From an uncultured Lentisphaerota bacterium (GTDB lineage: Bacteria > Verrucomicrobiota > Lentisphaeria > Victivallales > UBA1829), in assembly GCA_900320095.1 (NCBI GenBank), contig ONQZ01000013.1, positions 1 to 64,000 on the forward strand: a stretch of DNA of 64,000 nucleotides, given 5' to 3'. Below are positions 1 to 64,000 of the stretch, one piece after another (the first letter of the stretch is position 1; the number at the start of each line of letters is the position of its first letter). The position numbers and the translations under genes were made by a program. Below the pieces are notes generated by a model, which was not told where the DNA came from, made no database searches, and worked only from the letters and a program-made list of their open reading frames with translations.

Positions 1-330
1 ATGGTCAAAACGTTTGAACGTCGCGGCACCTCGGTTCCTGTTGTTTGCCCTGACTGCTTTTCCGAGACGTTTGCGATGTCCGAAATGAAGCAAATCCAGT
101 GGAGCGCGTTTCTCCGCAAAAACTCCCTGAATCAACTTCCCGCCAATTTTCCGCTGATTATTAAACGTCTTTCGGATTTTCTTCTTCCGGTCCTGCTTGA
201 ACAGCGCATCGTGCCGGTCCTGTGGCATCCAAAAGATGGCTGGATTTCCAAGTAGGCGGTACAATTGCTCTCGTAACACCCCGCTCAGATGCCACTGTCC
301 ATCAAATAATCCGTTAAGGTTGATCTGCAT
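1..330 (-). CDS. Possible partial hypothetical protein running off the left edge
   Basis: An open frame starts at an ATG at 328-330 on the minus strand and runs without a stop past position 1, giving about 110 residues. It is rich in Lys and Arg in its middle, with a DRKKKIRKTF stretch. I recognise no family and see no good ribosome binding site. The plus strand is also open over 1-255 (84 codons ending at a stop), with codon use somewhat more like the host (few CTA, TTA, CGA or GGA codons), so either strand, or neither, could be the real one. The stretch is clearly less GC-rich than the rest of the window. I list it because a gene may enter from outside the window, not because a function can be given. 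Confidence 0.25.
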   Translation of the reverse strand, partial: MQINLNGLFDGQWHLSGVLREQLYRLLGNPAIFWMPQDRHDALFKQDRKKKIRKTFNNQRKIGGKLIQGVFAEKRAPLDLLHFGHRKRLGKAVRANNRNRGAATFKRFDH

Positions 331-587
331 CCCGGAATTGAGGCTAAAGTGGCCTCAGAGATACGTTTTTCTACCTCCAGTATTAAATTGGCCTACAGGT
401 TGGCGGCCTTTATTGAACAACCACCAAAACGTGCGTTCGTTTACAACTAAGTCGAAATATCGACCTACTTGTAAATGTGTATGGGGGAATAGACTCTGCC
501 ACTTAAACCGGCAGGATTATCGTTTTGAGCTTGTTTACCTCGAAATGCGAAGATATTTTTACAGTATTGATGTGCGTTTTTGAGGCG
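331..587. other. Gene-poor, lower-GC spacer
   Basis: No convincing gene is seen here. Open frames on the plus strand lack a ribosome binding site and recognisable protein features. A small hairpin is present (GAGGC at 354-358 pairing with GCCTC at 342-346). The composition differs from the flanking housekeeping genes, which suggests acquired DNA. Confidence 0.5.
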
Positions 588-807
588 AAATCCCCTAAAA
601 ATCCCCTAAAAGAGCCGTTTTCATGAAGATTATCCCGATTTACGGGGGACAAAACAGGCCAGTCACGTCTCAAAGGGATGATTCTTGTCTCTGTTTAGGC
701 ATCCGGGGATAGCCTCCTGGAATGGATCCCCCTTTCGGACACTCAAATCCCCTATCCTTCATGCTCAGCGTTGAGCTCAGAAGTTTTAGGGGATTTTTAG
801 GGGATTT
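588..807. repeat. 24-bp perfect inverted repeat bounding a 220-bp segment
   Basis: The left arm is 588-611 and the right arm 784-807; they are exact reverse complements. Each arm consists of two tandem copies of an 11-bp unit, AAATCCCCTAA, the second slightly shifted. A third partial copy (AAATCCCCTA) lies at 745-754. The 172 bp between the arms have no gene. No target-site duplication is obvious immediately outside the arms. It could be the ends of a MITE-like element, an arm-type recombinase binding array, or a replication/termination site; the sequence alone does not decide. Confidence 0.6.
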
Positions 808-888
808 ATGTCACGAAGGCAGGAAAAATCAGGTTTTGTCGGTTCCTGTCAAATCAACTCTTTTTGACCTCGAATGAGGGCATAAAAA

Positions 889-965
889 TGGGGTGGGAGA
901 CGGGACTCGAACCCGCGACATTCTGAGCCACAGTCAGACGCTCCACCAACTGAGCTACACCCACC
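889..965 (-). tRNA. tRNA-His (GTG)
   Basis: Read on the minus strand this folds as a complete cloverleaf. The acceptor is GTGGGTG paired with CTCCCAC (one T/T mismatch), with the extra G-1 opposite C73 that marks bacterial tRNA-His. The D stem is GCTC/GAGC, the anticodon stem TCTGA/TCAGA around loop CTGTGGC (anticodon GTG), and the T arm is GCGGG/CCCGT with TTCGAGT. A CCA end is encoded at 889-891. A promoter lies just upstream. Its 3' end faces the low-GC stretch at 1-888, the usual orientation for integration into a tRNA 3' end. Confidence 0.95.
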
Positions 966-983
966 ACAATTGATGTATCATTT

Positions 984-1011
984 ACTATAGCATCATATCG
1001 GATTTTTTCAA
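984..1011 (-). promoter_or_regulatory. Promoter for tRNA-His
   Basis: On the minus strand, TTGAAA (1006-1011), 16 nt, TATAGT (984-989), about 20 nt before the tRNA. It matches the TTGA/TATAGT pattern used throughout the window. Confidence 0.7.
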
Positions 1012-1022
1012 GCGGAAAACCG

Positions 1023-1077
1023 GAAAAAAAGAGAAGAATCGGCGTTCGTCCGCCCATTCAGAGTCTTCGCCGATTCT
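1023..1077 (-). terminator. Rho-independent terminator of the exbD/exbB operon
   Basis: On the minus strand AGAATCGGCG (1068-1077) pairs with CGCCGATTCT (1035-1044), followed by a T-rich tract. It lies directly after the last gene of the operon and just before the tRNA promoter, so the tRNA is probably transcribed on its own. Confidence 0.75.
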
Positions 1078-1092
1078 TTCCTGCAGGCTGTT

Positions 1093-1515
1093 CTACCGGG
1101 TGTTGTACTGTTCGTCGTAGGTACGGACGGCGACGTTGTGGAGGCCGCGGAAGGAACAGAGGTCGAGAATCTCGACGACGCGGCTGAACGCGACCGCCTT
1201 GTCGCAGTCCACGCGGATGCGGCGGTCCTGGTTCTCCTCGGAGAGCTCCAGCAGGATCTGGTGGAGCTCGGAGATCGTGACCGGCCTGCCGTTGTAGAAC
1301 ACCATTTTCTCCTTGTTGACGCCGATGACCATGGTGTCGTTGTCCGGCGGCACGTCGAGCGAGGATGTGGAGACGGGCAGGTCGATGTCGATGTCGCGGT
1401 TTTCCTTCTTGGCGACCGTGGTGATCAGGAAGAAGATGAGGAGGAGGAAGACGCAGTCGATCAGCGAAGACATGCCGATCTCGAGCTTATCCTCCGATGA
1501 ACGTCTGATGCGCAT
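1093..1515 (-). CDS. exbD: ExbD/TolR-type biopolymer transport protein (last gene of operon)
   Basis: 140 aa. One N-terminal membrane helix (about 14-34) is preceded by the family signature, with the conserved Asp in SLIDCVFLLLIFF. A periplasmic domain with short beta/alpha elements follows. ExbD proteins form the rotor or plug inside an ExbB pentamer and use the proton motive force to act on a periplasmic partner. It follows exbB by 24 nt in a four-gene unit that contains a second exbD and a very large anchored protein but no TonB. Two different ExbD proteins in one operon suggest a heteromeric rotor; this is inferred from context. Confidence 0.9.
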   Translation of the reverse strand: MRIRRSSEDKLEIGMSSLIDCVFLLLIFFLITTVAKKENRDIDIDLPVSTSSLDVPPDNDTMVIGVNKEKMVFYNGRPVTISELHQILLELSEENQDRRIRVDCDKAVAFSRVVEILDLCSFRGLHNVAVRTYDEQYNTR

Positions 1516-1539
1516 GTGCGGCGGTCCCGTGGTTCTGCG

Positions 1540-2286
1540 TTACTTCTTCTGCGCGTCGAGCGCGGCGAACATGGCCTCGAGGTTTTCCTCGATGGCGAGT
1601 TCGGCGATGGAGAGTTTCTGCTTCAGGTAGTGGTACGCGCCGAGGGCGGGGATGGCGAGCACGAGGCCCATGTCGGTGGTGATGAGCGCCTTGCTGATGG
1701 AGTCGGCGAGGAGCGCGGCGTCGCCGGTGTCGCCGAGGATGGCGACCTTGGAGAACGCCTCGATCATGCCGATCACGGTGCCGAGCAGACCGAGCATCGG
1801 CGCCATCGTGGCGATGATCGCCAGCGGATAGCTGCGCTGTCTGTGGCGTTCGATCGCGCGCGCGGCGGCATCCGCCACGGCCATCTGCAGGCGGGCTTCG
1901 TCCATGCCGGGGTGGTCCACGATGTACGCGCCGGCGTCGGCGAGAATGCTGGGCTTCGCCTCGGCTTCCTTGCGGATGGCGTCGGCGTCATCCTTCGCGA
2001 TGGCGTCGGCGAAGAAATCGGCGTAGTAGGCGGGCGCGAGGTATCTTTTGCGCATGCGGATGAGGCGTTCGACGAGGAATCCGATGGCGGCGGCGCTGAG
2101 GAGCAGGAGCACGGCGGAGGTCATGCCGCCGTTGATGATCTCCTGGATCCAGTCGATCGTCATTTCATCGGCGGGCTCGGAGGCGGTTTCCGCGACGGTT
2201 TCGGCGGCGTTCTGGGCGGCGAGGAATCCGGGGAGGCAGAAGAGCGCCGCGGCGGAGAGGATCGAAGCACGGATGGGAAGTTTCAT
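1540..2286 (-). CDS. exbB: ExbB/TolQ/MotA-type proton channel protein
   Basis: 248 aa. The ATG at 2286 is preferred over one 33 nt upstream because a GAAAGG sequence sits in front of it and it opens a clean cleavable signal sequence (MKLPIRASILSAAALF..., cleavage near AAQ). Three membrane segments follow, the first after the IIN-GG region near residue 55, the others in the MotA/TolQ/ExbB core with LGLLGTVIGMIEAF and the later ADSISKALITTDMGLVLAIPAL motif that line the proton path. A signal peptide on ExbB is typical of the long ExbB subtype. It lies between the large coiled-coil protein and exbD on one transcript and should form the stator of that motor. Confidence 0.9.
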   Translation of the reverse strand: MKLPIRASILSAAALFCLPGFLAAQNAAETVAETASEPADEMTIDWIQEIINGGMTSAVLLLLSAAAIGFLVERLIRMRKRYLAPAYYADFFADAIAKDDADAIRKEAEAKPSILADAGAYIVDHPGMDEARLQMAVADAAARAIERHRQRSYPLAIIATMAPMLGLLGTVIGMIEAFSKVAILGDTGDAALLADSISKALITTDMGLVLAIPALGAYHYLKQKLSIAELAIEENLEAMFAALDAQKK

Positions 2287-2334
2287 GGAAAACCTTTCGT
2301 AGTTTTTTATGTTCTTCATATTTTGTGATAAACA

Positions 2335-5211
2335 TCAGGGGAGTCTGCGGCGCGCGGAGGGCGTCGAGGGAGCGGCGGCGTCCGGGCGGGCGGCCTGCGT
2401 CTGCGGGGCGTTGCGGCGCTGTTCTGCGGCGCGTTTCGCGGCTGCCGCGGCGGCCGGGGTCTCCTCGCGGACCATGACGAACGAGAACTGGCATTCGTCG
2501 GGACCGTTTTCCACGCAGAAGAGGATGGTGTTCCAGCCCTTGCGGAAGTGGATGTGGACGATGTTCTCGTGGAGGCCCCAGGTGCTCAGCTCGTCGTCGA
2601 ACCAGACCTGTTCGCCGTTGATCCAGAGGACGCTGGCATCGTCGGACCCAATCATGGCGAGGACGTCGGTGTCCTCCTCGAAATGAACGTCGGTATAGGC
2701 GTAGTAGATCGCGTTGTCCATCTTGTCCGGTGTGCGGATGCAGGTCGTGTCGGTCTGAACGTAGCGCCAGCGGAGGCGGATGGGCTTCTGCGTGACCGGG
2801 TCGATCTTGCCGTCGTACTCGGCGTCGAGGTCGATCCTGGTCTCGGGTTCCCGTTTCACGCGGTCGGCGATGTGCGTGAACCTGCTGCCGTCGTATTTGC
2901 CTTCCCACGGACCGATCACGTACCAGGAGTCGATGAAGACGAACCCATGGCGGGCGGCGTTTTTGCTGACGCGGCGTCCGGGGACGGATTCCGCGATGAT
3001 GGCGTAGTCGGCGGGCTCGGAGGCGATGCGCTTGCTGTCGGAGTTGCCGACGGGGCTGTAATAGTAGCCGCCGAACTCGAAGTCGAAGTCGCCGCGGAAC
3101 GCGATGCCGCCTCCGCCGTAGGCGCCGCGGTTGTTGCCGAAGCTGGAGCCGTTTCCGTTGCCCTGTCCCTGACCCTGGCTCTGGCCTTGCCCCTGGCCTT
3201 GTCCCTGGCCCTGCTGTCCGGCGCGTTCCACGCCCTCGCGGCCCATCCGGCCGAGCTGGCGCATCATGTCGGCGAGACTGCCCTGGCCCTGCCCCTGACG
3301 GCCGCCCTGCATACCTGCCTGCTGATTGCGCATGGCGCGCTGCTGGATGGCGGAGAAGAGGCGTTCGGCGGAGAGCGGGAGGTTGATGCCCGCCATGCGC
3401 GCGAGGCTGTTCGCGCGGGACGAAAGCGAATCGGCGGCGTCCTGAAGCGCGGTCATCTGTTCGAGCGCGCGGAGGAGCTGTTCCTTGGTCATGTACTGTC
3501 CGCCGCCCTGCGAGCCGCCCTGTCCCTGGCCGTTGCCCTGTTCACCGTTCTGTCCCTGCTGGCCGCCCTGCTGACTCGCGCTCTGCGATTCGCTCTGGGG
3601 ATCGTTCCTGAGCGCTTCGAGGAGCTTGCGGAGGTACTGTTCGGCCTCGACCGTGGTAAATTCGTCGCGATAACGTCCGTTCATGGCCTTCGTGAGGAAG
3701 CTTTCGGCGTCAGCGTCCATCGCCTTGGCGGCCTCCTGGATGTCGGCGAATTCCGGATCGATGTTGTAAATCCACTCGGACAGCTTCGAGCTGATCTCGT
3801 TGCGGTGGTTCAGCGCAGCCAGGTAGGCGGTGTTCGCGAGGTCCGGGAGCTTGCGCTGGACGGTCGTGTTCGTGTCCTTGAGCTGACGGTCGAATCCCTG
3901 CATGTCGCGGGACGCGGTCTGGAGGAACGAGAGGTCCTGCCGCGCGGTGTCGGTGTCGTTTGCCTCGACGGCCTTTCTGATCGCCTCGTAGGCGCGCTGC
4001 GCCTGCTCCATCGTGTGCTTCGCGTTCTCGTCGACCTCGTTCACCAGATAGATCTCGAAGGACGGCACGTCGTAGTCATAATCGAAATCGTAATCGTAGA
4101 CATCATCGTCATAAACGACCGCCGGCCCGACGATGCCGGGTCTGGGCAGGGGACGCTGACGGCGCGGACGGTTCTTGCGCTCCTCTTCCGCTTTCTTGAT
4201 GCGCTCGCGGCTTTCCTCGGCGGTCTTCTTCGCCTGCTCATAGGCTTCCTGCGTGAGACGGTACACCTCCTCGGCGGCGTCAAGGATCTTCTGCGGATCC
4301 TCGGCGGCTCCGTCTCCCTTCGCCAGGTCGCGCGAGAAATGCTCCATGGACGTCTGGTCCATGTTTTTGTTGATGGAGTCCATCGACCGGATGGCGTTCT
4401 GGTAGGCGTTCAGTTCGGCGTACTTCGTGTCGAGCTGCTCCTCCTTCGCCGCCATGAAGTCCTTCAGTTGCTGGAGCGTGGCGTCGACGGGCGGCATTTC
4501 GGGCGGGGTGTTCATGATGCCGATGTCGTACACGCCGGACATGTCGCCGCTGAGGATGGAGTCGATCATGCGTTCGAGTTCGAGCGACTGCCACTCGGCG
4601 GTGGCGGAATCGACGCCGTAGTCGAGGTAGCTGGACGGATTCGCGCGGAACTTTTCGCTGTTCGCCTTCATGGTCTCCAGCTGGCCGCGGAAGACGGGGA
4701 TCAGGTCGTCGCCCGGATGCTGTTTCATCTGCTGGCGGATGTCGCCGGCGATGCGGGCGTTCTCCGTGAACGGCACGACATAATCGAATTCGTTGGACAG
4801 GTTTTCGGCGAGGTCGAACAGGCGTTCGTACGCCTCCTCCATCGGGTCGCGCAGTTCGGCGTAGATCTCCTTCAGCTCCTCCTTGCGCTCCTCCATCTTC
4901 TCAAGGGTCTCCTCGACCTCCTCCAGTTTCTTGCGGATTTCCTTTTCCTTGCGTTTCTGGACGCGGTCGCGGATCTTCTTGAGCTCGGCGGGCGGGGCTT
5001 CCTTCTTGACCCGTTCCGGGTCGTTCTTGTGGGCTTCGCGCTTCGCCTCGTTTTCCTGTTTCTGCTTCATCGCCTCTTCGAGCGAATACCGGCTGTAGCG
5101 GATGAAGTCAAGCTGCCAGGCTGCGACGATCGCGGCGAGGTAGACGAGGAGCGTGAGCCCCCAGATGACGGCGGTCGTGCGGCCGGACTGCAAGTTGCGT
5201 TTGCTGTTCAT
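2335..5211 (-). CDS. Large membrane-anchored coiled-coil protein with Gln/Gly-rich linker and C-terminal beta-sandwich-like domain
   Basis: 958 aa, not recognised as a named family. One membrane helix (about 13-33) places the rest in the periplasm. Residues 40-130 are a highly charged Lys/Glu coiled coil; more helical segments follow to about 540. Residues about 550-690 are low-complexity Gln/Gly/Ser. Residues about 750-910 look like a compact beta-rich domain of the PA14/jelly-roll carbohydrate-binding kind found in PVC glycosidases (FIDSWYVIGPWEG, VLWINGEQVW, GWNTILFCVENG); this resemblance is my inference. A short Ala/Pro/Arg tail ends it. It sits 16 nt after one exbD and before exbB and the second exbD, so it probably takes the place that TonB or TolA has elsewhere, coupling the motor to the cell wall or outer membrane. 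Confidence 0.8.
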   Translation of the reverse strand: MNSKRNLQSGRTTAVIWGLTLLVYLAAIVAAWQLDFIRYSRYSLEEAMKQKQENEAKREAHKNDPERVKKEAPPAELKKIRDRVQKRKEKEIRKKLEEVEETLEKMEERKEELKEIYAELRDPMEEAYERLFDLAENLSNEFDYVVPFTENARIAGDIRQQMKQHPGDDLIPVFRGQLETMKANSEKFRANPSSYLDYGVDSATAEWQSLELERMIDSILSGDMSGVYDIGIMNTPPEMPPVDATLQQLKDFMAAKEEQLDTKYAELNAYQNAIRSMDSINKNMDQTSMEHFSRDLAKGDGAAEDPQKILDAAEEVYRLTQEAYEQAKKTAEESRERIKKAEEERKNRPRRQRPLPRPGIVGPAVVYDDDVYDYDFDYDYDVPSFEIYLVNEVDENAKHTMEQAQRAYEAIRKAVEANDTDTARQDLSFLQTASRDMQGFDRQLKDTNTTVQRKLPDLANTAYLAALNHRNEISSKLSEWIYNIDPEFADIQEAAKAMDADAESFLTKAMNGRYRDEFTTVEAEQYLRKLLEALRNDPQSESQSASQQGGQQGQNGEQGNGQGQGGSQGGGQYMTKEQLLRALEQMTALQDAADSLSSRANSLARMAGINLPLSAERLFSAIQQRAMRNQQAGMQGGRQGQGQGSLADMMRQLGRMGREGVERAGQQGQGQGQGQGQSQGQGQGNGNGSSFGNNRGAYGGGGIAFRGDFDFEFGGYYYSPVGNSDSKRIASEPADYAIIAESVPGRRVSKNAARHGFVFIDSWYVIGPWEGKYDGSRFTHIADRVKREPETRIDLDAEYDGKIDPVTQKPIRLRWRYVQTDTTCIRTPDKMDNAIYYAYTDVHFEEDTDVLAMIGSDDASVLWINGEQVWFDDELSTWGLHENIVHIHFRKGWNTILFCVENGPDECQFSFVMVREETPAAAAAAKRAAEQRRNAPQTQAARPDAAAPSTPSARRRLP

Positions 5212-5226
5212 GTCAATGCCTCGCGT

Positions 5227-5709
5227 TTAGTCCGATGAGCCGGGGACGTAGAACCGGGATTCGCGGTAGTCGCGCATGCGGACGTCGACCTTGTTCAGAT
5301 GGTTGATCTGGAGCTTGTCCAGCATGTCGATCACGGTCTGGAACTCCACGTCGGGATCGGCGTACAGACGCACGTTGATCTCCTCGTTGCCGCCCTGCGT
5401 CGACATGCGCCCCAGGTTCTCCACGAACTTGTCCACGTCCGGAACGGTACGGAAATCGGGTCGCCCGTCCTGCAGGCGGCGTTCCGCCGAGTAGTAGCGA
5501 CCGTCCTTGCCGATCGCGAGGATCACGCGGCGCGCGTCCATACGTTCGGAGATGGTCACGTCGGGGTCCGGGACCTCGATGGGGATCTGTTTTTCGAGCT
5601 TCTTCATCATGGTGGTGATGAGGAAGAAGATGAGGAGGAGGAAGACGCAGTCGATGAGGGGCGACATTTCGAGCGTGACGTCGTCATCGTCTTTTTTTCG
5701 GATTCTCAT
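5227..5709 (-). CDS. exbD: ExbD/TolR-type biopolymer transport protein (first gene of operon)
   Basis: 160 aa. The N-terminal helix carries the conserved Asp in SPLIDCVFLLLIFFLITT, almost identical to the other ExbD of this operon, but the periplasmic part (about 37-160) is longer and different, including an inserted segment around RRLQDGRPDFRTVP. It leads the unit exbD - coiled-coil protein - exbB - exbD, with short gaps throughout. I see no strong promoter in the 270 nt upstream that matches the window consensus, though several AT-rich hexamers (TATAAA near 5754) could serve. Confidence in family is high; the cargo or partner is unknown. Confidence 0.9.
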   Translation of the reverse strand: MRIRKKDDDDVTLEMSPLIDCVFLLLIFFLITTMMKKLEKQIPIEVPDPDVTISERMDARRVILAIGKDGRYYSAERRLQDGRPDFRTVPDVDKFVENLGRMSTQGGNEEINVRLYADPDVEFQTVIDMLDKLQINHLNKVDVRMRDYRESRFYVPGSSD

Positions 5710-5871
5710 ATTCGGTCAAATCTGGAGTATTGTGGATCGGTTCTGGAAACGAGTTTATAAGAATTAGACGGGCGAACTCCCGTTTTCTTAGCGCTTTTTC
5801 TCATTTTTCCCGGTTTTTTTGGATTTTTTTCACCGGACGGGCCGTTTTGCGGCCGGAACCGCCGCGGAAAA

Positions 5872-5961
5872 GCAACGAAAAGAGCGGGAGCTTGCTGCGG
5901 CTTCCGCTCTGAAAACTAACTGAAGCGACCGGGGAGATTCATGGAACCGGAGTCTCCCCGG
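5872..5961 (-). terminator. Terminator region after the lipoprotein esterase
   Basis: Two hairpins follow the esterase stop codon on the minus strand. The first is CCGGGGAGA (5953-5961) with TCTCCCCGG (5929-5937). The second is AGAGCGGAAGC paired with GCTCCCGCTCT (5881-5910), followed by TTTTCGTTGCTTTT. The second has the better T-rich tail. Confidence 0.6.
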
Positions 5962-5978
5962 ATTTGCCGTCCGCCGGG

Positions 5979-7064
5979 TTATTCTTCGGCGGTTTTCTCT
6001 TCGCCTTCGGCGGGCTCGACGGATTCGAGCGCCTGCCACTCGCGCTGCTTCGCCTGCTCCTCGGCGTTCGGGAACGCGGAGATGAAGCCGTCGCCGGGCT
6101 TGGATCCTTTCGGACGCGGTCCGCCGTTGAAGCCGAAGCCTTTTTCATACTGGCCGGCGGTGACGGGGCCGACGGGCTGGATGCCGAGCTTGATGTCGGA
6201 CTGCTTGCCGCGGCGCTGCGAGAAGAGCCATTCCCAGGTATTCTTGTTGGAATACGCTCTGTCCCAGCAGTTGTGGCCGACGCCGAAGAACTCGCGCAGA
6301 TAGACGTTCGTGTTGCCTGCCGCCCTCATGGTGATGAACATCCAGCGGGCGAGCTGGGGCGGGACGGTCGTGTCGTCGCTGCCGTGGAAGATCAGGACGG
6401 GCAGGTCTTTCATCTTTTGGGCGCGGTTCGGATCGCTGCCGCCGCAGCACGGGATTCCGGCCGCGAAGATGTCGGTGCCGTAGCGCGCCAGGAGGTCCCA
6501 GCAGCCGTAGCCGCCCATGGAGAGGCCGGTCACATAGACGCGGTTCTTGTCGGCGTCAAACTCTTTGATCTTCTTTTCGATCAGCACGGGGATCATGCCG
6601 AGCGCCTGGTAGGGTTCCTCCATGAGGTCGCCCATGGCGCCGCCGCGGTGAAGCGGAGCCCAGACCTGGTCGCTCGGGCATTCCGGCGCGAGCACGATAA
6701 CCTTGCGCTTGCCGTCGCGCATCTGCTTCACGATCTCGGGTACGGCGAGACGGAGCTGCGCGAGGTTCTCCTCGCCGCGTTCGCCGAAACCGTGCAGGAA
6801 GACGAGGATCGAGAACTTGCCGGGCTCGTCCGCGTTGTACACGCCCTGGCAGTAACGCAGTTCGCCGTTGCAGTTCGTCAGGACTTCCTGCTTCATTTCC
6901 AGGTCGTTCAGCGTGCGGATCTCGTTGGCAAATCTCTGCTGGATCTGTTCGGAGGGTTCCTCCATCGGGGAGATGACGGCCGATTCGAAAGCCGGATCGG
7001 AGGAGCATGCGGCTCCGATGACGGCGAGGGCGGCGCATCCGAGCACGAGCAAGTGTTTTTTCAT
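5979..7064 (-). CDS. Lipoprotein alpha/beta-hydrolase (esterase/carboxylesterase type)
   Basis: 361 aa. The ATG at 7064 is chosen over an in-frame one 39 nt upstream because AAAGGA lies 9 nt before it and it starts a lipoprotein signal with Cys after AVIGAA. The mature protein has an alpha/beta-hydrolase core with the oxyanion region LHGFGERGEE, the nucleophile elbow GLSMGGYG, an acid residue in HGSDDTTVPP and the catalytic His in GVGHNCWD. This is the PHB-depolymerase/dienelactone-hydrolase-like group that includes secreted carbohydrate esterases. A Pro/Gly/Glu-rich tail of about 70 residues follows. It stands alone between a terminator and its own promoter. The substrate cannot be read from the sequence; acetyl or feruloyl esters of polysaccharides are plausible. 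Confidence 0.8.
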   Translation of the reverse strand: MKKHLLVLGCAALAVIGAACSSDPAFESAVISPMEEPSEQIQQRFANEIRTLNDLEMKQEVLTNCNGELRYCQGVYNADEPGKFSILVFLHGFGERGEENLAQLRLAVPEIVKQMRDGKRKVIVLAPECPSDQVWAPLHRGGAMGDLMEEPYQALGMIPVLIEKKIKEFDADKNRVYVTGLSMGGYGCWDLLARYGTDIFAAGIPCCGGSDPNRAQKMKDLPVLIFHGSDDTTVPPQLARWMFITMRAAGNTNVYLREFFGVGHNCWDRAYSNKNTWEWLFSQRRGKQSDIKLGIQPVGPVTAGQYEKGFGFNGGPRPKGSKPGDGFISAFPNAEEQAKQREWQALESVEPAEGEEKTAEE

Positions 7065-7106
7065 GGCATTGAATCCTTTCAGTGTGTTGGTATATTTTTT
7101 CAATAA

Positions 7107-7134
7107 AATATACAGCGTATTTTGTGAAAATCAA
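7107..7134 (-). promoter_or_regulatory. Promoter for the lipoprotein esterase
   Basis: Minus strand: TTGATT (7129-7134), 16 nt, TATATT (7107-7112), about 40 nt before the start codon. Confidence 0.65.
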
Positions 7135-7303
7135 TTCTTCTGCGTCTTTTTTCCCGCTTTTTCCCATTTTTCCGTCATGTGCCATTTGAAAAAGTAAATG
7201 CACGGGGGAGGAATCAAGGAGCGTGCGTTCACCTTGACAATTGACGCCGATGCGGCTTTATGCGTCGGAAAAAAGGTTGTCCGAAGAAAAAAACGGACAG
7301 CGT

Positions 7304-7332
7304 TTGAAAAAACACCTTTTCAGCTGTAAATT
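7304..7332 (+). promoter_or_regulatory. Promoter for the DUF3791-like pair
   Basis: TTGAAA (7304-7309), 17 nt, TAAATT (7327-7332), 38 nt before the ATG at 7370. Confidence 0.55.
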
Positions 7333-7369
7333 AGGGAAACCGGTATCATGGGAACAACAGGAGCCGATC

Positions 7370-7651
7370 ATGTCGAAACCAGTACTTGACTTTGCCATTT
7401 TCTGCATCGAGGGCGTCGCCGAAAGGCTTCAGCTCCCGGGCAACGTCGTGTACGATCTGCTGACCCGGAAATCCCGCATCCTGAACGACTATGTCGTCGC
7501 GTCCTACGACGTTCTGCACACGCAGAGCAAACAATACATCGTTGATGACATCATTTCCTTCATGAAGGAAGAGGGGTCATCGCATGATCGAAGTCTTCGA
7601 ATCCGCGGAGGAGATTCGCGATGCAGGCCGATAAGACACTGCTTCAGATGA
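7370..7651 (+). CDS. DUF3791-like small protein, probably frameshifted at its C-terminus
   Basis: 93 aa as read. The ATG at 7370 has AGGAG 6 nt upstream. Residues 1-69 match the DUF3791-type pattern (DFAIFCIEGVAERLQLPG, then SYDVLHTQSKQYIVDDII). After MKEEG the reading frame continues for about 25 Arg/Ser-rich residues that look unrelated and overlap the next gene by 31 nt. One extra G in the run of four G at 7571-7574 would give EGVIA followed by TGA and leave a normal gap with ribosome binding site before the next gene. A single-base deletion, real or a sequencing error, is therefore likely. Members of this family sit in toxin-antitoxin-like modules; the function is unknown. Confidence 0.65.
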   Translation: MSKPVLDFAIFCIEGVAERLQLPGNVVYDLLTRKSRILNDYVVASYDVLHTQSKQYIVDDIISFMKEEGSSHDRSLRIRGGDSRCRPIRHCFR

Positions 7652-7836
7652 AATATGCCCGCGTCGTCGCCATGTTCGCCGCGCAGCAGGGGCTTTCCAT
7701 GGAGGATGCTTTGGATTTCTTCTACCATTCGGAGACCTATCAGGAACTCCGCGAAGGGATCGCCGACCTGCACTGCCGCAGCGACCAGTATGTCGCCGAT
7801 GAGCTGACATTGGAATATCGGGACAGCCGCGCCTGA
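7621..7836 (+). CDS. Small DUF3791-neighbour protein
   Basis: 71 aa. GGAGGAG lies 7 nt before the ATG. The sequence has the conserved pattern KYARVVAMFA, ALDFFYHSETYQELREGI, DLHCRSDQYVADEL, seen in small soluble proteins that travel with DUF3791 and DUF3990 genes. In other genomes such pairs are often followed by an ADP-ribosyltransferase-like DUF3990 gene; none is present here, but a full unit with DUF3990 occurs 7.5 kb away at 15363-16293. This copy may be an orphan antitoxin-like remnant. The role is inferred only from family context. Confidence 0.65.
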   Translation: MQADKTLLQMKYARVVAMFAAQQGLSMEDALDFFYHSETYQELREGIADLHCRSDQYVADELTLEYRDSRA

Positions 7837-7904
7837 ACATCCCGGCATTTTCCGCGCGCCACCGGTCTTTTTTTCGCAATCCGCTGATTTTTTTTTTATT
7901 TAGG

Positions 7905-7932
7905 TTGTTTTTTCGGATTGTTGTGATATAGT
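7905..7932 (+). promoter_or_regulatory. Promoter for the lipoprotein cluster
   Basis: TTGTTT (7905-7910), 16 nt, TATAGT (7927-7932), 31 nt before the first lipoprotein start. Confidence 0.6.
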
Positions 7933-7963
7933 ATGGTAGCAACAAGTCATACGGAGCAATAAC

Positions 7964-9181
7964 ATGACCTGGATAAAAACACTGATCCGCAATCTCCTCT
8001 TCGCCGTGCTGTGCGCGTCGCTTTGCGTCTGCGGCACGGGATGCCTCTCCGCGAGCGTCCTGAACAGCGAATTCGGCTCGAAACGCTCCACGTTCACCGA
8101 TTACCGGTATGACATGTCGCCCGACCACGACGAGATCATCCTCACGTGCAAACGGAACCGGGCATACAATTTCCTGCCGCTGTACGGGTCCATCCACAGG
8201 AACGCCGCGTGGACCTGGAGTTCGACCTGGGAGGAGCGCATCCCGCTGGACCCCATGCCGGAGTACCTGATACGGTGCAGCATGATCGTGGAGACCGATC
8301 CCGAAGCAGGGCGTCTCCTGTGGGCGGACCATCTCCCGACGGCCGTGATGGAGGTCGAATCGCTCCCGATCCGGGAGGGCGAAACGTTTTATCTGAAAAT
8401 CCATCCCCAGGACCGGGAAAGGCTGTCGAAACCGTTCCAGCTCCGCCTGGTCCCGAAGAAAGCCGATCCCGAAGAAGTCCCGACGGACGCTGATGAAACC
8501 GTTTCCGCGCCGGAAAACGCTTCAGGGACCGCACCGGAAACCGTACCGGAAACGAAGACCGCCGCGCCTTCGCCGCCGGAATTCGAAAAGCGTCTCATGT
8601 TCCCGGTCTCCGTCACGCTGGACGGCAGCCGCTATGAACTCCTGACCCTCGCGCCGGAAAAGATGACGCCCGTCAATCCTTTCCGGAAGATCCGGGAAGA
8701 TCGGATCAAGGCCCTGGGGGAAAAACGGAAAGAAGCCGAACAGAAGAGAACGCAGGGGCAGAACGGAGAACGGGACGGCGCGCAGAAACAAAAGAGCGGT
8801 GGGTCACAAAGCATGCTCATGTTGCCTATGTCGGGGGTTGTTGCGGCAGCGCTACTGCTCAGTCGTACAGGGAAATCCGAACGGGGAAATCTTCTGGAGA
8901 TCGAGGAGAAAAACTGGGACTTTCAGGAGGCAAACCGGTTTCCCGGCCTTTATCCGTTCCGCGAAAGCCAGGAAGAGGTCTGCATGATCGAGTACGAACG
9001 CGCGACAGGGGAACGGTTCCCCACCGTGGATGCGGTCCTCTGGAAAACGCTCTGGATGCCGTCCGCGATCGTCGGGGACGTGATCCTTATGCCCGGCGAA
9101 ATCGTCATTTTCGGTGGAACCACCTTTCTCATTTACGCGATAGTCAAGGGGATTCAAGAAGAGGGCAGCCCGATCCAATAG
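7964..9181 (+). CDS. Lipoprotein, first of three tandem paralogues
   Basis: 405 aa. The start has GGAG 9 nt upstream. The signal sequence ends in a lipobox-like CGTGC (Cys at about 27). The paralogue core includes RYDMSPDHDEIILT, then AYNFLPLYGS, and near the end LWMPSAIVGDVILMP followed by a hydrophobic stretch. This copy carries an extra low-complexity insert (about 170-210 and 245-280, Pro/Glu/Thr and Lys/Gln-rich) and a hydrophobic segment at about 285-300 that the other two lack. The PSAxVGDVILxP ending resembles the YceK/YidQ type of small lipoprotein, but this is only a suggestion. It shares a near-identical 5' leader with the next gene. Function unknown. Confidence 0.75.
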   Translation: MTWIKTLIRNLLFAVLCASLCVCGTGCLSASVLNSEFGSKRSTFTDYRYDMSPDHDEIILTCKRNRAYNFLPLYGSIHRNAAWTWSSTWEERIPLDPMPEYLIRCSMIVETDPEAGRLLWADHLPTAVMEVESLPIREGETFYLKIHPQDRERLSKPFQLRLVPKKADPEEVPTDADETVSAPENASGTAPETVPETKTAAPSPPEFEKRLMFPVSVTLDGSRYELLTLAPEKMTPVNPFRKIREDRIKALGEKRKEAEQKRTQGQNGERDGAQKQKSGGSQSMLMLPMSGVVAAALLLSRTGKSERGNLLEIEEKNWDFQEANRFPGLYPFRESQEEVCMIEYERATGERFPTVDAVLWKTLWMPSAIVGDVILMPGEIVIFGGTTFLIYAIVKGIQEEGSPIQ

Positions 9182-9216
9182 CGCCGCCCTTATTACACGT
9201 CATACGGAGCAATAAC

Positions 9217-10122
9217 ATGAACTGGAATAAGACGCTGATCCGCAATGTCCTCTTCGCTGTGCTCGTCATGGCGGTAGGGTTCTTCTGCACCGGGTGCTGC
9301 ATGATGTCGGTCATTCAGAACCTCGGCACGACCCGGACGCATTTCAGCGAATACCGCTACGAGATGTCGCCCGGCCGCGACGAGATCATTCTCACGGGCA
9401 AGCGGACGAAGGAATACAACTATCTGCCGTTTTACGGGGCGCTTCACGAGGCGCCGGCATGGACTTCGGTCAAAAACTATGAGAAACGCATCCCGCTGAA
9501 TCCCCTGCCGGAAGACCTGATCCAGTGCAATATGGTCGTGGAAACCGCCCCTGACGCCCCGCGTGCAAAAGTCATGCCGCTTTATCCTCTGCCGCCCGGT
9601 ATCTATGATGATAACGACATAAGAAAACTTTCCCCGGACGAGGTAACGGACCTTTCCGTTGTTCAGTTCGAGTTCGAGGCGTTCGTTGACGAATTTCCGG
9701 TTGGCAAGGACGAGACGATTCATCTCCGCGTGCATCCCGACGACCTGCCGTATCTGTCCCAGCCCTTCCGGCTCATCGTATGGCATCGGGGCGAAGAGGA
9801 GCTCCCGGAGGGAAAAAGAGGCGGTTGGGATCGGTACCGCATGTTCCCTTATGCCATGAACGGCAACCGTTATGAGCTCCTGTGCAGTAATGAACTCATG
9901 CCGTTCGACGAGGAATGGCTTCGGGAAATGAAGCAGGATTACTGGCGTCCCCTCGCGATGAAGGAAATCGTAGGCTATGGAGGCGGCGAGTCCAGCGGGT
10001 CTCCATCGTTCGGGGTGATCTGCTGGAAGGTCCTGTGGTTCCCGTCGGCGGTCGTCGGAGATGTGATTTTGATCCCGGTTTCCATTCCAATCTTGCTCCT
10101 GGTGGTCGCGTTCGGCTCGTAA
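9217..10122 (+). CDS. Lipoprotein, second of three tandem paralogues
   Basis: 301 aa. The leader and first codons (9199-9246) repeat those of the preceding gene (7947-7993) almost base for base, including the GGAGC ribosome binding site, so the two arose by duplication. The lipobox-like CTGC (Cys about 26) ends the signal sequence. Shared motifs are RYEMSPGRDEIILT, EYNYLPFYGA, IPLNPLPEDLI and the C-terminal LWFPSAVVGDVILIP with a hydrophobic tail. It lacks the low-complexity insert of the first paralogue and has a short Asp-rich segment (YDDNDIRKL) instead. Probably an outer- or inner-membrane lipoprotein; function unknown. Confidence 0.75.
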   Translation: MNWNKTLIRNVLFAVLVMAVGFFCTGCCMMSVIQNLGTTRTHFSEYRYEMSPGRDEIILTGKRTKEYNYLPFYGALHEAPAWTSVKNYEKRIPLNPLPEDLIQCNMVVETAPDAPRAKVMPLYPLPPGIYDDNDIRKLSPDEVTDLSVVQFEFEAFVDEFPVGKDETIHLRVHPDDLPYLSQPFRLIVWHRGEEELPEGKRGGWDRYRMFPYAMNGNRYELLCSNELMPFDEEWLREMKQDYWRPLAMKEIVGYGGGESSGSPSFGVICWKVLWFPSAVVGDVILIPVSIPILLLVVAFGS

Positions 10123-10133
10123 AGGGCTGGTGT

Positions 10134-10221
10134 CATGAACATTTTGAACCGAATTAAGTACTTTCATATATAGCTCAAATCCGGAGAAAATCAAGTCATG
10201 AACATTCTGAACCGAATTAAA
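10134..10221 (+). repeat. Imperfect direct repeat: truncated copy of a gene start
   Basis: The 5' end of the following membrane-protein gene (10196-10221, starting TCATGAACATTCTGAACC) is repeated at 10134-10158 with one or two changes, where it opens a 12-codon frame that stops at TAG (10170-10172). It looks like a small partial duplication with a dead first copy. Confidence 0.7.
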
Positions 10222-10569
10222 AACTTTCATCCCGGTCCCGTCTGCAAATCGGTGGTCCTCTTCGTCGTCCTGTTAAGTCTTGCGCTCATTTTCTGGTTCC
10301 TCTCGCTCGAACACAACACAAGCAACACCTCCTTTTTCTGGGTAAACGTCATCGACACCCTTTGGGGTTTGCTTTTTCTTGCCTCCTGGATCCAGCTGAT
10401 ACGGGTTGACAAGATATTCAAACGAAATTACCCGGACAAACCGGGCTTGGGCTTCTTCGTGAAACCGACGCATCCGGTCAAAAGAGCGCTGATGGTGATT
10501 TTTACGACACTGGCGGTGATCCTTCTGCTCTCGTCCTGTGTCATCTGGTGCGCCGCTGCTGTCCAATGA
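10198..10569 (+). CDS. Small membrane protein within the lipoprotein cluster
   Basis: 123 aa. Three predicted membrane helices: about 17-37, 46-65 and 95-117, with a basic loop between the second and third. No family recognised. It lies 75 nt after the second lipoprotein and its stop codon (TGA at 10567-10569) overlaps the start of the third, so translation of the third lipoprotein is probably coupled to it. Its place between lipoprotein paralogues suggests it works with them at the envelope. The last residues are a hydrophobic SSCVIWCAAAVQ stretch, which could resemble a displaced signal sequence. Confidence 0.65.
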   Translation: MNILNRIKNFHPGPVCKSVVLFVVLLSLALIFWFLSLEHNTSNTSFFWVNVIDTLWGLLFLASWIQLIRVDKIFKRNYPDKPGLGFFVKPTHPVKRALMVIFTTLAVILLLSSCVIWCAAAVQ

Positions 10570-11429
10570 GAACGAAAATGAAAGAATCCCTTTTCCCAAA
10601 CCGTTTGCTGCGGCCCCTCCTGCCGCTCGTGGCTGTCTGCGTCCTGATGCTGTTTTGCACCGGGTGCTTTACGGCGGAAACGCTGAAGCATGTCGGAACC
10701 ACGACCGTATCCCGCACTGGGTATGAATGGGAGCTTTCCCCCGACAAAAGCGAGGTCATCGCGACCGCGAAACTGAAGACGGCCTATAACTATCTGCCGT
10801 TTTACGGCCGCGGCGCTTTGTTCCACTCGCTCCCCGCATGGACCACGTCCCGTACCTACGAAAAACATTTCCCGCTGGAACCGCTCCATGAGAATCTGGT
10901 CCGGTTTTATCTTGAGGTGGAGCCGGACGCTGGCGCCATGCCGGTTAACATGCACGTTTCCAGCATGATGGGGAAACCGTATTTTCTGTATAATTTGGCG
11001 GAGCATGTTGACAACGAAACAATTCCGCCCGCGGACAATCGGTCAATCGTCAACGGGGAAACGCTTCGCATGCGAATCCGCCCCGAAGACATTTCCGCCT
11101 TGTCCGAACCGTATTGCGTCCTGACGGTCCAGGCCAGGGACGCCTTTCGGAATCTACCAACAGAGTATTTGGCATTCCCGTACGCGCAGGACGGCAATCG
11201 TTACACGATGATCGCTTGCAGATACTTCGGGGCGAATGCCGAGCTCAATCCGTTCGACGAAGAAGCCATGCTTCAGAAAACCGGAGAACAGAAGGCGGGA
11301 CCGTTCGGCTGGTGCTTCCGGATCCTTGCCCTTCCGCCCGCGGTTGCCGTGGACGTGCTTGCCATTCCTATTTATATTTGGGTCCCGATCGCTTTGTATT
11401 TCGATCTTAACGAACATAACGGGCTATGA
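10566..11429 (+). CDS. Lipoprotein, third of three tandem paralogues
   Basis: 287 aa from the ATG at 10566, which overlaps the upstream stop as ATGA; an ATG at 10578 is equally possible. The signal sequence ends at a CTGC lipobox (Cys about 34). Family motifs are YEWELSPDKSEVIAT, AYNYLPFYGR, FPLEPLHENLV and near the C-terminus LALPPAVAVDVLAIPIYIW. It is more diverged than the first two, which resemble each other most. It ends the cluster; a fresh promoter for the toxin-antitoxin pair follows. No function can be assigned. Confidence 0.7.
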   Translation: MRTKMKESLFPNRLLRPLLPLVAVCVLMLFCTGCFTAETLKHVGTTTVSRTGYEWELSPDKSEVIATAKLKTAYNYLPFYGRGALFHSLPAWTTSRTYEKHFPLEPLHENLVRFYLEVEPDAGAMPVNMHVSSMMGKPYFLYNLAEHVDNETIPPADNRSIVNGETLRMRIRPEDISALSEPYCVLTVQARDAFRNLPTEYLAFPYAQDGNRYTMIACRYFGANAELNPFDEEAMLQKTGEQKAGPFGWCFRILALPPAVAVDVLAIPIYIWVPIALYFDLNEHNGL

Positions 11430-11466
11430 CGGTCGAATCGTGCGTTTCGTTTTTTTCTTTTCTTGC

Positions 11467-11494
11467 TTGACTTTTGAAAAACAGCACGTATATT
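11467..11494 (+). promoter_or_regulatory. Promoter of the antitoxin/PIN-toxin pair
   Basis: TTGACT (11467-11472), 16 nt, TATATT (11489-11494). It is overlapped by the palindrome at 11484-11514. Confidence 0.75.
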
Positions 11495-11514
11495 ATGTTT
11501 TGCAGGATACGTGC
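11484..11514 (+). promoter_or_regulatory. Operator-like perfect inverted repeat over the -10 and start site
   Basis: GCACGTAT (11484-11491) and ATACGTGC (11507-11514) are exact reverse complements with 15 nt between them. They cover the -10 and the expected transcription start of the toxin-antitoxin operon. VapB-like antitoxins commonly bind such sites to repress their own operon, so autoregulation is expected. Confidence 0.65.
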
Positions 11515-11533
11515 AACAACATGGAGAGGGATT

Positions 11534-11806
11534 ATGCCCAGAACAAGAAAACTTACTTTGACGGCTACGCCGGAGATCATCGCACTGGCAGAGGAGCAGG
11601 CCAGAAACGAGGGCACAAGCATTTCTTCGATGTTCTCCAATTTTATTATGGCAAAATCCCGGATGAGCGGAAAACACGAAAGCCCGCGCGACCGGAAGAT
11701 CGGTCCGATCACGAAATCCCTGACGGGGATCGTCAAGCTTCCGGACGACTTTGATGAAAAAGACTTCATGGGTCAGGTCTTTGCTGAAAAATACGGACTG
11801 AAATGA
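11534..11806 (+). CDS. Antitoxin (DUF6364-like) of a PIN toxin-antitoxin pair
   Basis: 90 aa. The start at 11534 is set by GGAGAGGG just upstream. The N-terminal half, KLTLTATPEIIALAEEQARNEGTSISSMFSNFI, is the pattern of small ribbon-helix-helix-type antitoxins in which a strand pairs to make the DNA-binding sheet. The Lys/Arg-rich middle and the acidic C-terminus (LPDDFDEKDFMGQVFAEKYG) should neutralise the toxin. The stop overlaps the toxin start by 4 nt (ATGA), the usual coupling in such modules. It likely represses its own promoter through the palindrome upstream. Confidence 0.8.
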   Translation: MPRTRKLTLTATPEIIALAEEQARNEGTSISSMFSNFIMAKSRMSGKHESPRDRKIGPITKSLTGIVKLPDDFDEKDFMGQVFAEKYGLK

Positions 11807-12210
11807 AGCTTTTTCTGGACACCAACGTCATCATTGACGTGATCGCGTCGCGCGAACCTTTCGTTGAAGATTCCCGCAAAGTCCTTTCTCTCTGTGAACG
11901 GGGAAAAGCGGAGGGCGTCATGTCCGCCCTTACCCTCTGCACGATCTCGTATGTGCTGCGCAAATGCGCCGCGCCCGGAACGCTTCGGCGCCAGATCCGG
12001 GATTTGCGGAATCTGCTTCCTCCGGTCGACCTCACGACACAGCTTCTGGACAGGGCCATTTCATCGACGATCACCGACTTCGAAGATGCCGTGCAGTTCT
12101 ACTCGGCGGTTTACTGCGACGCGGACTGCATTATCACGAGAAACGCAAAGGATTTCCCGCAAGACAGCATCCCAGTCCTATCTCCAACCGCCTTTTTGAA
12201 TCTGAAATAA
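11803..12210 (+). CDS. PIN-domain toxin (VapC-like ribonuclease)
   Basis: 135 aa, normal for the family. The PIN acidic residues are visible: Asp6 in FLDTNVIIDV, a Glu in the helix near residue 40 (KAEGVMS region), and Asp/Glu in TDFEDAVQFYSA with a further Asp in CDADCIITRNAKDF. These bind Mg2+ or Mn2+ for RNA cleavage. PIN toxins of this kind cut tRNA or rRNA when their antitoxin is degraded. It is translationally coupled to the antitoxin. No terminator is evident before the ribosomal promoter at 12308. Confidence 0.85.
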   Translation: MKLFLDTNVIIDVIASREPFVEDSRKVLSLCERGKAEGVMSALTLCTISYVLRKCAAPGTLRRQIRDLRNLLPPVDLTTQLLDRAISSTITDFEDAVQFYSAVYCDADCIITRNAKDFPQDSIPVLSPTAFLNLK

Positions 12211-12307
12211 TCCGGTCTGCGACGCGGCAAAACAAGGCACTATTTCCGAATTGTTTCGGTTTTAACAAAGATTTTCAGAAAAAAAAGCGAAAAAAAGATG
12301 AGAGGGT

Positions 12308-12336
12308 TTGAAAAAGAGGGAGGCGGGGTGTATAGT
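12308..12336 (+). promoter_or_regulatory. Promoter of the ribosomal alpha operon
   Basis: TTGAAA (12308-12313), 17 nt, TATAGT (12331-12336). It starts a leader of about 140 nt ahead of rpmJ. Confidence 0.75.
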
Positions 12337-12339
12337 ATT

Positions 12340-12484
12340 AGCTCATTTGTGTATCGCGGCAAATTGTGGTGATTGCCGCGCATTCCATAGCACAAACCGC
12401 ACGTATGACAGTACAGACCGGAGCATGATCCCCGGGCCGCACTGTCATGGACTCGAACAATACAAGATAAATCGGAGTACGAAA
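12340..12484 (+). promoter_or_regulatory. Structured 5' leader of the alpha operon
   Basis: Two strong hairpins: CGCGGCAA (12355-12362) with TTGCCGCG (12373-12380), and ATGACAGT (12405-12412) with ACTGTCAT (12441-12448), the second enclosing a CCCCGGG stretch. No gene is seen. Leaders of ribosomal protein operons often bind one of their own products; in other bacteria the alpha operon is controlled by S4, whose gene is not in this operon. Confidence 0.55.
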
Positions 12485-12601
12485 ATGAAAGTCACTTCGT
12501 CCATCAAGCGCAGATGTGAAAACTGCCAGATCATCAAGCGCAAAGGCGTGGTCCGCGTGGTCTGCTCCCGCAACCCCCGCCACAAACAGAAACAAGGCTA
12601 A
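12485..12601 (+). CDS. rpmJ: 50S ribosomal protein L36
   Basis: 38 aa, basic, [21 protein letters not shown] with the zinc ligands CENC, a later Cys (VVCSRN) and His (PRHKQ). This is the C+ zinc-binding form. It binds 23S rRNA late in 50S assembly. It opens the alpha operon, 18 nt before rpsM; a weak GGAG lies upstream of the start. Confidence 0.95.
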
Positions 12602-12619
12602 GCCCGGAGACAACGAACC

Positions 12620-13063
12620 ATGCCCAGAATTTTAGGTGTAGACATCCCGATGAACAAGCGCGTGAAGTATGCGCTTCAGGCCATTTACGGTATCGGTCCC
12701 GCGATCGCGGAAGAGATCATCGTCAAGGCGAACATCGACCCCAACCTGAAAGCCAGCCAGCTTTCCGACGAAAACATTTCGGCGATCACCACTCTGCTTC
12801 AGAACGACTACACGGTGGAAGGCGACCTCCGCCGTGAGATCATGATCAACGTCCGCCGCCTCCAGGCGATCGGATGCTACCGCGGCCTCCGCCACAAGAA
12901 AGGTCTCCCGACCCGCGGCCAGCGTACGCGCACCAACGCCCGTACCCGCAAAGGCAAACGCGTTACCGTCGGCGCCATCCGCGACAAAACGCAGCGCCGC
13001 ACCGCCGCCTCCGACAAGGCCGCGGCCGCCGAAGCTGCTGCCGGCAAAGCCGCCAAGAAATGA
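12620..13063 (+). CDS. rpsM: 30S ribosomal protein S13
   Basis: 147 aa; most S13 proteins are about 120. The start MPRILGVDIPMNKRV, the helix-turn ALQAIYGIGPAIAEEI and the basic RGLRHKKGLPTRGQRTRTNARTRKGK are classic S13, which sits in the 30S head and touches tRNA and the 50S bridge. Beyond about residue 125 an Ala/Lys-rich tail (DKAAAAEAAAGKAAKK) is added. A GGAG ribosome binding site precedes it. rpsK follows after 48 nt. Confidence 0.96.
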   Translation: MPRILGVDIPMNKRVKYALQAIYGIGPAIAEEIIVKANIDPNLKASQLSDENISAITTLLQNDYTVEGDLRREIMINVRRLQAIGCYRGLRHKKGLPTRGQRTRTNARTRKGKRVTVGAIRDKTQRRTAASDKAAAAEAAAGKAAKK

Positions 13064-13111
13064 TCCGCCTGAGAACAGCAAACGAATCAACGAAAAGGTC
13101 ATCGATCTACT

Positions 13112-13570
13112 ATGTCTGACGAAATCAAAGAAACCGCAGCTGCGACTCAGGCTGCTGCCGAAGCCGAAGCTCCGGCCGCCGAGGCCGCCGCGGTCGACAA
13201 CAAGCGCAAGAAAACCGGCCGTTACATCCCCAACGGCATCGCTTTCATTCATGCCACGTTCAACAATACGAAAGTGGCGTTCACGGACCTTCACGGCAAC
13301 GTGATCGCGTGGTCCTCCTCCGGCAAGAACGGCTTCAAGGGCTCCCGCAAGAGCACCGCGTACGCCGCCCAGGTCGTCGCCGCCGACGCCGCCAAGAAGG
13401 CGCAGGCATTCGGCATGAAGGACGTCGAAGTCCGCATCAAAGGACCGGGCGCCGGCCGCGAATCCGCCGTCCGAGGCATCGCCTCCACCGGCATGGAAGT
13501 CAGCTGCATCAAGGACATCACCCCGGTTCCCCACAACGGCTGCCGTCCCCCGAAGCGCCGCCGCAACTGA
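13112..13570 (+). CDS. rpsK: 30S ribosomal protein S11
   Basis: 152 aa. The conserved part starts about residue 35 ([20 protein letters not shown]) and ends in the invariant [16 protein letters not shown]11 lines the mRNA exit region of the 30S platform. The first 34 residues are an Ala/Glu-rich extension ([20 protein letters not shown]) not present in typical S11. In most bacteria rpsD (S4) follows rpsK; here rpoA follows directly. Confidence 0.96.
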
Positions 13571-13667
13571 CGGTTCTTCCGTTATTCTGTCCGGGCCGGA
13601 CTTCCGGCCGCCCAGTTTAACCCCGAACCGATAAACCAGTCAACTCAATTACCGGAGGTACTTCAAT

Positions 13668-14696
13668 ATGGCTTCTGTACTCACATTCCCGATGCCGCAT
13701 GGGATCGTCGTGGACGAAGAAACCGCTTCGAACACCTATGCCAAGTTCACCGCCGCTCCGTTCCAGAGCGGATTCGGTCACACCATCGGCAACGCCCTCC
13801 GCCGGGTGCTTCTCTCCTCCCTTGAGGGCGCGGCGATCTCCGCGGTCCGTTTCGACGGCACCACGCACGAGTTCTCCACGCTTCCGCACGTGATCGAGGA
13901 CGTCACCGAGATCATCCTCAACCTGAAGAAGGTCAAACTCAATCTGAACTCCGATCAGGTCAAGGTCCTCGAGATCCGCAAGAAGAAAGCCGGCCCGGTC
14001 ACCGCCGCCGACATCATCACGGAAGGCACCGTCGAGGTCCTCAACCCCGACCAGCTCATCTGCACGCTTGACAAGGATTTCCCGTTCCACTGCGAACTTG
14101 AGGTCTCCAAAGGCCGCGGCTGGCAGCCCGCCGAACGCAACAAGCGCCCCGACCATCCGCTCGGGACCATCGCGATCGACTGCCTCTTCAGCCCGATCAC
14201 CTATGTCCGCTACCAGGTCAGCGCCACTCGCGTCGGCGAAGAGACCGAAATGGACAGCCTCACGATTGAGATCCACACGGACGGCCGCGTGACCCCGAAC
14301 GACGCCCTGGAAAAGGCAGCGAGGATCCTCAAGGACCATCTCCGCCCGTTCCTCGGCAGCCACGCCGCCGACTCCGACATCTACAACCCGATCTCCGAAG
14401 AGGACATGAAGCGCTTCAAGCTCCTCACGCAGGACGTCGACGTCCTCGAGCTGAGCGTGCGCGCCCAGAACTGCCTCAACAATGCGGACATCAAGCTCCT
14501 CGGCGAACTCTGCCTCAAGACAGAATCCAAGATGCTCAAGTACCGCAACTTCGGCAAGAAGTCCCTCGACGAAATCAAGGAAAAGCTTGCCACGTTGAAC
14601 CTCTCCCTCGGAATGACTCTCTCCGAAGAACTCGAAACCGCCATTCTCGCCGAGGCCGAACGCGCCAAGGCAGTGAAGAACAAAGCGGGAGACTAA
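13668..14696 (+). CDS. rpoA: DNA-directed RNA polymerase alpha subunit
   Basis: 342 aa, usual length. N-terminal dimerisation domain with FGHTIGNALRRVLLSSLEGAAI and later the PLGTIAIDCLFSPI segment; flexible linker near 250; C-terminal domain with two helix-hairpin-helix elements (LSVRAQNCLNNADIKLLGEL, FGKKSLDEIKEKL) that binds UP elements and activators. GGAGGT lies 9 nt before the ATG. It stands between rpsK and rplQ as in most bacteria. Confidence 0.97.
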   Translation: MASVLTFPMPHGIVVDEETASNTYAKFTAAPFQSGFGHTIGNALRRVLLSSLEGAAISAVRFDGTTHEFSTLPHVIEDVTEIILNLKKVKLNLNSDQVKVLEIRKKKAGPVTAADIITEGTVEVLNPDQLICTLDKDFPFHCELEVSKGRGWQPAERNKRPDHPLGTIAIDCLFSPITYVRYQVSATRVGEETEMDSLTIEIHTDGRVTPNDALEKAARILKDHLRPFLGSHAADSDIYNPISEEDMKRFKLLTQDVDVLELSVRAQNCLNNADIKLLGELCLKTESKMLKYRNFGKKSLDEIKEKLATLNLSLGMTLSEELETAILAEAERAKAVKNKAGD

Positions 14697-14700
14697 TATC

Positions 14701-15144
14701 ATGCGTCACCTCGTACATACTGCTAAACTCAACCGCAACTGCGGCCACCGCAAGGCCATGCTTGTCAACCTCGCATGCAGCCTGATCGAACACGAATCCA
14801 TCCAGACCACCACGATCCGCGCGAAGGAACTCCGCCGCTTCGTCGAACGTCTCATCACCATGGCCAAGGCCGGCGGCGACCACAAGCGCCGTCTCGCTTA
14901 CGCCAAGCTGAAAATCAACACCCCGTCCGAATTCGCACAGACCAAGAAGCTCGTCCTCAAGAAGCTCTTCGACGAACTCGGACCCCGCTTCGCCGACCGT
15001 CAGGGCGGATACACCCGTATCATCCACATGCCGGCCCGCAGAGGCGACTCCGCTCCCATGTGCCTGATCCAGCTCCTCAACGAGCCCGTCAAGGCAAAGG
15101 CGAAGAAGGAAGAAGCCAAGGCCGAAGAAGCCAAGGCCGAGTGA
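14701..15144 (+). CDS. rplQ: 50S ribosomal protein L17
   Basis: 147 aa. MRHLVHTAKLNRNCGHRKAML is the conserved start, followed by the helical core LACSLIEHESIQTTTIRAKELR and the C-terminal GGYTRIIHMPARRGDSAPMCLIQL. The last 20 or so residues are a Lys/Glu/Ala-rich tail with repeated KAEEA. It ends the alpha operon, 4 nt after rpoA, and is followed by a strong terminator. Confidence 0.96.
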   Translation: MRHLVHTAKLNRNCGHRKAMLVNLACSLIEHESIQTTTIRAKELRRFVERLITMAKAGGDHKRRLAYAKLKINTPSEFAQTKKLVLKKLFDELGPRFADRQGGYTRIIHMPARRGDSAPMCLIQLLNEPVKAKAKKEEAKAEEAKAE

Positions 15145-15217
15145 GTTTTCACTTGACTGACCGGATGGGCGGTCCGCCGCCCGTTCGGAATAAGCCTTCC
15201 TTTCAGGATGCGATTCC

Positions 15218-15245
15218 AAGTCCTCCATTCGGGGGGCTTTTTTTA
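15218..15245 (+). terminator. Terminator of the alpha operon
   Basis: AAGTCCTCC (15218-15226) pairs with GGGGGGCTT (15231-15239) across a 4-nt loop, followed by a run of T. Confidence 0.85.
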
Positions 15246-15299
15246 TGGTTGTGTCCGGCACTCCCTCGACTGAAAAGCCCTGAAAAAACTGTTCCCGCC

Positions 15300-15328
15300 T
15301 TGAAAAAAAGCAAAACCTCTGCTATATT
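15300..15328 (+). promoter_or_regulatory. Promoter of the DUF3990/DUF3791-type unit
   Basis: TTGAAA (15300-15305), 17 nt, TATATT (15323-15328). Confidence 0.7.
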
Positions 15329-15362
15329 AGCTCATTCGTGAAACGGAACGGAGGATTCCACG

Positions 15363-15839
15363 ATGATTTTGTACCACGGAAGCAATATGGCTGTTGAAAA
15401 GCCGCGCCTGGTGCCTGCAAAGCGGTTGCTCGACTTCGGGGCGGCGTTTTACCTGACGAGCGACTTCGAACAAGCTCGCAAGTGGGCCATGCACACCGTG
15501 AAGATCCGGGAAACGGGAAGCGCCATTGTCTCGGCTTTCGAGTTCGACGATTCGGCGCTTTCGACTTTGAGAATCCTGAAGTTCGATTCCCCGGATCTTG
15601 AATGGCTTCATTTCGTCGCTGCGAACCGTACCGGGAATGCGGAGAACAACCAGTACGACCTCATTATCGGTCCAGTGGCAAATGACCAGGCGATCCGCAC
15701 CGTCAACGATTATTTGAAAGGCTATTTTTCCGAGGACATCGCAATTCGAATCCTTCAGCCTCAAAAACTGAAAGACCAGTACGCTTTCAAAACGGATGCG
15801 GCTCTGGCTTGTCTGCAATTCCGGGAGGCGATCCGATGA
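15363..15839 (+). CDS. DUF3990 protein (ADP-ribosyltransferase-like)
   Basis: 158 aa. A GGAGG motif lies 10 nt before the ATG. The start ILYHGSNMAVEKP, followed by DFGAAFYLTSDFEQARKWA, is the DUF3990 signature, which resembles the NAD-binding core of ADP-ribosyltransferase-fold proteins (a YHGS strand and an FYLT motif). Later segments YDLIIGPVANDQ and FKTDAALACLQF are typical of the family. It opens a three-gene unit with two small partners, the second start overlapping its stop (ATGA). A toxin role with the small proteins as antitoxins is suspected from this organisation but not demonstrated here. Confidence 0.8.
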   Translation: MILYHGSNMAVEKPRLVPAKRLLDFGAAFYLTSDFEQARKWAMHTVKIRETGSAIVSAFEFDDSALSTLRILKFDSPDLEWLHFVAANRTGNAENNQYDLIIGPVANDQAIRTVNDYLKGYFSEDIAIRILQPQKLKDQYAFKTDAALACLQFREAIR

Positions 15840-16081
15840 AAAAACTCGATCCGGCCATTACGGACTATTACGATACCGAGGTCGTCAGGATGATTTCGGA
15901 GAAGTACGGCTACTCTCCGATGGAGGCGCTGCGCCAGTTCGTATTCTCCCGGACGCATGCGCTGCTTGAGGACGAAGAAACGGGCATGACATCCTTCGGC
16001 GCGGGAGCCGTATTCGAGATATGGGAAGCGGAGAAGATCACAGGAGATCCCGGGAATTCCATCTATATCAGGGGAGAGTGA
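15836..16081 (+). CDS. Small partner protein of the DUF3990 unit
   Basis: 81 aa, acidic. The pattern ITDYYDTEVVRMISEKYGYSPMEALRQF, THALLEDEETGM and FEIWEAEKITGDPGNSIYIRG recurs in small proteins next to DUF3990 and DUF3791 genes. The start overlaps the DUF3990 stop by 4 nt. The predominantly helical, acidic character would suit an antitoxin-like binding partner; that is inference. Confidence 0.7.
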   Translation: MKKLDPAITDYYDTEVVRMISEKYGYSPMEALRQFVFSRTHALLEDEETGMTSFGAGAVFEIWEAEKITGDPGNSIYIRGE

Positions 16082-16083
16082 AA

Positions 16084-16293
16084 ATGACCGAGGAAATGGC
16101 GTTCTTCATTTATCTGCTCGAACACTACGCGGCATATCGCAATGCGGGGACCGGGGACATCCTGAGGGAATGGGACCGGAAGCAGATCACGCAGACGATC
16201 TACGACAACTACTGGGGCTATCATACCGAACGCATCGAAAACGCCTTTGCGGACATCGACAGCAGGCTTCAAACGGGAAAAGCCGCCTGGTGA
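16084..16293 (+). CDS. DUF3791 small protein
   Basis: 69 aa. EEMAFFIYLLEHYAAYRNAGTGDILREWD, then YDNYWGYHTERIENAFADID, fits DUF3791 (membrane-free, helical, with the conserved YHTE replacing LHT). GGGAGAG precedes the ATG and the gap to the previous gene is 2 nt. It closes the three-gene unit. The gene downstream is convergent. Confidence 0.75.
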   Translation: MTEEMAFFIYLLEHYAAYRNAGTGDILREWDRKQITQTIYDNYWGYHTERIENAFADIDSRLQTGKAAW

Positions 16294-16336
16294 CTTTCCT
16301 TCTCACGGCAAAGGATAGCCATACGCGGAAACAGCG

Positions 16337-17413
16337 TCACGGCTGCGGGGCGTTGTCCAGCACCTCGAGCATCTTTTTCGCGTCGGCGTCGCCGTTCTTC
16401 GCCGCCTCGCGGAACCACTTTACGGCTTCCGCCGTGTCTTTCTTCACGCCCCTGCCGTTGTAATAGCAGATGCCGAGGTTGAACTGAGCTTCCGCGTCGC
16501 CCTGTTCGGCGGCCTTGCGGAACCATTGAAACGCCTTGTCATAGTCCTGAGCAGTTCCCTCCCCCTTGCAGTAGCACATGCCGAGCAGAAATTGCGCATC
16601 CGCACGTCCCCGTTCGGCGGCCTTGCGGAACCATTGAAACGCCTCGTTATAGTCCTGAGCGGTCCCTTCGCCCATGTAGCAGCACATGCCGAGCAGGGAT
16701 TGCGCCCTCTCATCGTCCTGTTCGGCGGCCTTGCGAAGCCAGCGGACCGCCTCCGCCTTGTCCTCCGGCACGCCTTGTCCGGAATAATAGCAGGCTCCGA
16801 GATCGGACTGCGCGGAAGCGTACCCCTGCGCCGCAGCCAGCCGGAACCACTTCACGGCTTCCGCGAAGTCCTTTTCCACGCCGATCCCACGGGAATAGCA
16901 GTGCCCCAGATTCCGCTGCGCCACGTCCAGTTGCTGTCCGGCGGCGAAACGGTACCATTTGACCGCTTCGGCGGCATCCTGCGGCACGCCCTCGCCGTAT
17001 TCAAAGCATACCCCGAGATTGTTCTGCGCGCGGGCAACCCCCTGCGCGGCGGCGAGATCGTACCATTTGACCGCCTCTGCGTTGTCCTGCGGCACGCCTT
17101 CGCCTCGGGCATAGGACAATCCGAGTTCATACTGCGCTTCCGCGTGCCCCTGTTCCGCCGCCTTCCGGTACCATGCCGCCATCTCGGATACGTCCTGCCG
17201 CACGCCGTCTCCGATGCAATAGCACTCGCCAAGCCTGTACTGGGCGTCGGCGTCACCGCGTTCGGCGGCCGCGCGGAGCGATACGATGTCCGTTTTCGTC
17301 TCCGCGCTCCCCCTCGGGGCGGGATCCTCCGGGGTCGAACCGCATGCGGCAAACAGGATCCCCGCCGCAATCGCGGCGCAGACCGGGACAAACGTGACGG
17401 TACGATGTTTCAT
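16337..17413 (-). CDS. Sel1-repeat lipoprotein
   Basis: 358 aa from the ATG at 17413 (GAGG before it; an in-frame ATG 72 nt upstream lacks a signal sequence). The lipobox is LFAAC. After residue about 50 come eight full Sel1 repeats of 36 residues (pattern A-x-x-G-x-x-x-A-Q-x-x-L-G-x-x-Y-x-x-G-x-G-V-x-x-D) and a ninth that breaks off. Two neighbouring repeats (around 16520-16720) are nearly identical in DNA, a sign of recent unit duplication. Sel1 proteins are alpha-solenoid scaffolds for protein contacts; a surface or periplasmic adaptor is likely. Confidence 0.9.
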   Translation of the reverse strand: MKHRTVTFVPVCAAIAAGILFAACGSTPEDPAPRGSAETKTDIVSLRAAAERGDADAQYRLGECYCIGDGVRQDVSEMAAWYRKAAEQGHAEAQYELGLSYARGEGVPQDNAEAVKWYDLAAAQGVARAQNNLGVCFEYGEGVPQDAAEAVKWYRFAAGQQLDVAQRNLGHCYSRGIGVEKDFAEAVKWFRLAAAQGYASAQSDLGACYYSGQGVPEDKAEAVRWLRKAAEQDDERAQSLLGMCCYMGEGTAQDYNEAFQWFRKAAERGRADAQFLLGMCYCKGEGTAQDYDKAFQWFRKAAEQGDAEAQFNLGICYYNGRGVKKDTAEAVKWFREAAKNGDADAKKMLEVLDNAPQP

Positions 17414-17463
17414 GGCTACCTCGGAAGCAGTTGTTGTCCGGATTGAGAGATAAATTTGATGAT

Positions 17464-17492
17464 AATATATTACGGCAATCCTCAAAAATCAA
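17464..17492 (-). promoter_or_regulatory. Promoter for the Sel1-repeat lipoprotein
   Basis: Minus strand: TTGATT (17487-17492), 17 nt, TATATT (17464-17469). Confidence 0.7.
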
Positions 17493-17530
17493 GAGGAATT
17501 CCGGTTATAATATAAAGAAATAAGCAATCG

Positions 17531-18031
17531 CTACGCCGCCAGGGCGACCAGGATCGAGAACATCAGCCACGTGCCGAATACGAGGATGTTCAGAATGCGG
17601 AGCCAGAGTTTTTTCTCGTACCGGATGAAGAGGGCCAGCGCGACGCACGTCAGGAAGACGAAGGCTTTCCACGGCAGGATCAGCGCCATCACCAGCCCGA
17701 AACACAGCAGCATCACGCCCGCCGTGACGAGCAGCGTCCAATCCTCGGTGAACATCACCTCGAAGAGGAAGTAAAAGAAGATATACTGGACGAGCACCGG
17801 CACATCCCGGTGCAGTTCTAGTCCGACCGACAGCAGCAGGCCCGCCAGGATCAGGATCAGAATCCCCTTGATGATGTTCCGGTGGAGTTTCCGGCGCTTG
17901 CGCATCTCGTTCCGCTGCGCCTCGTTCAGCTGCGGCTCGTCAGTCTCCTGCACGGAAAGGTCGTGCCCCGGGATGTACTCGGAGATGTCAAGTCCCGGTT
18001 CGGACGTGGTCGTTTCTTCCCGGTCGTGCAT
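17531..18031 (-). CDS. Small multi-pass membrane protein at the end of the thi operon
   Basis: 166 aa. The ATG at 18031 is chosen because GAAAGGA lies upstream; longer frames run back into thiD. The N-terminal 60 residues are acidic then basic (MRKRRKLHR), followed by four hydrophobic segments at about 56-76, 81-100, 104-135 and 145-164. No family recognised. It lies 37 nt after thiD on the same strand. Position suggests a link to thiamine or its precursors, for example transport, but nothing in the sequence shows that. Confidence 0.65.
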   Translation of the reverse strand: MHDREETTTSEPGLDISEYIPGHDLSVQETDEPQLNEAQRNEMRKRRKLHRNIIKGILILILAGLLLSVGLELHRDVPVLVQYIFFYFLFEVMFTEDWTLLVTAGVMLLCFGLVMALILPWKAFVFLTCVALALFIRYEKKLWLRILNILVFGTWLMFSILVALAA

Positions 18032-18068
18032 GAGATGTTTCCTTTCGTTGCGGAGCGTTTTCAGGGGG

Positions 18069-18842
18069 TCAGCGGAAATCGACGGGGCTGTTGCCGTATC
18101 CGAGCGAAAGCCTGCGTTCAAGGGCGTCGGAGAGGCGTTCCTTGGCGCGTCGGATGCTTTCGAGCATGGGCAGCCCGGACGCCAGGCCGCACGCGATGGA
18201 GCTGGACAGCAGGCAGCCCGTGCCGTGGTTGCCGCACGGCGGCGCGACGCGGGTCGGAAGCCAAACGCCTTCGCCATCGAGCGGCAGGAAATAATCGTCG
18301 AACGAACCGTCGGAGCGGTGTCCGCCTTTCAGCAAAACTGAGGTGTGAAAACGTTTCACAAGCTCGTTCGCGGTAGATTCGATTCCGGCAGGCGTGGCAA
18401 GCTCCGCCGGATCGCGACCGAGGAGCTTTGCGGCTTCCGGCAGGTTCGGCGTGAGGAGCGACACGACTGGCGCAAGGAGTTCGACTGCTTCGACCGTGCC
18501 GAGCGTTGCGCCGCTGGTGGACGCGAGGACGGGATCGAACACGACGTTCGCCGCGTTGAATTTCCGCAGGAGTTCAGCGGTCACGCGGGCGTGCTCCGCG
18601 CCGGGCATCGCGCCGATCTTCACCGCGTCCGGGGGAATGTCGGACAGTACGGCACGGAGCTGCTGCTCCAGAAACTCCTGTTCAAGAACCAGTACCCCGG
18701 TCACGCCCAGCGTGTTCTGCACGGTAAGCGCGGTCGGCACGGCCATCCCGTACAGGCCATGCGCTGTGATGGCGCGCAGGTCAGCCTGGATCCCGGCTCC
18801 GCCGCTCGGGTCGGATGCCGCTATGCTCAGCACGACTTTCAT
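18069..18842 (-). CDS. thiD: Hydroxymethylpyrimidine/phosphomethylpyrimidine kinase
   Basis: 257 aa, normal length. SIAASDPSGGAGIQADLRAI is the substrate-binding start of ThiD; LKGGHRSDG and PCGNHGTGCLLSSSIAC form the ATP/anion-hole region of the ribokinase fold. It phosphorylates HMP and HMP-P to HMP-PP for ThiE. The start overlaps the thiE-HAD stop by 4 nt (ATGA). Confidence 0.93.
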   Translation of the reverse strand: MKVVLSIAASDPSGGAGIQADLRAITAHGLYGMAVPTALTVQNTLGVTGVLVLEQEFLEQQLRAVLSDIPPDAVKIGAMPGAEHARVTAELLRKFNAANVVFDPVLASTSGATLGTVEAVELLAPVVSLLTPNLPEAAKLLGRDPAELATPAGIESTANELVKRFHTSVLLKGGHRSDGSFDDYFLPLDGEGVWLPTRVAPPCGNHGTGCLLSSSIACGLASGLPMLESIRRAKERLSDALERRLSLGYGNSPVDFR

Positions 18843-20107
18843 GATTTAAACCACTCGTCAAGGCGGTTCAGCACGCGGTCCGCACTCGTGAACTCTGCAC
18901 CGGAGAAGAACATGTCCGGCACGCCCGCCGTGCGGAGTCCGCACGAATGCGCGGTTTCGATACAAAACGGCGCATCGTCGAAGAGCCAGGTATCGCGCCT
19001 GCGCGTGCCGAGGCGTTCGAGCGCGATCCAGTAGAACGCCGGATCCTTCTTGTCGAGGCCGGTCTCGCCGGTCGTGATGATGTCGACGAAGAGGTCGAGC
19101 AAATCGTGTTTAGCGAGAATGGCTTCGACCGCCTTGCGGTCGCTGGCGGTGCCGATGACCATGCGGAATCCGCGCCGTGCGGCTTCGCGCAGGAATTCCT
19201 CCGCGCCGGGTTTGAGCTGACACGCCATGTAACGCGCATTGAGCAGGTCAAGCAGCCCCTGTAACGTTTCCTCCGGTGTGAGCTTCAGTCCGTATTCCTG
19301 CTGAAGATACGCCGCACCGGTGACCAGGTCGGCGCAGTTCGCGAGTTTGTCGTCCAGGTCGGATTTCGGTTCCGCGCCGTTCGCGCGAAGGAAATCCTGC
19401 GCGAGCCCGAGCCAGACCTGCATGGAGTCGAGCACGGTCCCGTCGAAATCCAGGATCATGCCGGTCTCGTCCAGGAGAGTGAAATCCGCGCGGTCCACAA
19501 GCGATTTGAGCTCACGAGCCGCCGCTTTCACGTCCGGAGCGCCGAAGACGGCGGACACGACCGAGACGCCCGCGATGCCGCTGTGTTCGAGCTGGAGCAG
19601 GTTGCCCGCGTGGATGCCGCCGATGGCGACCGCGGGGATGTCCACCGCGCCGCAGATACCCCGGAGCGCGGTATGCGTCACGCATGTCGCATCGAGCTTG
19701 GTCGAGGTCGGAAAAACCGCGCCGACGCCGATGTAGTCCGCGCCGTCCTGTTCGGCCTTGAGCGCCTCCGCCACGGTGGCGGCGGAAACGCCTAAAATGG
19801 CGTCGGGACCGAGCGCGCGCCGTGCCTCGCGGGCGGCGGTATCGCTCTGTCCCACATGCAGGCCGTCCGCGCCGATCGCCAGCGCGAGCTCGAGCGAATC
19901 GTTCACGATGAACGGCACGCCGAACTCGCGGCAGAGCGCCTGAATCGCCAGCGCATCGGCTTTGGCGGCCTCGAAGGACGCGCCTTTCGCGCGGTGCTGG
20001 ATGCAGGTCGCGCCGCCCTCGAGCGCGAGGCGGACGCGTTCGACGAGGTTCGGGCCGTCGTCGGTGATGGCGTACAGTTTGAGGTAATCATGCCTGGCGG
20101 ACTTCAT
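18839..20107 (-). CDS. thiE: Thiamine-phosphate synthase fused to a HAD phosphatase
   Basis: 422 aa, about twice a normal ThiE. Residues 1-205 are ThiE: LYAITDDG, QHRAKGAS, HVGQSDTAAREAR, GVGAVFPTSTK and AIGGIHAGN, joining HMP-PP and thiazole phosphate to thiamine phosphate. From about 215 a HAD hydrolase follows: motif I DFDGTVLDS, a helical cap, motif II/III region GTASDRKAVEAIL and motif IV FDDAPFCIETA. The start at 20107 (MKSARHDYLK) overlaps thiM by 20 nt and has AAAGG upstream. The fused phosphatase could release thiamine from thiamine phosphate or act on a by-product; both are inference. The gene symbol refers to the N-terminal half. Confidence 0.9.
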   Translation of the reverse strand: MKSARHDYLKLYAITDDGPNLVERVRLALEGGATCIQHRAKGASFEAAKADALAIQALCREFGVPFIVNDSLELALAIGADGLHVGQSDTAAREARRALGPDAILGVSAATVAEALKAEQDGADYIGVGAVFPTSTKLDATCVTHTALRGICGAVDIPAVAIGGIHAGNLLQLEHSGIAGVSVVSAVFGAPDVKAAARELKSLVDRADFTLLDETGMILDFDGTVLDSMQVWLGLAQDFLRANGAEPKSDLDDKLANCADLVTGAAYLQQEYGLKLTPEETLQGLLDLLNARYMACQLKPGAEEFLREAARRGFRMVIGTASDRKAVEAILAKHDLLDLFVDIITTGETGLDKKDPAFYWIALERLGTRRRDTWLFDDAPFCIETAHSCGLRTAGVPDMFFSGAEFTSADRVLNRLDEWFKS

Positions 20108-20915
20108 AATCGAGCCTTTCATGGAGCGCGGTCACGTCGAGGTTGCCGACGGCATCGAAGAGGCGCACGGCGAACGTGCCGCATCCTTCGCCCGGCTTCA
20201 GGGATTCGTATGCGATTTGTCCGCAAACGCCGTAGGCGGCGAGCGCGGCGGCGACCGCCTCGAACAGGAATTTCGGTTCGGCTCCGGCATAGGCCGCGGC
20301 CAGGGCGGACAACATGCAGCCGGACCCGGTGACCTTCGTCATGATCTCGTGGCCGCCGCGGATGACCGCGACGCGTCCGTCCGTGCCGCCGACGAGGTCG
20401 ATCGCGCCGGTCACCGCCATCACGCAGTTGTACTTGGCGGCAAGCGCGCGGACGTCCTCCACGGCACGGTCGAGCGTTTCCTCCGTGATCGCGTCGTCAG
20501 CCGCGGCGTCGACGCCGCGCGTGGCGCTTTTCAAGCCGAGCAGGGCGTTCGCCTCGGAACGGTTGCAGCGCACCACGGAGACGCCGCGTTTCAGGATTTC
20601 GTGCGAGAGTTCATCGCGGGACGGCGCACAGCCCGTGCCGACCGGGTCGAGCAGGATCGGGATGCCGCGACGGAGCGCGACTTCCTGCGCGCCGCGGATG
20701 GCGTCGCGGAAGGTCGGCGTGAACGTGCCGATGTTGATGGAAAGGGCGTCGGCCACCTCCGTGAACTCGACCGCGCCGACCGGATCGTCCGCCATGACGG
20801 GCGAAGCTCCGGCGGCGAGCAGCATGTTCGCACAGCCGTTCGTGGTGACGACGTTCGCGAAGCACTCGACGAGCGGGTGTTTCTCGCGAACCTTTGAAAA
20901 ACAGCGGATCAGCAT
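20088..20915 (-). CDS. thiM: Hydroxyethylthiazole kinase
   Basis: 275 aa. The ATG at 20915 has GAGGTG 6 nt upstream; a GTG 9 nt earlier is less likely. NVVTTNGCANMLLAAGASP (usual N-terminal fingerprint), DPVGTGCAPSR and VTGSGCMLSALAAAY mark ThiM. It phosphorylates thiazole alcohol, a salvage route. No thiG, thiS or thiH is seen in this operon, which fits thiazole salvage with de novo pyrimidine synthesis, although these genes could be elsewhere. Confidence 0.93.
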   Translation of the reverse strand: MLIRCFSKVREKHPLVECFANVVTTNGCANMLLAAGASPVMADDPVGAVEFTEVADALSINIGTFTPTFRDAIRGAQEVALRRGIPILLDPVGTGCAPSRDELSHEILKRGVSVVRCNRSEANALLGLKSATRGVDAAADDAITEETLDRAVEDVRALAAKYNCVMAVTGAIDLVGGTDGRVAVIRGGHEIMTKVTGSGCMLSALAAAYAGAEPKFLFEAVAAALAAYGVCGQIAYESLKPGEGCGTFAVRLFDAVGNLDVTALHERLDYEVRQA

Positions 20916-20925
20916 AGATTTCACC

Positions 20926-22233
20926 TCATTTATTCATTTCTTTGAGCTTATTCGAGAGGCGGACGGAGCAAAAATCCGGGCCGCACATCGTGCAGTATTT
21001 GCCGGACGCGGCGTCCTCGGCGCAATGGCTTTCCTGAAGCGCGGCGCGGCGGTATTCGCGGGCGCGGTCCGGGTCGAGCGCAAAACTGAACTGACGTTCC
21101 CAGTCGAAATCCGCGCGGGCGTCGGAAATGGCATTGTCGCGTTCCTGCGCATGGGGCCTGCCGAGCGCGACGTCGGCGGCATGGGCGGCGATTTTGAACG
21201 CCACGACGCCGCGGCGCACGTCCTCGTTGTCCGGGAGCCCGAGGTGTTCCTTCGGGGTCACGTAGCACAGCATGGCGGCGCCCCAGTATGCGCCGGCGAG
21301 GCCGCCCATCGCGGCGACCATGTGGTCGTAGCCGGGGGCGCAGTCGGTGACGACCGGGCCGAGGATGTAGAACGGCGCGTTGCCGCAGACCTGCTGCTCG
21401 CGCTTCATGTTCATCTCGATCTGGTTGAACGGCACGTGACCGGGGCCCTCGACCATCGCCTGGACGTTCGCGGCGCGGCAGCGCTGCACCAGCTCGCCGA
21501 TCACGTCGAGTTCGCCGAACTGCGCTTCGTCGGAAGCGTCGGCGATGCAGCCGGGCCGGAGCCCGTCGCCGAGGGAGAGCGTCACCTCGTAGTCGCGGCA
21601 TATCTTCAGGATGTCGTCGAACGCGTCGTAGAACGGGTTTTCCATCTTGTGGTCGCCGATCCAGGCGGCGATGAGCGCGCCGCCGCGGCTCACGATGCCG
21701 AGCTTGCGTTTCAGCGCCGCGGGGATGTGCTTCGCGAGCAGCCCGGCGTGGATGGTCATGTAGTCGACGCCCTGTTTCGCCTGGTCCTCGACGACCTCAA
21801 GAATGGTGTCGCGGTCGAACTTGTCGGCGCCCGCGCGTGCGGCGATCTCGTAGACCGGCACGGTACCGACCGGGATCGGGGACAGCTTGATGAGCTCCTT
21901 GCGGAAGAGCGCCAGGTCGCCGCGCGTACTGAGGTCCATGATGGTGTCCGCGCCGTATTTGAGGGAGGTCTCGAGCTTCTCGAACTCGAACTTCGGGCAG
22001 CTGGACGTCTGGGAGTTTCCGATGTTGGAATTGATCTTGGTGCGCAGGGCGCGGCCGATGCCCATCGGCTTCAGGCTGGTGTGGTTCACGTTCGCGGGGA
22101 TCACGATCGTGCCGGCGGCGACGCCGTCGCGGATGAACTCCGGCGAAAGGTATTCCGAGGCGGCCACAGCCGCCATTTCGGGGGTCACGACGCCCTGTTT
22201 CGCGGCATCCATCTGGGTCCTGTCTGCTTTCAT
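20926..22233 (-). CDS. thiC: Phosphomethylpyrimidine synthase ThiC
   Basis: 435 aa, the length of the shorter bacterial form. The start at 22233 has AAGGAGT 6 nt upstream; a longer frame runs into the riboswitch. NVNHTSLKPMGIGRALRTKINSN..., MVEGPGHVPFNQIEMN and the C-terminal radical-SAM cluster motif CTMCGPDFC (CX2CX4C) are diagnostic. It rearranges aminoimidazole ribotide to HMP-P. It is the first gene of the thi operon, behind a TPP riboswitch. Confidence 0.97.
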   Translation of the reverse strand: MKADRTQMDAAKQGVVTPEMAAVAASEYLSPEFIRDGVAAGTIVIPANVNHTSLKPMGIGRALRTKINSNIGNSQTSSCPKFEFEKLETSLKYGADTIMDLSTRGDLALFRKELIKLSPIPVGTVPVYEIAARAGADKFDRDTILEVVEDQAKQGVDYMTIHAGLLAKHIPAALKRKLGIVSRGGALIAAWIGDHKMENPFYDAFDDILKICRDYEVTLSLGDGLRPGCIADASDEAQFGELDVIGELVQRCRAANVQAMVEGPGHVPFNQIEMNMKREQQVCGNAPFYILGPVVTDCAPGYDHMVAAMGGLAGAYWGAAMLCYVTPKEHLGLPDNEDVRRGVVAFKIAAHAADVALGRPHAQERDNAISDARADFDWERQFSFALDPDRAREYRRAALQESHCAEDAASGKYCTMCGPDFCSVRLSNKLKEMNK

Positions 22234-22278
22234 GCTTGACTCCTTGTCGTTGTTGAGCAGGAAAGCATCCTTCGGCAA

Positions 22279-22388
22279 ATCCCTTCGCCGGCATGATCCG
22301 GATCAGGTCTCATGCGCCGCGTCCGGCGCATACGGGTCGAAGCCCTACGGCTTCCTCTCAGCCCGCCTCGGCGGACTCCCCTGCTCAG
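22279..22388 (-). promoter_or_regulatory. TPP riboswitch (THI element)
   Basis: On the minus strand the conserved blocks are in order: GGGGAGTCC near 22380, GGCTGAGAGG near 22355, then ACCTGATCCGGATCATG and CCGGCGAAGGGA at 22280-22308. These are the pyrimidine and pyrophosphate sensor arms. It ends about 45 nt before the thiC start, so translational or short-range transcriptional control is expected. A TATAAC-like -10 lies just upstream of it near 22391. Confidence 0.93.
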
Positions 22389-22413
22389 GTGTTATATTAT
22401 TGTCTGGTTAAGT

Positions 22414-24111
22414 TCAGTTTGCGATCGAGTCGGTCGACTCCTTCTGACGTTTCTGGAAAGTGCCCGGCTGCGGATAGAGAAGGCGTTCGTCGAGCGCGAA
22501 GATCCAGCCTTCCTCCTCGCCGGGTTCGAGGAACGACTGGACGATCTTCCAGCCGTGGTCGTAGAGGTAGGACGCCTGGGAAATGCGCGGCCAGAGCAAC
22601 ACGGCGTACTTCGAGCCGAACGCCTTGTAGACGTCCTCCGGGTACGGGTCGCCGCCGAGTCCGGGCGTGGTCGAGGTCAGCAGCAGCGTGCGGCGCGGGT
22701 CTTTCGAATACGAGAACATCGGGTCCATGCCCCACTGCCATAAATGGTCATGGTCGTTGTAGAAGAGCGCCGGGAAATCGCTCCAGTCCAGATTGACGAC
22801 CGGACGCCCCTCGGGCACGTGTTCCTTCAGGAACGCGACGATCTTCGGCAGCGGCTGGACCAGCACCTGCGGACACTCCTTGGCGAAGTAATGCGAGGAG
22901 TAAATCCCCAGGCCGACCGACAACGCCGCCAGCAGGCCCGGAACGCCCCATTTGTATTTGCTCAGCGGCAGACGGACCCCTTCGCGCGTCATGTGTTCCA
23001 GCAGGAGCAGGAACGCGATCGCCACGAACGGACCGGCGTACTCCACGGTTCGCACCGCCACGAAGATGCCGGCGGTAAATCCGCCCGCGAGCACCGTGAC
23101 CGCGACGACGTTCGGGTCGGTCTTCCACAGGCCCCTGCGTTCGACCAGACGGACGAACATCATCAGGATGCACCATGCCATGAGGTAGAGCGGAAGAACG
23201 GTCCGGTTGAACCCGAAGCGCGGCGGCAGCATTTCCGTGGGCTTCGAGAGGCGGACGCCCGCCATCATGGGCGCGATCAGGGCATCCCACGACTGGACTT
23301 TCCAAATGAAGAACGAATTCGGGAACTGCGGATGAAGGGCAAGGCCGAGCAGGACGCCGCCGAGTGACAGCACCGGCAGCCACAGTTCGCGCCGGCCGCC
23401 GCTTTTCAGCCGCGACACGGCGAAGACCAGCGGGATAACCACGATGAAGTGCGGATTCGAATAGCTCCACGCGAAGCAGAACGACAGGATGCCGACCACA
23501 GCCAGACGGAACCGGAACGAGCCTTTCGCCAGCAGCCCGGTCGTGAACGTCAGAAACGCGATCGACAGGATGTGCGGACGCAGCACGGACAGGCGGAACG
23601 TGTAGTTCGGCACGATGACCGAAAAGAGCGGCGCGCCGAGCAGCAGGTAGAGCGGACGCACCCCGAGGCGCCGGGACGCGAAAACACAGCCCAGGATCGC
23701 GAGGGCGGAATAGAACAGCGCGGCGACGTGGAACGGCGGATTCAGGGACGCGCCGAACGCCTTCTCGACCGTGAAGATCACGTTGATCCCGGCGTGGTAC
23801 AGCAGCTCCTTGTCCGCGAAACGTTCCTTCCATACGGACATCTGCGTCCACGGGAACTCCTTCGCGGCATACACCTTCGGCCCGAGCTGCGCCATCATCG
23901 CGTGGTACAGCGCGTCCTGCGAATTCTCGCCGCCTTTAATCACGCACACGCGAAGCGCGCCCAGCCACACGAGCGGGATCAGGAACGCGAACACGAGCAT
24001 GATCCGGCCGGAGCGGCCGAGCCCGGAACGCGGACGCGCGGCAACCTCCGGGGCCTGAACTCCGGTCCGCGGCGTCTCTTCCGTCTGTGTCTGAAGCGTG
24101 TCCTGTTCCAT
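22414..24111 (-). CDS. Multi-pass membrane protein, GT-C glycosyltransferase-like
   Basis: 565 aa from the ATG at 24111 (AAGG upstream). About 50 soluble residues precede the first membrane helix (residues about 54-73); roughly ten helices follow to about 420, then a soluble domain of about 140 residues with VVNLDWSDFPALFYND and YPEDVYKAFGSKYAVLLWP. The layout, with an acidic loop after the first helix, matches polyprenyl-sugar-dependent GT-C transferases and related exported-glycan enzymes, but no catalytic motif is certain. It has its own promoter and is divergent from the histidine kinase. Confidence 0.7.
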   Translation of the reverse strand: MEQDTLQTQTEETPRTGVQAPEVAARPRSGLGRSGRIMLVFAFLIPLVWLGALRVCVIKGGENSQDALYHAMMAQLGPKVYAAKEFPWTQMSVWKERFADKELLYHAGINVIFTVEKAFGASLNPPFHVAALFYSALAILGCVFASRRLGVRPLYLLLGAPLFSVIVPNYTFRLSVLRPHILSIAFLTFTTGLLAKGSFRFRLAVVGILSFCFAWSYSNPHFIVVIPLVFAVSRLKSGGRRELWLPVLSLGGVLLGLALHPQFPNSFFIWKVQSWDALIAPMMAGVRLSKPTEMLPPRFGFNRTVLPLYLMAWCILMMFVRLVERRGLWKTDPNVVAVTVLAGGFTAGIFVAVRTVEYAGPFVAIAFLLLLEHMTREGVRLPLSKYKWGVPGLLAALSVGLGIYSSHYFAKECPQVLVQPLPKIVAFLKEHVPEGRPVVNLDWSDFPALFYNDHDHLWQWGMDPMFSYSKDPRRTLLLTSTTPGLGGDPYPEDVYKAFGSKYAVLLWPRISQASYLYDHGWKIVQSFLEPGEEEGWIFALDERLLYPQPGTFQKRQKESTDSIAN

Positions 24112-24182
24112 GAAAAACCTTGCGATAACTTGCGGTAGTGGGGAACGCCCGCCGGGGGGGCGCAAAAAACCTTAAACCTAAT

Positions 24183-24211
24183 AAGATACAGCCGGAATGC
24201 CGGAACTTCAA
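24183..24211 (-). promoter_or_regulatory. Promoter for the GT-C-like protein
   Basis: Minus strand: TTGAAG (24206-24211), 17 nt, TATCTT (24183-24188). The intergenic stretch 24112-24477 otherwise holds only this and the opposite promoter. Confidence 0.6.
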
Positions 24212-24348
24212 CCGGAAACCGGAAGATAATCGTTCTTTTTTTCGGAAAAACGCATGCCGCGGCAAGGCAGGATACCCCGTGCGGCGCTGAATTTCCTGTT
24301 CCGCATCGGACCATCCCCAAAAAAAAGGAAAAAACACTCGAAATCCTG

Positions 24349-24377
24349 TTGAAAAAACAGCGACAAAGATGTACATT
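24349..24377 (+). promoter_or_regulatory. Promoter for the hybrid histidine kinase
   Basis: TTGAAA (24349-24354), 17 nt, TACATT (24372-24377), about 100 nt before the start codon. Confidence 0.55.
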
Positions 24378-24477
24378 ACTTTCCCGGCAAGATAATAAGG
24401 CAACTAATTCATATTCACAAGCCATGCAAACACGTTTTTCGCATATCACAAAGTCTGTTCTCCTTGAGGCGGTTCCC

Positions 24478-27400
24478 ATGTTCCGCCGGGGGCTGACGCT
24501 CCTCCTTTTCCTTGCCCTGATCCTGTCCGCCGCCCCGATCTTCGCGCAGGATGAGGACGAAGCTACCGAAACGGAAGAGGTCGAGGAAGACTACGAGGAA
24601 GACTACGGCGAAGAGTCCGAGGAGGACACAGAAGAGGACTCCGGGGAAGAGGAAACAATCGAAGATGCGCCGGACGAGGGGTCCGGGGAACAGACGGAAG
24701 AGACCGCCCCGGTCGCGAAGGAGCATTTCCGCAGCATCCTGATGCTTTTCCCGTTCACATCCTCCTATGCGGAGCATGTATACGTCTCAAACGCCGTCTC
24801 GAAGCACGTGGCGGAGCTGGACGGTCCCTACATGGTGATGCAGAAGGAATTCGACATGCTGAACGCCTCGCCGGAGGAGCTTCAGAGCCGGTTCGAAAGC
24901 CTGAAGCCGCTGTTTGACAGCGGCGACGTGGCGGCCGTGATCGGCATCGGGGAGGAACTTCTGCCGCTTCTGTCCAGAAACGCCGGTCTGATCCCGAAAA
25001 AAACGGCCCTGCTTCTCTTCACGGAACGCAAGCCGTCGGGAACCGAATTTGCCGGGCATGAAAACACCGGCGGCGTGTTTCTGGACAATCCCGTGGAAAA
25101 ATCGATCGACCTGATCTTCCAGGTCTTCCCCGGCACAAAACGCATCATCCCGCTCGCCGGACGCACGGAACCTGGAAAACGCTTTATCGACGACGTCAAA
25201 AAAGAGCTGGGCGAATCGCACCCCGAAACGGAATGCGTGATTATCGACAACAACACGGTGGACACGCCCGAAATGATCCGCCGTGTCGCTCAGAGCGGAA
25301 AAGATTCCGTGGTCCTGTTCCATTCGTGGTACGGGCTTAACGCCGTGAATCTGGCGTCCCTGTCGTTCTTCCTGCAGCGCCTCTGCCTCAATCCCGATGT
25401 TCCGGTTTTCGCCGTTCACGATTCGATGTTCGCGTTTCACGTTGCCGGCGGTACCGTGTGCCAGTCCGAGGCGGCGGTCGGCAGACTGATCAAGCTTCTT
25501 GACCCGTGCGTGGTGGACGACGAATCCGCGGATGGCAGCTGGGAAACGGTCGAAGCGAAGAAGATCATCACCGCCGGCAGTTTCCAGAGGTTCGGCATCA
25601 GTCGCCGCACCAATGCGGAGAACCTGATGATCAGGATGGACAACCAGTCGATGTTCCGCCGGGAAAACGCCCGCGCGCTGGTCGCCGTGACGTTCTCGGC
25701 CGTGCTGGTCATGGCGCTTCTCTGCTACATCGCCGTATGGGATCACTACCGGCGCCGCCTGCTGAAGCTCCTTCGCGCCGTGTTCAAACAGATCCCGAGC
25801 CGCATCGTCATCGGCAGCCGCAACGGCATCGCGCATTTCATCCACGTGGGCAAGTTCGGCGAGGACAGCGGCCTCGTGCGGTTCCCCGTGAACGAGCTCC
25901 CCGAATACGCGGACGAGACATTCCGCCACGCATGGGAGGAAGTCTTCGCGACCGGCGAGACGCAGAAATTCCAGATGGCCACGGGCAGCCGGCACCGTTC
26001 CGTGGAAATGGCGATCTTCGAGAACAAGGAGATATTCGGACACGATACGGCGTTCTGGATCTCGCACGACGTCGAGGATCTGCTTCAGGCGCAGAACGAA
26101 CTGAAAGCCGGCCTCTCCAGCCAGGAAAAACTGAACGACATCTTCGCCGCCTCCCTGAAAAAACTCTCCGCGGACGGCACCGCCGTCGACATGACCAACG
26201 AGGTCCTGTCGTTCATCGTCAGCAGCGTGAAGGAGCACATGAACGCGGATTTCTGCTGCATCATGCGATACGACTTCGAGGCGATGGGCATGGAGTTCTT
26301 CGTCAGCGAGGCATCCGACGGACTGACGCTGAACGCAGATACGGATTTCATCCCGTTCCTGAAAGAAAAAGACGACAATGTTTTGAAGCGGCTGGGAGAG
26401 CATCTTCCGGTGGTGCTGAAAGACTATCCGGACTTCCTCCTGAAAAAACAGGACGCTGCCGCGCAAACGGGGAACAAACGCCCGAAAAAGATCAGCCTGT
26501 GCCTGTCGCCGGTCTTCATCGACGGCAAGCTCTGGGGGCATATCGCCGCCATTCACCTGAAGTCGAAGTACGAGTTTTCCGACCTGTATGTGCAGTTCCT
26601 CCAGGGCACGGCGCACGTCGTGGAGGCCATGCTCGAATACCGATTCATCCACACCAGGCTCGAACGCGGCGAATACGAGAAGCAGCTCATCATGGAGAAC
26701 CTGCCGCTGCCGCTCATCCTGCTGGACCGCAACCTCAACCTGATCCAGCGCAATTCCGCGGCGCAGAAGGACCTGCTCGGATTCCCGGACGCGCTTCACG
26801 ACAAGCTCTGCCACACCGTCTTCTGCAAGGCGAAGACTCCGCCGGAGGACTGCCCGGTCCGCGGCGTCCTGAACGACCTCAAGCCGCACGTGAAGGCACT
26901 GACGTTCAACGGCAAGGACTACATGGTCAACGCCTACCCGATCCTGATCGGCGGCGAGCTCGCGAACATCCTGCTGGCGTGGTTCGACGTGACCGCGGAA
27001 AACGAAAACCAGCGCAAGCTCGAGGCCGCGCTCACAGAGGCGAAGGACGCCAGCAAGGCGAAGAGCCTCTTCCTCGCGTCCATGAGCCACGAACTCCGCA
27101 CACCGCTGAACGCCGTCATCGGGTTCTGCGAACTCCTCCAGAACAGCGCGCTGTCGCGTGAAAGCCAGCTTGAATACCTCAAGTCCATCTCCGTGGCCGG
27201 CCATACCCTGCTCGACCTCATCAGCAACATCCTCGACACCTGCAAGCTCGAAACCGAGCAGATCGAACTCCAGAACGAGAAGACCGACGTCCGCAGGATC
27301 GTCACCGACATGGTCGGCATGTTCAAGTCGCTCGCCGAGAAGAAACAGCTCGCGCAGCCGCTGGTGGTCCCGGACGACCTGCCGTTCGTGGTGCTCGACC

Positions 27401-28263
27401 GCATGCGCCTGCGCCAGGTGCTGGTGAACCTGCTCGGCAACGCGTTCAAGTTCACTGACCGCGGCTACGTCGGCATCAAGGTCACCTGCAAGATCCTGGA
27501 ACAGGGCAAGTGCCGCCTCGCCATCGCCATCCGCGACTCCGGCATCGGCATCTCGTCCGACAAGAAGGAAAAAGTCTTCGAACCGTTCGTCCAGCAGGAT
27601 GCCGTCCGCGACACGCACGTCTACAAGGGGTCCGGCCTCGGCCTCGCCATCTGCGACCGCTACATCAAGGCGATGGGCGGCAGGATCGACCTGGACAGCG
27701 ACGTCGGAAAGGGCAGCGTCTTCACCATCGTCTTCGAGAGCATCCCGTACATCATCCCGACCGAGGAGGAGCGCAACGCCGGAAAGAACGGCGAGGCATC
27801 CGTTACGGAACAGCAGCTCCCGGCAAACGCGTTCAGCGGGGCCGCGACGCCGCAGAAGCCCACGCCGAAGGTCGATCTGACCGGATACAACGCGCTTATC
27901 GTCGACGACGTGCCGATCAACCTGAAGGTCCTCGGCGCCATGCTGAAGGGGTTCCACCTCAACATCGTGCAGGCGGACTCCGGCTCCGACGCCCTGTCGA
28001 AACAGCCCGACGCCAAGCCCGATCTCGTGCTGACCGACATGTGGATGCCCGGCATGTCCGGCGAAGAGCTCGCGCGGAATATCCGGTCTTCGGAGAACGG
28101 AGACAAGATCGTCATCATGGCGGTGACCGCGGACGTCGAAAACCAGAACAACTTCGACATGTCCGTGTTCGACGGCATCCTCCTGAAGCCCGTCACGAAG
28201 ACCTCCCTCGCGTTCGCCTTCCAGGAAATGATCGACAAGGGCCGCATCACGCCGAAGGGCTGA
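24478..28263 (+). CDS. Hybrid sensor histidine kinase with periplasmic binding-protein-like sensor
   Basis: 1261 aa. The ATG at 24478 (GAGG 9 nt upstream) opens a signal sequence (1-24); a longer frame has no such start. Residues 25-75 are extremely Glu/Asp-rich. About 75-385 look like an ABC-type periplasmic binding protein fold (ILMLFPFTSSYAEH, VAAVIGIGEELLP, SVVLFHSWYG). A membrane helix at about 400-424 is followed by a PAS-like region, a GAF-like region (about 560-730), a second PAS (735-840), HisKA with phospho-acceptor His871 in MSHELRTPLNAV, HATPase (VNLLGNAFKFT, GSGLGLAI) and a receiver domain with Asp1187 in LVLTDMWMPG. It should sense a small ligand and relay phosphate internally. 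No cognate regulator lies beside it. Confidence 0.9.
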   Translation: MFRRGLTLLLFLALILSAAPIFAQDEDEATETEEVEEDYEEDYGEESEEDTEEDSGEEETIEDAPDEGSGEQTEETAPVAKEHFRSILMLFPFTSSYAEHVYVSNAVSKHVAELDGPYMVMQKEFDMLNASPEELQSRFESLKPLFDSGDVAAVIGIGEELLPLLSRNAGLIPKKTALLLFTERKPSGTEFAGHENTGGVFLDNPVEKSIDLIFQVFPGTKRIIPLAGRTEPGKRFIDDVKKELGESHPETECVIIDNNTVDTPEMIRRVAQSGKDSVVLFHSWYGLNAVNLASLSFFLQRLCLNPDVPVFAVHDSMFAFHVAGGTVCQSEAAVGRLIKLLDPCVVDDESADGSWETVEAKKIITAGSFQRFGISRRTNAENLMIRMDNQSMFRRENARALVAVTFSAVLVMALLCYIAVWDHYRRRLLKLLRAVFKQIPSRIVIGSRNGIAHFIHVGKFGEDSGLVRFPVNELPEYADETFRHAWEEVFATGETQKFQMATGSRHRSVEMAIFENKEIFGHDTAFWISHDVEDLLQAQNELKAGLSSQEKLNDIFAASLKKLSADGTAVDMTNEVLSFIVSSVKEHMNADFCCIMRYDFEAMGMEFFVSEASDGLTLNADTDFIPFLKEKDDNVLKRLGEHLPVVLKDYPDFLLKKQDAAAQTGNKRPKKISLCLSPVFIDGKLWGHIAAIHLKSKYEFSDLYVQFLQGTAHVVEAMLEYRFIHTRLERGEYEKQLIMENLPLPLILLDRNLNLIQRNSAAQKDLLGFPDALHDKLCHTVFCKAKTPPEDCPVRGVLNDLKPHVKALTFNGKDYMVNAYPILIGGELANILLAWFDVTAENENQRKLEAALTEAKDASKAKSLFLASMSHELRTPLNAVIGFCELLQNSALSRESQLEYLKSISVAGHTLLDLISNILDTCKLETEQIELQNEKTDVRRIVTDMVGMFKSLAEKKQLAQPLVVPDDLPFVVLDRMRLRQVLVNLLGNAFKFTDRGYVGIKVTCKILEQGKCRLAIAIRDSGIGISSDKKEKVFEPFVQQDAVRDTHVYKGSGLGLAICDRYIKAMGGRIDLDSDVGKGSVFTIVFESIPYIIPTEEERNAGKNGEASVTEQQLPANAFSGAATPQKPTPKVDLTGYNALIVDDVPINLKVLGAMLKGFHLNIVQADSGSDALSKQPDAKPDLVLTDMWMPGMSGEELARNIRSSENGDKIVIMAVTADVENQNNFDMSVFDGILLKPVTKTSLAFAFQEMIDKGRITPKG

Positions 28264-28336
28264 CAGGCGGCCCCGCCCTCCGCTGTCTCCACTCCGTCAA
28301 ACACGGCGCAGTTTGAGCGGAACGGGCTGTTTCCGT

Positions 28337-28364
28337 TTGCATTTCCCTCGCCGCATGCTATATT
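28337..28364 (+). promoter_or_regulatory. Promoter for dapL
   Basis: TTGCAT (28337-28342), 16 nt, TATATT (28359-28364). Confidence 0.65.
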
Positions 28365-28407
28365 ATTGTTTGCTTATTTTTCAGAACCAGAAAGGACTTT
28401 TTGCGCC

Positions 28408-29649
28408 ATGTCTCAGGAAAACTTCCTCCAGCAGAATTTCGCCGCCAGAATCGGCGGTTCCAACTTCGGCAAAGACACCAAGATCTACAAGTTCGAAAAG
28501 ATCAAACGCGCCAAACGCGCCGCCGCCGCGGAAAACCCCGGCGTCGAGCTGATCGACATGGGCGTGGGCGAGCCCGACGACATGGCGTTCCCGTCCGTGG
28601 TCGCCCGCCTCGCGGAAGAAGCCGCGAAATGGGAAAACCGCACCTACGCCGACAACGGCTGCGCTGACTTCAAGGCGGCCGCCGCCCGCTACATGAAGGC
28701 GCTGTACGGCGTCGAGCTCGATTCCGATACGCAGATCGTCCACGCCATCGGCAGCAAATCCGCCCTCACGCTCCTCCCGTCCTGCTTCATCAACCCCGGC
28801 GACATCGCCGTCCTGACCGTCCCCGGCTACGGTGTGCTCGGCACCTGGACCGAATACCTCGGCGGCGAAGTCGTGAAGCTCCCGCTCCTCGAGGAAAACG
28901 GGTTCCTGCCCGACCTGGAGTCCCTCACGGAAGACCAGCGCAAACGCGCCAAACTGCTCTACCTGAACTACCCGAACAACCCGACCGGTGCGTCCGCCAC
29001 CGTCGAATTCTTCACGAAGGCGGTCGAGTTCGCCCGGCAGAACCACATCCTCATCGTGAGCGACGCCGCCTACGCGCCGCTGAACTTCACCGGCAAGCCG
29101 CTGAGCATCCTCTCCATCCCCGGCGCGTTCGAGTGCTGCGTGGAACTCCACAGCATGTCCAAGGGCTTCAACATGACCGGCTGGCGTCTCAGCTGGGTCT
29201 GCGGCAATCCGCTCGCCGTGAAGGCGTTCGCGACCGTGAAGGACAACGCCGACAGCGGACAGTTCCTCGCGATCCAGAAGGCCGCCATCGCCGCGCTCGA
29301 CGACCAGGCCGCCATCACCCCTGCGATCTGCGAGAAATACCACCGCCGCCTCGCCAGCATGGTCGAGACGCTGAAGAAACTCGGCTTCAACGCCAAGGTC
29401 CCCGCCGGCAGCTTCTACCTCTACGTGAAGGCGCCGAAGGCGACCGCGGACGGCACGCAGTTCGAGAACGGCGAGGCATTCAGCCAGTGGCTCATCCGCA
29501 ACAAGCTCATCAGCTCCGTGCCGTGGGACGACGCCGGACACTTCGTCCGCTTCAGCGCCACGTTCGTCGCGCGCGGCGGCATCGAGGATGAAAAACGCGT
29601 CCTCGACGAGTTTGCGCGCCGTCTGGGCGACTGCAAGTTCGTTTTCTGA
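28408..29649 (+). CDS. dapL: LL-diaminopimelate aminotransferase
   Basis: 413 aa. AAAGGA precedes the ATG at 28408. The DapL start (FAARIGGSNFGKDTKIYKFE and MGVGEPDDM), YLNYPNNPTGASA, SDAAYAPLNF and the PLP lysine Lys252 in SMSKGFNMTGWRLSW are present. It transfers an amino group from glutamate to tetrahydrodipicolinate in one step, giving LL-DAP for lysine and peptidoglycan. DapL is known from plants, Chlamydiae, Lentisphaerae/Verrucomicrobia, some Bacteroidetes and anaerobes, which supports the PVC placement. rsmE follows after 46 nt. Confidence 0.9.
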   Translation: MSQENFLQQNFAARIGGSNFGKDTKIYKFEKIKRAKRAAAAENPGVELIDMGVGEPDDMAFPSVVARLAEEAAKWENRTYADNGCADFKAAAARYMKALYGVELDSDTQIVHAIGSKSALTLLPSCFINPGDIAVLTVPGYGVLGTWTEYLGGEVVKLPLLEENGFLPDLESLTEDQRKRAKLLYLNYPNNPTGASATVEFFTKAVEFARQNHILIVSDAAYAPLNFTGKPLSILSIPGAFECCVELHSMSKGFNMTGWRLSWVCGNPLAVKAFATVKDNADSGQFLAIQKAAIAALDDQAAITPAICEKYHRRLASMVETLKKLGFNAKVPAGSFYLYVKAPKATADGTQFENGEAFSQWLIRNKLISSVPWDDAGHFVRFSATFVARGGIEDEKRVLDEFARRLGDCKFVF

Positions 29650-29695
29650 TCCCACCTTTTTCCGCATTATTCACACGCAAGGAGCCGGTTTCCCG

Positions 29696-30400
29696 ATGCA
29701 TGCGTTCCGTTTCGACGACCTCGCCTCGACCGAACCCGGCTCTTCGTTTTGCCTCGATTCGAGGGAGGAAGCCCACCTCTTCCGTATCCTCCGGGCGCGT
29801 CCCGGCGAAACGGTCGCGGTGATGGACGGACACGGCACGCTCGGAACGGCGGTCGTCGAGGCGGATCATCGGCTGCGCCTCGAATCGAAGCGCACTGTGC
29901 CGCCGCCCGTGCGCCGTCTGCATCTCTATTTCGCGCCGCCGAAAAAACAGAAGCTCGACGCCCTGCTGAAACAGGCGGTCGAGCTGGGCGTGTACGCGCT
30001 TGTGCCCGTGCTCTGCGAACGGTCCGTCGTTCAGCCTGGCGAAAACTCGGTCGCGGGCCGCTGGATGGACCTGCTTTTCGAAGCCTGCAAGCAGTCGGGC
30101 AATCCGTTCCTCCCCGCCGTGGCAAACCCGATGCCGTTCGCGGCGGCGCTCGCGCACGCCCGCGAGACCTGCGGCGCGCTGATCACCGGGTCCAACCGGA
30201 CGGGCGTCTTCCCCGAACTCGGCACAGCCTCTGATGTCGCGTTCTTCGTCGGGCCGGAGGGCGGGTTCACGGACGCCGAAACGGACGCGATGTTCGCAGC
30301 CGGAGCCGCTCCGCTCAGGATCGGGGACTGGACGCTCCGCGTGGAGACCGCCGCGGTCGCCGGACTGGGCGTGCTGAACGTCCTAATGAATCGCACCTGA
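29696..30400 (+). CDS. rsmE: 16S rRNA m3U1498 methyltransferase RsmE
   Basis: 234 aa. AAGGAG lies 10 nt before the ATG. N-terminal PUA-like part with HAFRF and SREEAHLFRILRARPGETV; C-terminal SPOUT knot with KKQKLDALLKQAVELGV, FFVGPEGGFTDAE and LRVETAAVAGL (usually LRTETA) that bind SAM. It methylates U1498 of 16S rRNA. It probably shares the dapL transcript. Confidence 0.92.
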   Translation: MHAFRFDDLASTEPGSSFCLDSREEAHLFRILRARPGETVAVMDGHGTLGTAVVEADHRLRLESKRTVPPPVRRLHLYFAPPKKQKLDALLKQAVELGVYALVPVLCERSVVQPGENSVAGRWMDLLFEACKQSGNPFLPAVANPMPFAAALAHARETCGALITGSNRTGVFPELGTASDVAFFVGPEGGFTDAETDAMFAAGAAPLRIGDWTLRVETAAVAGLGVLNVLMNRT

Positions 30401-30445
30401 AAGCCGACATGCTTTATCCGTGTCCGAGCGAAGCCGGACACTGCC

Positions 30446-30465
30446 GCAGTTGAGGCTTCGCCTCA
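30446..30465 (+). repeat. REP-like palindrome, copy 1
   Basis: GCAGTTGAGGC, 3 nt, GCCTCA: a 6-bp stem preceded by GCAGT. The same element in reverse orientation, differing only in the loop, is at 35932-35951. It overlaps the last codon of the metallophosphoesterase. Confidence 0.45.
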
Positions 30466-31575
30466 TTCAGGCTTGCGCAGGATGATCTCCGTGATCTCCG
30501 GCGGGACGTCGAGCCGGAACATGAATCCGTTCCAGAGGCCCGCGCCGTTGCTCACGTACAGCGTCATATCCCCCACCTGATACTTGCCGGAGACAAACCC
30601 CTTGTTTGCGGTTTTCACCAGCAGGGCGGGCAGCCCGGCGATCATGCCTCCGTGCGTATGCCCGGAGAGCTGAAGCGAGACGGGGTACTTCGCATAGTCG
30701 CGCGCAAACCTCGGCTGATGCGACAGCAGGACGACCGGAGCGCCCCCGGGAGCCCCGGCAAGCGTCTTGTCCAGATCGGGCGTTTCCCGCCCGGCGTGCC
30801 ACTTGCTGCTCTTGTTGTCGTCGGGCACCCCGGCGATCACGAGCTGTGCGCCGTCCTTTTCGATCACGATGTGGCGGTTGAGCAGCGTTTCGATGCCGAC
30901 GGAGTCGAGGAACGCGATCCATTCGTCGAGTCCGCGGAAATACTCGTGGTTGCCGGGCGAGGAGTAGACGCCGTATTTCGCGTGCAGGTCGCCGAGCTGG
31001 TGCATGTTCGGCTTGATCTCGTCCGGCTTCAGGTCGCCCAGGTCGCCGCCCAGCAGAATCAGGTCGGGATGCACGGCGTTGGCGCGGCAGACGACGGTCC
31101 AGAGGTAATTCGGCAGGCTGGTTTTGCTGATGTGCGTGTCGGTGATGTACACGATGCGGAATCCGTCGAACGCGTCCGGCAGGCCGGGGATCGTGATCGC
31201 CACGGGTTTGACCTTCGGCGGACGCACCGCGCTGATCTCGCCCCACGCCGCCAGGAAGCCGGAGAGGATCAGGATGGCCGCGATGCCGTATTTCTGGTTC
31301 GGGATGCGGCGTTTTTTGAGGTGCATGACGAGCAGGACTATGTCCCGCAGGAAGAAGAACGGCGTGGAGAAGACAAGAACGCCGGACCCCCAGGCGACGA
31401 TCAGAAGCGCAATACGGGGCAGGATCCCCGTGAAGATCACGAACTGGACCGCGATTGCGAAAAAGAACAGCCCCAGCGCGATGAGCGGGCGGTATTTTTT
31501 ATTGACGGGCAGCGACAGCCCGATGCTGCACGGCGCGTATGCGACGGCGAGAAGAAGCAGAGTGATCCAGAACAT
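30463..31575 (-). CDS. Membrane-anchored calcineurin-like metallophosphoesterase
   Basis: 370 aa. Four N-terminal membrane helices (about 3-20, 30-50, 55-78 and 98-115) are followed by a metallophosphatase domain with the five metal motifs: ITDTHIS, LLGGDLGD, SSPGNHEYF, LSHQP and LSGHTHGG. This is the YkuE-like architecture; relatives hydrolyse UDP-sugars or phospholipid head groups at the membrane. GGAG lies 8 nt before the ATG. It is convergent with rsmE. Confidence 0.88.
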   Translation of the reverse strand: MFWITLLLLAVAYAPCSIGLSLPVNKKYRPLIALGLFFFAIAVQFVIFTGILPRIALLIVAWGSGVLVFSTPFFFLRDIVLLVMHLKKRRIPNQKYGIAAILILSGFLAAWGEISAVRPPKVKPVAITIPGLPDAFDGFRIVYITDTHISKTSLPNYLWTVVCRANAVHPDLILLGGDLGDLKPDEIKPNMHQLGDLHAKYGVYSSPGNHEYFRGLDEWIAFLDSVGIETLLNRHIVIEKDGAQLVIAGVPDDNKSSKWHAGRETPDLDKTLAGAPGGAPVVLLSHQPRFARDYAKYPVSLQLSGHTHGGMIAGLPALLVKTANKGFVSGKYQVGDMTLYVSNGAGLWNGFMFRLDVPPEITEIILRKPE

Positions 31576-31676
31576 GGTAAAGGCTCCGAAACTTGAAAAA
31601 ACAGAAAAAACGGTCCGAAATGAGCCGGAAAACGGAAATTTCTTTAATTTAGACGCGTTTTCTTTTTTTTCAAGGT

Positions 31677-31704
31677 TTGATTTTTCGATTTTTTATAGTA
31701 TATT
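31677..31704 (+). promoter_or_regulatory. Promoter for the secreted metallo-beta-lactamase-fold protein
   Basis: TTGATT (31677-31682), 16 nt, TATATT (31699-31704). Confidence 0.7.
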
Positions 31705-31758
31705 GTTGGAAAAACGTTTTCCGATTTACCACGCATGACCAGAACCACGAGGTGCGAT

Positions 31759-32619
31759 ATGAAATTGTTTACCGCAGTCGCCGCCATATTCTGCGCCGGA
31801 GCCGCGGCGTTCGCGGCGGATTCCGCCGACGTGAAGGAGTTCACGTTCGCCAACGACGTGAAGGTGTACGCCATCCGCGACAAGGCCACGACGATGAAGG
31901 GCACGCTCTTCACCGACTATACCAAGACGTCCTCCCTCAAGAAGAAGGACCTGAAGAAGGAGTACCCGTCGTCCGTCAACTGCTTCGTGATGCGCTACAA
32001 CTTCAAGACTTACCTCATTGACGCGGGCAATTTCGATCCGAATGGCTCGCTCGTCAAAAAGCTTGCAAGCATCAACATCCGTCCGACCGCGGTCGACTAC
32101 ATCCTGCTCACCCATCTGCATCCGGACCACGTCGGCGGGCTCGTCGACAAGGACGGCAAAGCGGTCTTCCCGAACGCGAAGGTCTACCTGTCCTACGAGG
32201 AATGGAAGCACTGGAGCCCGATCATCGCGAAGCAGAAACCGGACGAACTCCTGCGCCAGTTCCGCGACGCCTACAACGGGCGCATCCAGACCCTGAACTT
32301 CGGCGAACCCATCGTGCCCGGTCTGTACGCTGTGAAGGCGGTCGGGCACACCCCCGGCCACTGCTACTACCGCCAGGGCAAGCTCCGTTTCGTCGGCGAC
32401 GTGGTGCACGCGGTCGATCTTCAGGTCGCGCATCCCGAGTATTGCGCCTCGTTCGACGCCGACCAGAAACAGGCCTACCAGACCCGCGTGTCGTTCCTGG
32501 AGACCATGAGCAAGGAAGGCAACATCGTGCTGGGCGCTCATATTCCGTTCCCCGGCATCGGCTACATCATGAAGGAGGAGAAGGGTTACAAGTTCGATCC
32601 GTATACGCCGAAAAAATGA
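31759..32619 (+). CDS. Secreted metallo-beta-lactamase-fold hydrolase
   Basis: 286 aa. The ATG at 31759 has GAGGTG upstream and opens a signal peptide (cleavage near AAAFAA). Zinc ligands: HLHPDHVGG (HxHxDH), His in AVGHTPGHCYY, Asp in FVGDVVHAVD and His in VLGAHIPFPG. This is the soluble branch of the family related to quorum-quenching lactonases and alkyl sulfatases; the substrate is not evident. It is a single gene with its own promoter. Confidence 0.88.
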   Translation: MKLFTAVAAIFCAGAAAFAADSADVKEFTFANDVKVYAIRDKATTMKGTLFTDYTKTSSLKKKDLKKEYPSSVNCFVMRYNFKTYLIDAGNFDPNGSLVKKLASINIRPTAVDYILLTHLHPDHVGGLVDKDGKAVFPNAKVYLSYEEWKHWSPIIAKQKPDELLRQFRDAYNGRIQTLNFGEPIVPGLYAVKAVGHTPGHCYYRQGKLRFVGDVVHAVDLQVAHPEYCASFDADQKQAYQTRVSFLETMSKEGNIVLGAHIPFPGIGYIMKEEKGYKFDPYTPKK

Positions 32620-32713
32620 TTGCCGGCCATCGGTTTTTTCTTTAAAACCTATTGCAACCGCGTCTTTTTTCCGAAAACCACGATTTTTTTCCGCTTTTTT
32701 GGCGATTTGCTAT

Positions 32714-32741
32714 TTGCATTTCTCAGGAAATCCGGTATAAT
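32714..32741 (+). promoter_or_regulatory. Promoter for the pseudopilin
   Basis: TTGCAT (32714-32719), 16 nt, TATAAT (32736-32741): one of the strongest -10 boxes in the window. Confidence 0.75.
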
Positions 32742-32841
32742 ATATAATGCGCGTTGTTTCCCGTTGCGGAAATACGCCTCTATCCCGAAACATACAAACA
32801 TAACATACACAAAACAAAACAAACCGAAAGGCAAGCTCAAA

Positions 32842-33687
32842 ATGAAACATTGCAAACAGGCGTTTACCCTCATTGAGCTGCTGGTCGTCATCTGCATCAT
32901 CGCGATTCTGGCGTCCATGCTCCTCCCCGCCCTGCAGAGTGCACGTGAAAGCGCCAGCAGCGCGACCTGCATCAGCAACCTCGGGCAGTTCTCCAAGGCG
33001 TTCCAGATGTATGCCACCAACTACAACGACTACATGCCCGCGCTCACCGATCCGCAGGGCGGCAGCTGCAGCTGGGAATACGCCCTGATCGACGCCCTCG
33101 GACAGGACAGAAACAATTCCCCGTTCAGAAAGTCCTTCTTCTGCGACGCCGACGGCTCCAGCGAAACGATTTCGGCCAACAAGAAATCCTACAGCCTCAA
33201 CAACCTGCAGGAAGCCATCCACCCCTACCTCCCGAATACGCTCGGCCCCAACGGCGTGCTTTCGACGAAGGGTGCGAACCTCGGTTACATCAGCGGCAAC
33301 AAGACCACGGCCGTCTTCACCGCTTCCGACCTGATCGTCATCGGCGAAAACGTCTCCTCGTCCAATAACTTCGGCACTGCCAGCTTCAGCAAGACCGACG
33401 TCAACAGCCCCGGTTCCGCCAGCCCGATCCAGCAGCAGGTCTCCATTTACAAGCGCCTCACCTCCCACAACACCGCCGGCGAGCTCTACCTCGACGGTCA
33501 CGCCAGACACGTCAAGCCGCAGCAGACCCTCCCGACCAAGGACGGTCTCCTGGTCGCCAAGAAGACCCAGATGTCCGACAGCAACCCGAGCGGCATCGCC
33601 TCCAAGGGCATCGGCAGCTGGACCGATTGCTTCAAGCGCAAAGAAAGCTCTGCCGCAGCCTGCTCCGGCGACTGCCACAAGAAATAA
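32842..33687 (+). CDS. Type IV pilin-like/type II secretion pseudopilin
   Basis: 281 aa. The start at 32842 gives a short basic leader and the prepilin peptidase site QAFTLIELLVVICIIAIL with Glu at mature +5. Then ALQSARESASSATCISNLGQF and a globular part; LYLDGHARHV near 250 is the H-X9-DG-like end seen in the large pseudopilin families of Lentisphaerae and Planctomycetes. The C-terminus CSGDCHKK holds two Cys. It is expressed alone between a strong promoter and a terminator, which suggests an abundant product. A role in secretion-linked surface fibres is plausible; many paralogues usually exist in such genomes. Confidence 0.9.
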   Translation: MKHCKQAFTLIELLVVICIIAILASMLLPALQSARESASSATCISNLGQFSKAFQMYATNYNDYMPALTDPQGGSCSWEYALIDALGQDRNNSPFRKSFFCDADGSSETISANKKSYSLNNLQEAIHPYLPNTLGPNGVLSTKGANLGYISGNKTTAVFTASDLIVIGENVSSSNNFGTASFSKTDVNSPGSASPIQQQVSIYKRLTSHNTAGELYLDGHARHVKPQQTLPTKDGLLVAKKTQMSDSNPSGIASKGIGSWTDCFKRKESSAAACSGDCHKK

Positions 33688-33707
33688 TCAATCCTTTCGG
33701 ATTCCTT

Positions 33708-33742
33708 ACGGGACTTCGCAAATCGCGGGGTCCCGTTTTTTT
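33708..33742 (+). terminator. Terminator after the pseudopilin
   Basis: ACGGGAC (33708-33714) pairs with GTCCCGT (33730-33736), followed by a run of T. Confidence 0.85.
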
Positions 33743-33816
33743 GCGTTTGATTTCCGTTTTTCCGGACCGCCTTTTTGATTCAAAACAAAGATTTTAAAAA
33801 ATATGGAAAAAACCGC

Positions 33817-33845
33817 TTGACTTTTTTTTACACATGATATAGTAT
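33817..33845 (+). promoter_or_regulatory. Promoter for the leader RNA and 117-aa membrane protein
   Basis: TTGACT (33817-33822), 17 nt, TAGTAT (33840-33845). Transcription should begin at about 33852, right at the first paired base of the leader structure. Confidence 0.7.
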
Positions 33846-33854
33846 TGAAAATAA

Positions 33855-33951
33855 AGGATCAGGGGTGGCATGAAGCCGCCGTCGGGGATGCAGAAGCATT
33901 CCGCCCCGGATCCTGTACAAATTTATTTCACAATCGCCTCATGGATGAGGC
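33855..33951 (+). ncRNA. Structured leader RNA with three-way junction (candidate riboswitch)
   Basis: Outer stem AGGATC (33855-33860) with GATCCT (33909-33914). Inside it, hairpin 1 is GGTGGC/GCCGCC with loop ATGAA (33864-33880) and hairpin 2 is CGG-G-ATGC with GCAT-TCCG around AGAA (33883-33903), with one bulge. A third hairpin, GCCTCA/TGAGGC, follows at 33936-33951. The ribosome binding site of the next gene is 25 nt further on. It matches no riboswitch class I know well enough to name. Confidence 0.45.
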
Positions 33952-33983
33952 AAAGTTTCCCCGAAAGGAACAAGGAGGCCAAC

Positions 33984-34337
33984 ATGGCATGTTTCACCGC
34001 CCCTCTCGCCGCCGCAATCGCCGCCGGAGTCGCCCGCCGCACAGTCGCGCACAAGGAATCTTCCGAAACCATCAGCTGGGCCACGAAGCTTGGCTGGCTT
34101 GAAAAGCTCTCCTTCGGCGGATGTGCCCTGCTCGCATTCGAACACATCTGGCACGGCGAGATCATCTTCCAGTTCCCGTTCCTGACCGGCGTCCGCGACG
34201 GCAACACGGCGGAAGTCCTGCGCGAGATCGCGACGGTCGGCGGCGCCATGACCGCGCTCATCCTCGCCGTCTGGATCGGCATGCTGATCGTCAGCTCAGC
34301 CATCGTCAAGCGCAAACCTGTCGCCGTCAAGGGATAA
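33984..34337 (+). CDS. Conserved 117-aa membrane protein
   Basis: The start at 33984 has AGGAGG 6 nt upstream; a longer frame would swallow the leader RNA. MACFTAPLAAAIAAGVARRTV, then a charged stretch, KLGWLEKLSFGGCALLAFEHIWHGEIIFQFPFLTG and a last membrane helix (about 86-108). Relatives with MACF...EHIWHGE and FPFLT occur in many anaerobes as uncharacterised proteins. Three hydrophobic segments; His and Glu in HIWHGE could bind a metal or quinone. It is preceded by a structured leader and followed by the ferredoxin-type aldo/keto reductase after 55 nt, probably on the same transcript. Confidence 0.75.
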   Translation: MACFTAPLAAAIAAGVARRTVAHKESSETISWATKLGWLEKLSFGGCALLAFEHIWHGEIIFQFPFLTGVRDGNTAEVLREIATVGGAMTALILAVWIGMLIVSSAIVKRKPVAVKG

Positions 34338-34392
34338 CTCTCCCCGCGTCTTTTTCCCGGACTTTTAACCCGACATCAGTTGAGGTTTTTCT

Positions 34393-35832
34393 ATGAATCG
34401 AAGAGAGTTTATCAAAGAGACCGCCGCGCTCACCGCACTCGCCGCGATGTCCCGCCTCGCGGCACAGACCGGCGTCGCTCCGGTCGAAGCGAAATCGTCC
34501 GAGCCCGCGAAGGACGCGGCCAAGATGGTTACGCGCCGCAAATACAAGAAGACCGACCTCACCGTGCCTCTGCTCGGCTACGGTCTGATGCGCCTGCCGA
34601 CCAAGAACGGCAAGATCGACCGTGAAGAGGCGCAGAAGCTCGTCGACACGGCCATGGCCGCCGGGCTGAACTACTTCGACACCGCCCAGCCGTACCACAA
34701 CGGCGAAAGCCAGCAGTTCATCGGCGAAGCGATGAAGAAGTACAAACGCGACTCCTATCTGCTCGCAACAAAACTCCCGCTGTGGTCGCTCCGCAGCGCG
34801 GCCGAGGCGGAGGCCACGTTCAAAGGCCAGCTCGAGGCGTGCAAGACCGATTATTTCGACTTCTACCTGATGCATGCGTTCAACGCGAACAGTTTCCGCA
34901 ACTACGAGAATCTCAAGCTTTACGATTATTTCAAGAAGCAGAAGGACGCCGGAGTCATCAAGCATCTCGGCTTCTCCTTCCACGATTCCGCGCAGGCGCT
35001 TGAGCCCATCGTCAACGCGCATGAATGGGATTTCGTTCAGATCCAGCTCAATTTCGTCGACTGGGACAATCAGACCAACGCAAAGCGCATGTACGAGTTC
35101 CTGACCTCGAAAGACATCCCCGTCGTCATCATGGAACCGCTCCAGGGCGGCCGTCTCGCCAACCTCACTCCGGCGGCTGCCGACGTCCTCAAGAAAGCCG
35201 ATCCGAAGGCCACACCGGCTTCCTGGGCATTCCGCTACGCCGCGTCACTTCCGAACGTGCTCACGGTCCTCAGCGGCATGACCACGATGGACGTGCTGAA
35301 GGAAAACATTGAGACCTTCACTGATTTCAAGCCGCTGACCGACGACGAGCGCAAAGTGCTGGCCGAGGCCCGCGACGTGTATCTGGGCGTCTCCAAGAGC
35401 CGCGTCCCCTGCACGACCTGCAGATACTGCGTCAATGAATGCCCTGTCAAGATCGAGATCCCGGCGGTATTCACTGCATGGAACGACTTCTGCGAGAAGA
35501 AGGACGAGGCCGCGTTCAAGGAAGCCTACAACAAGCTTCAGGTCAAGGCGAGCGCCTGCATCGGATGCCGCCGCTGTGTCAGAAGATGCCCGCAGCAGAT
35601 CGACATCCCGACCGAACTCCGCAAGATCGCACAGGCCGCAGGCGACAACGCTGGCGGAAACCGTCAGGGCGGTCGCGGCGGCGGTCGTCAGGGCGGAGGC
35701 ATGGGCGGCGGTTTCGGCGGAGGCCAGCGTCCCGGCGGTGGCATGGGCGGCGGCTTCGGCGGAGGCCAGCGTCCCGGCGGTGGCATGGGCGGCGGCTTCG
35801 GCGGAGGCCAGCGTCCCGGCGGCGGCCGCTGA
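34393..35832 (+). CDS. Tat-exported-type aldo/keto reductase with two [4Fe-4S] clusters and Gly-rich tail
   Basis: 479 aa. The N-terminus MNRREFIKETAAL looks like a Tat signal (RR-x-F-I-K). Residues about 50-325 are an aldo/keto reductase barrel (NYFDTAQPYHNGES with the catalytic Tyr, YLMHAF, HLGFSFHD, MEPLQGGRLA). Two ferredoxin motifs follow, CTTCRYCVNECP and CIGCRRCVRRCP. The last 50 residues are Gly-rich with three 14-residue repeats of GGGMGGGFGGGQRP. Family members of this form are oxidoreductases with iron-sulfur tails of unknown substrate. Export of a redox enzyme of this kind would be unusual and rests on the signal sequence. Confidence 0.88.
   Translation: MNRREFIKETAALTALAAMSRLAAQTGVAPVEAKSSEPAKDAAKMVTRRKYKKTDLTVPLLGYGLMRLPTKNGKIDREEAQKLVDTAMAAGLNYFDTAQPYHNGESQQFIGEAMKKYKRDSYLLATKLPLWSLRSAAEAEATFKGQLEACKTDYFDFYLMHAFNANSFRNYENLKLYDYFKKQKDAGVIKHLGFSFHDSAQALEPIVNAHEWDFVQIQLNFVDWDNQTNAKRMYEFLTSKDIPVVIMEPLQGGRLANLTPAAADVLKKADPKATPASWAFRYAASLPNVLTVLSGMTTMDVLKENIETFTDFKPLTDDERKVLAEARDVYLGVSKSRVPCTTCRYCVNECPVKIEIPAVFTAWNDFCEKKDEAAFKEAYNKLQVKASACIGCRRCVRRCPQQIDIPTELRKIAQAAGDNAGGNRQGGRGGGRQGGGMGGGFGGGQRPGGGMGGGFGGGQRPGGGMGGGFGGGQRPGGGR
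35698..35826 (+). repeat. Three tandem 42-bp coding repeats
   Basis: Copies at 35698-35739, 35740-35781 and 35782-35823 are almost identical and encode the Gly-rich tail of the aldo/keto reductase. Near identity at the DNA level points to recent expansion and possible length variation between strains. Confidence 0.9.
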
Positions 35833-35897
35833 ACACCATCCGCATTCAGGATGCACTGAGCTTTTTCAGGCAGACTGAACCGCATCAAGACCATCAG

Positions 35898-35932
35898 ACG
35901 GACCCGGGCTTTTCAACCCGGGTCCGTTTTTT
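35898..35932 (+). terminator. Terminator after the aldo/keto reductase
   Basis: ACGGACCCGGG pairs perfectly with CCCGGGTCCGT (35917-35927), followed by TTTTT. Confidence 0.9.
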
Positions 35933-35951
35933 GAGGCAGTGCCTCAACTGC
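35932..35951 (-). repeat. REP-like palindrome, copy 2
   Basis: The reverse complement of this stretch is GCAGTTGAGGC, 3 nt, GCCTCA: the same element as at 30446-30465 with a different loop. Confidence 0.45.
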
Positions 35952-36047
35952 GCCAGTGCGCGGCTTGCGCTCGCGCACAAAAATGGGCAGACCGCGTGCC
36001 CAAATAAACTTTTCCGTTTTTTCAATAAAAGAAAGCCGGAAAACGGC

Positions 36048-36076
36048 TTGATTTTACGCCGGAAAGACTGTATATT
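36048..36076 (+). promoter_or_regulatory. Promoter for thyX
   Basis: TTGATT (36048-36053), 17 nt, TATATT (36071-36076). Confidence 0.75.
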
Positions 36077-36126
36077 GATGCGGACTTTTTTATTCAATCT
36101 GTTTTCAAGCGGAAGGAACGACTGAA

Positions 36127-36828
36127 ATGGCTCTGACACACGTGAACGTGCCCCCGGAAAATCATGTGAAGGTACTCGACGGACAAGGCTGGGTGGGCCT
36201 CATCGACACGCTCGGCACCGAAACCACGATCGTGAACGCCGCGCGCGTTTCGTTCGGCAAGATCCGGCAGGAGATGGACGAGCGCGACGTGGCGCTGCTC
36301 CACTACCTCATCGAAAACCGTCACACCAGCCCGCTGGAGCACATCGTCTTCACGTTCAGCGTGCATTGTCCGCTCTTCGTGCGCGGCCAGTGGCACCGTC
36401 ATCGCACCTGGTCGTACAACGAGATATCGCGCCGCTACACCGAGATCGACATGGAGTTCTACGTGCCGCCGAAACTCCGCAAGCAGGCCGAGAACAACCG
36501 CCAGGCGTCCGTCGCCTGCGAGGACTTCGACGACGCCGCGCTCCGCGACCTCATCCGCGCCCAGAACGAACAGTCCCTGAAGGCATATCAGGCGCTGCTC
36601 GACGCGGGCGTCTGCCGTGAACAGGCGCGCGGCGTGCTCTCGCAGAACATGATGGTCACGTTCTGGGGCACGGTCGACCTGAGCAACCTGATCCACTTCC
36701 TGGAGCTGCGCGACAGTGACCACGCCCAGTGGGAGATCCGCGAATACGCGAAGGCGATCAAGAAACTGATCAAGCCCGTGGTCCCGCACGTCGCCGAATA
36801 CTACGAATCCAAGGGCGAAGTCTGGTGA
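36127..36828 (+). CDS. thyX: FAD-dependent thymidylate synthase ThyX
   Basis: 233 aa, normal length. The ThyX signature RHRTWSYNEISRRY starts at Arg91 and includes the FAD/dUMP-binding residues; HTSPLEHIVFTFSV and the C-terminal FLELRDSDHAQWEIREYA also match. It makes dTMP from dUMP with methylene-THF and NAD(P)H, without making dihydrofolate. GGAAGGAA lies upstream. The next gene follows after 25 nt. Confidence 0.96.
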   Translation: MALTHVNVPPENHVKVLDGQGWVGLIDTLGTETTIVNAARVSFGKIRQEMDERDVALLHYLIENRHTSPLEHIVFTFSVHCPLFVRGQWHRHRTWSYNEISRRYTEIDMEFYVPPKLRKQAENNRQASVACEDFDDAALRDLIRAQNEQSLKAYQALLDAGVCREQARGVLSQNMMVTFWGTVDLSNLIHFLELRDSDHAQWEIREYAKAIKKLIKPVVPHVAEYYESKGEVW

Positions 36829-36853
36829 CGCCCGTTTCCCTCGGGGCGGCTGA

Positions 36854-38740
36854 ATGACCGGATATCTGGCGCATCTGTGCGGCGGGATCCTCCCCGCCAT
36901 GTTCGCGGCGCTCGCCTTCGCGGCGGGATTCGCGGGCGCCGGATACGGCTTCCTGCGCGTCTGCGGCCTCGGACGCGGCATGATGCGCGGCCTGACGCTC
37001 CTCCTGGTCACCCTCGCCGCCGGATTCGCCGTCTGCGCGTTCTTCTGCGCCGCCGTCCTGATGAGCCTCGGCACGGGTACGCTCCCGTGCGTGGTCTGCC
37101 TGTTTCCCGTCCTCGCCGGGACCGGATGCCTGATCCGCTTCAGGAAAGAGATTTTTCCTTCGTTTTCCATCGGAAAGCGGATGCCGTTCGCAATCCTGAT
37201 CGTCCTGGTCCCGCTGATCTTCCTTTCCATCGGCGCGTTCCAGTACCCCGCGAGCTGGGACGAATGCGTGTACCAGCTTGCCGTGCCTCGTCGCTGGCTC
37301 GCCGACGGACGCGTCCTGCTGTACCGGGATCTGCCGTATTCCGGATTCCCGATGCTGCCGCAATTTCTGTACGTGCCGATGATGAAGTTCGGCGGACTCG
37401 CGGCGGTCAAGTTCCTGCTGTACGGCGGAGCCGCGTGCTTCTTCGCCTCGCTGACGCTTCTGGCGTGCGGCGGCATCCGGCGCAACCTGACCGCGGCGTG
37501 CGTCTTCGCCGGATCGTTCCTGATCGCGCCGCTGACGGTCCACGTGCTGATCTCCGGCTACGTCGAACCTCTGATGGGCTCGCTCCTGGCCGCCGGACTC
37601 CTGCTCGCGGACGCCGCGCTGAAAGCGCCGGAAAAAAGAATCAATTCGCCCGGCTTTGCGGCCGCGTGCGGGATTCTGGCGGGCGCGATGGCGGCGATCA
37701 AACTGACCGGAGGATTCGCCGGAGCCGCGCTGCTGCTGTACGTTTTGCTGCGGAAACGCTCCGGGCGTGTCCGGTTCACGCTCGTCTTCGCACTCGCGGG
37801 GGCGCTCTTCGCCTTGCTGTTCTACCAGCGGCCGTGGATCGCGACGGGCAATCCGTGTTATCCGTACCTCGCCGGCATCTTCGGCACGCCGGAGGCGATG
37901 ACGTCGACCTACCATCATTTGCTCGGCACGGCTAAATTTTCCGGGTTCTCCGTCGTGACGATCATCCTGTTTCTGCCGGGACTGACGTTTCCCGCGCTTT
38001 CCAGGATGTTTGACGGCGTGTACGGCCTCCAGACGCTCCTCTGGGCGTTCCTGGTCCTCGCCGCGCTCTGGCGCCGCCCGAAACGCATTTGCGCGGCACT
38101 CCTGCCGCTGGCGTTCCTTGTCGGATCTTGGATGATGACCTCTCCGCAGGCGCGGTTCCTGATCCCCGCGCTGGCGTTCCTTGCGCTGATTATGCGCGAT
38201 ACGTTCCCGATCATCCGCGGACGCGCCGGACGGATCGTCCTGTGGGCCGCCGTGGCGTTCTCGCTGTTCTCCTTCCCGCCTGCCGTGGTCTCCAGCTACG
38301 GCGCGAATCTGCGCGCGACGGCTTCGGGCGGCGACGGACGGCGCGACGTACTGTACGGGCGCACCGGGGACAGCATGCTGCCCGCCGTGGACATCCTGCG
38401 CGACCGCCTCGCCGACGGCGGAAAATGCCTGCTGGTCCTGGAGGAACGCACGCTGTATTTCCCGCGCGGATGCGAGATCGGGACGCCGTTTTTCCTGGAC
38501 AAATATTTCCCGGGCGGAACGATCCCGGACGCGGACGGTCTGCTGAAACTGCTCGACGACGGCGGATTCGCCTGTCTGTATATCCGGCCGCCGGACCGCA
38601 ATCCTGATTACCTGCCGCAGGCCGCCAACCTCTGGGTAAATGACATGGCGGCATCGCTGGATGCGCTGGTGAAACGCGGCGCGCTCAAACGCGAGCCGGT
38701 GCCCGGCGGCGCGGAACTCTTCACGCGCATCCGCCGCTGA
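36854..38740 (+). CDS. Large multi-pass membrane protein, GT-C glycosyltransferase-like
   Basis: 628 aa. About eleven hydrophobic helices between residues 5 and 480. After the fourth comes a periplasmic loop with SWDECVYQLAVPRRWLADGRVLLY and PYSGFPMLPQFLYVPMM; an acidic Asp-Glu in the first external loop is the position used for catalysis by GT-C transferases that take polyprenyl-phosphate sugars. The C-terminal 140 residues are soluble (LLVLEERTLYFPRG). It probably shares the thyX promoter, though no functional link is obvious. Substrate unknown. Confidence 0.72.
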   Translation: MTGYLAHLCGGILPAMFAALAFAAGFAGAGYGFLRVCGLGRGMMRGLTLLLVTLAAGFAVCAFFCAAVLMSLGTGTLPCVVCLFPVLAGTGCLIRFRKEIFPSFSIGKRMPFAILIVLVPLIFLSIGAFQYPASWDECVYQLAVPRRWLADGRVLLYRDLPYSGFPMLPQFLYVPMMKFGGLAAVKFLLYGGAACFFASLTLLACGGIRRNLTAACVFAGSFLIAPLTVHVLISGYVEPLMGSLLAAGLLLADAALKAPEKRINSPGFAAACGILAGAMAAIKLTGGFAGAALLLYVLLRKRSGRVRFTLVFALAGALFALLFYQRPWIATGNPCYPYLAGIFGTPEAMTSTYHHLLGTAKFSGFSVVTIILFLPGLTFPALSRMFDGVYGLQTLLWAFLVLAALWRRPKRICAALLPLAFLVGSWMMTSPQARFLIPALAFLALIMRDTFPIIRGRAGRIVLWAAVAFSLFSFPPAVVSSYGANLRATASGGDGRRDVLYGRTGDSMLPAVDILRDRLADGGKCLLVLEERTLYFPRGCEIGTPFFLDKYFPGGTIPDADGLLKLLDDGGFACLYIRPPDRNPDYLPQAANLWVNDMAASLDALVKRGALKREPVPGGAELFTRIRR

Positions 38741-38769
38741 ATCATTTTCCAAAACTCAAAAATCGTCCG

Positions 38770-40179
38770 TCACGTCGGGCGCGAACTCTTCGCGCACTTG
38801 CAGGACCGCCCCAGCCCGACGGGATGCTTCGCGCCGACGCCGGTGCGTTTCCCCCTCAGACGGGCGCGGATCTCGTACATGTAATAGACCAGCAGCATCA
38901 CGCCTGTGATCGTCCAGGTGATGCCGGAGGCGAAGCACGCCCCCGTGTAGCCGAACCATTCCGCCAGGTAAAGCGCCGTGAAGATGCGGCTGAGCGTCTC
39001 CATGGCTCCGCCGAGCAGCGGCACCAGCGAACACCCCATGCCTTGGAGCGTGTTGCGGAAGATCAGGATCATGCCGAGCGAGATGTACGCGGGCGCGACC
39101 GTGAAGATGTACTGGCGCCCCGCCTTCAGGATCTCCGGCGACGCCTCCACGTCCAGGAACATCCGCAGCAGCTGTTTGCTGAGTACCATCATCAGCACGG
39201 TCCCGAGCACGGAGATGACCGCCGTGATCAGCCATCCGCTGCGCACGCCGACCAGGATGCGCCGGTAGTTGTTCGCGCCGCTGTTCTGCGCCGTGTACGC
39301 CGCCAGCGTCGTGCCGATCGCGAAGAACGGGATGCAGATCAGGCCCTCGAGACGGCCCGCGGCGGTCGTCGCCGCCACCGTGCCGGGTCCGAACTGATTG
39401 AACGCGCTTTGCAGGATCACGCAGCCGAGCCCGGTCACGGAGAACTGAAGCGACATCGGCACCGCTACGCGCAGATGTTCCCAATAGAACCGCCAGTCGA
39501 CGCGCCAGTCGGAGCGTCCCGCGGGCAGGAGCTCCGGGAATCTCTTCAGGATGATCCAGAGGCAGATCACGCCGGAGATGAACTGCGACACGATCGTCGC
39601 GTACGCCGCGCCCGCCACGCCCAGATCGCATTTGCAGACCAGGATCAGGTCGAGTCCGGCGTTCAGGAACGAAGAAAACACGATCACGTACAGCGGACGT
39701 TTGCTGTCGCCCAGCGAGCGCATCAGAAACGACATCAGCAGGTAGAACGTCATGCACGGCGTGCCCGCCACGATGATCCGCAGGTACTTCAGGGAGTCCG
39801 CCTTGATCTCGGACGGCGTGTTCATCGCCTCCAGGATCGGCTCTAGAAACGCGAAAAACACCAGCGTGACCGCCGCCACCAGCGCGGAACACAGCACAAC
39901 CGCCGCGCAGAACGACCGCCGCACGCCCGACGCGTCCTTCGCGCCGAACCGCTGCCCCGTGATGATCGTGAGCCCGGCGGGAAGCCCCCAGAAGAACCCG
40001 AGCAGCATGAAGATGCCGGCATTGCCGACCGCGGCGAGTTTTTCCGGACCGCACCAGCGCCCCACGACCATGGAGTCGACCATGCTGTACAGCTGGTTGC
40101 AGGCGTTTCCGATCGCCAGCGGGATCGAAAAGAGCAGAATGATTTTCAGGGGATTCCCCCTCGTCAGGTCTTTCGCCAT
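38770..40179 (-). CDS. MATE-family efflux protein
   Basis: 469 aa from the ATG at 40179. Twelve membrane helices in two similar halves; MAKDLTRGNPLKIILLFSIPLAIGNACNQLY and SMVVGRWCGPEKLAAVGNAG are the usual start, and TAAGRLEGLICIPFFAIGTTLAAYTAQNSGAN begins the second half. These exporters use Na+ or H+ to extrude drugs or metabolites. It is divergent from the cation/proton antiporter, with the two promoters about 120 nt apart. Confidence 0.9.
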   Translation of the reverse strand: MAKDLTRGNPLKIILLFSIPLAIGNACNQLYSMVDSMVVGRWCGPEKLAAVGNAGIFMLLGFFWGLPAGLTIITGQRFGAKDASGVRRSFCAAVVLCSALVAAVTLVFFAFLEPILEAMNTPSEIKADSLKYLRIIVAGTPCMTFYLLMSFLMRSLGDSKRPLYVIVFSSFLNAGLDLILVCKCDLGVAGAAYATIVSQFISGVICLWIILKRFPELLPAGRSDWRVDWRFYWEHLRVAVPMSLQFSVTGLGCVILQSAFNQFGPGTVAATTAAGRLEGLICIPFFAIGTTLAAYTAQNSGANNYRRILVGVRSGWLITAVISVLGTVLMMVLSKQLLRMFLDVEASPEILKAGRQYIFTVAPAYISLGMILIFRNTLQGMGCSLVPLLGGAMETLSRIFTALYLAEWFGYTGACFASGITWTITGVMLLVYYMYEIRARLRGKRTGVGAKHPVGLGRSCKCAKSSRPT

Positions 40180-40222
40180 AAAAAAAAGCCCCCCGTCTTG
40201 CTTTCGTAAAAGGGTAAATATT

Positions 40223-40251
40223 AATATACAGGCGGTTTCAACGTTTTTCAA
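40223..40251 (-). promoter_or_regulatory. Promoter for the MATE gene
   Basis: Minus strand: TTGAAA (40246-40251), 17 nt, TATATT (40223-40228). Confidence 0.7.
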
Positions 40252-40345
40252 CCGGAAAACCGAACAAGTCCGCAAAAGTCCGGGGCATTCTCCGGCGGGG
40301 AACGGAACGCGTTCGTCTTTTTTCCGGGTTTTCCGGCATGCCGTC

Positions 40346-40374
40346 TTGAAAAATGCTCCGGTTGATGGTATAGT
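40346..40374 (+). promoter_or_regulatory. Promoter for the cation/proton antiporter
   Basis: TTGAAA (40346-40351), 17 nt, TATAGT (40369-40374). Confidence 0.7.
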
Positions 40375-40443
40375 ACGGGACAGCGCGGAAAATGCAGCAC
40401 CGTTTTCTTCCTCCGCCCGAACCAACCGAAACGCCGGAATACC

Positions 40444-41817
40444 ATGAACGACTCCTCTTTTCTGATCCTCTTCATCGCGCTGACCGCCCTGATGGCGATA
40501 TTCCCGTTTCTGCTCCGCAAATACCATATCCCGAACGTGATCGCGCTGTTGGTGGTCGGCATGCTCATCGGATCGAACGGCCTGCTCGGATTCGACCTGG
40601 TGGCGGTGCTCTCCAAATGGCTGAGTTTCCTCGGTACGCCGGGCGAGGAGGCGCAGACGGCGGCGAACACGGCCGCGCAGTTCAAGACATTCGTGGACTC
40701 GCTCGGCTCGCTCGGGCTGATGTTCCTGATGGCGCTCGCCGGGATGGAGGCGGATTTCCGGCTGATCCGGTCCGCGCGCAAGGCGGTGGTCATGCTGAGC
40801 GTCCTGACGTTCTTCATCCCCGCCGTGGCGGGCTACTGGATCTACCAGCATTTCTGCCCGGACGAGCTCGCCGGCAAGGTGCTGTACGCCTCGCTTTTCG
40901 CCTCGCACTCGGTCGGCATCGTGTTCCCGGTCATCCGCGAGCTGAAGCTCTCGCACACGCGGTTCGGCGCGGCGGTCCTGATCTCCACGGTCATCACGGA
41001 CATCGCCTCGATCATCCTGCTGGCGGTCAGCGTGCAGCTCTTCCGGCAGTCGCAGAACATCTCGCACATGGTCGGACGCGGCACGCTGTCGATCTTCGAC
41101 CACATGGACACGCACCTGCTCGGAAACAGCTTCCTGCCGGTCTTCCTGCTGATCGTGCTGGTGTACCTCGGCGCGATGATCTTCATCACGAACTGCTTCG
41201 GACGCTGGGTGCTGTCGCACTTCAAGCTCAGCGACGACATCGTGATCACGCTCCTCTTGCTCATGATCCTGGTCACGGTCATCGTCGGCGAGCTCTTCGG
41301 CATCAACCTGGTGGTCGGCGCGTTCATCGCGGGCCTCGGGCTGGCGCGCGTGGTGCGTGAACGCGACCAGCTGCTGTTCAAGCGGTTCGAGAGCATCGGC
41401 TACGGCTTCCTGATCCCGTTCCTGTTCATCTCCATCGGCATGAAGACCGATTTCAGCGCGTTTTTCCAAATGGGCAACATCGTGATCGTGCTGCTGACCG
41501 TGGCGGGGCTCATCGGCAGCAAGGTCGGCAGCGGATTCACCGCCATGAAGCTTTCCGGCTACAGCAACAAGGCGAGCCTCGCCGCCGGGCTCATGACCGT
41601 GCCGCAGCTCTCCGCCACGCTCGCCGCGGCCGCAATCGGCAAGGACACCGGCATCCTCGACGACCGGTTCTTCAACGCCATCATCATCCTGTCGATCATC
41701 ACCACGCTGCCGATCCCGTCGCTGGTCCGCGCCGTGCTGAACTACGGCAGGAACGAGTTCGTCGAGCTGAGCGATTTCCAGGTGCCGAACGTCGTGAAGG
41801 ACGACGAGCTGCTGTGA
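40444..41817 (+). CDS. Cation/proton antiporter, CPA2 (KefB/NapA-like) family
   Basis: 457 aa. Twelve to thirteen membrane helices; LRKYHIPNVIALLVVGMLIGSNGL is the typical first pair, FMALAGMEADFRLIR the second, and GINLVVGAFIAGLGLARVVRE plus FLFISIGMKTDFSAF the later unwound helices that bind the ion. It lacks the C-terminal TrkA-N domain of Kef channels. It should exchange Na+ or K+ for H+ for pH and salt balance. Confidence 0.88.
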   Translation: MNDSSFLILFIALTALMAIFPFLLRKYHIPNVIALLVVGMLIGSNGLLGFDLVAVLSKWLSFLGTPGEEAQTAANTAAQFKTFVDSLGSLGLMFLMALAGMEADFRLIRSARKAVVMLSVLTFFIPAVAGYWIYQHFCPDELAGKVLYASLFASHSVGIVFPVIRELKLSHTRFGAAVLISTVITDIASIILLAVSVQLFRQSQNISHMVGRGTLSIFDHMDTHLLGNSFLPVFLLIVLVYLGAMIFITNCFGRWVLSHFKLSDDIVITLLLLMILVTVIVGELFGINLVVGAFIAGLGLARVVRERDQLLFKRFESIGYGFLIPFLFISIGMKTDFSAFFQMGNIVIVLLTVAGLIGSKVGSGFTAMKLSGYSNKASLAAGLMTVPQLSATLAAAAIGKDTGILDDRFFNAIIILSIITTLPIPSLVRAVLNYGRNEFVELSDFQVPNVVKDDELL

Positions 41818-41916
41818 CCGCCGCAAAAAGCCGCCGTGCAGCGGCCCCCGGTCCCGCAAAACGGTCAAAACCGTCAAAAACACAAAAGAAAAGTATCATT
41901 TTGTGTCAAACCCGGT

Positions 41917-41945
41917 TTGACATAATCGGAAAGACGTGCTATTAT
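41917..41945 (+). promoter_or_regulatory. Strong promoter for the EF-G-like gene
   Basis: TTGACA (41917-41922), 17 nt, TATTAT (41940-41945): full-consensus -35. The leader to the start codon is about 130 nt and contains a 38-codon frame starting at 41952 with no clear ribosome binding site. Confidence 0.8.
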
Positions 41946-42084
41946 TAGAGGATGAAAAAATACAGCCGCATTCTGAAAGGGGCGTCGCACGGGCATTTTG
42001 TCCCTGCGGAACCAGGCGCGTTTCGAGCTTGCGGCCGTTGCATTCGAAAACAATTCAAACTCACATAAAGGAGCAGACAACCAA

Positions 42085-44115
42085 ATGAAGATCACCAATT
42101 CCGCGCAGATCCGCAACTTCGTCGTCGCCGGTCACAACGGCTGCGGCAAAACCACGCTTTGCGACCTCATGCTGTTCAAGGCCGGCGCAGTCGACCGTCT
42201 CGGCTCCGTCGACGCCAAGACCAGCGTTTCCGACTTCACCCCCGACGAGCAGGACAAGCGTTCCAGCATCTACGCCTCGTTCATGCACTGCGACTGGAAG
42301 GACCACAAGCTCTTCCTGACCGACACTCCCGGCTACGGCGAGTTCGTCGGCGAGGTCATCTCCTCGTTCCGTTCCTGCGGCTTCGCCGTCATCGTCCTCG
42401 ACGCCGTCGACGGCATCCAGATCGGCACCACCCGCGCCTGGTCCTTCGCCCGCGACTTCCTCCTCCCGCGCATGGTCTTCGTGAACCGCCTCGATCGCGA
42501 GCGCGCCAGCTTCGACACCGTGCTGGAACACCTTCAGGAAGCCTACGGCAAGACCGTCTGCGTCCCGATGACCCTCCCCGTCGGCAAGGAAGGCAACTTC
42601 TCCAAGGTCATCAGTGTGCTGGACACCCCGGACAGCGAGATCCCGGCCGACATGAAGGACACCGTGGAAGAATACCGCACGATGCTGAAGGACGCCGCCG
42701 CGGAATCCGATGAAGCGCTCATGGAACGCTACCTCGAAGGCGAAGAGCTCACCGGCGAAGAGATCGCCAAGGGCCTCCACAAGGCCATCTTCTCCGGCAG
42801 CCTCGTCCCCGTGTTCGCCGGATCCACCGCCAAGGACCTCGGCGTCGCCGAACTCATGGACGGCGTCGTCTCCCTCATGCCGAACCCGCTCGAACGCGTC
42901 CGCAAGGCCGAAGACGGCACCGAGATCGTCCCCTCCGAAGACGGCCCCGCGGCCGCATACGTCTTCAAGAGCGCCCTCGACCCCTTCATCGGTCAGATGG
43001 CCTACCTCCGCGTACTCACCGGCAAGATCGGGTGCAACACCGATATGCTGAACCTCAGCAAGGGCACCAAGGAACGCGTCGGCCAGCTCGTCCTGCTCCA
43101 GGGCAAGAACCAGATCCCGGTCGAGGAAGTCTGCCCCGGCTGCATCGTCGGCGTCGCCAAACTCAAAGGCACCACCACCGGCGACACCCTCGGCGCGACC
43201 AAGGACAACCACGCCATGCCGCGCCAGGTCTATCCGAAGCCCGTCATCTCCTTCGCCCTTTACGCCACCAAGAGCGGCGACGAAGACAAGATCATCCAGG
43301 GTCTCCAGCGCCTCTCCGAATGCGACCCGACCCTCTACATCGAGCGCAACGACGAGACCCACGAATCCCTGCTCAAGGGCATGGGCGAACAGCACATCAA
43401 CATCGCCATCAAGAACCTCAAGGCGACCGCCAAGGTCGACGTCCGCCTCGAGCTCCCGAAGATCGCCTACCGCGAAACCATTCAGGGCCGCGGCGAGGCC
43501 GCCTACCGCCACAAAAAGCAATCCGGCGGTCACGGCCAGTTTGCCGAAGTGCATCTCCGCATGGAGCCCTTCGAGGGCGGCTATGAATTCGTCAACGCCA
43601 TCGTCGGCGGCGCCATCCCGAAGAACTTCATCCCCGCGGTCGAAAAGGGCATCCACGAGGCCATGGAACGCGGCCCGCTCGCCGGCTGCGTGGTCGAAAA
43701 CATGCGCGTGACCGTGTTCGACGGCAAGTACCACGAAGTCGACTCCTCCGAAATGGCGTTCAAGATCGCCACCCGCCGCGCCTTCAAGGACGCCATGGCG
43801 AAGTCCCGCCCCGCCCTGCTCGAGCCCATCATGGACATCAAGGTCATGATCCCCGACGCCTTCACCGGCGACGTCAACGGCGCGCTCAACCACAAGCGCG
43901 GCCGCATCCTCGGCATGAGCATGAAGGACGGTCTCCAGGTCCTCGAAGCCGAAGTCCCCGAAGCCGAAATCCAGAAGTTCGCCACCGAGCTCCGTTCCAT
44001 GACCCAGGGCCAGGGCTCCTACGAAGTCGATTTCGCGCGCTACGAGACCGTTCCGCCGAACGTCATGAACGACATCATCAGCAAGTTCCACGACGATTCC
44101 GACGAGGACGAATAA
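42085..44115 (+). CDS. Elongation factor G-like GTPase
   Basis: 676 aa, slightly shorter than EF-G. AAAGGAG lies upstream of the ATG at 42085. The G1 loop is GHNGCGKTT (residues 16-24) instead of AHIDAGKTT, G3 is DTPGYGEF, and G4 is NRLD (134-137) instead of NKMD. Domains II-V follow, with the domain IV segment KKQSGGHGQFAEVHLRMEP and domain V DVNGALNHKRGRILGM. These deviations fit the EF-G2/FusA2-like group rather than the main translocase. A specialised translation or recycling role is likely. Confidence 0.88.
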   Translation: MKITNSAQIRNFVVAGHNGCGKTTLCDLMLFKAGAVDRLGSVDAKTSVSDFTPDEQDKRSSIYASFMHCDWKDHKLFLTDTPGYGEFVGEVISSFRSCGFAVIVLDAVDGIQIGTTRAWSFARDFLLPRMVFVNRLDRERASFDTVLEHLQEAYGKTVCVPMTLPVGKEGNFSKVISVLDTPDSEIPADMKDTVEEYRTMLKDAAAESDEALMERYLEGEELTGEEIAKGLHKAIFSGSLVPVFAGSTAKDLGVAELMDGVVSLMPNPLERVRKAEDGTEIVPSEDGPAAAYVFKSALDPFIGQMAYLRVLTGKIGCNTDMLNLSKGTKERVGQLVLLQGKNQIPVEEVCPGCIVGVAKLKGTTTGDTLGATKDNHAMPRQVYPKPVISFALYATKSGDEDKIIQGLQRLSECDPTLYIERNDETHESLLKGMGEQHINIAIKNLKATAKVDVRLELPKIAYRETIQGRGEAAYRHKKQSGGHGQFAEVHLRMEPFEGGYEFVNAIVGGAIPKNFIPAVEKGIHEAMERGPLAGCVVENMRVTVFDGKYHEVDSSEMAFKIATRRAFKDAMAKSRPALLEPIMDIKVMIPDAFTGDVNGALNHKRGRILGMSMKDGLQVLEAEVPEAEIQKFATELRSMTQGQGSYEVDFARYETVPPNVMNDIISKFHDDSDEDE

Positions 44116-44146
44116 GCCGTTTTCGGTCAGTTCGAATGAACTTCAG

Positions 44147-44179
44147 CGCGTCCGGAGTTTCCGCCCCGGGCGCGTTTTT
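44147..44179 (+). terminator. Terminator after the EF-G-like gene
   Basis: CGCGTCCGG (44147-44155) pairs with CCGGGCGCG (44166-44174), followed by TTTTT. Confidence 0.75.
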
Positions 44180-44223
44180 CGTTTCGGCGTAACGTTAATA
44201 TCCTGATAAAAAAACCGAGGCTC

Positions 44224-44252
44224 TTGACTTTTGCAATCGCGAATAGTATATT
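44224..44252 (+). promoter_or_regulatory. Promoter for the GH95 glycosidase
   Basis: TTGACT (44224-44229), 17 nt, TATATT (44247-44252). Confidence 0.8.
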
Positions 44253-44297
44253 CTAGAGAAAAAGAGATATCCACCTCCTGAAAAAGGATTCCCGACC

Positions 44298-46661
44298 ATG
44301 AAAAAAACACTGCTCGCCGCGCTCGCATTCCTCGCCGCATTCTCGCTTGTCGCGAGTGACCTGATCTACCGCCCGAACAGACAGAAGAAAGACCTTCTGC
44401 TCCGGCAGGATGCGCCTGCAAAGGACTGGGAGTCGCAGTATTTCCCCATCGGCAACGGTTCGCTCGGGGCGATGCTCAACGGCGGAATCGCGGAGGACGA
44501 ACTTCAGCTGAACCTGGATTCGCTGTGGAGCGGCGACGGCAATCCGCCGAAAAACCCCAATCCCGACGCGAACTATGCGGAAATGGGCTGCTACCTGCCG
44601 CTCGGCACGCTGAAGGTGAAGTTCGACGGCATCGACGAATCCGAGGTGAAGGACTACAGCCGCGTGCTTGACATCGGCCAAGGCTTCCACACGGTCGAAT
44701 TCGAGGCGAAAGGCGGCAAACAGACCCGCACGGCATTCGCCAGCGCCGCCGGCCAGGCGGTCGTCTACCACGTCTCCTCCGAATCGCCCGTCTCCGGCCG
44801 CGTGGAGTACCGCGACGCCCGAGAGGGGATCACCGTGATTGAAGGCATCGTCTACGATGCGCCCGGCGACAGCGCCATCCTTTCCACCCGTACCACGAAA
44901 TACTACGCGGACGGCTTCGCCTTCTCCGGGATCATCCCGGAAGAGTTCAGGAAGACGGACGTGCCGGACCGCTACCCCGGCCGCAGGTTCGAGGAGGAGA
45001 ACGCCCTGAACTACGAGGTCCGGGCGCGGGTCGTCGCGGACGGCTGGCTCCGCACGGCGGAGGACGGCGTGGAGTTCAGGGACTGCCGCGAAATCACGGT
45101 CCTGTTCGCCGCGGAATCCGACTACAATCCGAAACTGGTGGAGTTCACCCGGGAAGAAAAGACGGCGAAGCTCGCCCTGCCGGACAAACGCATCGCCGAC
45201 GCCGCGAAGATGGGCTATGCCGAGCTCAAACGACGCAACAGCATCAATTTCAGTTTTTACATCAACAATGTGGCGCTCGACCTCGGCGGCGACCCGGAGC
45301 TGGAGAAGCTTACGCTTGCTCAGCGCGTGAAACGCTGCCGCGAGGGGAAATCCGACCCCGGACTGGTCGCGCTGATGTTCCAGTACGGACGCTATCTGCT
45401 GCTCTCGTCCAGCGCGCCCGGCACGCTCCCCGCGAACCTGCAGGGCATCTGGAACAACAGCAATTCGCCCGCCTGGCACAGCGACTACCACACGAATATC
45501 AACATCCAGATGAACTACTGGGGCGCGGAGCCCGCCGGGCTCGCCGAATGCCACGAGCCGCTGTTCGACTTCATGCTGGCCGCGATGCATATCGCGGCGA
45601 AAGACACCGAGACTGTCCTGGGCGAGGACAGCGGATTCACGTTCCGCACCAGCATGAACAGCTACGGCGCGGGCGGCTGGCGCTGGAACTGGCCGAGCGC
45701 GGCGTGGATCGCACAGCATTTCTACCGGCACTGGCAGTACGGCGCGGACCGGAAATTCCTGGAACAGAAGGCATGGCCATTCTATGAGGGCGTCGCGAAA
45801 TTCTGGTTCAAGCGCCTGAAGAAGCGCGCCGACGGCACGTATGTGGTCCCGCAGGGCTGGTCGCCCGAACACGGCCCGACCGAGGACGGCGTGACGCACG
45901 ACCAGCAGATCGTGGCGGAATTCTTCGACCAGTACCTGGACATCGCCCGCGAGCTCGAGATCGACAACGACGACACGAAACGCGCCGCAGAAATCCGCAA
46001 GAACCTGCTCGGGAACAAGATCGGCTCCTGGGGCCAGCTTCAGGAATGGGAGACCGACCGCGACAGGAAGGGCGACGACCACCGCCACACCTCGCACCTC
46101 TTCGCCGTCTACCCCGGCAGCTCCATTGACGCCGTGAAGACGCCGGAACTTTTCAAAGCCGCCCGTGTCGCGCTGGAGGGGCGCGCCCTGACCGGAGACG
46201 CGCGGCGGTCGTGGACCTGGCCCTGGCGCGCCGCATTGTGGGCGCGGCTCGGCAACGGAGAGAAAGCCGCCGAAATGGTCAACAGCCTGCTGCGCTACAA
46301 CACGCTCGAAAACCTCTTCACCACGCATCCGCCGTTCCAGATCGACGGCAACCTCGGGATCGTCGGCGCGATCTGCGAAATGCTCGTGCAGAACGATTCC
46401 GGCGGCGTCTTCGTGCTCCCGGTCGAGCTCCCCGACTGGCCAAACGGCTCGTTCCACGGTCTTCGCGTCCACGGCGGCGACTTGGTTTCGGCGGAGTGGA
46501 AGGACGGCCGCCTCGTCAAAATCGAATTCAAGGTCCGGCACGACGGCGAAATGAAGCTCCGCACGCGCACGCCGATGGTGTGGAACGGGCAGGAAGGCAC
46601 GTCGTTCACTATCCCGCTGAAGAAATGGAACGAAGTCGTCCTGACCGCCCCGGAACCGTAA
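44298..46661 (+). CDS. Secreted GH95 alpha-L-fucosidase/alpha-L-galactosidase
   Basis: 787 aa with a signal peptide (1-20). AKDWESQYFPIGNGSLGAML and LNLDSLWSGDG open the N-terminal beta domain; the (alpha/alpha)6 barrel has NLQGIWNNSNSPAWHSDYH and NINIQMNYWGAEP (Asn400, Asn402), GWSPEHGP (Glu524) and FQIDGNLG (Asp683), which align with the catalytic Asn, Asn, Glu and Asp of inverting GH95 enzymes. It would remove terminal 1,2-linked fucose or related sugars from mucin or plant glycans. AAGGA lies 9 nt before the ATG. A peptidase gene follows after 44 nt. Confidence 0.92.
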   Translation: MKKTLLAALAFLAAFSLVASDLIYRPNRQKKDLLLRQDAPAKDWESQYFPIGNGSLGAMLNGGIAEDELQLNLDSLWSGDGNPPKNPNPDANYAEMGCYLPLGTLKVKFDGIDESEVKDYSRVLDIGQGFHTVEFEAKGGKQTRTAFASAAGQAVVYHVSSESPVSGRVEYRDAREGITVIEGIVYDAPGDSAILSTRTTKYYADGFAFSGIIPEEFRKTDVPDRYPGRRFEEENALNYEVRARVVADGWLRTAEDGVEFRDCREITVLFAAESDYNPKLVEFTREEKTAKLALPDKRIADAAKMGYAELKRRNSINFSFYINNVALDLGGDPELEKLTLAQRVKRCREGKSDPGLVALMFQYGRYLLLSSSAPGTLPANLQGIWNNSNSPAWHSDYHTNINIQMNYWGAEPAGLAECHEPLFDFMLAAMHIAAKDTETVLGEDSGFTFRTSMNSYGAGGWRWNWPSAAWIAQHFYRHWQYGADRKFLEQKAWPFYEGVAKFWFKRLKKRADGTYVVPQGWSPEHGPTEDGVTHDQQIVAEFFDQYLDIARELEIDNDDTKRAAEIRKNLLGNKIGSWGQLQEWETDRDRKGDDHRHTSHLFAVYPGSSIDAVKTPELFKAARVALEGRALTGDARRSWTWPWRAALWARLGNGEKAAEMVNSLLRYNTLENLFTTHPPFQIDGNLGIVGAICEMLVQNDSGGVFVLPVELPDWPNGSFHGLRVHGGDLVSAEWKDGRLVKIEFKVRHDGEMKLRTRTPMVWNGQEGTSFTIPLKKWNEVVLTAPEP

Positions 46662-46705
46662 CAAACCTTATCACAATTGAACTTGAAAAAGGAGTTTCTT
46701 ATCTC

Positions 46706-47776
46706 ATGAACGATACCGTCGCCCTGCTCGAAACCCTCATCCGCACCCGCCCCGTCACGACCGACCCGGAACGCGTCAACGCCGCGACCGCCGTCATGCG
46801 CGACTACCTCGCATCGCGCGGCGTATTCTGCCGCACGGAGGAGTTCGCCGGGCGCAAAATCCTGTACGCTTCGAACCGCGAATCCGGCACCCCGGAGATC
46901 ATCCTGAACTCGCACATGGACGTGGTCCCGGCGCTGGAGGAACAGTTCGAGCCGGTGATCCGCGACGGCATCCTGTACGGACGCGGAGCGTGCGACTGCC
47001 TCGGCAACGCGGTCTGCCTGACCGAAATCCTGCTGAAGTCGAACGTACACGTCGCGGCGGTGTTCTCCGCCGACGAGGAGACCGGCGGCAGGACCACGAA
47101 GCACATGGTCGACCTCGGCTACACCGCGAAACACGCCGTCCTGATCCTGGATTCCGGCGACGATCCGACCATCATCTACGAACAGAAGGGCATCCTGATC
47201 GTTCACCTGACCGCGAAGGGGCGCGACGGCCACGCGGCGTACCCGTGGAAATGCGAAAACCCGATCGACAAGCTCATGGCCGGGTACGCGAAGTTCCGCG
47301 CGAAATGGCAGAACCCGACTTCGGACACCGACTGGCGGAACAGCATGTCCGCGTGCATGATGTCCGCCGGGACCGCGCCGAACCAGATCCCCGGCGAAGC
47401 GACCATGACCATCAATTTCCGCCTCGTGGACGCGGCGTCGCGCGAGATCATCCTGCGCGACCTGGCGGAGACCACCGGCTGCGAGATCACGCTCGGCGAA
47501 GACATCCCGCCCGTGACGTTCGACAAGGACGATCCGGTGTTCCTCCTGCTCCAGCGCGTGCTCTCCGACGAGGTCAAGGGCGGACAGGAGATCCCGCTGG
47601 CGCGGATTTGCGGCGCGACCGATTCGCGTCACTGGAGCAGGCTCGGGATCCCCGTCCCCGTGCTTGGCGTGCGCGGCGGCAACGAACATTCCGCGGGCGA
47701 GTACGTGGAGCTGGATTCCATCGGGCGCTACGCGGACGGCATCGTGAAGTTCGCGGACAAGCTCGCGGCGAAGTAA
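46706..47776 (+). CDS. M20-family metallopeptidase/deacylase
   Basis: 356 aa. AAGGAG lies 10 nt before the ATG. Zinc-site residues: NSHMDVVP, GRGACDCLG, SADEETGG, LDSGDDP and GGNEHSAGEYV. The lid domain starts near HLTAKGRDGHAAYPWK. This is the ArgE/DapE/carboxypeptidase group; the precise substrate (dipeptide, N-acetylated amino acid) cannot be read. It probably shares the GH95 transcript and ends at a bidirectional-looking hairpin. Confidence 0.88.
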   Translation: MNDTVALLETLIRTRPVTTDPERVNAATAVMRDYLASRGVFCRTEEFAGRKILYASNRESGTPEIILNSHMDVVPALEEQFEPVIRDGILYGRGACDCLGNAVCLTEILLKSNVHVAAVFSADEETGGRTTKHMVDLGYTAKHAVLILDSGDDPTIIYEQKGILIVHLTAKGRDGHAAYPWKCENPIDKLMAGYAKFRAKWQNPTSDTDWRNSMSACMMSAGTAPNQIPGEATMTINFRLVDAASREIILRDLAETTGCEITLGEDIPPVTFDKDDPVFLLLQRVLSDEVKGGQEIPLARICGATDSRHWSRLGIPVPVLGVRGGNEHSAGEYVELDSIGRYADGIVKFADKLAAK

Positions 47777-47806
47777 AACCGCATCTCAGAACAAAGGTAA
47801 AAAGAA

Positions 47807-47845
47807 CGGGCGCGTCTCTGAAACCGGAGGCGCGCCCGATGTTTT
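47807..47845. terminator. Terminator between convergent genes
   Basis: CGGGCGCG (47807-47814) pairs with CGCGCCCG (47831-47838), followed on the plus strand by GATGTTTTT. It separates the M20 gene from the convergent tyrA. Confidence 0.7.
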
Positions 47846-47864
47846 TGAGTTTGATGCAGGCGGT

Positions 47865-48743
47865 TTATTTGTTCCGCATGTGCTTCACGAGCCAGGCGTC
47901 GCGGAGTTCCTTCCCGCGGGCGAATTCGCGCTGGAAGGCATCGTAGTCGCCGGAGGCGATCTCGCCGCGCAGGACGTCGAGCTTCTTCTGGAAGTTGTCG
48001 AGCGCGGTCAGGATGGCGGGCGTATTGAACTCGATGATCTCGCGCCACATGACCGGGTTGCTGGACGCGATTCGGCTGGTGTCGCGGAACCCGCCCGCGC
48101 AGCCGGCGTCGCGGAGCATCTTTTCGCGCGGGTCCTCGCTGCCGAGGATGGTGAGCGCGAGCGCGGAAGCCACGATGTGCTGGACATGGCTGGTGTGCGC
48201 CACGAGGTCGTCGTGCTCCTTCGGGTCGATGCGGATCACGTTCGTCTTCACCGCGCGCCAGAACCCGGCGACGGTCTCGACGTCCGCGTCTGTGGCGTTC
48301 GAGGAGGGGCAGAGGAAGACGTCCGCGCCGCGGAACATCGTGGGGAACGCGTGGACGTGCCCGGAATATTCGGTACCGGCCATCGGGTGCCCGCCGACGA
48401 ACACGACGCCGCGCGGCACCACGGTGCGCTCCGCGACGTTCAGGATCGCGCCCTTCACGCTGCCCATGTCCGTCACGACGGCGCCCGGTCGCCAGAGGTG
48501 CGCGTAGTCGGTGAGGTACCGGACGATGACGGGGAGCGGGAGCGACAGGAACGTGACGTCGGCCTGGGGGATGACCTCGGCGGGATCGGCCGAGGCGAAG
48601 TCCGCCGCGTGCGATTCGATCGCCCATTCGCGGGCGGCGGCGCTGCGCGTGCAGCAGAGACGGCGGATGCCGGGCACGCTGTCGAGCGCGAGCCCGAAGG
48701 ACGCGCCGAGGAGGCCGAAGCCGATGATCGCGACGTTCGTCAT
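47865..48743 (-). CDS. tyrA: Prephenate dehydrogenase-type TyrA protein
   Basis: 292 aa from the ATG at 48743. An N-terminal Rossmann motif GFGLLGASFG, then SLPLPVIVRYL, DMGSVKG, GGHPMAGTEYSG (substrate-binding His) and LVAHTSHVQHIVASAL are TyrA features. It oxidises prephenate or arogenate for tyrosine. No ACT domain is present. An alternative start 24 nt upstream overlaps the cupin gene. Together with the cupin it forms a two-gene unit behind its own promoter. Confidence 0.9.
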   Translation of the reverse strand: MTNVAIIGFGLLGASFGLALDSVPGIRRLCCTRSAAAREWAIESHAADFASADPAEVIPQADVTFLSLPLPVIVRYLTDYAHLWRPGAVVTDMGSVKGAILNVAERTVVPRGVVFVGGHPMAGTEYSGHVHAFPTMFRGADVFLCPSSNATDADVETVAGFWRAVKTNVIRIDPKEHDDLVAHTSHVQHIVASALALTILGSEDPREKMLRDAGCAGGFRDTSRIASSNPVMWREIIEFNTPAILTALDNFQKKLDVLRGEIASGDYDAFQREFARGKELRDAWLVKHMRNK

Positions 48744-48753
48744 GCCGGAAGGG

Positions 48754-49113
48754 TCATTCGTTGACATAGCGGACGATGCATGCCAGGATTTCGAGCGTAT
48801 CGGTGCCTTCGCAGGCCACGGAGTGCCCCTCGCCGGACCGCGTGATGACGGAGTCCCCGGCAGACGCGACGACCTCGGTGCCGTTGTCGTCGATGCGCGC
48901 CTGGCCCGCGAGGATGTAGAAGATCTCCTCCTCGTTTTCGTGGACGTGCCACCCGATGGAGCATCCGGGCTGGAGGACCAGGCGGGAGAACATGCGTGCC
49001 GGGGAGCCCATTTCAGAGCCCGGCTTCCAGATGTGTTCGATGGTAACGGAGCCGTCGCCGCCGCGCATGGCGGTGCGGACTTCGGACGAGAAAGCGGCAT
49101 GCTGTCTGAACAT
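48754..49113 (-). CDS. Small cupin-domain protein
   Basis: 119 aa. Cupin motif 1 GWHVHENEEEIFYILAG and motif 2 near GEGHSVACEG give a single beta-barrel with likely metal ligands (two His, Glu, His). AAGGA precedes the ATG at 49113. Such stand-alone cupins range from isomerases to regulators. It ends 10 nt before tyrA, which suggests some link to aromatic or sugar metabolism; this is not demonstrated. Confidence 0.85.
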   Translation of the reverse strand: MFRQHAAFSSEVRTAMRGGDGSVTIEHIWKPGSEMGSPARMFSRLVLQPGCSIGWHVHENEEEIFYILAGQARIDDNGTEVVASAGDSVITRSGEGHSVACEGTDTLEILACIVRYVNE

Positions 49114-49165
49114 GGCGGAATCCTTGGAGGTTGTGGGGAGGGTTACAGGAAGAATGCAACGTAAA

Positions 49166-49194
49166 ACTATAGCACGGAAAGAAGGCGATTCCAA
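49166..49194 (-). promoter_or_regulatory. Promoter for cupin-tyrA
   Basis: Minus strand: TTGGAA (49189-49194), 17 nt, TATAGT (49166-49171). Confidence 0.75.
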
Positions 49195-49256
49195 ACGGAA
49201 AACGGAAAAAAACGCGCAAAAGGACGAAAAAACAGCGGAAAAAAACGCGGAACGGC

Positions 49257-49285
49257 TTGAAAGTTGTGTTTTTGCGTGATAGATT
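49257..49285 (+). promoter_or_regulatory. Promoter for the secreted 227-aa protein and folB
   Basis: TTGAAA (49257-49262), 17 nt, TAGATT (49280-49285), divergent from the cupin promoter. Confidence 0.65.
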
Positions 49286-49355
49286 ATTATGATTACGGCA
49301 TCCAAACTGTCTGTTTCCGGCAGACGCAAATCATCCGGACTGAAAGGAATCCAGC

Positions 49356-50039
49356 ATGTTCAAGCATATCGCAGTCATCGCCGCCGCCATGCTCGTCTCC
49401 CTCACGGCATTCGCGGGCAAACCCTATTCCGTGCTCGTTTTCGACGACCTCTCCCGCCCCGTGTCCTCCGACCAGCAGGACAACCGCACGACATCGCTCC
49501 TGATCGAATACCTGAAGTCCGAGCTCGTCACGCACTCCCAGATCGCGCTGTGCAACGCGGACACCGTGGAAAAGACCATGAAGGATTTCCGCCTCAAGCA
49601 CAAGCTCGGCACCAACCTCACGGAAACCGAGATCAAGGACATCCTCGCCAGCGCCAAGGGTGACTTCCTGGTGTTCCTCTCCATCAATCCGGGAAAGGAT
49701 AAAAACAAGGAAGAGAAGGACGTCACCGTGAACGTGTATGACAAGACCGGCAAGAAATACGATCCGCTGGCCGTGCCCATCACCTCCATCCGCGAGAGCG
49801 AACTGCCCGCGGTCATCCTCGCCACCAGCATCGCCCGCCTCATCCGCGGCGAAAGCGAAGTGGACCGCCTCTCCTTCGAGCGTGAAAAACAGATCATCGC
49901 CGAAAGCGCCGAGGACCGCGCCCGCGAAGCCGCCGAAAACAAGGAAAAGGCCGAGACGCGCGCCCGCGAAATCCAGCTCCGCGAGGAAGCCGCGAAGCAG
50001 CAGTACGAGGACATCACGAAGAAAGACGGGACGAAATAA
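49356..50039 (+). CDS. Secreted protein of unknown function
   Basis: 227 aa. Signal peptide 1-20 (cleavage at AFAGK). Residues about 22-160 look like an alpha/beta domain (YSVLVFDDLSRPV, LLIEYLKSELV, GDFLVFLSINPGKDK), somewhat like CsgG/LpoB-type secretion and lipoprotein folds, though I cannot assign it. From about 170 to the end it is a charged helical, coiled-coil tail (SAEDRAREAAENKEKAETRA). folB follows after 15 nt, probably by chance of packing rather than function. Confidence 0.7.
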   Translation: MFKHIAVIAAAMLVSLTAFAGKPYSVLVFDDLSRPVSSDQQDNRTTSLLIEYLKSELVTHSQIALCNADTVEKTMKDFRLKHKLGTNLTETEIKDILASAKGDFLVFLSINPGKDKNKEEKDVTVNVYDKTGKKYDPLAVPITSIRESELPAVILATSIARLIRGESEVDRLSFEREKQIIAESAEDRAREAAENKEKAETRAREIQLREEAAKQQYEDITKKDGTK

Positions 50040-50054
50040 CCGTCTTCCCTCCGA

Positions 50055-50411
50055 ATGGACAAGATCATCCTGAAAGGTCTGCCCGTCGGCTGCGTGATCG
50101 GGACGCTCCCCGAAGAACGCACCGCGCCGCAGGCCCTTTTCTTCGACCTCGAACTGTACGGGGATTTCTCGCGCGCCGGACGGACCGACGACCTCAACGA
50201 CGCCGTCGACTACACCGCGGTCGAACGCTGCGTGAAGGACTACGCCGCCGGAACGTCGTTCCGTCTGCTCGAACGCCTCGCGTACGCGTGCGCGGAAAAG
50301 CTGCTGGCGGAGTTCCCGCTCCTCGACCGGATCACGCTCAGGATCCGCAAGCCGGACGCCCCGGTGGAATCGGACAGCGTCGAGCTGGAAGTCACGCTCG
50401 GCCGCGCCTGA
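50055..50411 (+). CDS. folB: Dihydroneopterin aldolase
   Basis: 118 aa, normal length. DKIILKGLPVGCVIGTLPEER, the DLNDAVDYTAVERCVKD segment and SFRLLERLAYACAEKLLAEF are the FolB pattern, with Glu and Lys-like residues of the active site. It splits dihydroneopterin to hydroxymethyl-dihydropterin in folate synthesis, and can epimerise it. A bidirectional terminator follows. Confidence 0.9.
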   Translation: MDKIILKGLPVGCVIGTLPEERTAPQALFFDLELYGDFSRAGRTDDLNDAVDYTAVERCVKDYAAGTSFRLLERLAYACAEKLLAEFPLLDRITLRIRKPDAPVESDSVELEVTLGRA

Positions 50412-50437
50412 TCCTCCGCACAAAACACTGACGACAT

Positions 50438-50474
50438 AAAACTCCGCACGGTTTCATGCCATGCGGAGTTTTTT
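50438..50474. terminator. Bidirectional terminator
   Basis: AAACTCCGCA pairs with TGCGGAGTTT around a 13-nt loop, with T runs on both strands. It serves folB (+) and tonB (-). Confidence 0.88.
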
Positions 50475-50497
50475 CGTATTTGGGAAATGAGGTCCGG

Positions 50498-51463
50498 TCA
50501 GCGGATTTCGAGCGTGACGGGGATCGTTGCGGCCTGAGGCGGGACCGGGGCGACCTTCAGGTCCTTGAGCAGGACCTCGACCGCGGCGTCGATCGCCTTG
50601 TTGCCGGACTTGCTGACGACAACGGCTTTCGTGATGCGGCCGTCCTTCGCGATCGTGAGGTGGATGGTCGGCCAGTTGGCGACCTTTCCGCTGAGCTCGA
50701 CGCTGGACGGGGAAACGGCGTTCCATTTCGGGCGGATGTACGCATTCAGCGTTTCGTAGTAGGCGCGCATCTCCTTGGTCGCGAGAATGCCCTGCTGTCC
50801 GGGGTTCGTGGTGCCGAAACGGCCCTGTTCACCGGCGGCGGCGCGGATGTCGGCGATGAGGTCCTGACGCGCCCTGGCGTCAGCTTTCGCTCTCGCCTCG
50901 GCGGCCTCGCGCGCCCTGCGTTCGGCTTCGATCTGAGCCTGCGTCTTGGTGGTGTTTTTGGGCTTGATGATGTCTTCCGGCTTCAGCAGATTCGACTTCG
51001 GAGGATCCTGTTTCGTCTGCGTCTTCGGCGGATCGTTCTTCGGAGGCTTGACGTTCGTTTTCGTGTCGGTCTTCGGTTTCGGCGGCGGCTCCTCGACAGG
51101 CTTTTTCGTGTCGGTCTTCGGTTTCGGCGGCGGATTCTCGACCTTCGGCGTCGGAGGCGGAATATCCGGCGGCAGGTCGTCGACCTTCTGCGGATCGGGA
51201 GGAAGATCCAGCACAGGCTCCGGCTCGGACGTTTTGGGCTCGGGCACGTCGGCGACCGCTCCGGCGTCCGGGGAATCCCCGAGGGGCAGATCGGCGAGTC
51301 CGACCTTCATCACGATGAGCGGCGGCTCGAAGAAGTCCGTGAGCGAGGAATAGATGAGCGGGACGGCGAGGAGGCCGACGTGCATCAGGAGCACGCCGGT
51401 GAGGATCGCCCGCGCCCGTTTCGGGTTGAAATAAGGATCTTTGCCGTTGAATTGCCCGCCCAT
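50498..51463 (-). CDS. TonB/TolA-type energy transducer
   Basis: 321 aa. One membrane helix (about 20-40), then a long Pro/Lys/Asp-rich linker with PPPKPKTDTKK repeats (about 75-170), an Ala/Arg helix (AERRAREAAEARAKADARAR) and a C-terminal domain with YIRPKWNAVSP and LTIAKDGRITKAVVVSKSGN, the TonB/TolA C-terminal fold. It reaches across the periplasm and passes energy from the TolQR motor to the outer membrane. The start overlaps the tolR stop by 1 nt. The mixture of a TonB-like linker and a TolA-like helix leaves the choice between the two open. Confidence 0.9.
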   Translation of the reverse strand: MGGQFNGKDPYFNPKRARAILTGVLLMHVGLLAVPLIYSSLTDFFEPPLIVMKVGLADLPLGDSPDAGAVADVPEPKTSEPEPVLDLPPDPQKVDDLPPDIPPPTPKVENPPPKPKTDTKKPVEEPPPKPKTDTKTNVKPPKNDPPKTQTKQDPPKSNLLKPEDIIKPKNTTKTQAQIEAERRAREAAEARAKADARARQDLIADIRAAAGEQGRFGTTNPGQQGILATKEMRAYYETLNAYIRPKWNAVSPSSVELSGKVANWPTIHLTIAKDGRITKAVVVSKSGNKAIDAAVEVLLKDLKVAPVPPQAATIPVTLEIR

Positions 51464-51879
51464 TATTGCGCCTCCTCCTGCATGACAAGGTTGACGTTCC
51501 GGAATCCGGCCGCGCGGATGAGCTTCATCACGTTCATCACGACGCCGTATCTGAGGTCACGGTCGCCGCGCAGAAAGATCGCGGTGTCGCGTCCGGTCTG
51601 CTGTTCGATCCGGGACAGAATGATCTGAAGTTCCGCCTCGCTGACGGTCTGCCGGTCGTAGACGATGGAGCCGTCGGCCTTCACGTTGATGATCTTGGAG
51701 TCGGAATCCGGCTTGATGGGGTCGGCGTTCATCTCCGGCGGAGTGACGTCGACGGAATACTCCAGCAGGGGCGCGGTGATCATGAAGATGATCAGGAGGA
51801 AAAAGAGCGTGTCGATCAGGTTCGTGAGGTTGATCTGATCGTAAATCGGGACTTGCAGCGATCTGCGTTTCTGCGGCAT
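51463..51879 (-). CDS. tolR: ExbD/TolR-type biopolymer transport protein
   Basis: 138 aa. The membrane helix 20-40 has the key Asp in NLTNLIDTLFFLLIIFMIT; the periplasmic part (INVKADGSIVYDRQTVS, IFLRGDRDLRYG) is the TolR/ExbD fold. It differs clearly from the two ExbD proteins at 1093-5709, so the two motors are not recent duplicates. 13 nt separate it from tolQ. Confidence 0.92.
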   Translation of the reverse strand: MPQKRRSLQVPIYDQINLTNLIDTLFFLLIIFMITAPLLEYSVDVTPPEMNADPIKPDSDSKIINVKADGSIVYDRQTVSEAELQIILSRIEQQTGRDTAIFLRGDRDLRYGVVMNVMKLIRAAGFRNVNLVMQEEAQ

Positions 51880-51892
51880 GGCTGGCGCTCCC

Positions 51893-52633
51893 TTATTCCT
51901 GCTCCCCGGCGGCGCGGTAGGAGTCGAGCTGTTCGATCTTGAACTTGGCGTAGACCTCGTCGACGAAGGAATCGAGGTGGACCGTGATGTCCTTGATCTT
52001 GGAGGAGATGATGTTCAGGCCGACCATGGACGGCAGCGCCACGAACAGCGCGATCACGGTGGTGAGCAGCGCGCCGGAAACGCCGGGCGCGAGCGTCTGG
52101 ACATCCGCCTTGCCCGCCTGCGCGAGCTTCGTGAACGCGACCGTGATGCCCCAGACCGTGCCGAACAGGCCGAGGAACGGGCTGCCGCTGACCGCGGTCG
52201 CGAGGACCATGGTCCGGCTCTGCAGGATCACGAGCTGATCCTCGACCGCCTGGTTCATCGCGGAACGCATCACTTCCAGCTCGTCATCGCTCATCGCGCG
52301 GCGTCCGCCGCCGGGCTGTTCCAGGTGGAACGACTCGATGCGTTCGCACGCGGCGAGGTAGACCGCCGCGGCGGGCGAGTTGGATTCGGCGGCTTTCTCC
52401 TTCAGCCCGAGCGGATTGCGTTTTTCGCGGAAGGCGCGCAGGAACGCCTGGCTTTTCTTCATGGCGGAGATCAGATTTCCGGCTTTTTCGAGCATAATAT
52501 ACCAGACCGCGATGGAGATGATGAGGAGCAAAATGCAAATCCCCTGCCCGACGCCGTCGCTTTCTTTAAAAGCGTAAACAATACCGTTGGATGCGAGGAG
52601 GGGAGGGACAGACAGAAAGGAGCTGGAAAACAT
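51893..52633 (-). CDS. tolQ: ExbB/TolQ-type proton channel protein
   Basis: 246 aa. Three membrane helices: about 28-48, 143-165 and 178-205. SPFLGLFGTVWGITVAF and LAPGVSGALLTTVIALFVALPSMVG are the conserved core. Unlike the other ExbB it has no cleavable signal. It starts a tolQ-tolR-tonB/tolA unit; tolB and pal are not adjacent. Confidence 0.92.
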   Translation of the reverse strand: MFSSSFLSVPPLLASNGIVYAFKESDGVGQGICILLLIISIAVWYIMLEKAGNLISAMKKSQAFLRAFREKRNPLGLKEKAAESNSPAAAVYLAACERIESFHLEQPGGGRRAMSDDELEVMRSAMNQAVEDQLVILQSRTMVLATAVSGSPFLGLFGTVWGITVAFTKLAQAGKADVQTLAPGVSGALLTTVIALFVALPSMVGLNIISSKIKDITVHLDSFVDEVYAKFKIEQLDSYRAAGEQE

Positions 52634-52675
52634 GAAAGGGACCTCTTTTTGGGAAAAAAATCTTAAAAACTCTAT

Positions 52676-52704
52676 AAATTACTTTGCCAAGACCGATTTT
52701 TCAA
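52676..52704 (-). promoter_or_regulatory. Promoter for tolQ-tolR-tonB
   Basis: Minus strand: TTGAAA (52699-52704), 17 nt, TAATTT (52676-52681). It overlaps the opposite ROK-kinase promoter, so the two units may compete for polymerase. Confidence 0.55.
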
Positions 52705-52712
52705 TGTATATT
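52684..52712 (+). promoter_or_regulatory. Promoter for the ROK kinase operon
   Basis: TTGCCA (52684-52689), 17 nt, TATATT (52707-52712). Confidence 0.7.
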
Positions 52713-52764
52713 GTATCGGTTTTTCTGTTTTTTTTTATTTTTTTCCGGAAGGAGCCCCAAAATC

Positions 52765-53769
52765 ATGGAAACCCCATTCCCGATTCTCGGTTTCGACGTC
52801 GGCGGCACGAAGGTCGCCGTCTCGCTCGTCCTCAGCAACGGCACGCTCATCGCGTCCTCCCGCGTCCCGAACAAGGAACGCAACCCGGACGACGTGCTCC
52901 CCGCGATGGTCTCCGCAGGGAAATCCCTGCTCGCGGACGCCGGGATCCCCCGTGAGGACCTGAAGGCGGTCGGCGTCTGCACGCCCTCTCCGCTCGACTT
53001 CAAGAACGGAATCGTGATGGGCCCGCCGAACATGAAGCTGTGGCGGCACGTCCCGATCCGCGACTACCTGTCCAACGCGTTCGGCGTGCGTGCGTTCTTC
53101 GACAACGACGCGAACGCGTCCGGGCTCGCCGAATGGCTCTTCGGTTCCGGCGTCGGCGTGCGCGACATGCTGTACATCACCATGAGCACGGGCATCGGCG
53201 CGGGCGTCATCGCGAACGGACGCCTCATGCGCGGCGCGACCTGCGACGGCGGCGAGGTCGGGCACATGATCCTCGACGCGAACGGACCGCTCTGCAACTG
53301 CGGACTGCGCGGCTGCTGGGAAGCGTTCTCCGGCGGGCGCGCCATCGCCCAGCGCGTGCAGCGCGAGCTCGCGGACAAGCCGAACAGCTTCATCATGCAG
53401 CTCGTCGACGGCAACATCGACAACATCGACATGAAGGTCCTGACCGACGCAGTGCTGGCGAACGATCCGTATGCGTGCGCGGTCTGGGACGAGATGATGG
53501 AACGCAACGCGCAGGCGATCGGCATGCTCCACAACATCTTCAACCCGTCGGTCATCGCGCTCGGCACCATCGCCATCCAGTGCGGCGACCTCTTCATGAA
53601 CCCGCTCCTCGAACGCGTCAAAAAGTACGGCTGGAAGCAGCCGCGCGAGGCGTGCTCCATCGTGCCCGGCAAGCTCGGAAGCAAGCTCGGCGAATACGCC
53701 GGTTCCGCCGTGGCGCTCTACGCGCTCCACGAGCTCGGCGAATGGGATCTGCCCTGGCAGAACAACTGA
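52765..53769 (+). CDS. ROK-family sugar kinase (glucokinase-like)
   Basis: 334 aa. GGAAGGAG lies upstream of the ATG at 52765. ATP-binding phosphate 1 loop FDVGGTKVAVSL, catalytic FDNDANASGLAE (Asp), STGIGAGVI, and the ROK zinc motif CNCGLRGCWEAFSGG after GEVGHMIL. It lacks an N-terminal DNA-binding domain, so it is an enzyme and not a repressor. It probably phosphorylates glucose or an amino sugar. It leads an operon with an anchored protein, a heptose-type kinase and maf. Confidence 0.9.
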   Translation: METPFPILGFDVGGTKVAVSLVLSNGTLIASSRVPNKERNPDDVLPAMVSAGKSLLADAGIPREDLKAVGVCTPSPLDFKNGIVMGPPNMKLWRHVPIRDYLSNAFGVRAFFDNDANASGLAEWLFGSGVGVRDMLYITMSTGIGAGVIANGRLMRGATCDGGEVGHMILDANGPLCNCGLRGCWEAFSGGRAIAQRVQRELADKPNSFIMQLVDGNIDNIDMKVLTDAVLANDPYACAVWDEMMERNAQAIGMLHNIFNPSVIALGTIAIQCGDLFMNPLLERVKKYGWKQPREACSIVPGKLGSKLGEYAGSAVALYALHELGEWDLPWQNN

Positions 53770-53786
53770 ACGGCGGCGTTTCCACG

Positions 53787-54269
53787 ATGAGCAAAGTCAA
53801 CATCAAAGAGTTTTATTCCACGAAGCGCAAGCGCGACGTCGTGACCGGCGCCGCCATCGCTTTGTTCGGAATCCTGATCTTCTTCCAGCTCTACATCACG
53901 ATCGTCTTCCCGCTTCAGCTGCGCCACCAGAAATTCCTGGTCCTCGAGATGGAGAAGGACGAGATGTACGAGCAGATCGACCGCATCCGCGACGCCATCC
54001 GAGCCACAAAAGGGAAGGATTTCGCCCAGAAAGGCGAGGTCAAGCTCGTCGAAGGCATCCTCGACCAGTTCGCGCTCCACGTGCGCGAGAACGGCAAGGA
54101 AATGAACCTGGAGCAGGTCGCCGAACTGCGGAACGTGCTGTCGCGCTACGAACTGACCGTGATGACCTGGAAGGAAAAGAAGACCGACAACTACCACATC
54201 CGGCAGGACACGCTCGACACGACCCCCTACGCCCGGACGATCGAAACCAGCATCCTGAACACACACTGA
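53787..54269 (+). CDS. Membrane-anchored protein of unknown function
   Basis: 160 aa. One membrane helix (about 21-43) follows a basic N-terminus (STKRKRD), placing the rest outside the cytoplasm. The outer part is helical with several charged stretches (LEMEKDEMYEQIDRIRDAIRATKG). No family recognised. It lies 17 nt after the ROK kinase and 12 nt before the heptose-type kinase, on the same transcript. Confidence 0.7.
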   Translation: MSKVNIKEFYSTKRKRDVVTGAAIALFGILIFFQLYITIVFPLQLRHQKFLVLEMEKDEMYEQIDRIRDAIRATKGKDFAQKGEVKLVEGILDQFALHVRENGKEMNLEQVAELRNVLSRYELTVMTWKEKKTDNYHIRQDTLDTTPYARTIETSILNTH

Positions 54270-54281
54270 GGTTATTTCAAT

Positions 54282-55334
54282 ATGCCCCCGATTATCTCCT
54301 CCGAACGCTTCAACACGCTCGTCAGCGCCTCCAAACCGCTCCGCATCGCCGTGCTCGGCGACCTCATGCTCGACACCTACATCTCCGGCACAGCCTCGCG
54401 CCTCTCCCAGGAGGCCCCCGTGCCCGTGCTCCGCGTCCGCGACAAGAGCATCCGCCTCGGCGGCGCGGCGAACGTCATGCGCAACCTGAAGGCGCTGTCG
54501 CCCGAGGCGAAGATCTTCGCGTTCGGCATCGTCGGCGTCGACGAGCCCGGCGAAAAGCTCCGCGCGCTGCTCGCCGGAGCCCGCATCAACACCAACGGCA
54601 TCGTCGGCGTGCCCGGCCGCGTCACCATCGAAAAACAGCGTGTGATCGCCGGAAACCAGCAGATCGTCCGCATGGACTTCGAGGAGACCGCGCCCGTCGA
54701 CACCGAAATCCGCGACCGCCTCATCGAAACCCTGACCAAGAAGATCCGCCTGCACGAACTGGACGCCGTCGTCATCGAGGACTACGCAAAGGGGCTCATC
54801 GGACAGGAAATGCTCGACGCAATCGTCTCGACCGCCTCGCACGAGGGCATCTTCACCTCGCTCGATCCGCATCCCGGCAACCCGGTCCGGACCCGCGGAA
54901 TCTCCCTCATGACCCCGAACCGCGCCGAGGCATTCGCGCTGGCCGGCGTCTACCACACCGACCCCGCCGACGATCCGGCGAAGGACCCCGCGCTTCAGGA
55001 AGTCGCCGCGAAAATCCGCAGGGAATGGGCGCCCGACATCCTGCTCGTCACGCTCGGCCATCAGGGCATGGCGCTGTACTCCGAGAAGGAGCCGCGCGGA
55101 TTCGTGATCCCGACCATCGCGCGCGAAGTCTTCGACGTCTCCGGCGCGGGCGACACCGTCATCTCCGCGTTCACGCTGTACCACGCGGCGGGCGCGACCG
55201 ACCGCGAGGCGGCGCTCATCTCGAACCAGGCGGCGGGCATCGTCGTCGGCAAGGCGGGCACCGCCACGACCGATCCGGCGGAGATCGCCGCGTCGTTCAA
55301 GCTGGAAGCGGAAGCGGAGAAACGCAATGCCTGA
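54282..55334 (+). CDS. hldE: PfkB-family kinase, D-glycero-beta-D-manno-heptose-7-phosphate kinase (HldE N-domain type)
   Basis: 350 aa. VLGDLMLDTYISGTASRLSQEAPVPVLRV and RLGGAANVMRNL are the HldE/RfaE substrate-side pattern; VSGAGDTVISAF holds the catalytic Asp. It phosphorylates heptose 7-phosphate for ADP-heptose, a precursor of LPS core. The C-terminal cytidylyl/adenylyltransferase domain of bifunctional HldE is absent, so that step must come from another gene. The next gene (maf) overlaps its end by 8 nt. The symbol covers only the kinase half (rfaE1). Confidence 0.85.
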   Translation: MPPIISSERFNTLVSASKPLRIAVLGDLMLDTYISGTASRLSQEAPVPVLRVRDKSIRLGGAANVMRNLKALSPEAKIFAFGIVGVDEPGEKLRALLAGARINTNGIVGVPGRVTIEKQRVIAGNQQIVRMDFEETAPVDTEIRDRLIETLTKKIRLHELDAVVIEDYAKGLIGQEMLDAIVSTASHEGIFTSLDPHPGNPVRTRGISLMTPNRAEAFALAGVYHTDPADDPAKDPALQEVAAKIRREWAPDILLVTLGHQGMALYSEKEPRGFVIPTIAREVFDVSGAGDTVISAFTLYHAAGATDREAALISNQAAGIVVGKAGTATTDPAEIAASFKLEAEAEKRNA

Positions 55335-55917
55335 CCTGCCGGACGGAACCGGTTCCGCCGCACGTCCGGTCATCCTCGCATCCGCCTCGCCGCGCAGGTC
55401 CGCCCTGCTCAAAGAGGCGGGTCCGGCGTTCGCGGACATGCGTATCCTGACCTCGCACGTGGAGGAGGGCAGCGACCCGCTGGAGAACGCCAGGCTGAAA
55501 GCCGAGGCTGTCGCGCAAATGAATCCGCGCGCGCTCGTGATCGGCGCGGACACCGTGATCCGGTTCGAGGGGAAGACGATCGGCAAGCCCGCCGACCTCG
55601 AAGACGCGAAACGGATCCTCGCGACGCTCTCCGGCCGCACGCACGACGTGGCGACCGGGGTCTGCGTCCGCTGCGTCGAGGCCGACATCCTCGTCCGGTT
55701 CGAGGACATCACGCACGTGACGTTCCGCACGCTGACGCCCGAAGCCATCGGCAAGTACGTGCGTGACGTCAACGTGCTGGACAAGGCCGGGGCGTACGCG
55801 ATCCAGGAGCACGGCGAGGACATCATCGAATCCATCGACGGCTCGCTCACGAACGTCATCGGGCTCCCGGTGGAACGTCTGAAAGAGACGTTCGAGTATC
55901 TGCGGAAGCTCGCCTGA
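55327..55917 (+). CDS. maf: Maf-family nucleotide pyrophosphatase
   Basis: 196 aa. VILASASPRRSALLKEAG, GADTVIRFEGKTIGKP, SGRTHDVATGV, DKAGAYAIQEHGE and IIGLPVE are Maf motifs. Maf proteins hydrolyse modified or canonical NTPs (dTTP, UTP or m7GTP by subfamily) and delay septum formation when overproduced. It is translationally coupled to the heptose-type kinase. IESIDGSLTNVIGLP suggests the dTTP/UTP branch, but this is not certain. Confidence 0.92.
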   Translation: MPDLPDGTGSAARPVILASASPRRSALLKEAGPAFADMRILTSHVEEGSDPLENARLKAEAVAQMNPRALVIGADTVIRFEGKTIGKPADLEDAKRILATLSGRTHDVATGVCVRCVEADILVRFEDITHVTFRTLTPEAIGKYVRDVNVLDKAGAYAIQEHGEDIIESIDGSLTNVIGLPVERLKETFEYLRKLA

Positions 55918-55975
55918 CCGCTTTGCAGGCTTGCAGGTTTGCGCGGTTCCGTTTTGTCTTTTTGCGCTTCGGCTA

Positions 55976-56003
55976 TTGAAAAATCGCATTCGTGCGTTAT
56001 ATT
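55976..56003 (+). promoter_or_regulatory. Promoter for iorAB
   Basis: TTGAAA (55976-55981), 16 nt, TATATT (55998-56003). Confidence 0.7.
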
Positions 56004-56068
56004 TAGATAATCTTTTTCACAAAACCAGTATTCCCCTCAAACAGGGATCATCACCAACAGGGCATACC

Positions 56069-57670
56069 ATGGCTGACAAAAAAATGATATTGAGCGGCGA
56101 CGGCGCGATCGCCTACGGCGCGAAAGCGTGCGGCGTGACGCTGGGCGCGGGTTATCCCGGCACGCCGTCCACGGAAATCCTTGAAACCCTCACAAGCATC
56201 GGCGGCGCGGCACAGTGGTCGCCCAACGAGAAAGTCGCGCTCGAAGTCGCGACGGGCGTCTCGCTCGGCAACGGGCGCGCGCTGGTGACCATGAAGCACG
56301 TCGGGCTGAACGTGGCGGCGGATCCGCTGTTCACGCTGACCTACATGGGCGTCAACGGCGGCCTCGTGATCGTGTCCGCGGACGATCCGGGCATGGTGTC
56401 CAGCCAGAACGAGCAGGACAACCGGAATTACGCGAAGTTCGCGCAGATGCCGATGCTGGAGCCGTCCTCCAGCCAGGAAGCCTACGACCTGACCATCCGC
56501 GCGTTCGAGCTCTCCGAAAAGTTCAAAGTGCCGGTCCTCCTCCGCATGACCACGCGCGTCTGCCACTCCATGGGGCCCGTCGCGCTCTGGAAGGAAGACG
56601 AAGCGTTCCGTCCGGCGCCGTACAAGGCCGACGCCACGACCAAGGTCATGATCCCGGCATACGCCCGCCGCGCCCACGTCCGCCTCATCCAGGTGATGAG
56701 GGACCTCGCGGCATACAATGAAGCATCCGACCTGCACACGGTCCTCAATCCCGGCTCTTCCGAACTCGGCATCCTCAGCTCCGGCGTGAGCGTCCAGCAT
56801 GTGCTGGAAGCCGCCCCGGAAGCCTCCGTGCTCCAGCTGAAAATGACCTGGCCGCTTCCAATGGACGCCATCCGCAAGTTCGCCTCCGGCGTGAAGCGTT
56901 TCGCGGTCGTCGAGGAAGGCAGCCGGTTCCTGGAGGAAAACCTCCGCGCCGCCGGGATCGCGGTCGAAGGCAAGGAAGACGTCTTCGAATGCGGCGAACT
57001 CTCCGTCGGCCGCGTGAAACAGCTCCTCGCGCACGACACCACGCCGCCGCCCGCGGGCGCTCCGGGCCGTCCCCCGGCGCTCTGCCCCGGCTGTCCGCAC
57101 CGCAAGACGTTCGAACTGCTCAGCGACCTGAAGCTGACCGTGCTCGGCGACATCGGCTGCTACACGCTCGGCGTACTCCCGCCGTTCAGCGCCATGGACG
57201 CCTCCGAATGCATGGGCGCAAGCATCGGCATGGGCCTCGGACTCCGCCGTTCGCTCGGCGACACGCCCGAAGCCCGCCGCGTGGTCAGCGTGATCGGCGA
57301 CAGCACGTTCCTGCACAGCGGCCTGACCGGCGTGGTCGATATGGTCTACAACAAGCCCGCGACCGGGCACGTGGTCCTGCTGCTCGACAACGGCACGACC
57401 GCCATGACCGGGCTCCAGGAGCACGCCGCCACCGGCTACCACCTGGACAAGACTCCGGCGGTCCCGATCAAGCTCGAAGACGTCTGCCGTGCGCTCGGCG
57501 TCGACCACGTCGACGTCGTGGACCCCGTCGGCGACAACGACGGCTACCGCGCGCTCCTGCAGGAACGCCTGGCGTCCAACGACGCCACCGTGATCATCGT
57601 GCGCCGTCCGTGCCTGATGCAAATGAAGAAGATGGCGAAAATGGCAAATTCCACCGAGGTGAAAAAATGA
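56069..57670 (+). CDS. iorA: Indolepyruvate:ferredoxin oxidoreductase alpha subunit, without C-terminal ferredoxin domain
   Basis: 533 aa; usual IorA proteins are about 600 or more. N-terminal pyruvate-binding domain (LSGDGAIAYGAKACGVTLGAGYPGTPSTE, ISADDPGMVSSQNEQDNR-like), then the ThDP domain with CPGCPHRKTFELL, GDSTFLHSGLTG and LLDNGTTAMTG. It ends soon after IIVRRPCLM, where other IorA proteins continue with two CX2CX2CX3C ferredoxin clusters; those are missing. It decarboxylates aryl-pyruvates to arylacetyl-CoA, passing electrons to ferredoxin. A separate ferredoxin would be needed. It overlaps iorB by 4 nt. Confidence 0.92.
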   Translation: MADKKMILSGDGAIAYGAKACGVTLGAGYPGTPSTEILETLTSIGGAAQWSPNEKVALEVATGVSLGNGRALVTMKHVGLNVAADPLFTLTYMGVNGGLVIVSADDPGMVSSQNEQDNRNYAKFAQMPMLEPSSSQEAYDLTIRAFELSEKFKVPVLLRMTTRVCHSMGPVALWKEDEAFRPAPYKADATTKVMIPAYARRAHVRLIQVMRDLAAYNEASDLHTVLNPGSSELGILSSGVSVQHVLEAAPEASVLQLKMTWPLPMDAIRKFASGVKRFAVVEEGSRFLEENLRAAGIAVEGKEDVFECGELSVGRVKQLLAHDTTPPPAGAPGRPPALCPGCPHRKTFELLSDLKLTVLGDIGCYTLGVLPPFSAMDASECMGASIGMGLGLRRSLGDTPEARRVVSVIGDSTFLHSGLTGVVDMVYNKPATGHVVLLLDNGTTAMTGLQEHAATGYHLDKTPAVPIKLEDVCRALGVDHVDVVDPVGDNDGYRALLQERLASNDATVIIVRRPCLMQMKKMAKMANSTEVKK

Positions 57671-58140
57671 GTCGTGACATTACCAACGTCCTGTTCGTCG
57701 GCATCGGCGGCCAGGGGATCATCCGCGCATCCGACATGCTGACCGAAGCCGCGTTCCGCCTCGGATTCGACGTCAAGAAAAGCGAACTCCACGGCATGAG
57801 CCAGCGCGGCGGCTCCGTCTCCAGCGACGTTCGCTTCGGCAAGAAAGTCCTCAGCCCGATGGTCCCCGTCGGCATGACCGACTACCTCGTGGCGGTCTCC
57901 GAGGACCAGATCGAGGTCGCCCGCCCGTACCTGAACGACGCCACGGTCATCGTGCGCCCGTCCGACCTGTCCGCCGACGACGCGAAGTCCCGCATGGCGA
58001 ACATCGCGATGCTGGGCGTGCTGAACCGCTACCTCAAATTCCCCGCGGACCTCTGGGAGACCCTGATCCGCGAGAACTTCGCCGGCCCGGTCGGCGAAGC
58101 AAACGTGCTGGCGTTCCGCCGCGGCGCGAACCTCGCCTGA
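57667..58140 (+). CDS. iorB: Indolepyruvate:ferredoxin oxidoreductase beta subunit
   Basis: 157 aa. GAGGTGA lies before the ATG. VLFVGIGGQGIIRASDMLTEAAFRLG and the KKSELHGMSQRGGSVSSDVRFG motif are the gamma-type domain of 2-oxoacid:ferredoxin oxidoreductases. It is somewhat shorter than most IorB (about 190). It forms the heterotetramer with IorA. A strong terminator follows. Confidence 0.93.
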   Translation: MSRDITNVLFVGIGGQGIIRASDMLTEAAFRLGFDVKKSELHGMSQRGGSVSSDVRFGKKVLSPMVPVGMTDYLVAVSEDQIEVARPYLNDATVIVRPSDLSADDAKSRMANIAMLGVLNRYLKFPADLWETLIRENFAGPVGEANVLAFRRGANLA

Positions 58141-58172
58141 TCCGCGCACGGCAATCATCCGGGCAAAACGAA

Positions 58173-58209
58173 GCCCCCGGAACCGCGACAGGTCCCGGGG
58201 GCGTTTTTT
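58173..58209 (+). terminator. Terminator after iorAB
   Basis: GCCCCCGG (58173-58180) pairs with CCGGGGGC (58195-58202), followed by GTTTTTT. Confidence 0.88.
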
Positions 58210-58250
58210 GTGCTCCGCTGGTCTTGAAGGTCAGCGGAAAACACTGCCTT

Positions 58251-59876
58251 TTATTCGATGGTCATCGAATCCAGTCCGAACTGCTCGAACCCGAGGTTCG
58301 TGACCGGGTGTTCGACGCCGTGCGTCAGCGCGTCGTCCGCCGCTTTCATCTCGTTGCGGAGCGATTCCGGCACGTTGTCGGACGGCTGGGCATATTCGGC
58401 GTGTACGGAAAGGATCAGCTCGGTCTCGCGGGCGGATTCGGATTCCGTGGAGAACGCCCAGCCGAGGATCGGGATGTCCTTCAGGATCGGGAGTCCGGAC
58501 ACGCTGCGGACGATCTGCTTGCGCTTGATGCCGCCGATCACGAAGTCGCGCGCCTCGTATCCCAGATGGATTTCCGTCTCGAAATCGGACTTACTGAGGC
58601 GGGGCGTGCCGTCGCTGTTCCAGCCGAGCAGGCTCACGCCGGAGACCTTGATCGGCAGGACGGACGCTTTTTCGGCCACAACCGGGGTGACCTCCATGCT
58701 GAACTTGAAGCCTTCGGACGCCTTCGTGTTCTGGCGGTTGCCGTGTTTGATCGGGACGTCCGCGCCCGCGGGCAGTTTCGGCTTTCCATCGATCAGGATG
58801 CCGTCGTTGATGGAGGTGTCCTCGATCGGGTCCTCCTCCTCATAGAAGAGGCCGGAGCCGACGGAGATTTCCGATTTGCGGCGGTTCTTCGCGGTGATGA
58901 CGCCCTCCGTGACGACCTTCGCGCGCCCGGTGGAGGTCAGGAAGTCGAAATACTTCGTGTTCCACTTCGGGTTGAAGTTGAAGTAATCTGTGCGGCTGCT
59001 GTGGGAGCCGTCGATGCCGCCCGCGAACGTCCGCGCCCAGTTATTGCGGTAGCGTCCGCCGACGGAGAAGAAGTCGATCCCATCGTTGTTCTTCCAGCTC
59101 TGGAAGTCGACGCCGAGTTTGTCGTCGTTCTCCGTGCTGACCTCGTAGAGGCAGTACGAGAGGCGGATTTCCGGCATCGGCTTGTCATACGATTCCAGCT
59201 GCTCCTTGATGCCGTTCCAGCTCCAGTAGGACGAGGCGACGAAGAGAGCGTTCAGGCCGCCGTCGACGACCAGTTTGTCCACGCCGTGCGAGAATTCGAC
59301 GTCCTCGGTGGTCGCGCCGACTCTCAGAAGCATTTCGCGGAGGTTGGCGGCAGTGTTCGCTTTCGGGAAGTAGAGGAACAGGCCCTTGCCCGTGATGAGC
59401 TCCATGCCGGGCTGATCCAGACCCGCGATGATCTCGTCGATGCTGTCGCCTTTTCCGCGGTTCTCAAACCGGTAGTCCTCGGCGGAAACCAGCACGATGC
59501 CGCGTCCGTCATTGTACCTGACGGCGTCGACCGCAACGGGGTTTCCCACGACCTGTGTGGCATTCACCACGCCCTGAATATAGCCTCGGATCGTATAGGG
59601 ATTGGTGTGTTTCAGCTCGTACAGCTTCGTGATGACGAAGGGATCGGTATTGCCGCGGATGAAATGAACGGCATCTTCGCCGTCCTTCAGGTCCACGCGG
59701 ATCTGCGTCTGGACGGTGCTGCTGCCGTAGCCTTCCGTGGGGGCGTTGTTGTACGCCTGGGGCGAGCCGGGAATCCCGTGCGGGGTGAAATCGACCGACA
59801 CATCATCATCGGAAAACACGGAGACGGCTGCGAGGAGAAACGCGGTTGCGAAAAGATGTTTCATCATGGTTTTCAT
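58251..59876 (-). CDS. Secretin-like protein, second of two
   Basis: 541 aa with a signal peptide (about 1-22). AAGGAG lies 8 nt before the ATG at 59876. An N-domain region (LYELKHTNPYTIRGYIQGVV, GIVLVSAEDYRFE) resembles secretin N-domains. The C-terminal third has the secretin core pattern, ending with FVIGGIKRKQIVRSVSGLPILKDIPILGWAFS and ETELILSVHAEYAQP. It should form part of an outer-membrane ring for type II secretion or type IV pili. It lies 20 nt after a shorter relative and lacks adjoining gsp genes. Confidence 0.82.
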   Translation of the reverse strand: MKTMMKHLFATAFLLAAVSVFSDDDVSVDFTPHGIPGSPQAYNNAPTEGYGSSTVQTQIRVDLKDGEDAVHFIRGNTDPFVITKLYELKHTNPYTIRGYIQGVVNATQVVGNPVAVDAVRYNDGRGIVLVSAEDYRFENRGKGDSIDEIIAGLDQPGMELITGKGLFLYFPKANTAANLREMLLRVGATTEDVEFSHGVDKLVVDGGLNALFVASSYWSWNGIKEQLESYDKPMPEIRLSYCLYEVSTENDDKLGVDFQSWKNNDGIDFFSVGGRYRNNWARTFAGGIDGSHSSRTDYFNFNPKWNTKYFDFLTSTGRAKVVTEGVITAKNRRKSEISVGSGLFYEEEDPIEDTSINDGILIDGKPKLPAGADVPIKHGNRQNTKASEGFKFSMEVTPVVAEKASVLPIKVSGVSLLGWNSDGTPRLSKSDFETEIHLGYEARDFVIGGIKRKQIVRSVSGLPILKDIPILGWAFSTESESARETELILSVHAEYAQPSDNVPESLRNEMKAADDALTHGVEHPVTNLGFEQFGLDSMTIE

Positions 59877-59896
59877 GGTTCATGCTCCTTTCCCGA

Positions 59897-61411
59897 TCAG
59901 CGGTCGGGACCGAAATCGGATTCGACAACGGGTTCGGCAGCCAGGATCGGGCCGTCCGGGTGAACGAGCGAGGCTTCGGCGGTCACGACGACGTAGGTCC
60001 GCTCCCTGATGCTGGTGGTGGTGCCGAAGAGGTATTTCAGCACGGGGATCTTCACCAGGAACGGGATGCCTACGGTCTGCTCCACGTCGTTTTCGCGGAC
60101 ATAGGACGCCAGGAGCTTTTCGGTCTTGAACCCGAGCGTAAGCTCGCCGGAGGCTGTGGCGACGTCGCCGAGTTCGTCGCCGCGGTTGCTGCGCTCCGTC
60201 ACGCTCTTCGACGCGAGCTTGTAGGCGAACACGACCCCGCCGTCGGACGTTTCATAATATTCCTGCGTGGAGGGGATACGGCCCCTCAGCGCGGCCTGTT
60301 CCTCCCTTGCGGCGTCGAAACAGATGACCGGGTTGATCACGGAGAGCGTGATGCTGCTGTCGCCGCCCGTGACCACGCTCATGCGGTCGTCGTCGTCCTT
60401 CGTGATGTTCTCATAGCCGGGCACGAGGCTGGCTTTGTAGATTTTCGGCAGGTGCTGGTTCTGCTCTTCCGTCTCGTAGACCGGCGTATTCACGAACGTG
60501 AGTTCGGCTTCCGCGGCGAGTTTCGCGTTGCCGGACTGCTGAAGCACGCGGATGAAGCTCAGATCGAACTTCGGCGCGGTGAAGAATCCGCCGTAGCCCC
60601 AGCCCGAGGAGAAATCTTTCGTGAGGTCAACCAGCTGAGTCGCCCCGCCGACGAGATTCCAGACCGCCTCGTTGGAGAAGATCTTCCCGGTGTCGAATCC
60701 GGCGGAAAAGATGTCGAGGCCGGGGCCGTTCTTCCATGCCAGGTAGTCCAGCCCGATGTCGCGCAGCTTGCTTTCGCGGATCTCGTAGTATTTGAGCTTG
60801 AGGTTGACCTGCGGAAGCGGCCGGTCCAGATACTTGATCCAGTTGAGCGCGGCCATCGCGGCGGCCCGGTCGTCCTTCCAGTAGATCGTGTTCGTGTCCT
60901 CGTTCAGGTAGATCGTGCCTTCCGGGCTCCTCAACCCGGCGTTGATGATGCGGAGCATCTCGGTCCCGAGGCGGTAGTTCGGGTGATAGGTCACCCGGGT
61001 GACGCCGGTCCCCTCGATGATGGAGCCGTATTCGTCCGGCTTGCCCGGCACGTCCAGTCCGGCGATCAGCGCGTCCACGTAGGGGATAAAGTCCTCTCCG
61101 GTCGAGACAAGCAGATAGTGCTTGTCGGCATTGTTGTTGTTCACACGGTCCACCAGCGAAAACGCATTGTAGCGGGTGATTGCGGCGAGGATGAACGGGC
61201 GGACGTCGGTCGGCTTCGTGTATTTCAGCTCATAGAGCCTGCTGGCGAAGCGGACCTGGGCATCGTCCTGGAGCAGTTTGATGGTGCGGACTTCCTTCAC
61301 GGGTTCCTGCGCCGGGAGATACTGTGTTCCGGCCAGGCTGGCGCCAAGGATCAACAAAGCAAAATGTTTCAGGCAGTTTGCGTTTGTCTTTCGAGTGGAT
61401 TGTGGGTCTTT
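59897..61411 (-). CDS. Secretin-like protein, first of two
   Basis: 504 aa from the ATG at 61411 (AAGGATT upstream; a TTG 12 nt earlier is in frame). Signal sequence to about 35. LYELKYTKPTDVRPFILAAI matches the other secretin (LYELKHTNPYTIRGYIQGVV), and KHYLLVSTGEDFIPYVDALIAGLD and INLKLKYYEIRES-type strands follow. The C-terminal secretin ending is more diverged (VGIPFLVKIPVLKYLFGTTTSIRERTYVVVTAEASLV). The two genes may make a mixed ring or two separate pores. It has a structured leader of about 280 nt. Confidence 0.8.
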   Translation of the reverse strand, partial: KDPQSTRKTNANCLKHFALLILGASLAGTQYLPAQEPVKEVRTIKLLQDDAQVRFASRLYELKYTKPTDVRPFILAAITRYNAFSLVDRVNNNNADKHYLLVSTGEDFIPYVDALIAGLDVPGKPDEYGSIIEGTGVTRVTYHPNYRLGTEMLRIINAGLRSPEGTIYLNEDTNTIYWKDDRAAAMAALNWIKYLDRPLPQVNLKLKYYEIRESKLRDIGLDYLAWKNGPGLDIFSAGFDTGKIFSNEAVWNLVGGATQLVDLTKDFSSGWGYGGFFTAPKFDLSFIRVLQQSGNAKLAAEAELTFVNTPVYETEEQNQHLPKIYKASLVPGYENITKDDDDRMSVVTGGDSSITLSVINPVICFDAAREEQAALRGRIPSTQEYYETSDGGVVFAYKLASKSVTERSNRGDELGDVATASGELTLGFKTEKLLASYVRENDVEQTVGIPFLVKIPVLKYLFGTTTSIRERTYVVVTAEASLVHPDGPILAAEPVVESDFGPDR

Positions 61412-61690
61412 CATTTGTTGCAATCCTTATGGTGAGGGGTATTGGGGATTGCACAGGAAAGATCAGGAAGCCGGATACGGATGAACGTCTCCAAGCCACC
61501 CGTATCTTCCCCGGCAAAGGGTTAGCGGGAGGCTCGTCAAATAATAATATCAATCGCGATGAACGCAAAAAGGCTGATCTGAGCGGAAACAATGCGGGAT
61601 CTCACGGCGGAGCGGGCCCCGTCATGTCTGCCGAGATCATTTGTAGTGTGAGAAACCATATCAGCCTCTGTTTGCAGTAAAAGATACGAG
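61412..61690 (-). promoter_or_regulatory. Long structured leader of the secretin genes
   Basis: No gene is seen here. On the minus strand, in order: AGGCTGAT (61660-61667) and ATCAGCCT (61571-61578) followed by TTTTT, an attenuator-like long-range stem; then GCCTCCCG/CGGGTGGC (61495-61533); then a competing stem GATACGGGT (61498-61506) with ATCCGTATC (61474-61482). The last two share bases and cannot form together. A riboswitch or attenuator is possible. I see no motif of a known class. Confidence 0.45.
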
Positions 61691-61852
61691 TGAATAAAAT
61701 AGCATGCTTTTTAGAAAAGTCAAATCGAAATCAGGAAACCTGACCGAAAAAGACATGAAATGCAACTTCGCGGATAATACAGCCTTTGTCATTCTTTTAA
61801 GTTTCTAATCATAAAACATGAGTTTTTTTATTCTTTTTTCGCGCGCATCACC
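61691..61852. other. AT-rich intergenic stretch
   Basis: No gene, repeat or strong hairpin seen; probably holds the secretin promoter on the minus strand, which I cannot place with confidence. Confidence 0.4.
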
Positions 61853-61880
61853 TTGATAAAACAACCGCCGAGGCTATATT
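61853..61880 (+). promoter_or_regulatory. Promoter for paaK and the ACT protein
   Basis: TTGATA (61853-61858), 16 nt, TATATT (61875-61880). Confidence 0.7.
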
Positions 61881-61968
61881 ATTAGTTAAAGATTCAGGTA
61901 GATAATGCAGGGGCGCCATCTTCATGCGTCCCGCCCTGAAGAATAAAAAACTAACCCAAGGCACCATC

Positions 61969-63297
61969 ATGAAACCCACCAAGGCAGTCCCGATGAACCC
62001 CATCAGCGCGATGGACTTCATCCCGCAGGAACAGCTCCATTCGCTCCAGCTCGCACGCCTCCGCGAAATGGTCGACCTCGCCTACGCCAACGTCCCGCTC
62101 TTCAAGGCGCGTCTGGACGAGCGCAGCATCAAACCCGACGACATCCAGAAGCTTGAGGACATCCGGCTGCTTCCGTTTACGGTGAAGGCCGACCTCCGCG
62201 ACACCTATCCCTTCGGTCTCTTCGCCTCGCCGATGAAGGACATCGTGCGCCTCCACGCATCCAGCGGCACGACCGGCAAGCCCATCGTGGTGGCATATAC
62301 CCGCCAGGACCTCGACGTGTGGTCGACGGCCGTCGCGCGCGCCCTCGCCGCGGTCGGCGTCCACGAGGGCGACATCGCGCAGATCTCCTACGGCTACGGT
62401 CTCTTCACCGGCGGCCTCGGCGCGCACAGCGGATTCGAGAAGATCGGCGCGACCGTGATCCCGGCCTCAGGCGGCAACACGGAACGCCAGGTAATGCTGA
62501 TGAAAGACTTCGGCGTGACCTGCGTGGCCTGCACCCCGAGCTACTTCCTGCACATGATCGAGACCGCCGAAAAGATGGGCGTCGACATGCGCGAACTCCC
62601 CGTCCGCCTCGGCATCTTCGGCGCGGAACCCTGGACCGAAGCCATGCGCTCCCAGATCGAGAAGAAATCCGGCATCAAGGCGTACGACATCTACGGTCTC
62701 TCCGAGATCGTCGGTCCCGGCGTCGGCTGCTCTTGCCTCGAACAGGAAGGCCTGCACATCTTCGAAGACTTCTTCTATCCCGAGATCATCGACCCCGCCA
62801 CCGGCGAAGTCCTCCCCGACGGAACGGAAGGCGAACTCGTCCTCACCACGCTGGCGAAGCACGCCATGCCCATGATCCGCTACCGCACCCGCGACATCAC
62901 CAGCATCATGACCTCGAAATGCGCCTGCGGACGCACCATCCGCCGCATCAGCAAGATCGGCCGCCGCAGCGACGACATGTTCATCATCCGCGGCGTGAAC
63001 GTCTTCCCGACCCAGATCGAGACCGCGATCATGAGCGTAGAATCGGTCCTGCCCGTGTACCAGATCATCCTGACCCGCGACCACGGCCTGGACAACATCG
63101 AGGTCGACATCGAGGTCAACGAGACCATCTTCCACGACCGCGTGTCCGCCATCGAGGACATCCGCCACACCATCAGCCACGCCATCGAACGCATCCTCGG
63201 CATCCGCGTCTTCGTCAAGATGTGCGCCCCGAACTCCATCCCGAGAAGCGAAGGCAAGGCAAAACGCGTGATCGACCGCCGCAACCTCAACGCATAA
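61969..63297 (+). CDS. paaK: Phenylacetate-CoA ligase-type enzyme
   Basis: 442 aa, typical. The ATG at 61969 (AAGG upstream) is preferred; 61993 is possible. LHASSGTTGKPIVVAYT is the AMP-binding loop, YDIYGLSEIVGPGVG the adenine region, MIRYRTRD and RSDDMFIIRGVNVFPTQIE the hinge and C-domain, with RSEGKAKRVIDRR carrying the catalytic Lys. It activates arylacetates, or runs in reverse with IorAB to save ATP. With iorAB 4 kb away it suggests aromatic amino-acid fermentation. Confidence 0.93.
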   Translation: MKPTKAVPMNPISAMDFIPQEQLHSLQLARLREMVDLAYANVPLFKARLDERSIKPDDIQKLEDIRLLPFTVKADLRDTYPFGLFASPMKDIVRLHASSGTTGKPIVVAYTRQDLDVWSTAVARALAAVGVHEGDIAQISYGYGLFTGGLGAHSGFEKIGATVIPASGGNTERQVMLMKDFGVTCVACTPSYFLHMIETAEKMGVDMRELPVRLGIFGAEPWTEAMRSQIEKKSGIKAYDIYGLSEIVGPGVGCSCLEQEGLHIFEDFFYPEIIDPATGEVLPDGTEGELVLTTLAKHAMPMIRYRTRDITSIMTSKCACGRTIRRISKIGRRSDDMFIIRGVNVFPTQIETAIMSVESVLPVYQIILTRDHGLDNIEVDIEVNETIFHDRVSAIEDIRHTISHAIERILGIRVFVKMCAPNSIPRSEGKAKRVIDRRNLNA

Positions 63298-63313
63298 CAC
63301 AGGAGACGTCAGC

Positions 63314-63751
63314 ATGAAACTCAAACAGATTTCTCTCTTCGTCGAGAACAAGCCCGGCACGGTCAACTCCGCGCTGAAACTCCTGGCCGACAACGGGATC
63401 AACATCTCCACGCTCTCGCTCAGCGACAGCAAATTCTTCGGCGTGCTGCGTCTCCTGATCCGCGACTGGGAGAAGGCGCGCGACCTCCTCGAAGCCCACG
63501 ATTTCGCCGTCAAGATCACCGACGTCGTCGCGATCGAGGTCGACCACGCCGCCGGCAGCCTCTCTAAGGTCCTCGAAGTCCTCGACCGCCATCAGGTCAA
63601 CATCGAATACCTCTACGCGTTCGCCGCCGGACTCCACGGCAAGGCCGCCATCATCTTCCGTTTCGCCGACCCGGACGACGCCATCTCCAAGATCCGCAGC
63701 GAACTGAAGCTCGTCGAACCGCTCGATCTCTTCCGCGAGATACCAAACTGA
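63314..63751 (+). CDS. Tandem ACT-domain protein
   Basis: 145 aa with two ACT domains: ISLFVENKPGTVNSALKLLADNGINI (1-70) and VVAIEVDHAAGSLSKVLEVLDRHQVNIEYLYAF (70-145). It follows paaK by 16 nt. This pairing of paaK with an ACT protein is common in anaerobes with IOR, and the ACT protein probably binds aromatic amino acids to regulate the ligase or pathway. Its stop overlaps the next start (TGATG). Confidence 0.88.
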   Translation: MKLKQISLFVENKPGTVNSALKLLADNGINISTLSLSDSKFFGVLRLLIRDWEKARDLLEAHDFAVKITDVVAIEVDHAAGSLSKVLEVLDRHQVNIEYLYAFAAGLHGKAAIIFRFADPDDAISKIRSELKLVEPLDLFREIPN

Positions 63752-64000
63752 TGGAATTGACCGTTCTGGTTTCGCGTATCGCGTTCGGGGGTGATGGCAT
63801 CGGCAGGCTCCCGGACGGCAAGGTCTGTTTCGTCCCGGGCGCGCTGCCCGGGGAAACGGTCCGCGCCGGGATCGTCCGCGACGCGAAGTCCTTCGCGCGC
63901 GCCGAGCTGCTGGAGGTCCTGGAAGCCTCGCCCGAACGCCGCGAACCGGACTGCCCGCTCGCGGGGACCTGTCCCGGCTGCGTGTACCGTCATGCCTCCT
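63751..64000 (+). CDS. TRAM-domain RNA (uracil-5-)-methyltransferase, N-terminal part
   Basis: The first 83 residues are in the window and the gene runs off the right edge. VSRIAFGGDGIGRLPDGKVCFVPGALPGETV is a TRAM domain; CPLAGTCPGCVYRH is the start of the four-Cys iron-sulfur motif of RlmD/RlmCD/RumA-type 23S rRNA m5U methyltransferases. The start overlaps the ACT protein stop by 1 nt. The particular target U cannot be told from this part. Confidence 0.85.
   Translation, partial: MELTVLVSRIAFGGDGIGRLPDGKVCFVPGALPGETVRAGIVRDAKSFARAELLEVLEASPERREPDCPLAGTCPGCVYRHAS

Follow-up and report, generated by a model that had tools for sequence, protein, structure and literature searches.

The window, by which we mean the whole 64,000-nucleotide stretch of contig ONQZ01000013.1 analysed here, carries an operon on its minus strand (5709-1093) in which the genes ExbD-a, LP, ExbB and ExbD-b follow one another with intergenic gaps of only 15, 15 and 24 nt. 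ExbD-a (5227..5709, 160 aa) and ExbD-b (1093..1515, 140 aa) match the Pfam ExbD family PF02472 (1.4e-19 and 2.0e-26; 70.9 and 93 bits, cut-off 25.4), and ExbB (1540..2319, 259 aa), which is of the long type with a signal-like N-terminal extension, matches MotA_ExbB, PF01618 (2.1e-26; 92.6 bits, cut-off 22.9). The remaining gene (2335..5211) encodes LP, a large protein of 958 aa that we propose to be a force transducer and for which we found no accepted family in Pfam, NCBIfam or PADLOC.

The residues of the proton path are retained in the motor proteins. T181 and T215 of ExbB align to T148 and T181 of E. coli ExbB, D20 of ExbD-b aligns to D25 of E. coli ExbD, and the same Asp is found in ExbD-a (D20) and is invariant in the ExbD alignment. 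Since the window also holds a canonical unit on the minus strand, composed of tolQ (52633-51893), tolR (51879-51463) and tonB (51463-50498), the ExbD-LP-ExbB-ExbD operon is a second motor. The TonB of the canonical unit keeps the His of its transmembrane (TM) helix and has Val at the usual Ser position (V-x3-H).

A large plus-strand ORF (2548-5238) lies antisense to LP, and we take it to be, in all likelihood, a shadow of the high-GC LP gene. The four operon ORFs are real rather than chance readings, because related genomes repeat all four in the same order at LP identities ranging from 98% down to about 56-58%. Scans for sigma-70 promoters and for terminators returned matches no commoner than expected by chance.

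Just upstream of the operon lies a gene for an alpha/beta hydrolase (5979-7103, minus strand; Peptidase_S9/Abhydrolase_2) with a lipoprotein-like signal and a TTG start. Three consecutive plus-strand ORFs (7964-11429) form a tandem family of similar lipoprotein-like proteins of 405, 301 and 293 aa sharing the motif YRYEMSP..DEIIL..KR...YNYLPFYG, and a pair of small ORFs with a 4-nt overlap (11474-12210, plus strand) resembles an antitoxin and a PIN-domain (VapC-like) toxin.

Architecture and predicted end domain of LP

LP begins with a single TM helix that, together with a juxtamembrane stretch, spans residues 17-40 (W17 to S40; 5092..5163, minus strand), as delimited by invariant columns and hhalign. 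It continues with a mostly helical, coiled-coil region (residues 75-535; 3607..4989, minus strand), a Gln/Gly-rich linker consisting of 53% G, Q, S or N (residues 541-735; 3007..3591, minus strand) and a C-terminal beta domain (residues 740-915; 2467..2994, minus strand). The AlphaFold2 model of the full-length protein, on which the helical region is drawn, is poor (pLDDT 56); it contains a long N-terminal helix, several helices up to residue 535, a disordered linker of mostly low pLDDT and the same end domain as is obtained below.

Modelling of residues 725-925 from a 71-sequence alignment gave a confident beta sandwich (AlphaFold2, pLDDT 87.6, pTM 0.85). Foldseek matched this domain to the Cea1A lectin, GH3 beta-glucosidases, a Marinomonas PA14 domain and the CBM6/35/36 families, with modest strength (E about 1e-4 to 1e-3, TM-scores 0.35-0.46). 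The domain contains an Asp-Asp pair, D857-D858, that is kept as DD in 69 of the 71 alignment rows; in PA14 lectins such a pair (Asp-cis-Asp) binds calcium and sugar. The Pfam PA14 model (PF07691) stays below its cut-off at locus L126, with 13.0 bits against the required 24, and gives no match in the LP of the window, and a search with the beta-domain profile returned a weak PA14 hint and nothing more. Sequence searches of the PDB with LP found only chance coiled-coil matches and no solved structure, and a single-sequence search of IMG/VR found no matches.

In several relatives, the TM/coiled-coil part and the beta domain are two proteins of their own, the latter with a signal-peptide-like start. 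Because the separate beta-domain proteins start in this way, we assign this domain to the periplasm or a place farther out, and the charges flanking the TM helix of LP (+2.3 on the N-flank vs -0.3 on the C-flank) agree with a beta domain outside the cytoplasm. The split loci are L101, L102, L107, L230, L234, L236, L239, L240 and L242, and most, not all, of their beta-domain proteins have such a start. Other subgroups of the family have in common a central helical module (DLYxxA; probability 99.5%), which profile comparison did not detect in the window's genus.

A preliminary description, made from sequence alone, had reported the four genes and a separate tolQ-tolR-tonB unit, had given the 958-aa protein the order of TM helix, helical region, Gln/Gly linker and beta domain, and had likened the last of these to PA14 and carbohydrate-binding modules. 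ORFs and Pfam matches confirm the genes, the topology held, and the resemblance received modest support from Foldseek, the model showing a sandwich of extracytoplasmic type and no soluble cytoplasmic fold. Collectively, these results indicate that LP probably ends in an extracytoplasmic PA14/CBM-like sandwich, a fold that remains a model prediction.

Conservation of the unit and linkage to ExbBD

LP is present in 13/13 genomes of the window's genus, which belongs to the rumen Victivallales/Lentisphaeria, and the order ExbD-LP-ExbB-ExbD is complete at every locus not cut by a contig end. The lowest LP identity within the genus is about 56-58% (genome G007), and even at this distance W17, Y24, W32 and the stretch L34-D35-F36-I37-R38-Y39-S40 are invariant. 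The remaining genera of the family yielded neither LP nor a close ExbB, and their one weak match to the beta domain falls within a 2010-aa frame.

Furthermore, five genomes of the genus, the window's own included, carry a diverged second copy of the operon with two ExbDs, an ExbB that measures about 480-520 aa in the complete cases, and a shorter LP2 whose C-terminal domain is about 41% identical to that of LP. The copy in the window's genome (locus L023, G000:C17, 5642-9544) encodes a 477-aa ExbB, two ExbDs and an LP2 with the same beta domain.

In a set of 198 genomes from the class, seven outside the genus hold the nearest ExbB; the same seven hold the nearest non-genus LP homologues, and the two genes share a contig in each of them except G110, where the contigs end. 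For a wider view we took only the C-terminal domain of LP as query against 84,980 species, without using linkage as a criterion, and retained the best 80 of 140 relatives. ExbB and/or ExbD directly adjoin the LP gene at all 77 evaluable loci, three of the 80 being excluded from the count because the gene starts at a contig edge. The hosts belong to Lentisphaeria, Kiritimatiellae, Verrucomicrobia, Planctomycetota, KSB1 and Burkholderiales (Massilia, Duganella, Pseudoduganella, Telluria and Pelomonas), and the family comprises subtypes with one and with two ExbDs. A plasmid search with a Pseudoduganella homologue gave no match.

The 80 retained loci rank highest against a query that was itself derived from motor-linked members, so that a survey of 388 genomes of the phylum provides the fairer test. 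In this survey, ExbBD adjoined 20 of the 21 strong matches examined (E <= 1e-39) vs none of the 19 weaker ones (E > 1e-29). This contrast indicates that the fold is common to unrelated large proteins, such as a glycosidase-like protein in genome G027, and that one sequence-distinct branch of it belongs to motors. Only one strong beta-domain protein lacks a neighbouring ExbB or ExbD (L243, G401:C11, about 6355-8472); it may be an orphan or part of a system whose motor lies elsewhere.

We also sought a conserved partner gene around the unit across the 80 loci and found none beyond ExbB, ExbD and LP. As the flanking genes are not conserved, the unit consists of ExbB-ExbD(-ExbD)-LP only. In some Kiritimatiellae and Massilia (L175, L178, L191; L150, L166, L172), two beta-domain transducer genes lie side by side behind one ExbB-ExbD.

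Docking motif and proposed mechanism

Previous cryo-EM work has described TonB Ser16/His20 and TolA Ser18/His22 in contact with TM1 of ExbB/TolQ, the ExbB partners of the TonB residues being Ser34 and Trp38 (PMC12215075). Of 73 non-redundant LP systems, 56 have a His in the corresponding [S/A]-x3-His register of their first TM helix, namely every one-ExbD system (52/52) and 4 of the 21 two-ExbD systems. In the window's genus, T20-x3-Y24 aligns without gaps to the Ser-x3-His of the relatives (hhalign probability 97%, E 1e-10), an alignment anchored on the downstream W32-x2-D-F motif. On the ExbB side, the equivalent of Ser34 is Ser in 56/56 His-bearing systems and in 4/17 His-less ones, and the equivalent of Trp38, which is present in the window's own TolQ, is missing throughout the LP family.

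With Tyr in place of His and no Trp38 equivalent in ExbB, docking of the window's LP must differ in detail, and standard coupling cannot simply be assumed in its genus. We had considered the association between His and Ser to be strong coevolution (Fisher p 3e-11) and downgraded it; since the ExbB tree shows only about three changes of the His state, the association is merely suggestive and not independently significant.

The preliminary description had treated the operon as a candidate undescribed system with an inferred coupling role, to be refuted if homologues of the large protein usually occurred without ExbBD. This refutation did not come about, as the homologues lie almost only beside ExbBD, and the coupling role is strengthened by the TonB/TolA-type Ser-x3-His of most relatives, although physical coupling is still inferred. 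Two points are refined: the system is no one-off but a multi-phylum family with two subtypes, and its docking His is Tyr in the window's genus.

We consider it likely that LP is a periplasmic force transducer of the TonB/TolA kind, with a different end domain and its own ExbB/ExbD motor. Under this hypothesis, ExbB, presumably in five copies, would enclose a pair of ExbD proteins, possibly an ExbD-a/ExbD-b heterodimer, driven by proton flow. The N-terminal TM helix would anchor LP by docking laterally against ExbB, as in TonB and TolA, the helical and Gln/Gly-rich middle would cross the periplasm, and the PA14/CBM-like end would grip a target to which the work of the motor is delivered. The target would most likely be a glycan (peptidoglycan, or a polysaccharide that is exported or belongs to the outer membrane) or an envelope protein bearing glycans, for which the fold is the only ligand evidence. 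The data show the gene content, the conserved linkage, the predicted end-domain fold, the proton-path residues and, for most relatives, the docking motif; coupling, force, ligand and heterodimer are inferred, with neither a complex model nor an experiment behind them.

The reading of LP as the transducer of its own motor is drawn from the linkage (77/77, and 20/21 vs 0/19), the paralogous operon that repeats the same set and the Ser-x3-His of the relatives. Against it stand the missing docking His in the window's LP, the lack of ExbBD beside L243, the poor full-length model and the modest TM-scores. A bolder version, possible but less likely than not, sees a class of lectin arms that is spread over several phyla and powered by protons: ExbBD motors would pull or move envelope polysaccharide by way of a coiled coil that crosses the periplasm and has a PA14-like, sugar-binding end. 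One branch with two different ExbDs, including the window's genus, would then couple without canonical His docking.

Other explanations fit the data less well. LP might be merely passive, an envelope tether or scaffold bound to ExbBD and to a periplasmic glycan, which would position or gate the motor but receive no force; the loss of the docking His in 17/73 systems and the suitability of a long coiled coil and sticky linker speak for this, but a proton motor of its own would be superfluous for a tether, and the retention of the Ser-x3-His register by every one-ExbD system across several phyla favours coupling of the TonB/TolA type, which makes the idea unlikely. We also think it improbable that the unit is a specialised Ton system in which LP substitutes for TonB at outer-membrane receptors and its beta domain engages the receptor or a cargo polysaccharide. 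The motor family and TM motif do match, and the hosts are rumen and other polysaccharide users, yet LP has no TonB C-terminal domain, neither a receptor gene nor any other conserved gene adjoins the unit, and the window already holds a standard TonB.

Two further possibilities appear more remote still. A motor for surface motility or polymer export like AglQRS, which combines one MotA/TolQ-type protein with two of TolR type, with LP as a moving adhesin arm, would agree with one ExbB serving two different ExbDs and with a lectin-like end able to grip adhesin or slime; however, the unit has no conserved partner genes, many hosts have only one ExbD, and there are no motility data. Least likely is a drifting relict in the window's genus, in which Tyr for His would mean that LP is uncoupled. 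The T20-x3-Y24 replacement is what suggests it, whereas none of the 13 genomes of this genus has lost LP, every uncut operon still has its four genes, the proton residues are intact, and W17, Y24, W32 and D35-F36 do not vary even in the most diverged LP.

Comparison with known transducers

To our knowledge, the TonB/TolA-type transducers of ExbBD/TolQR recognised or proposed so far are TonB, TolA and, since 2025, the vWA proteins. LP resembles TonB-ExbB-ExbD in its motor proteins, proton-path residues and, in its relatives, the TM docking motif, but it has no TonB_C domain, Pro-rich linker or receptor linkage, and has Tyr for His in the window's genus. With TolA it shares the single N-terminal TM helix, the Ser-x3-His of most relatives, a helical region like domain II of TolA, a C-terminal globular domain and a TolQ/TolR-type motor; unlike TolA, it matches neither the TolA nor the TonB C-terminal domain and has no conserved neighbours, hence no conserved tolB/pal, across the 80 loci, where separate tolB/pal profiles were not used. 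The predicted beta sandwich and its near-invariant Asp-Asp pair recall the PA14 and CBM6-35-36 carbohydrate-binding folds, from which the LP end differs in staying below the Pfam PA14 cut-off and in being part of a TM protein linked to ExbBD. Zorya and other defence systems were considered and set aside, as no PADLOC model matched.

The LP class, which is conserved in several phyla and has up to four copies per genome, would, if the proposal is true, widen the envelope roles ascribed to ExbBD motors. Its natural variants (His-bearing vs His-less, one vs two ExbDs, fused vs split) are well suited to tests of how force passes from motor to transducer.

A search of the open-access literature, which did not cover subscription papers, found no account of a PA14/CBM-like transducer. 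The vWA force transducers, encoded beside tolQ and a pair of tolR genes, were described from PVC and other bacteria (Williams-Jones et al. 2025, PMC12204202), in a paper whose main text does not mention PA14. Like LP, they are PVC-centred, accompany an ExbB/TolQ with often two different ExbD/TolR proteins, and combine a TM helix that usually bears Ser-x3-His with an extended middle and a globular end domain other than that of TonB. They differ in that the LP end is a PA14/CBM-like beta sandwich without a vWA Pfam match, that LP has a long coiled coil and Gln/Gly linker and no conserved TPR gene, and that its family extends to Burkholderiales and KSB1. Taken together, these comparisons make the vWA transducers the nearest published kind, and LP most probably follows the same logic with a different end domain.
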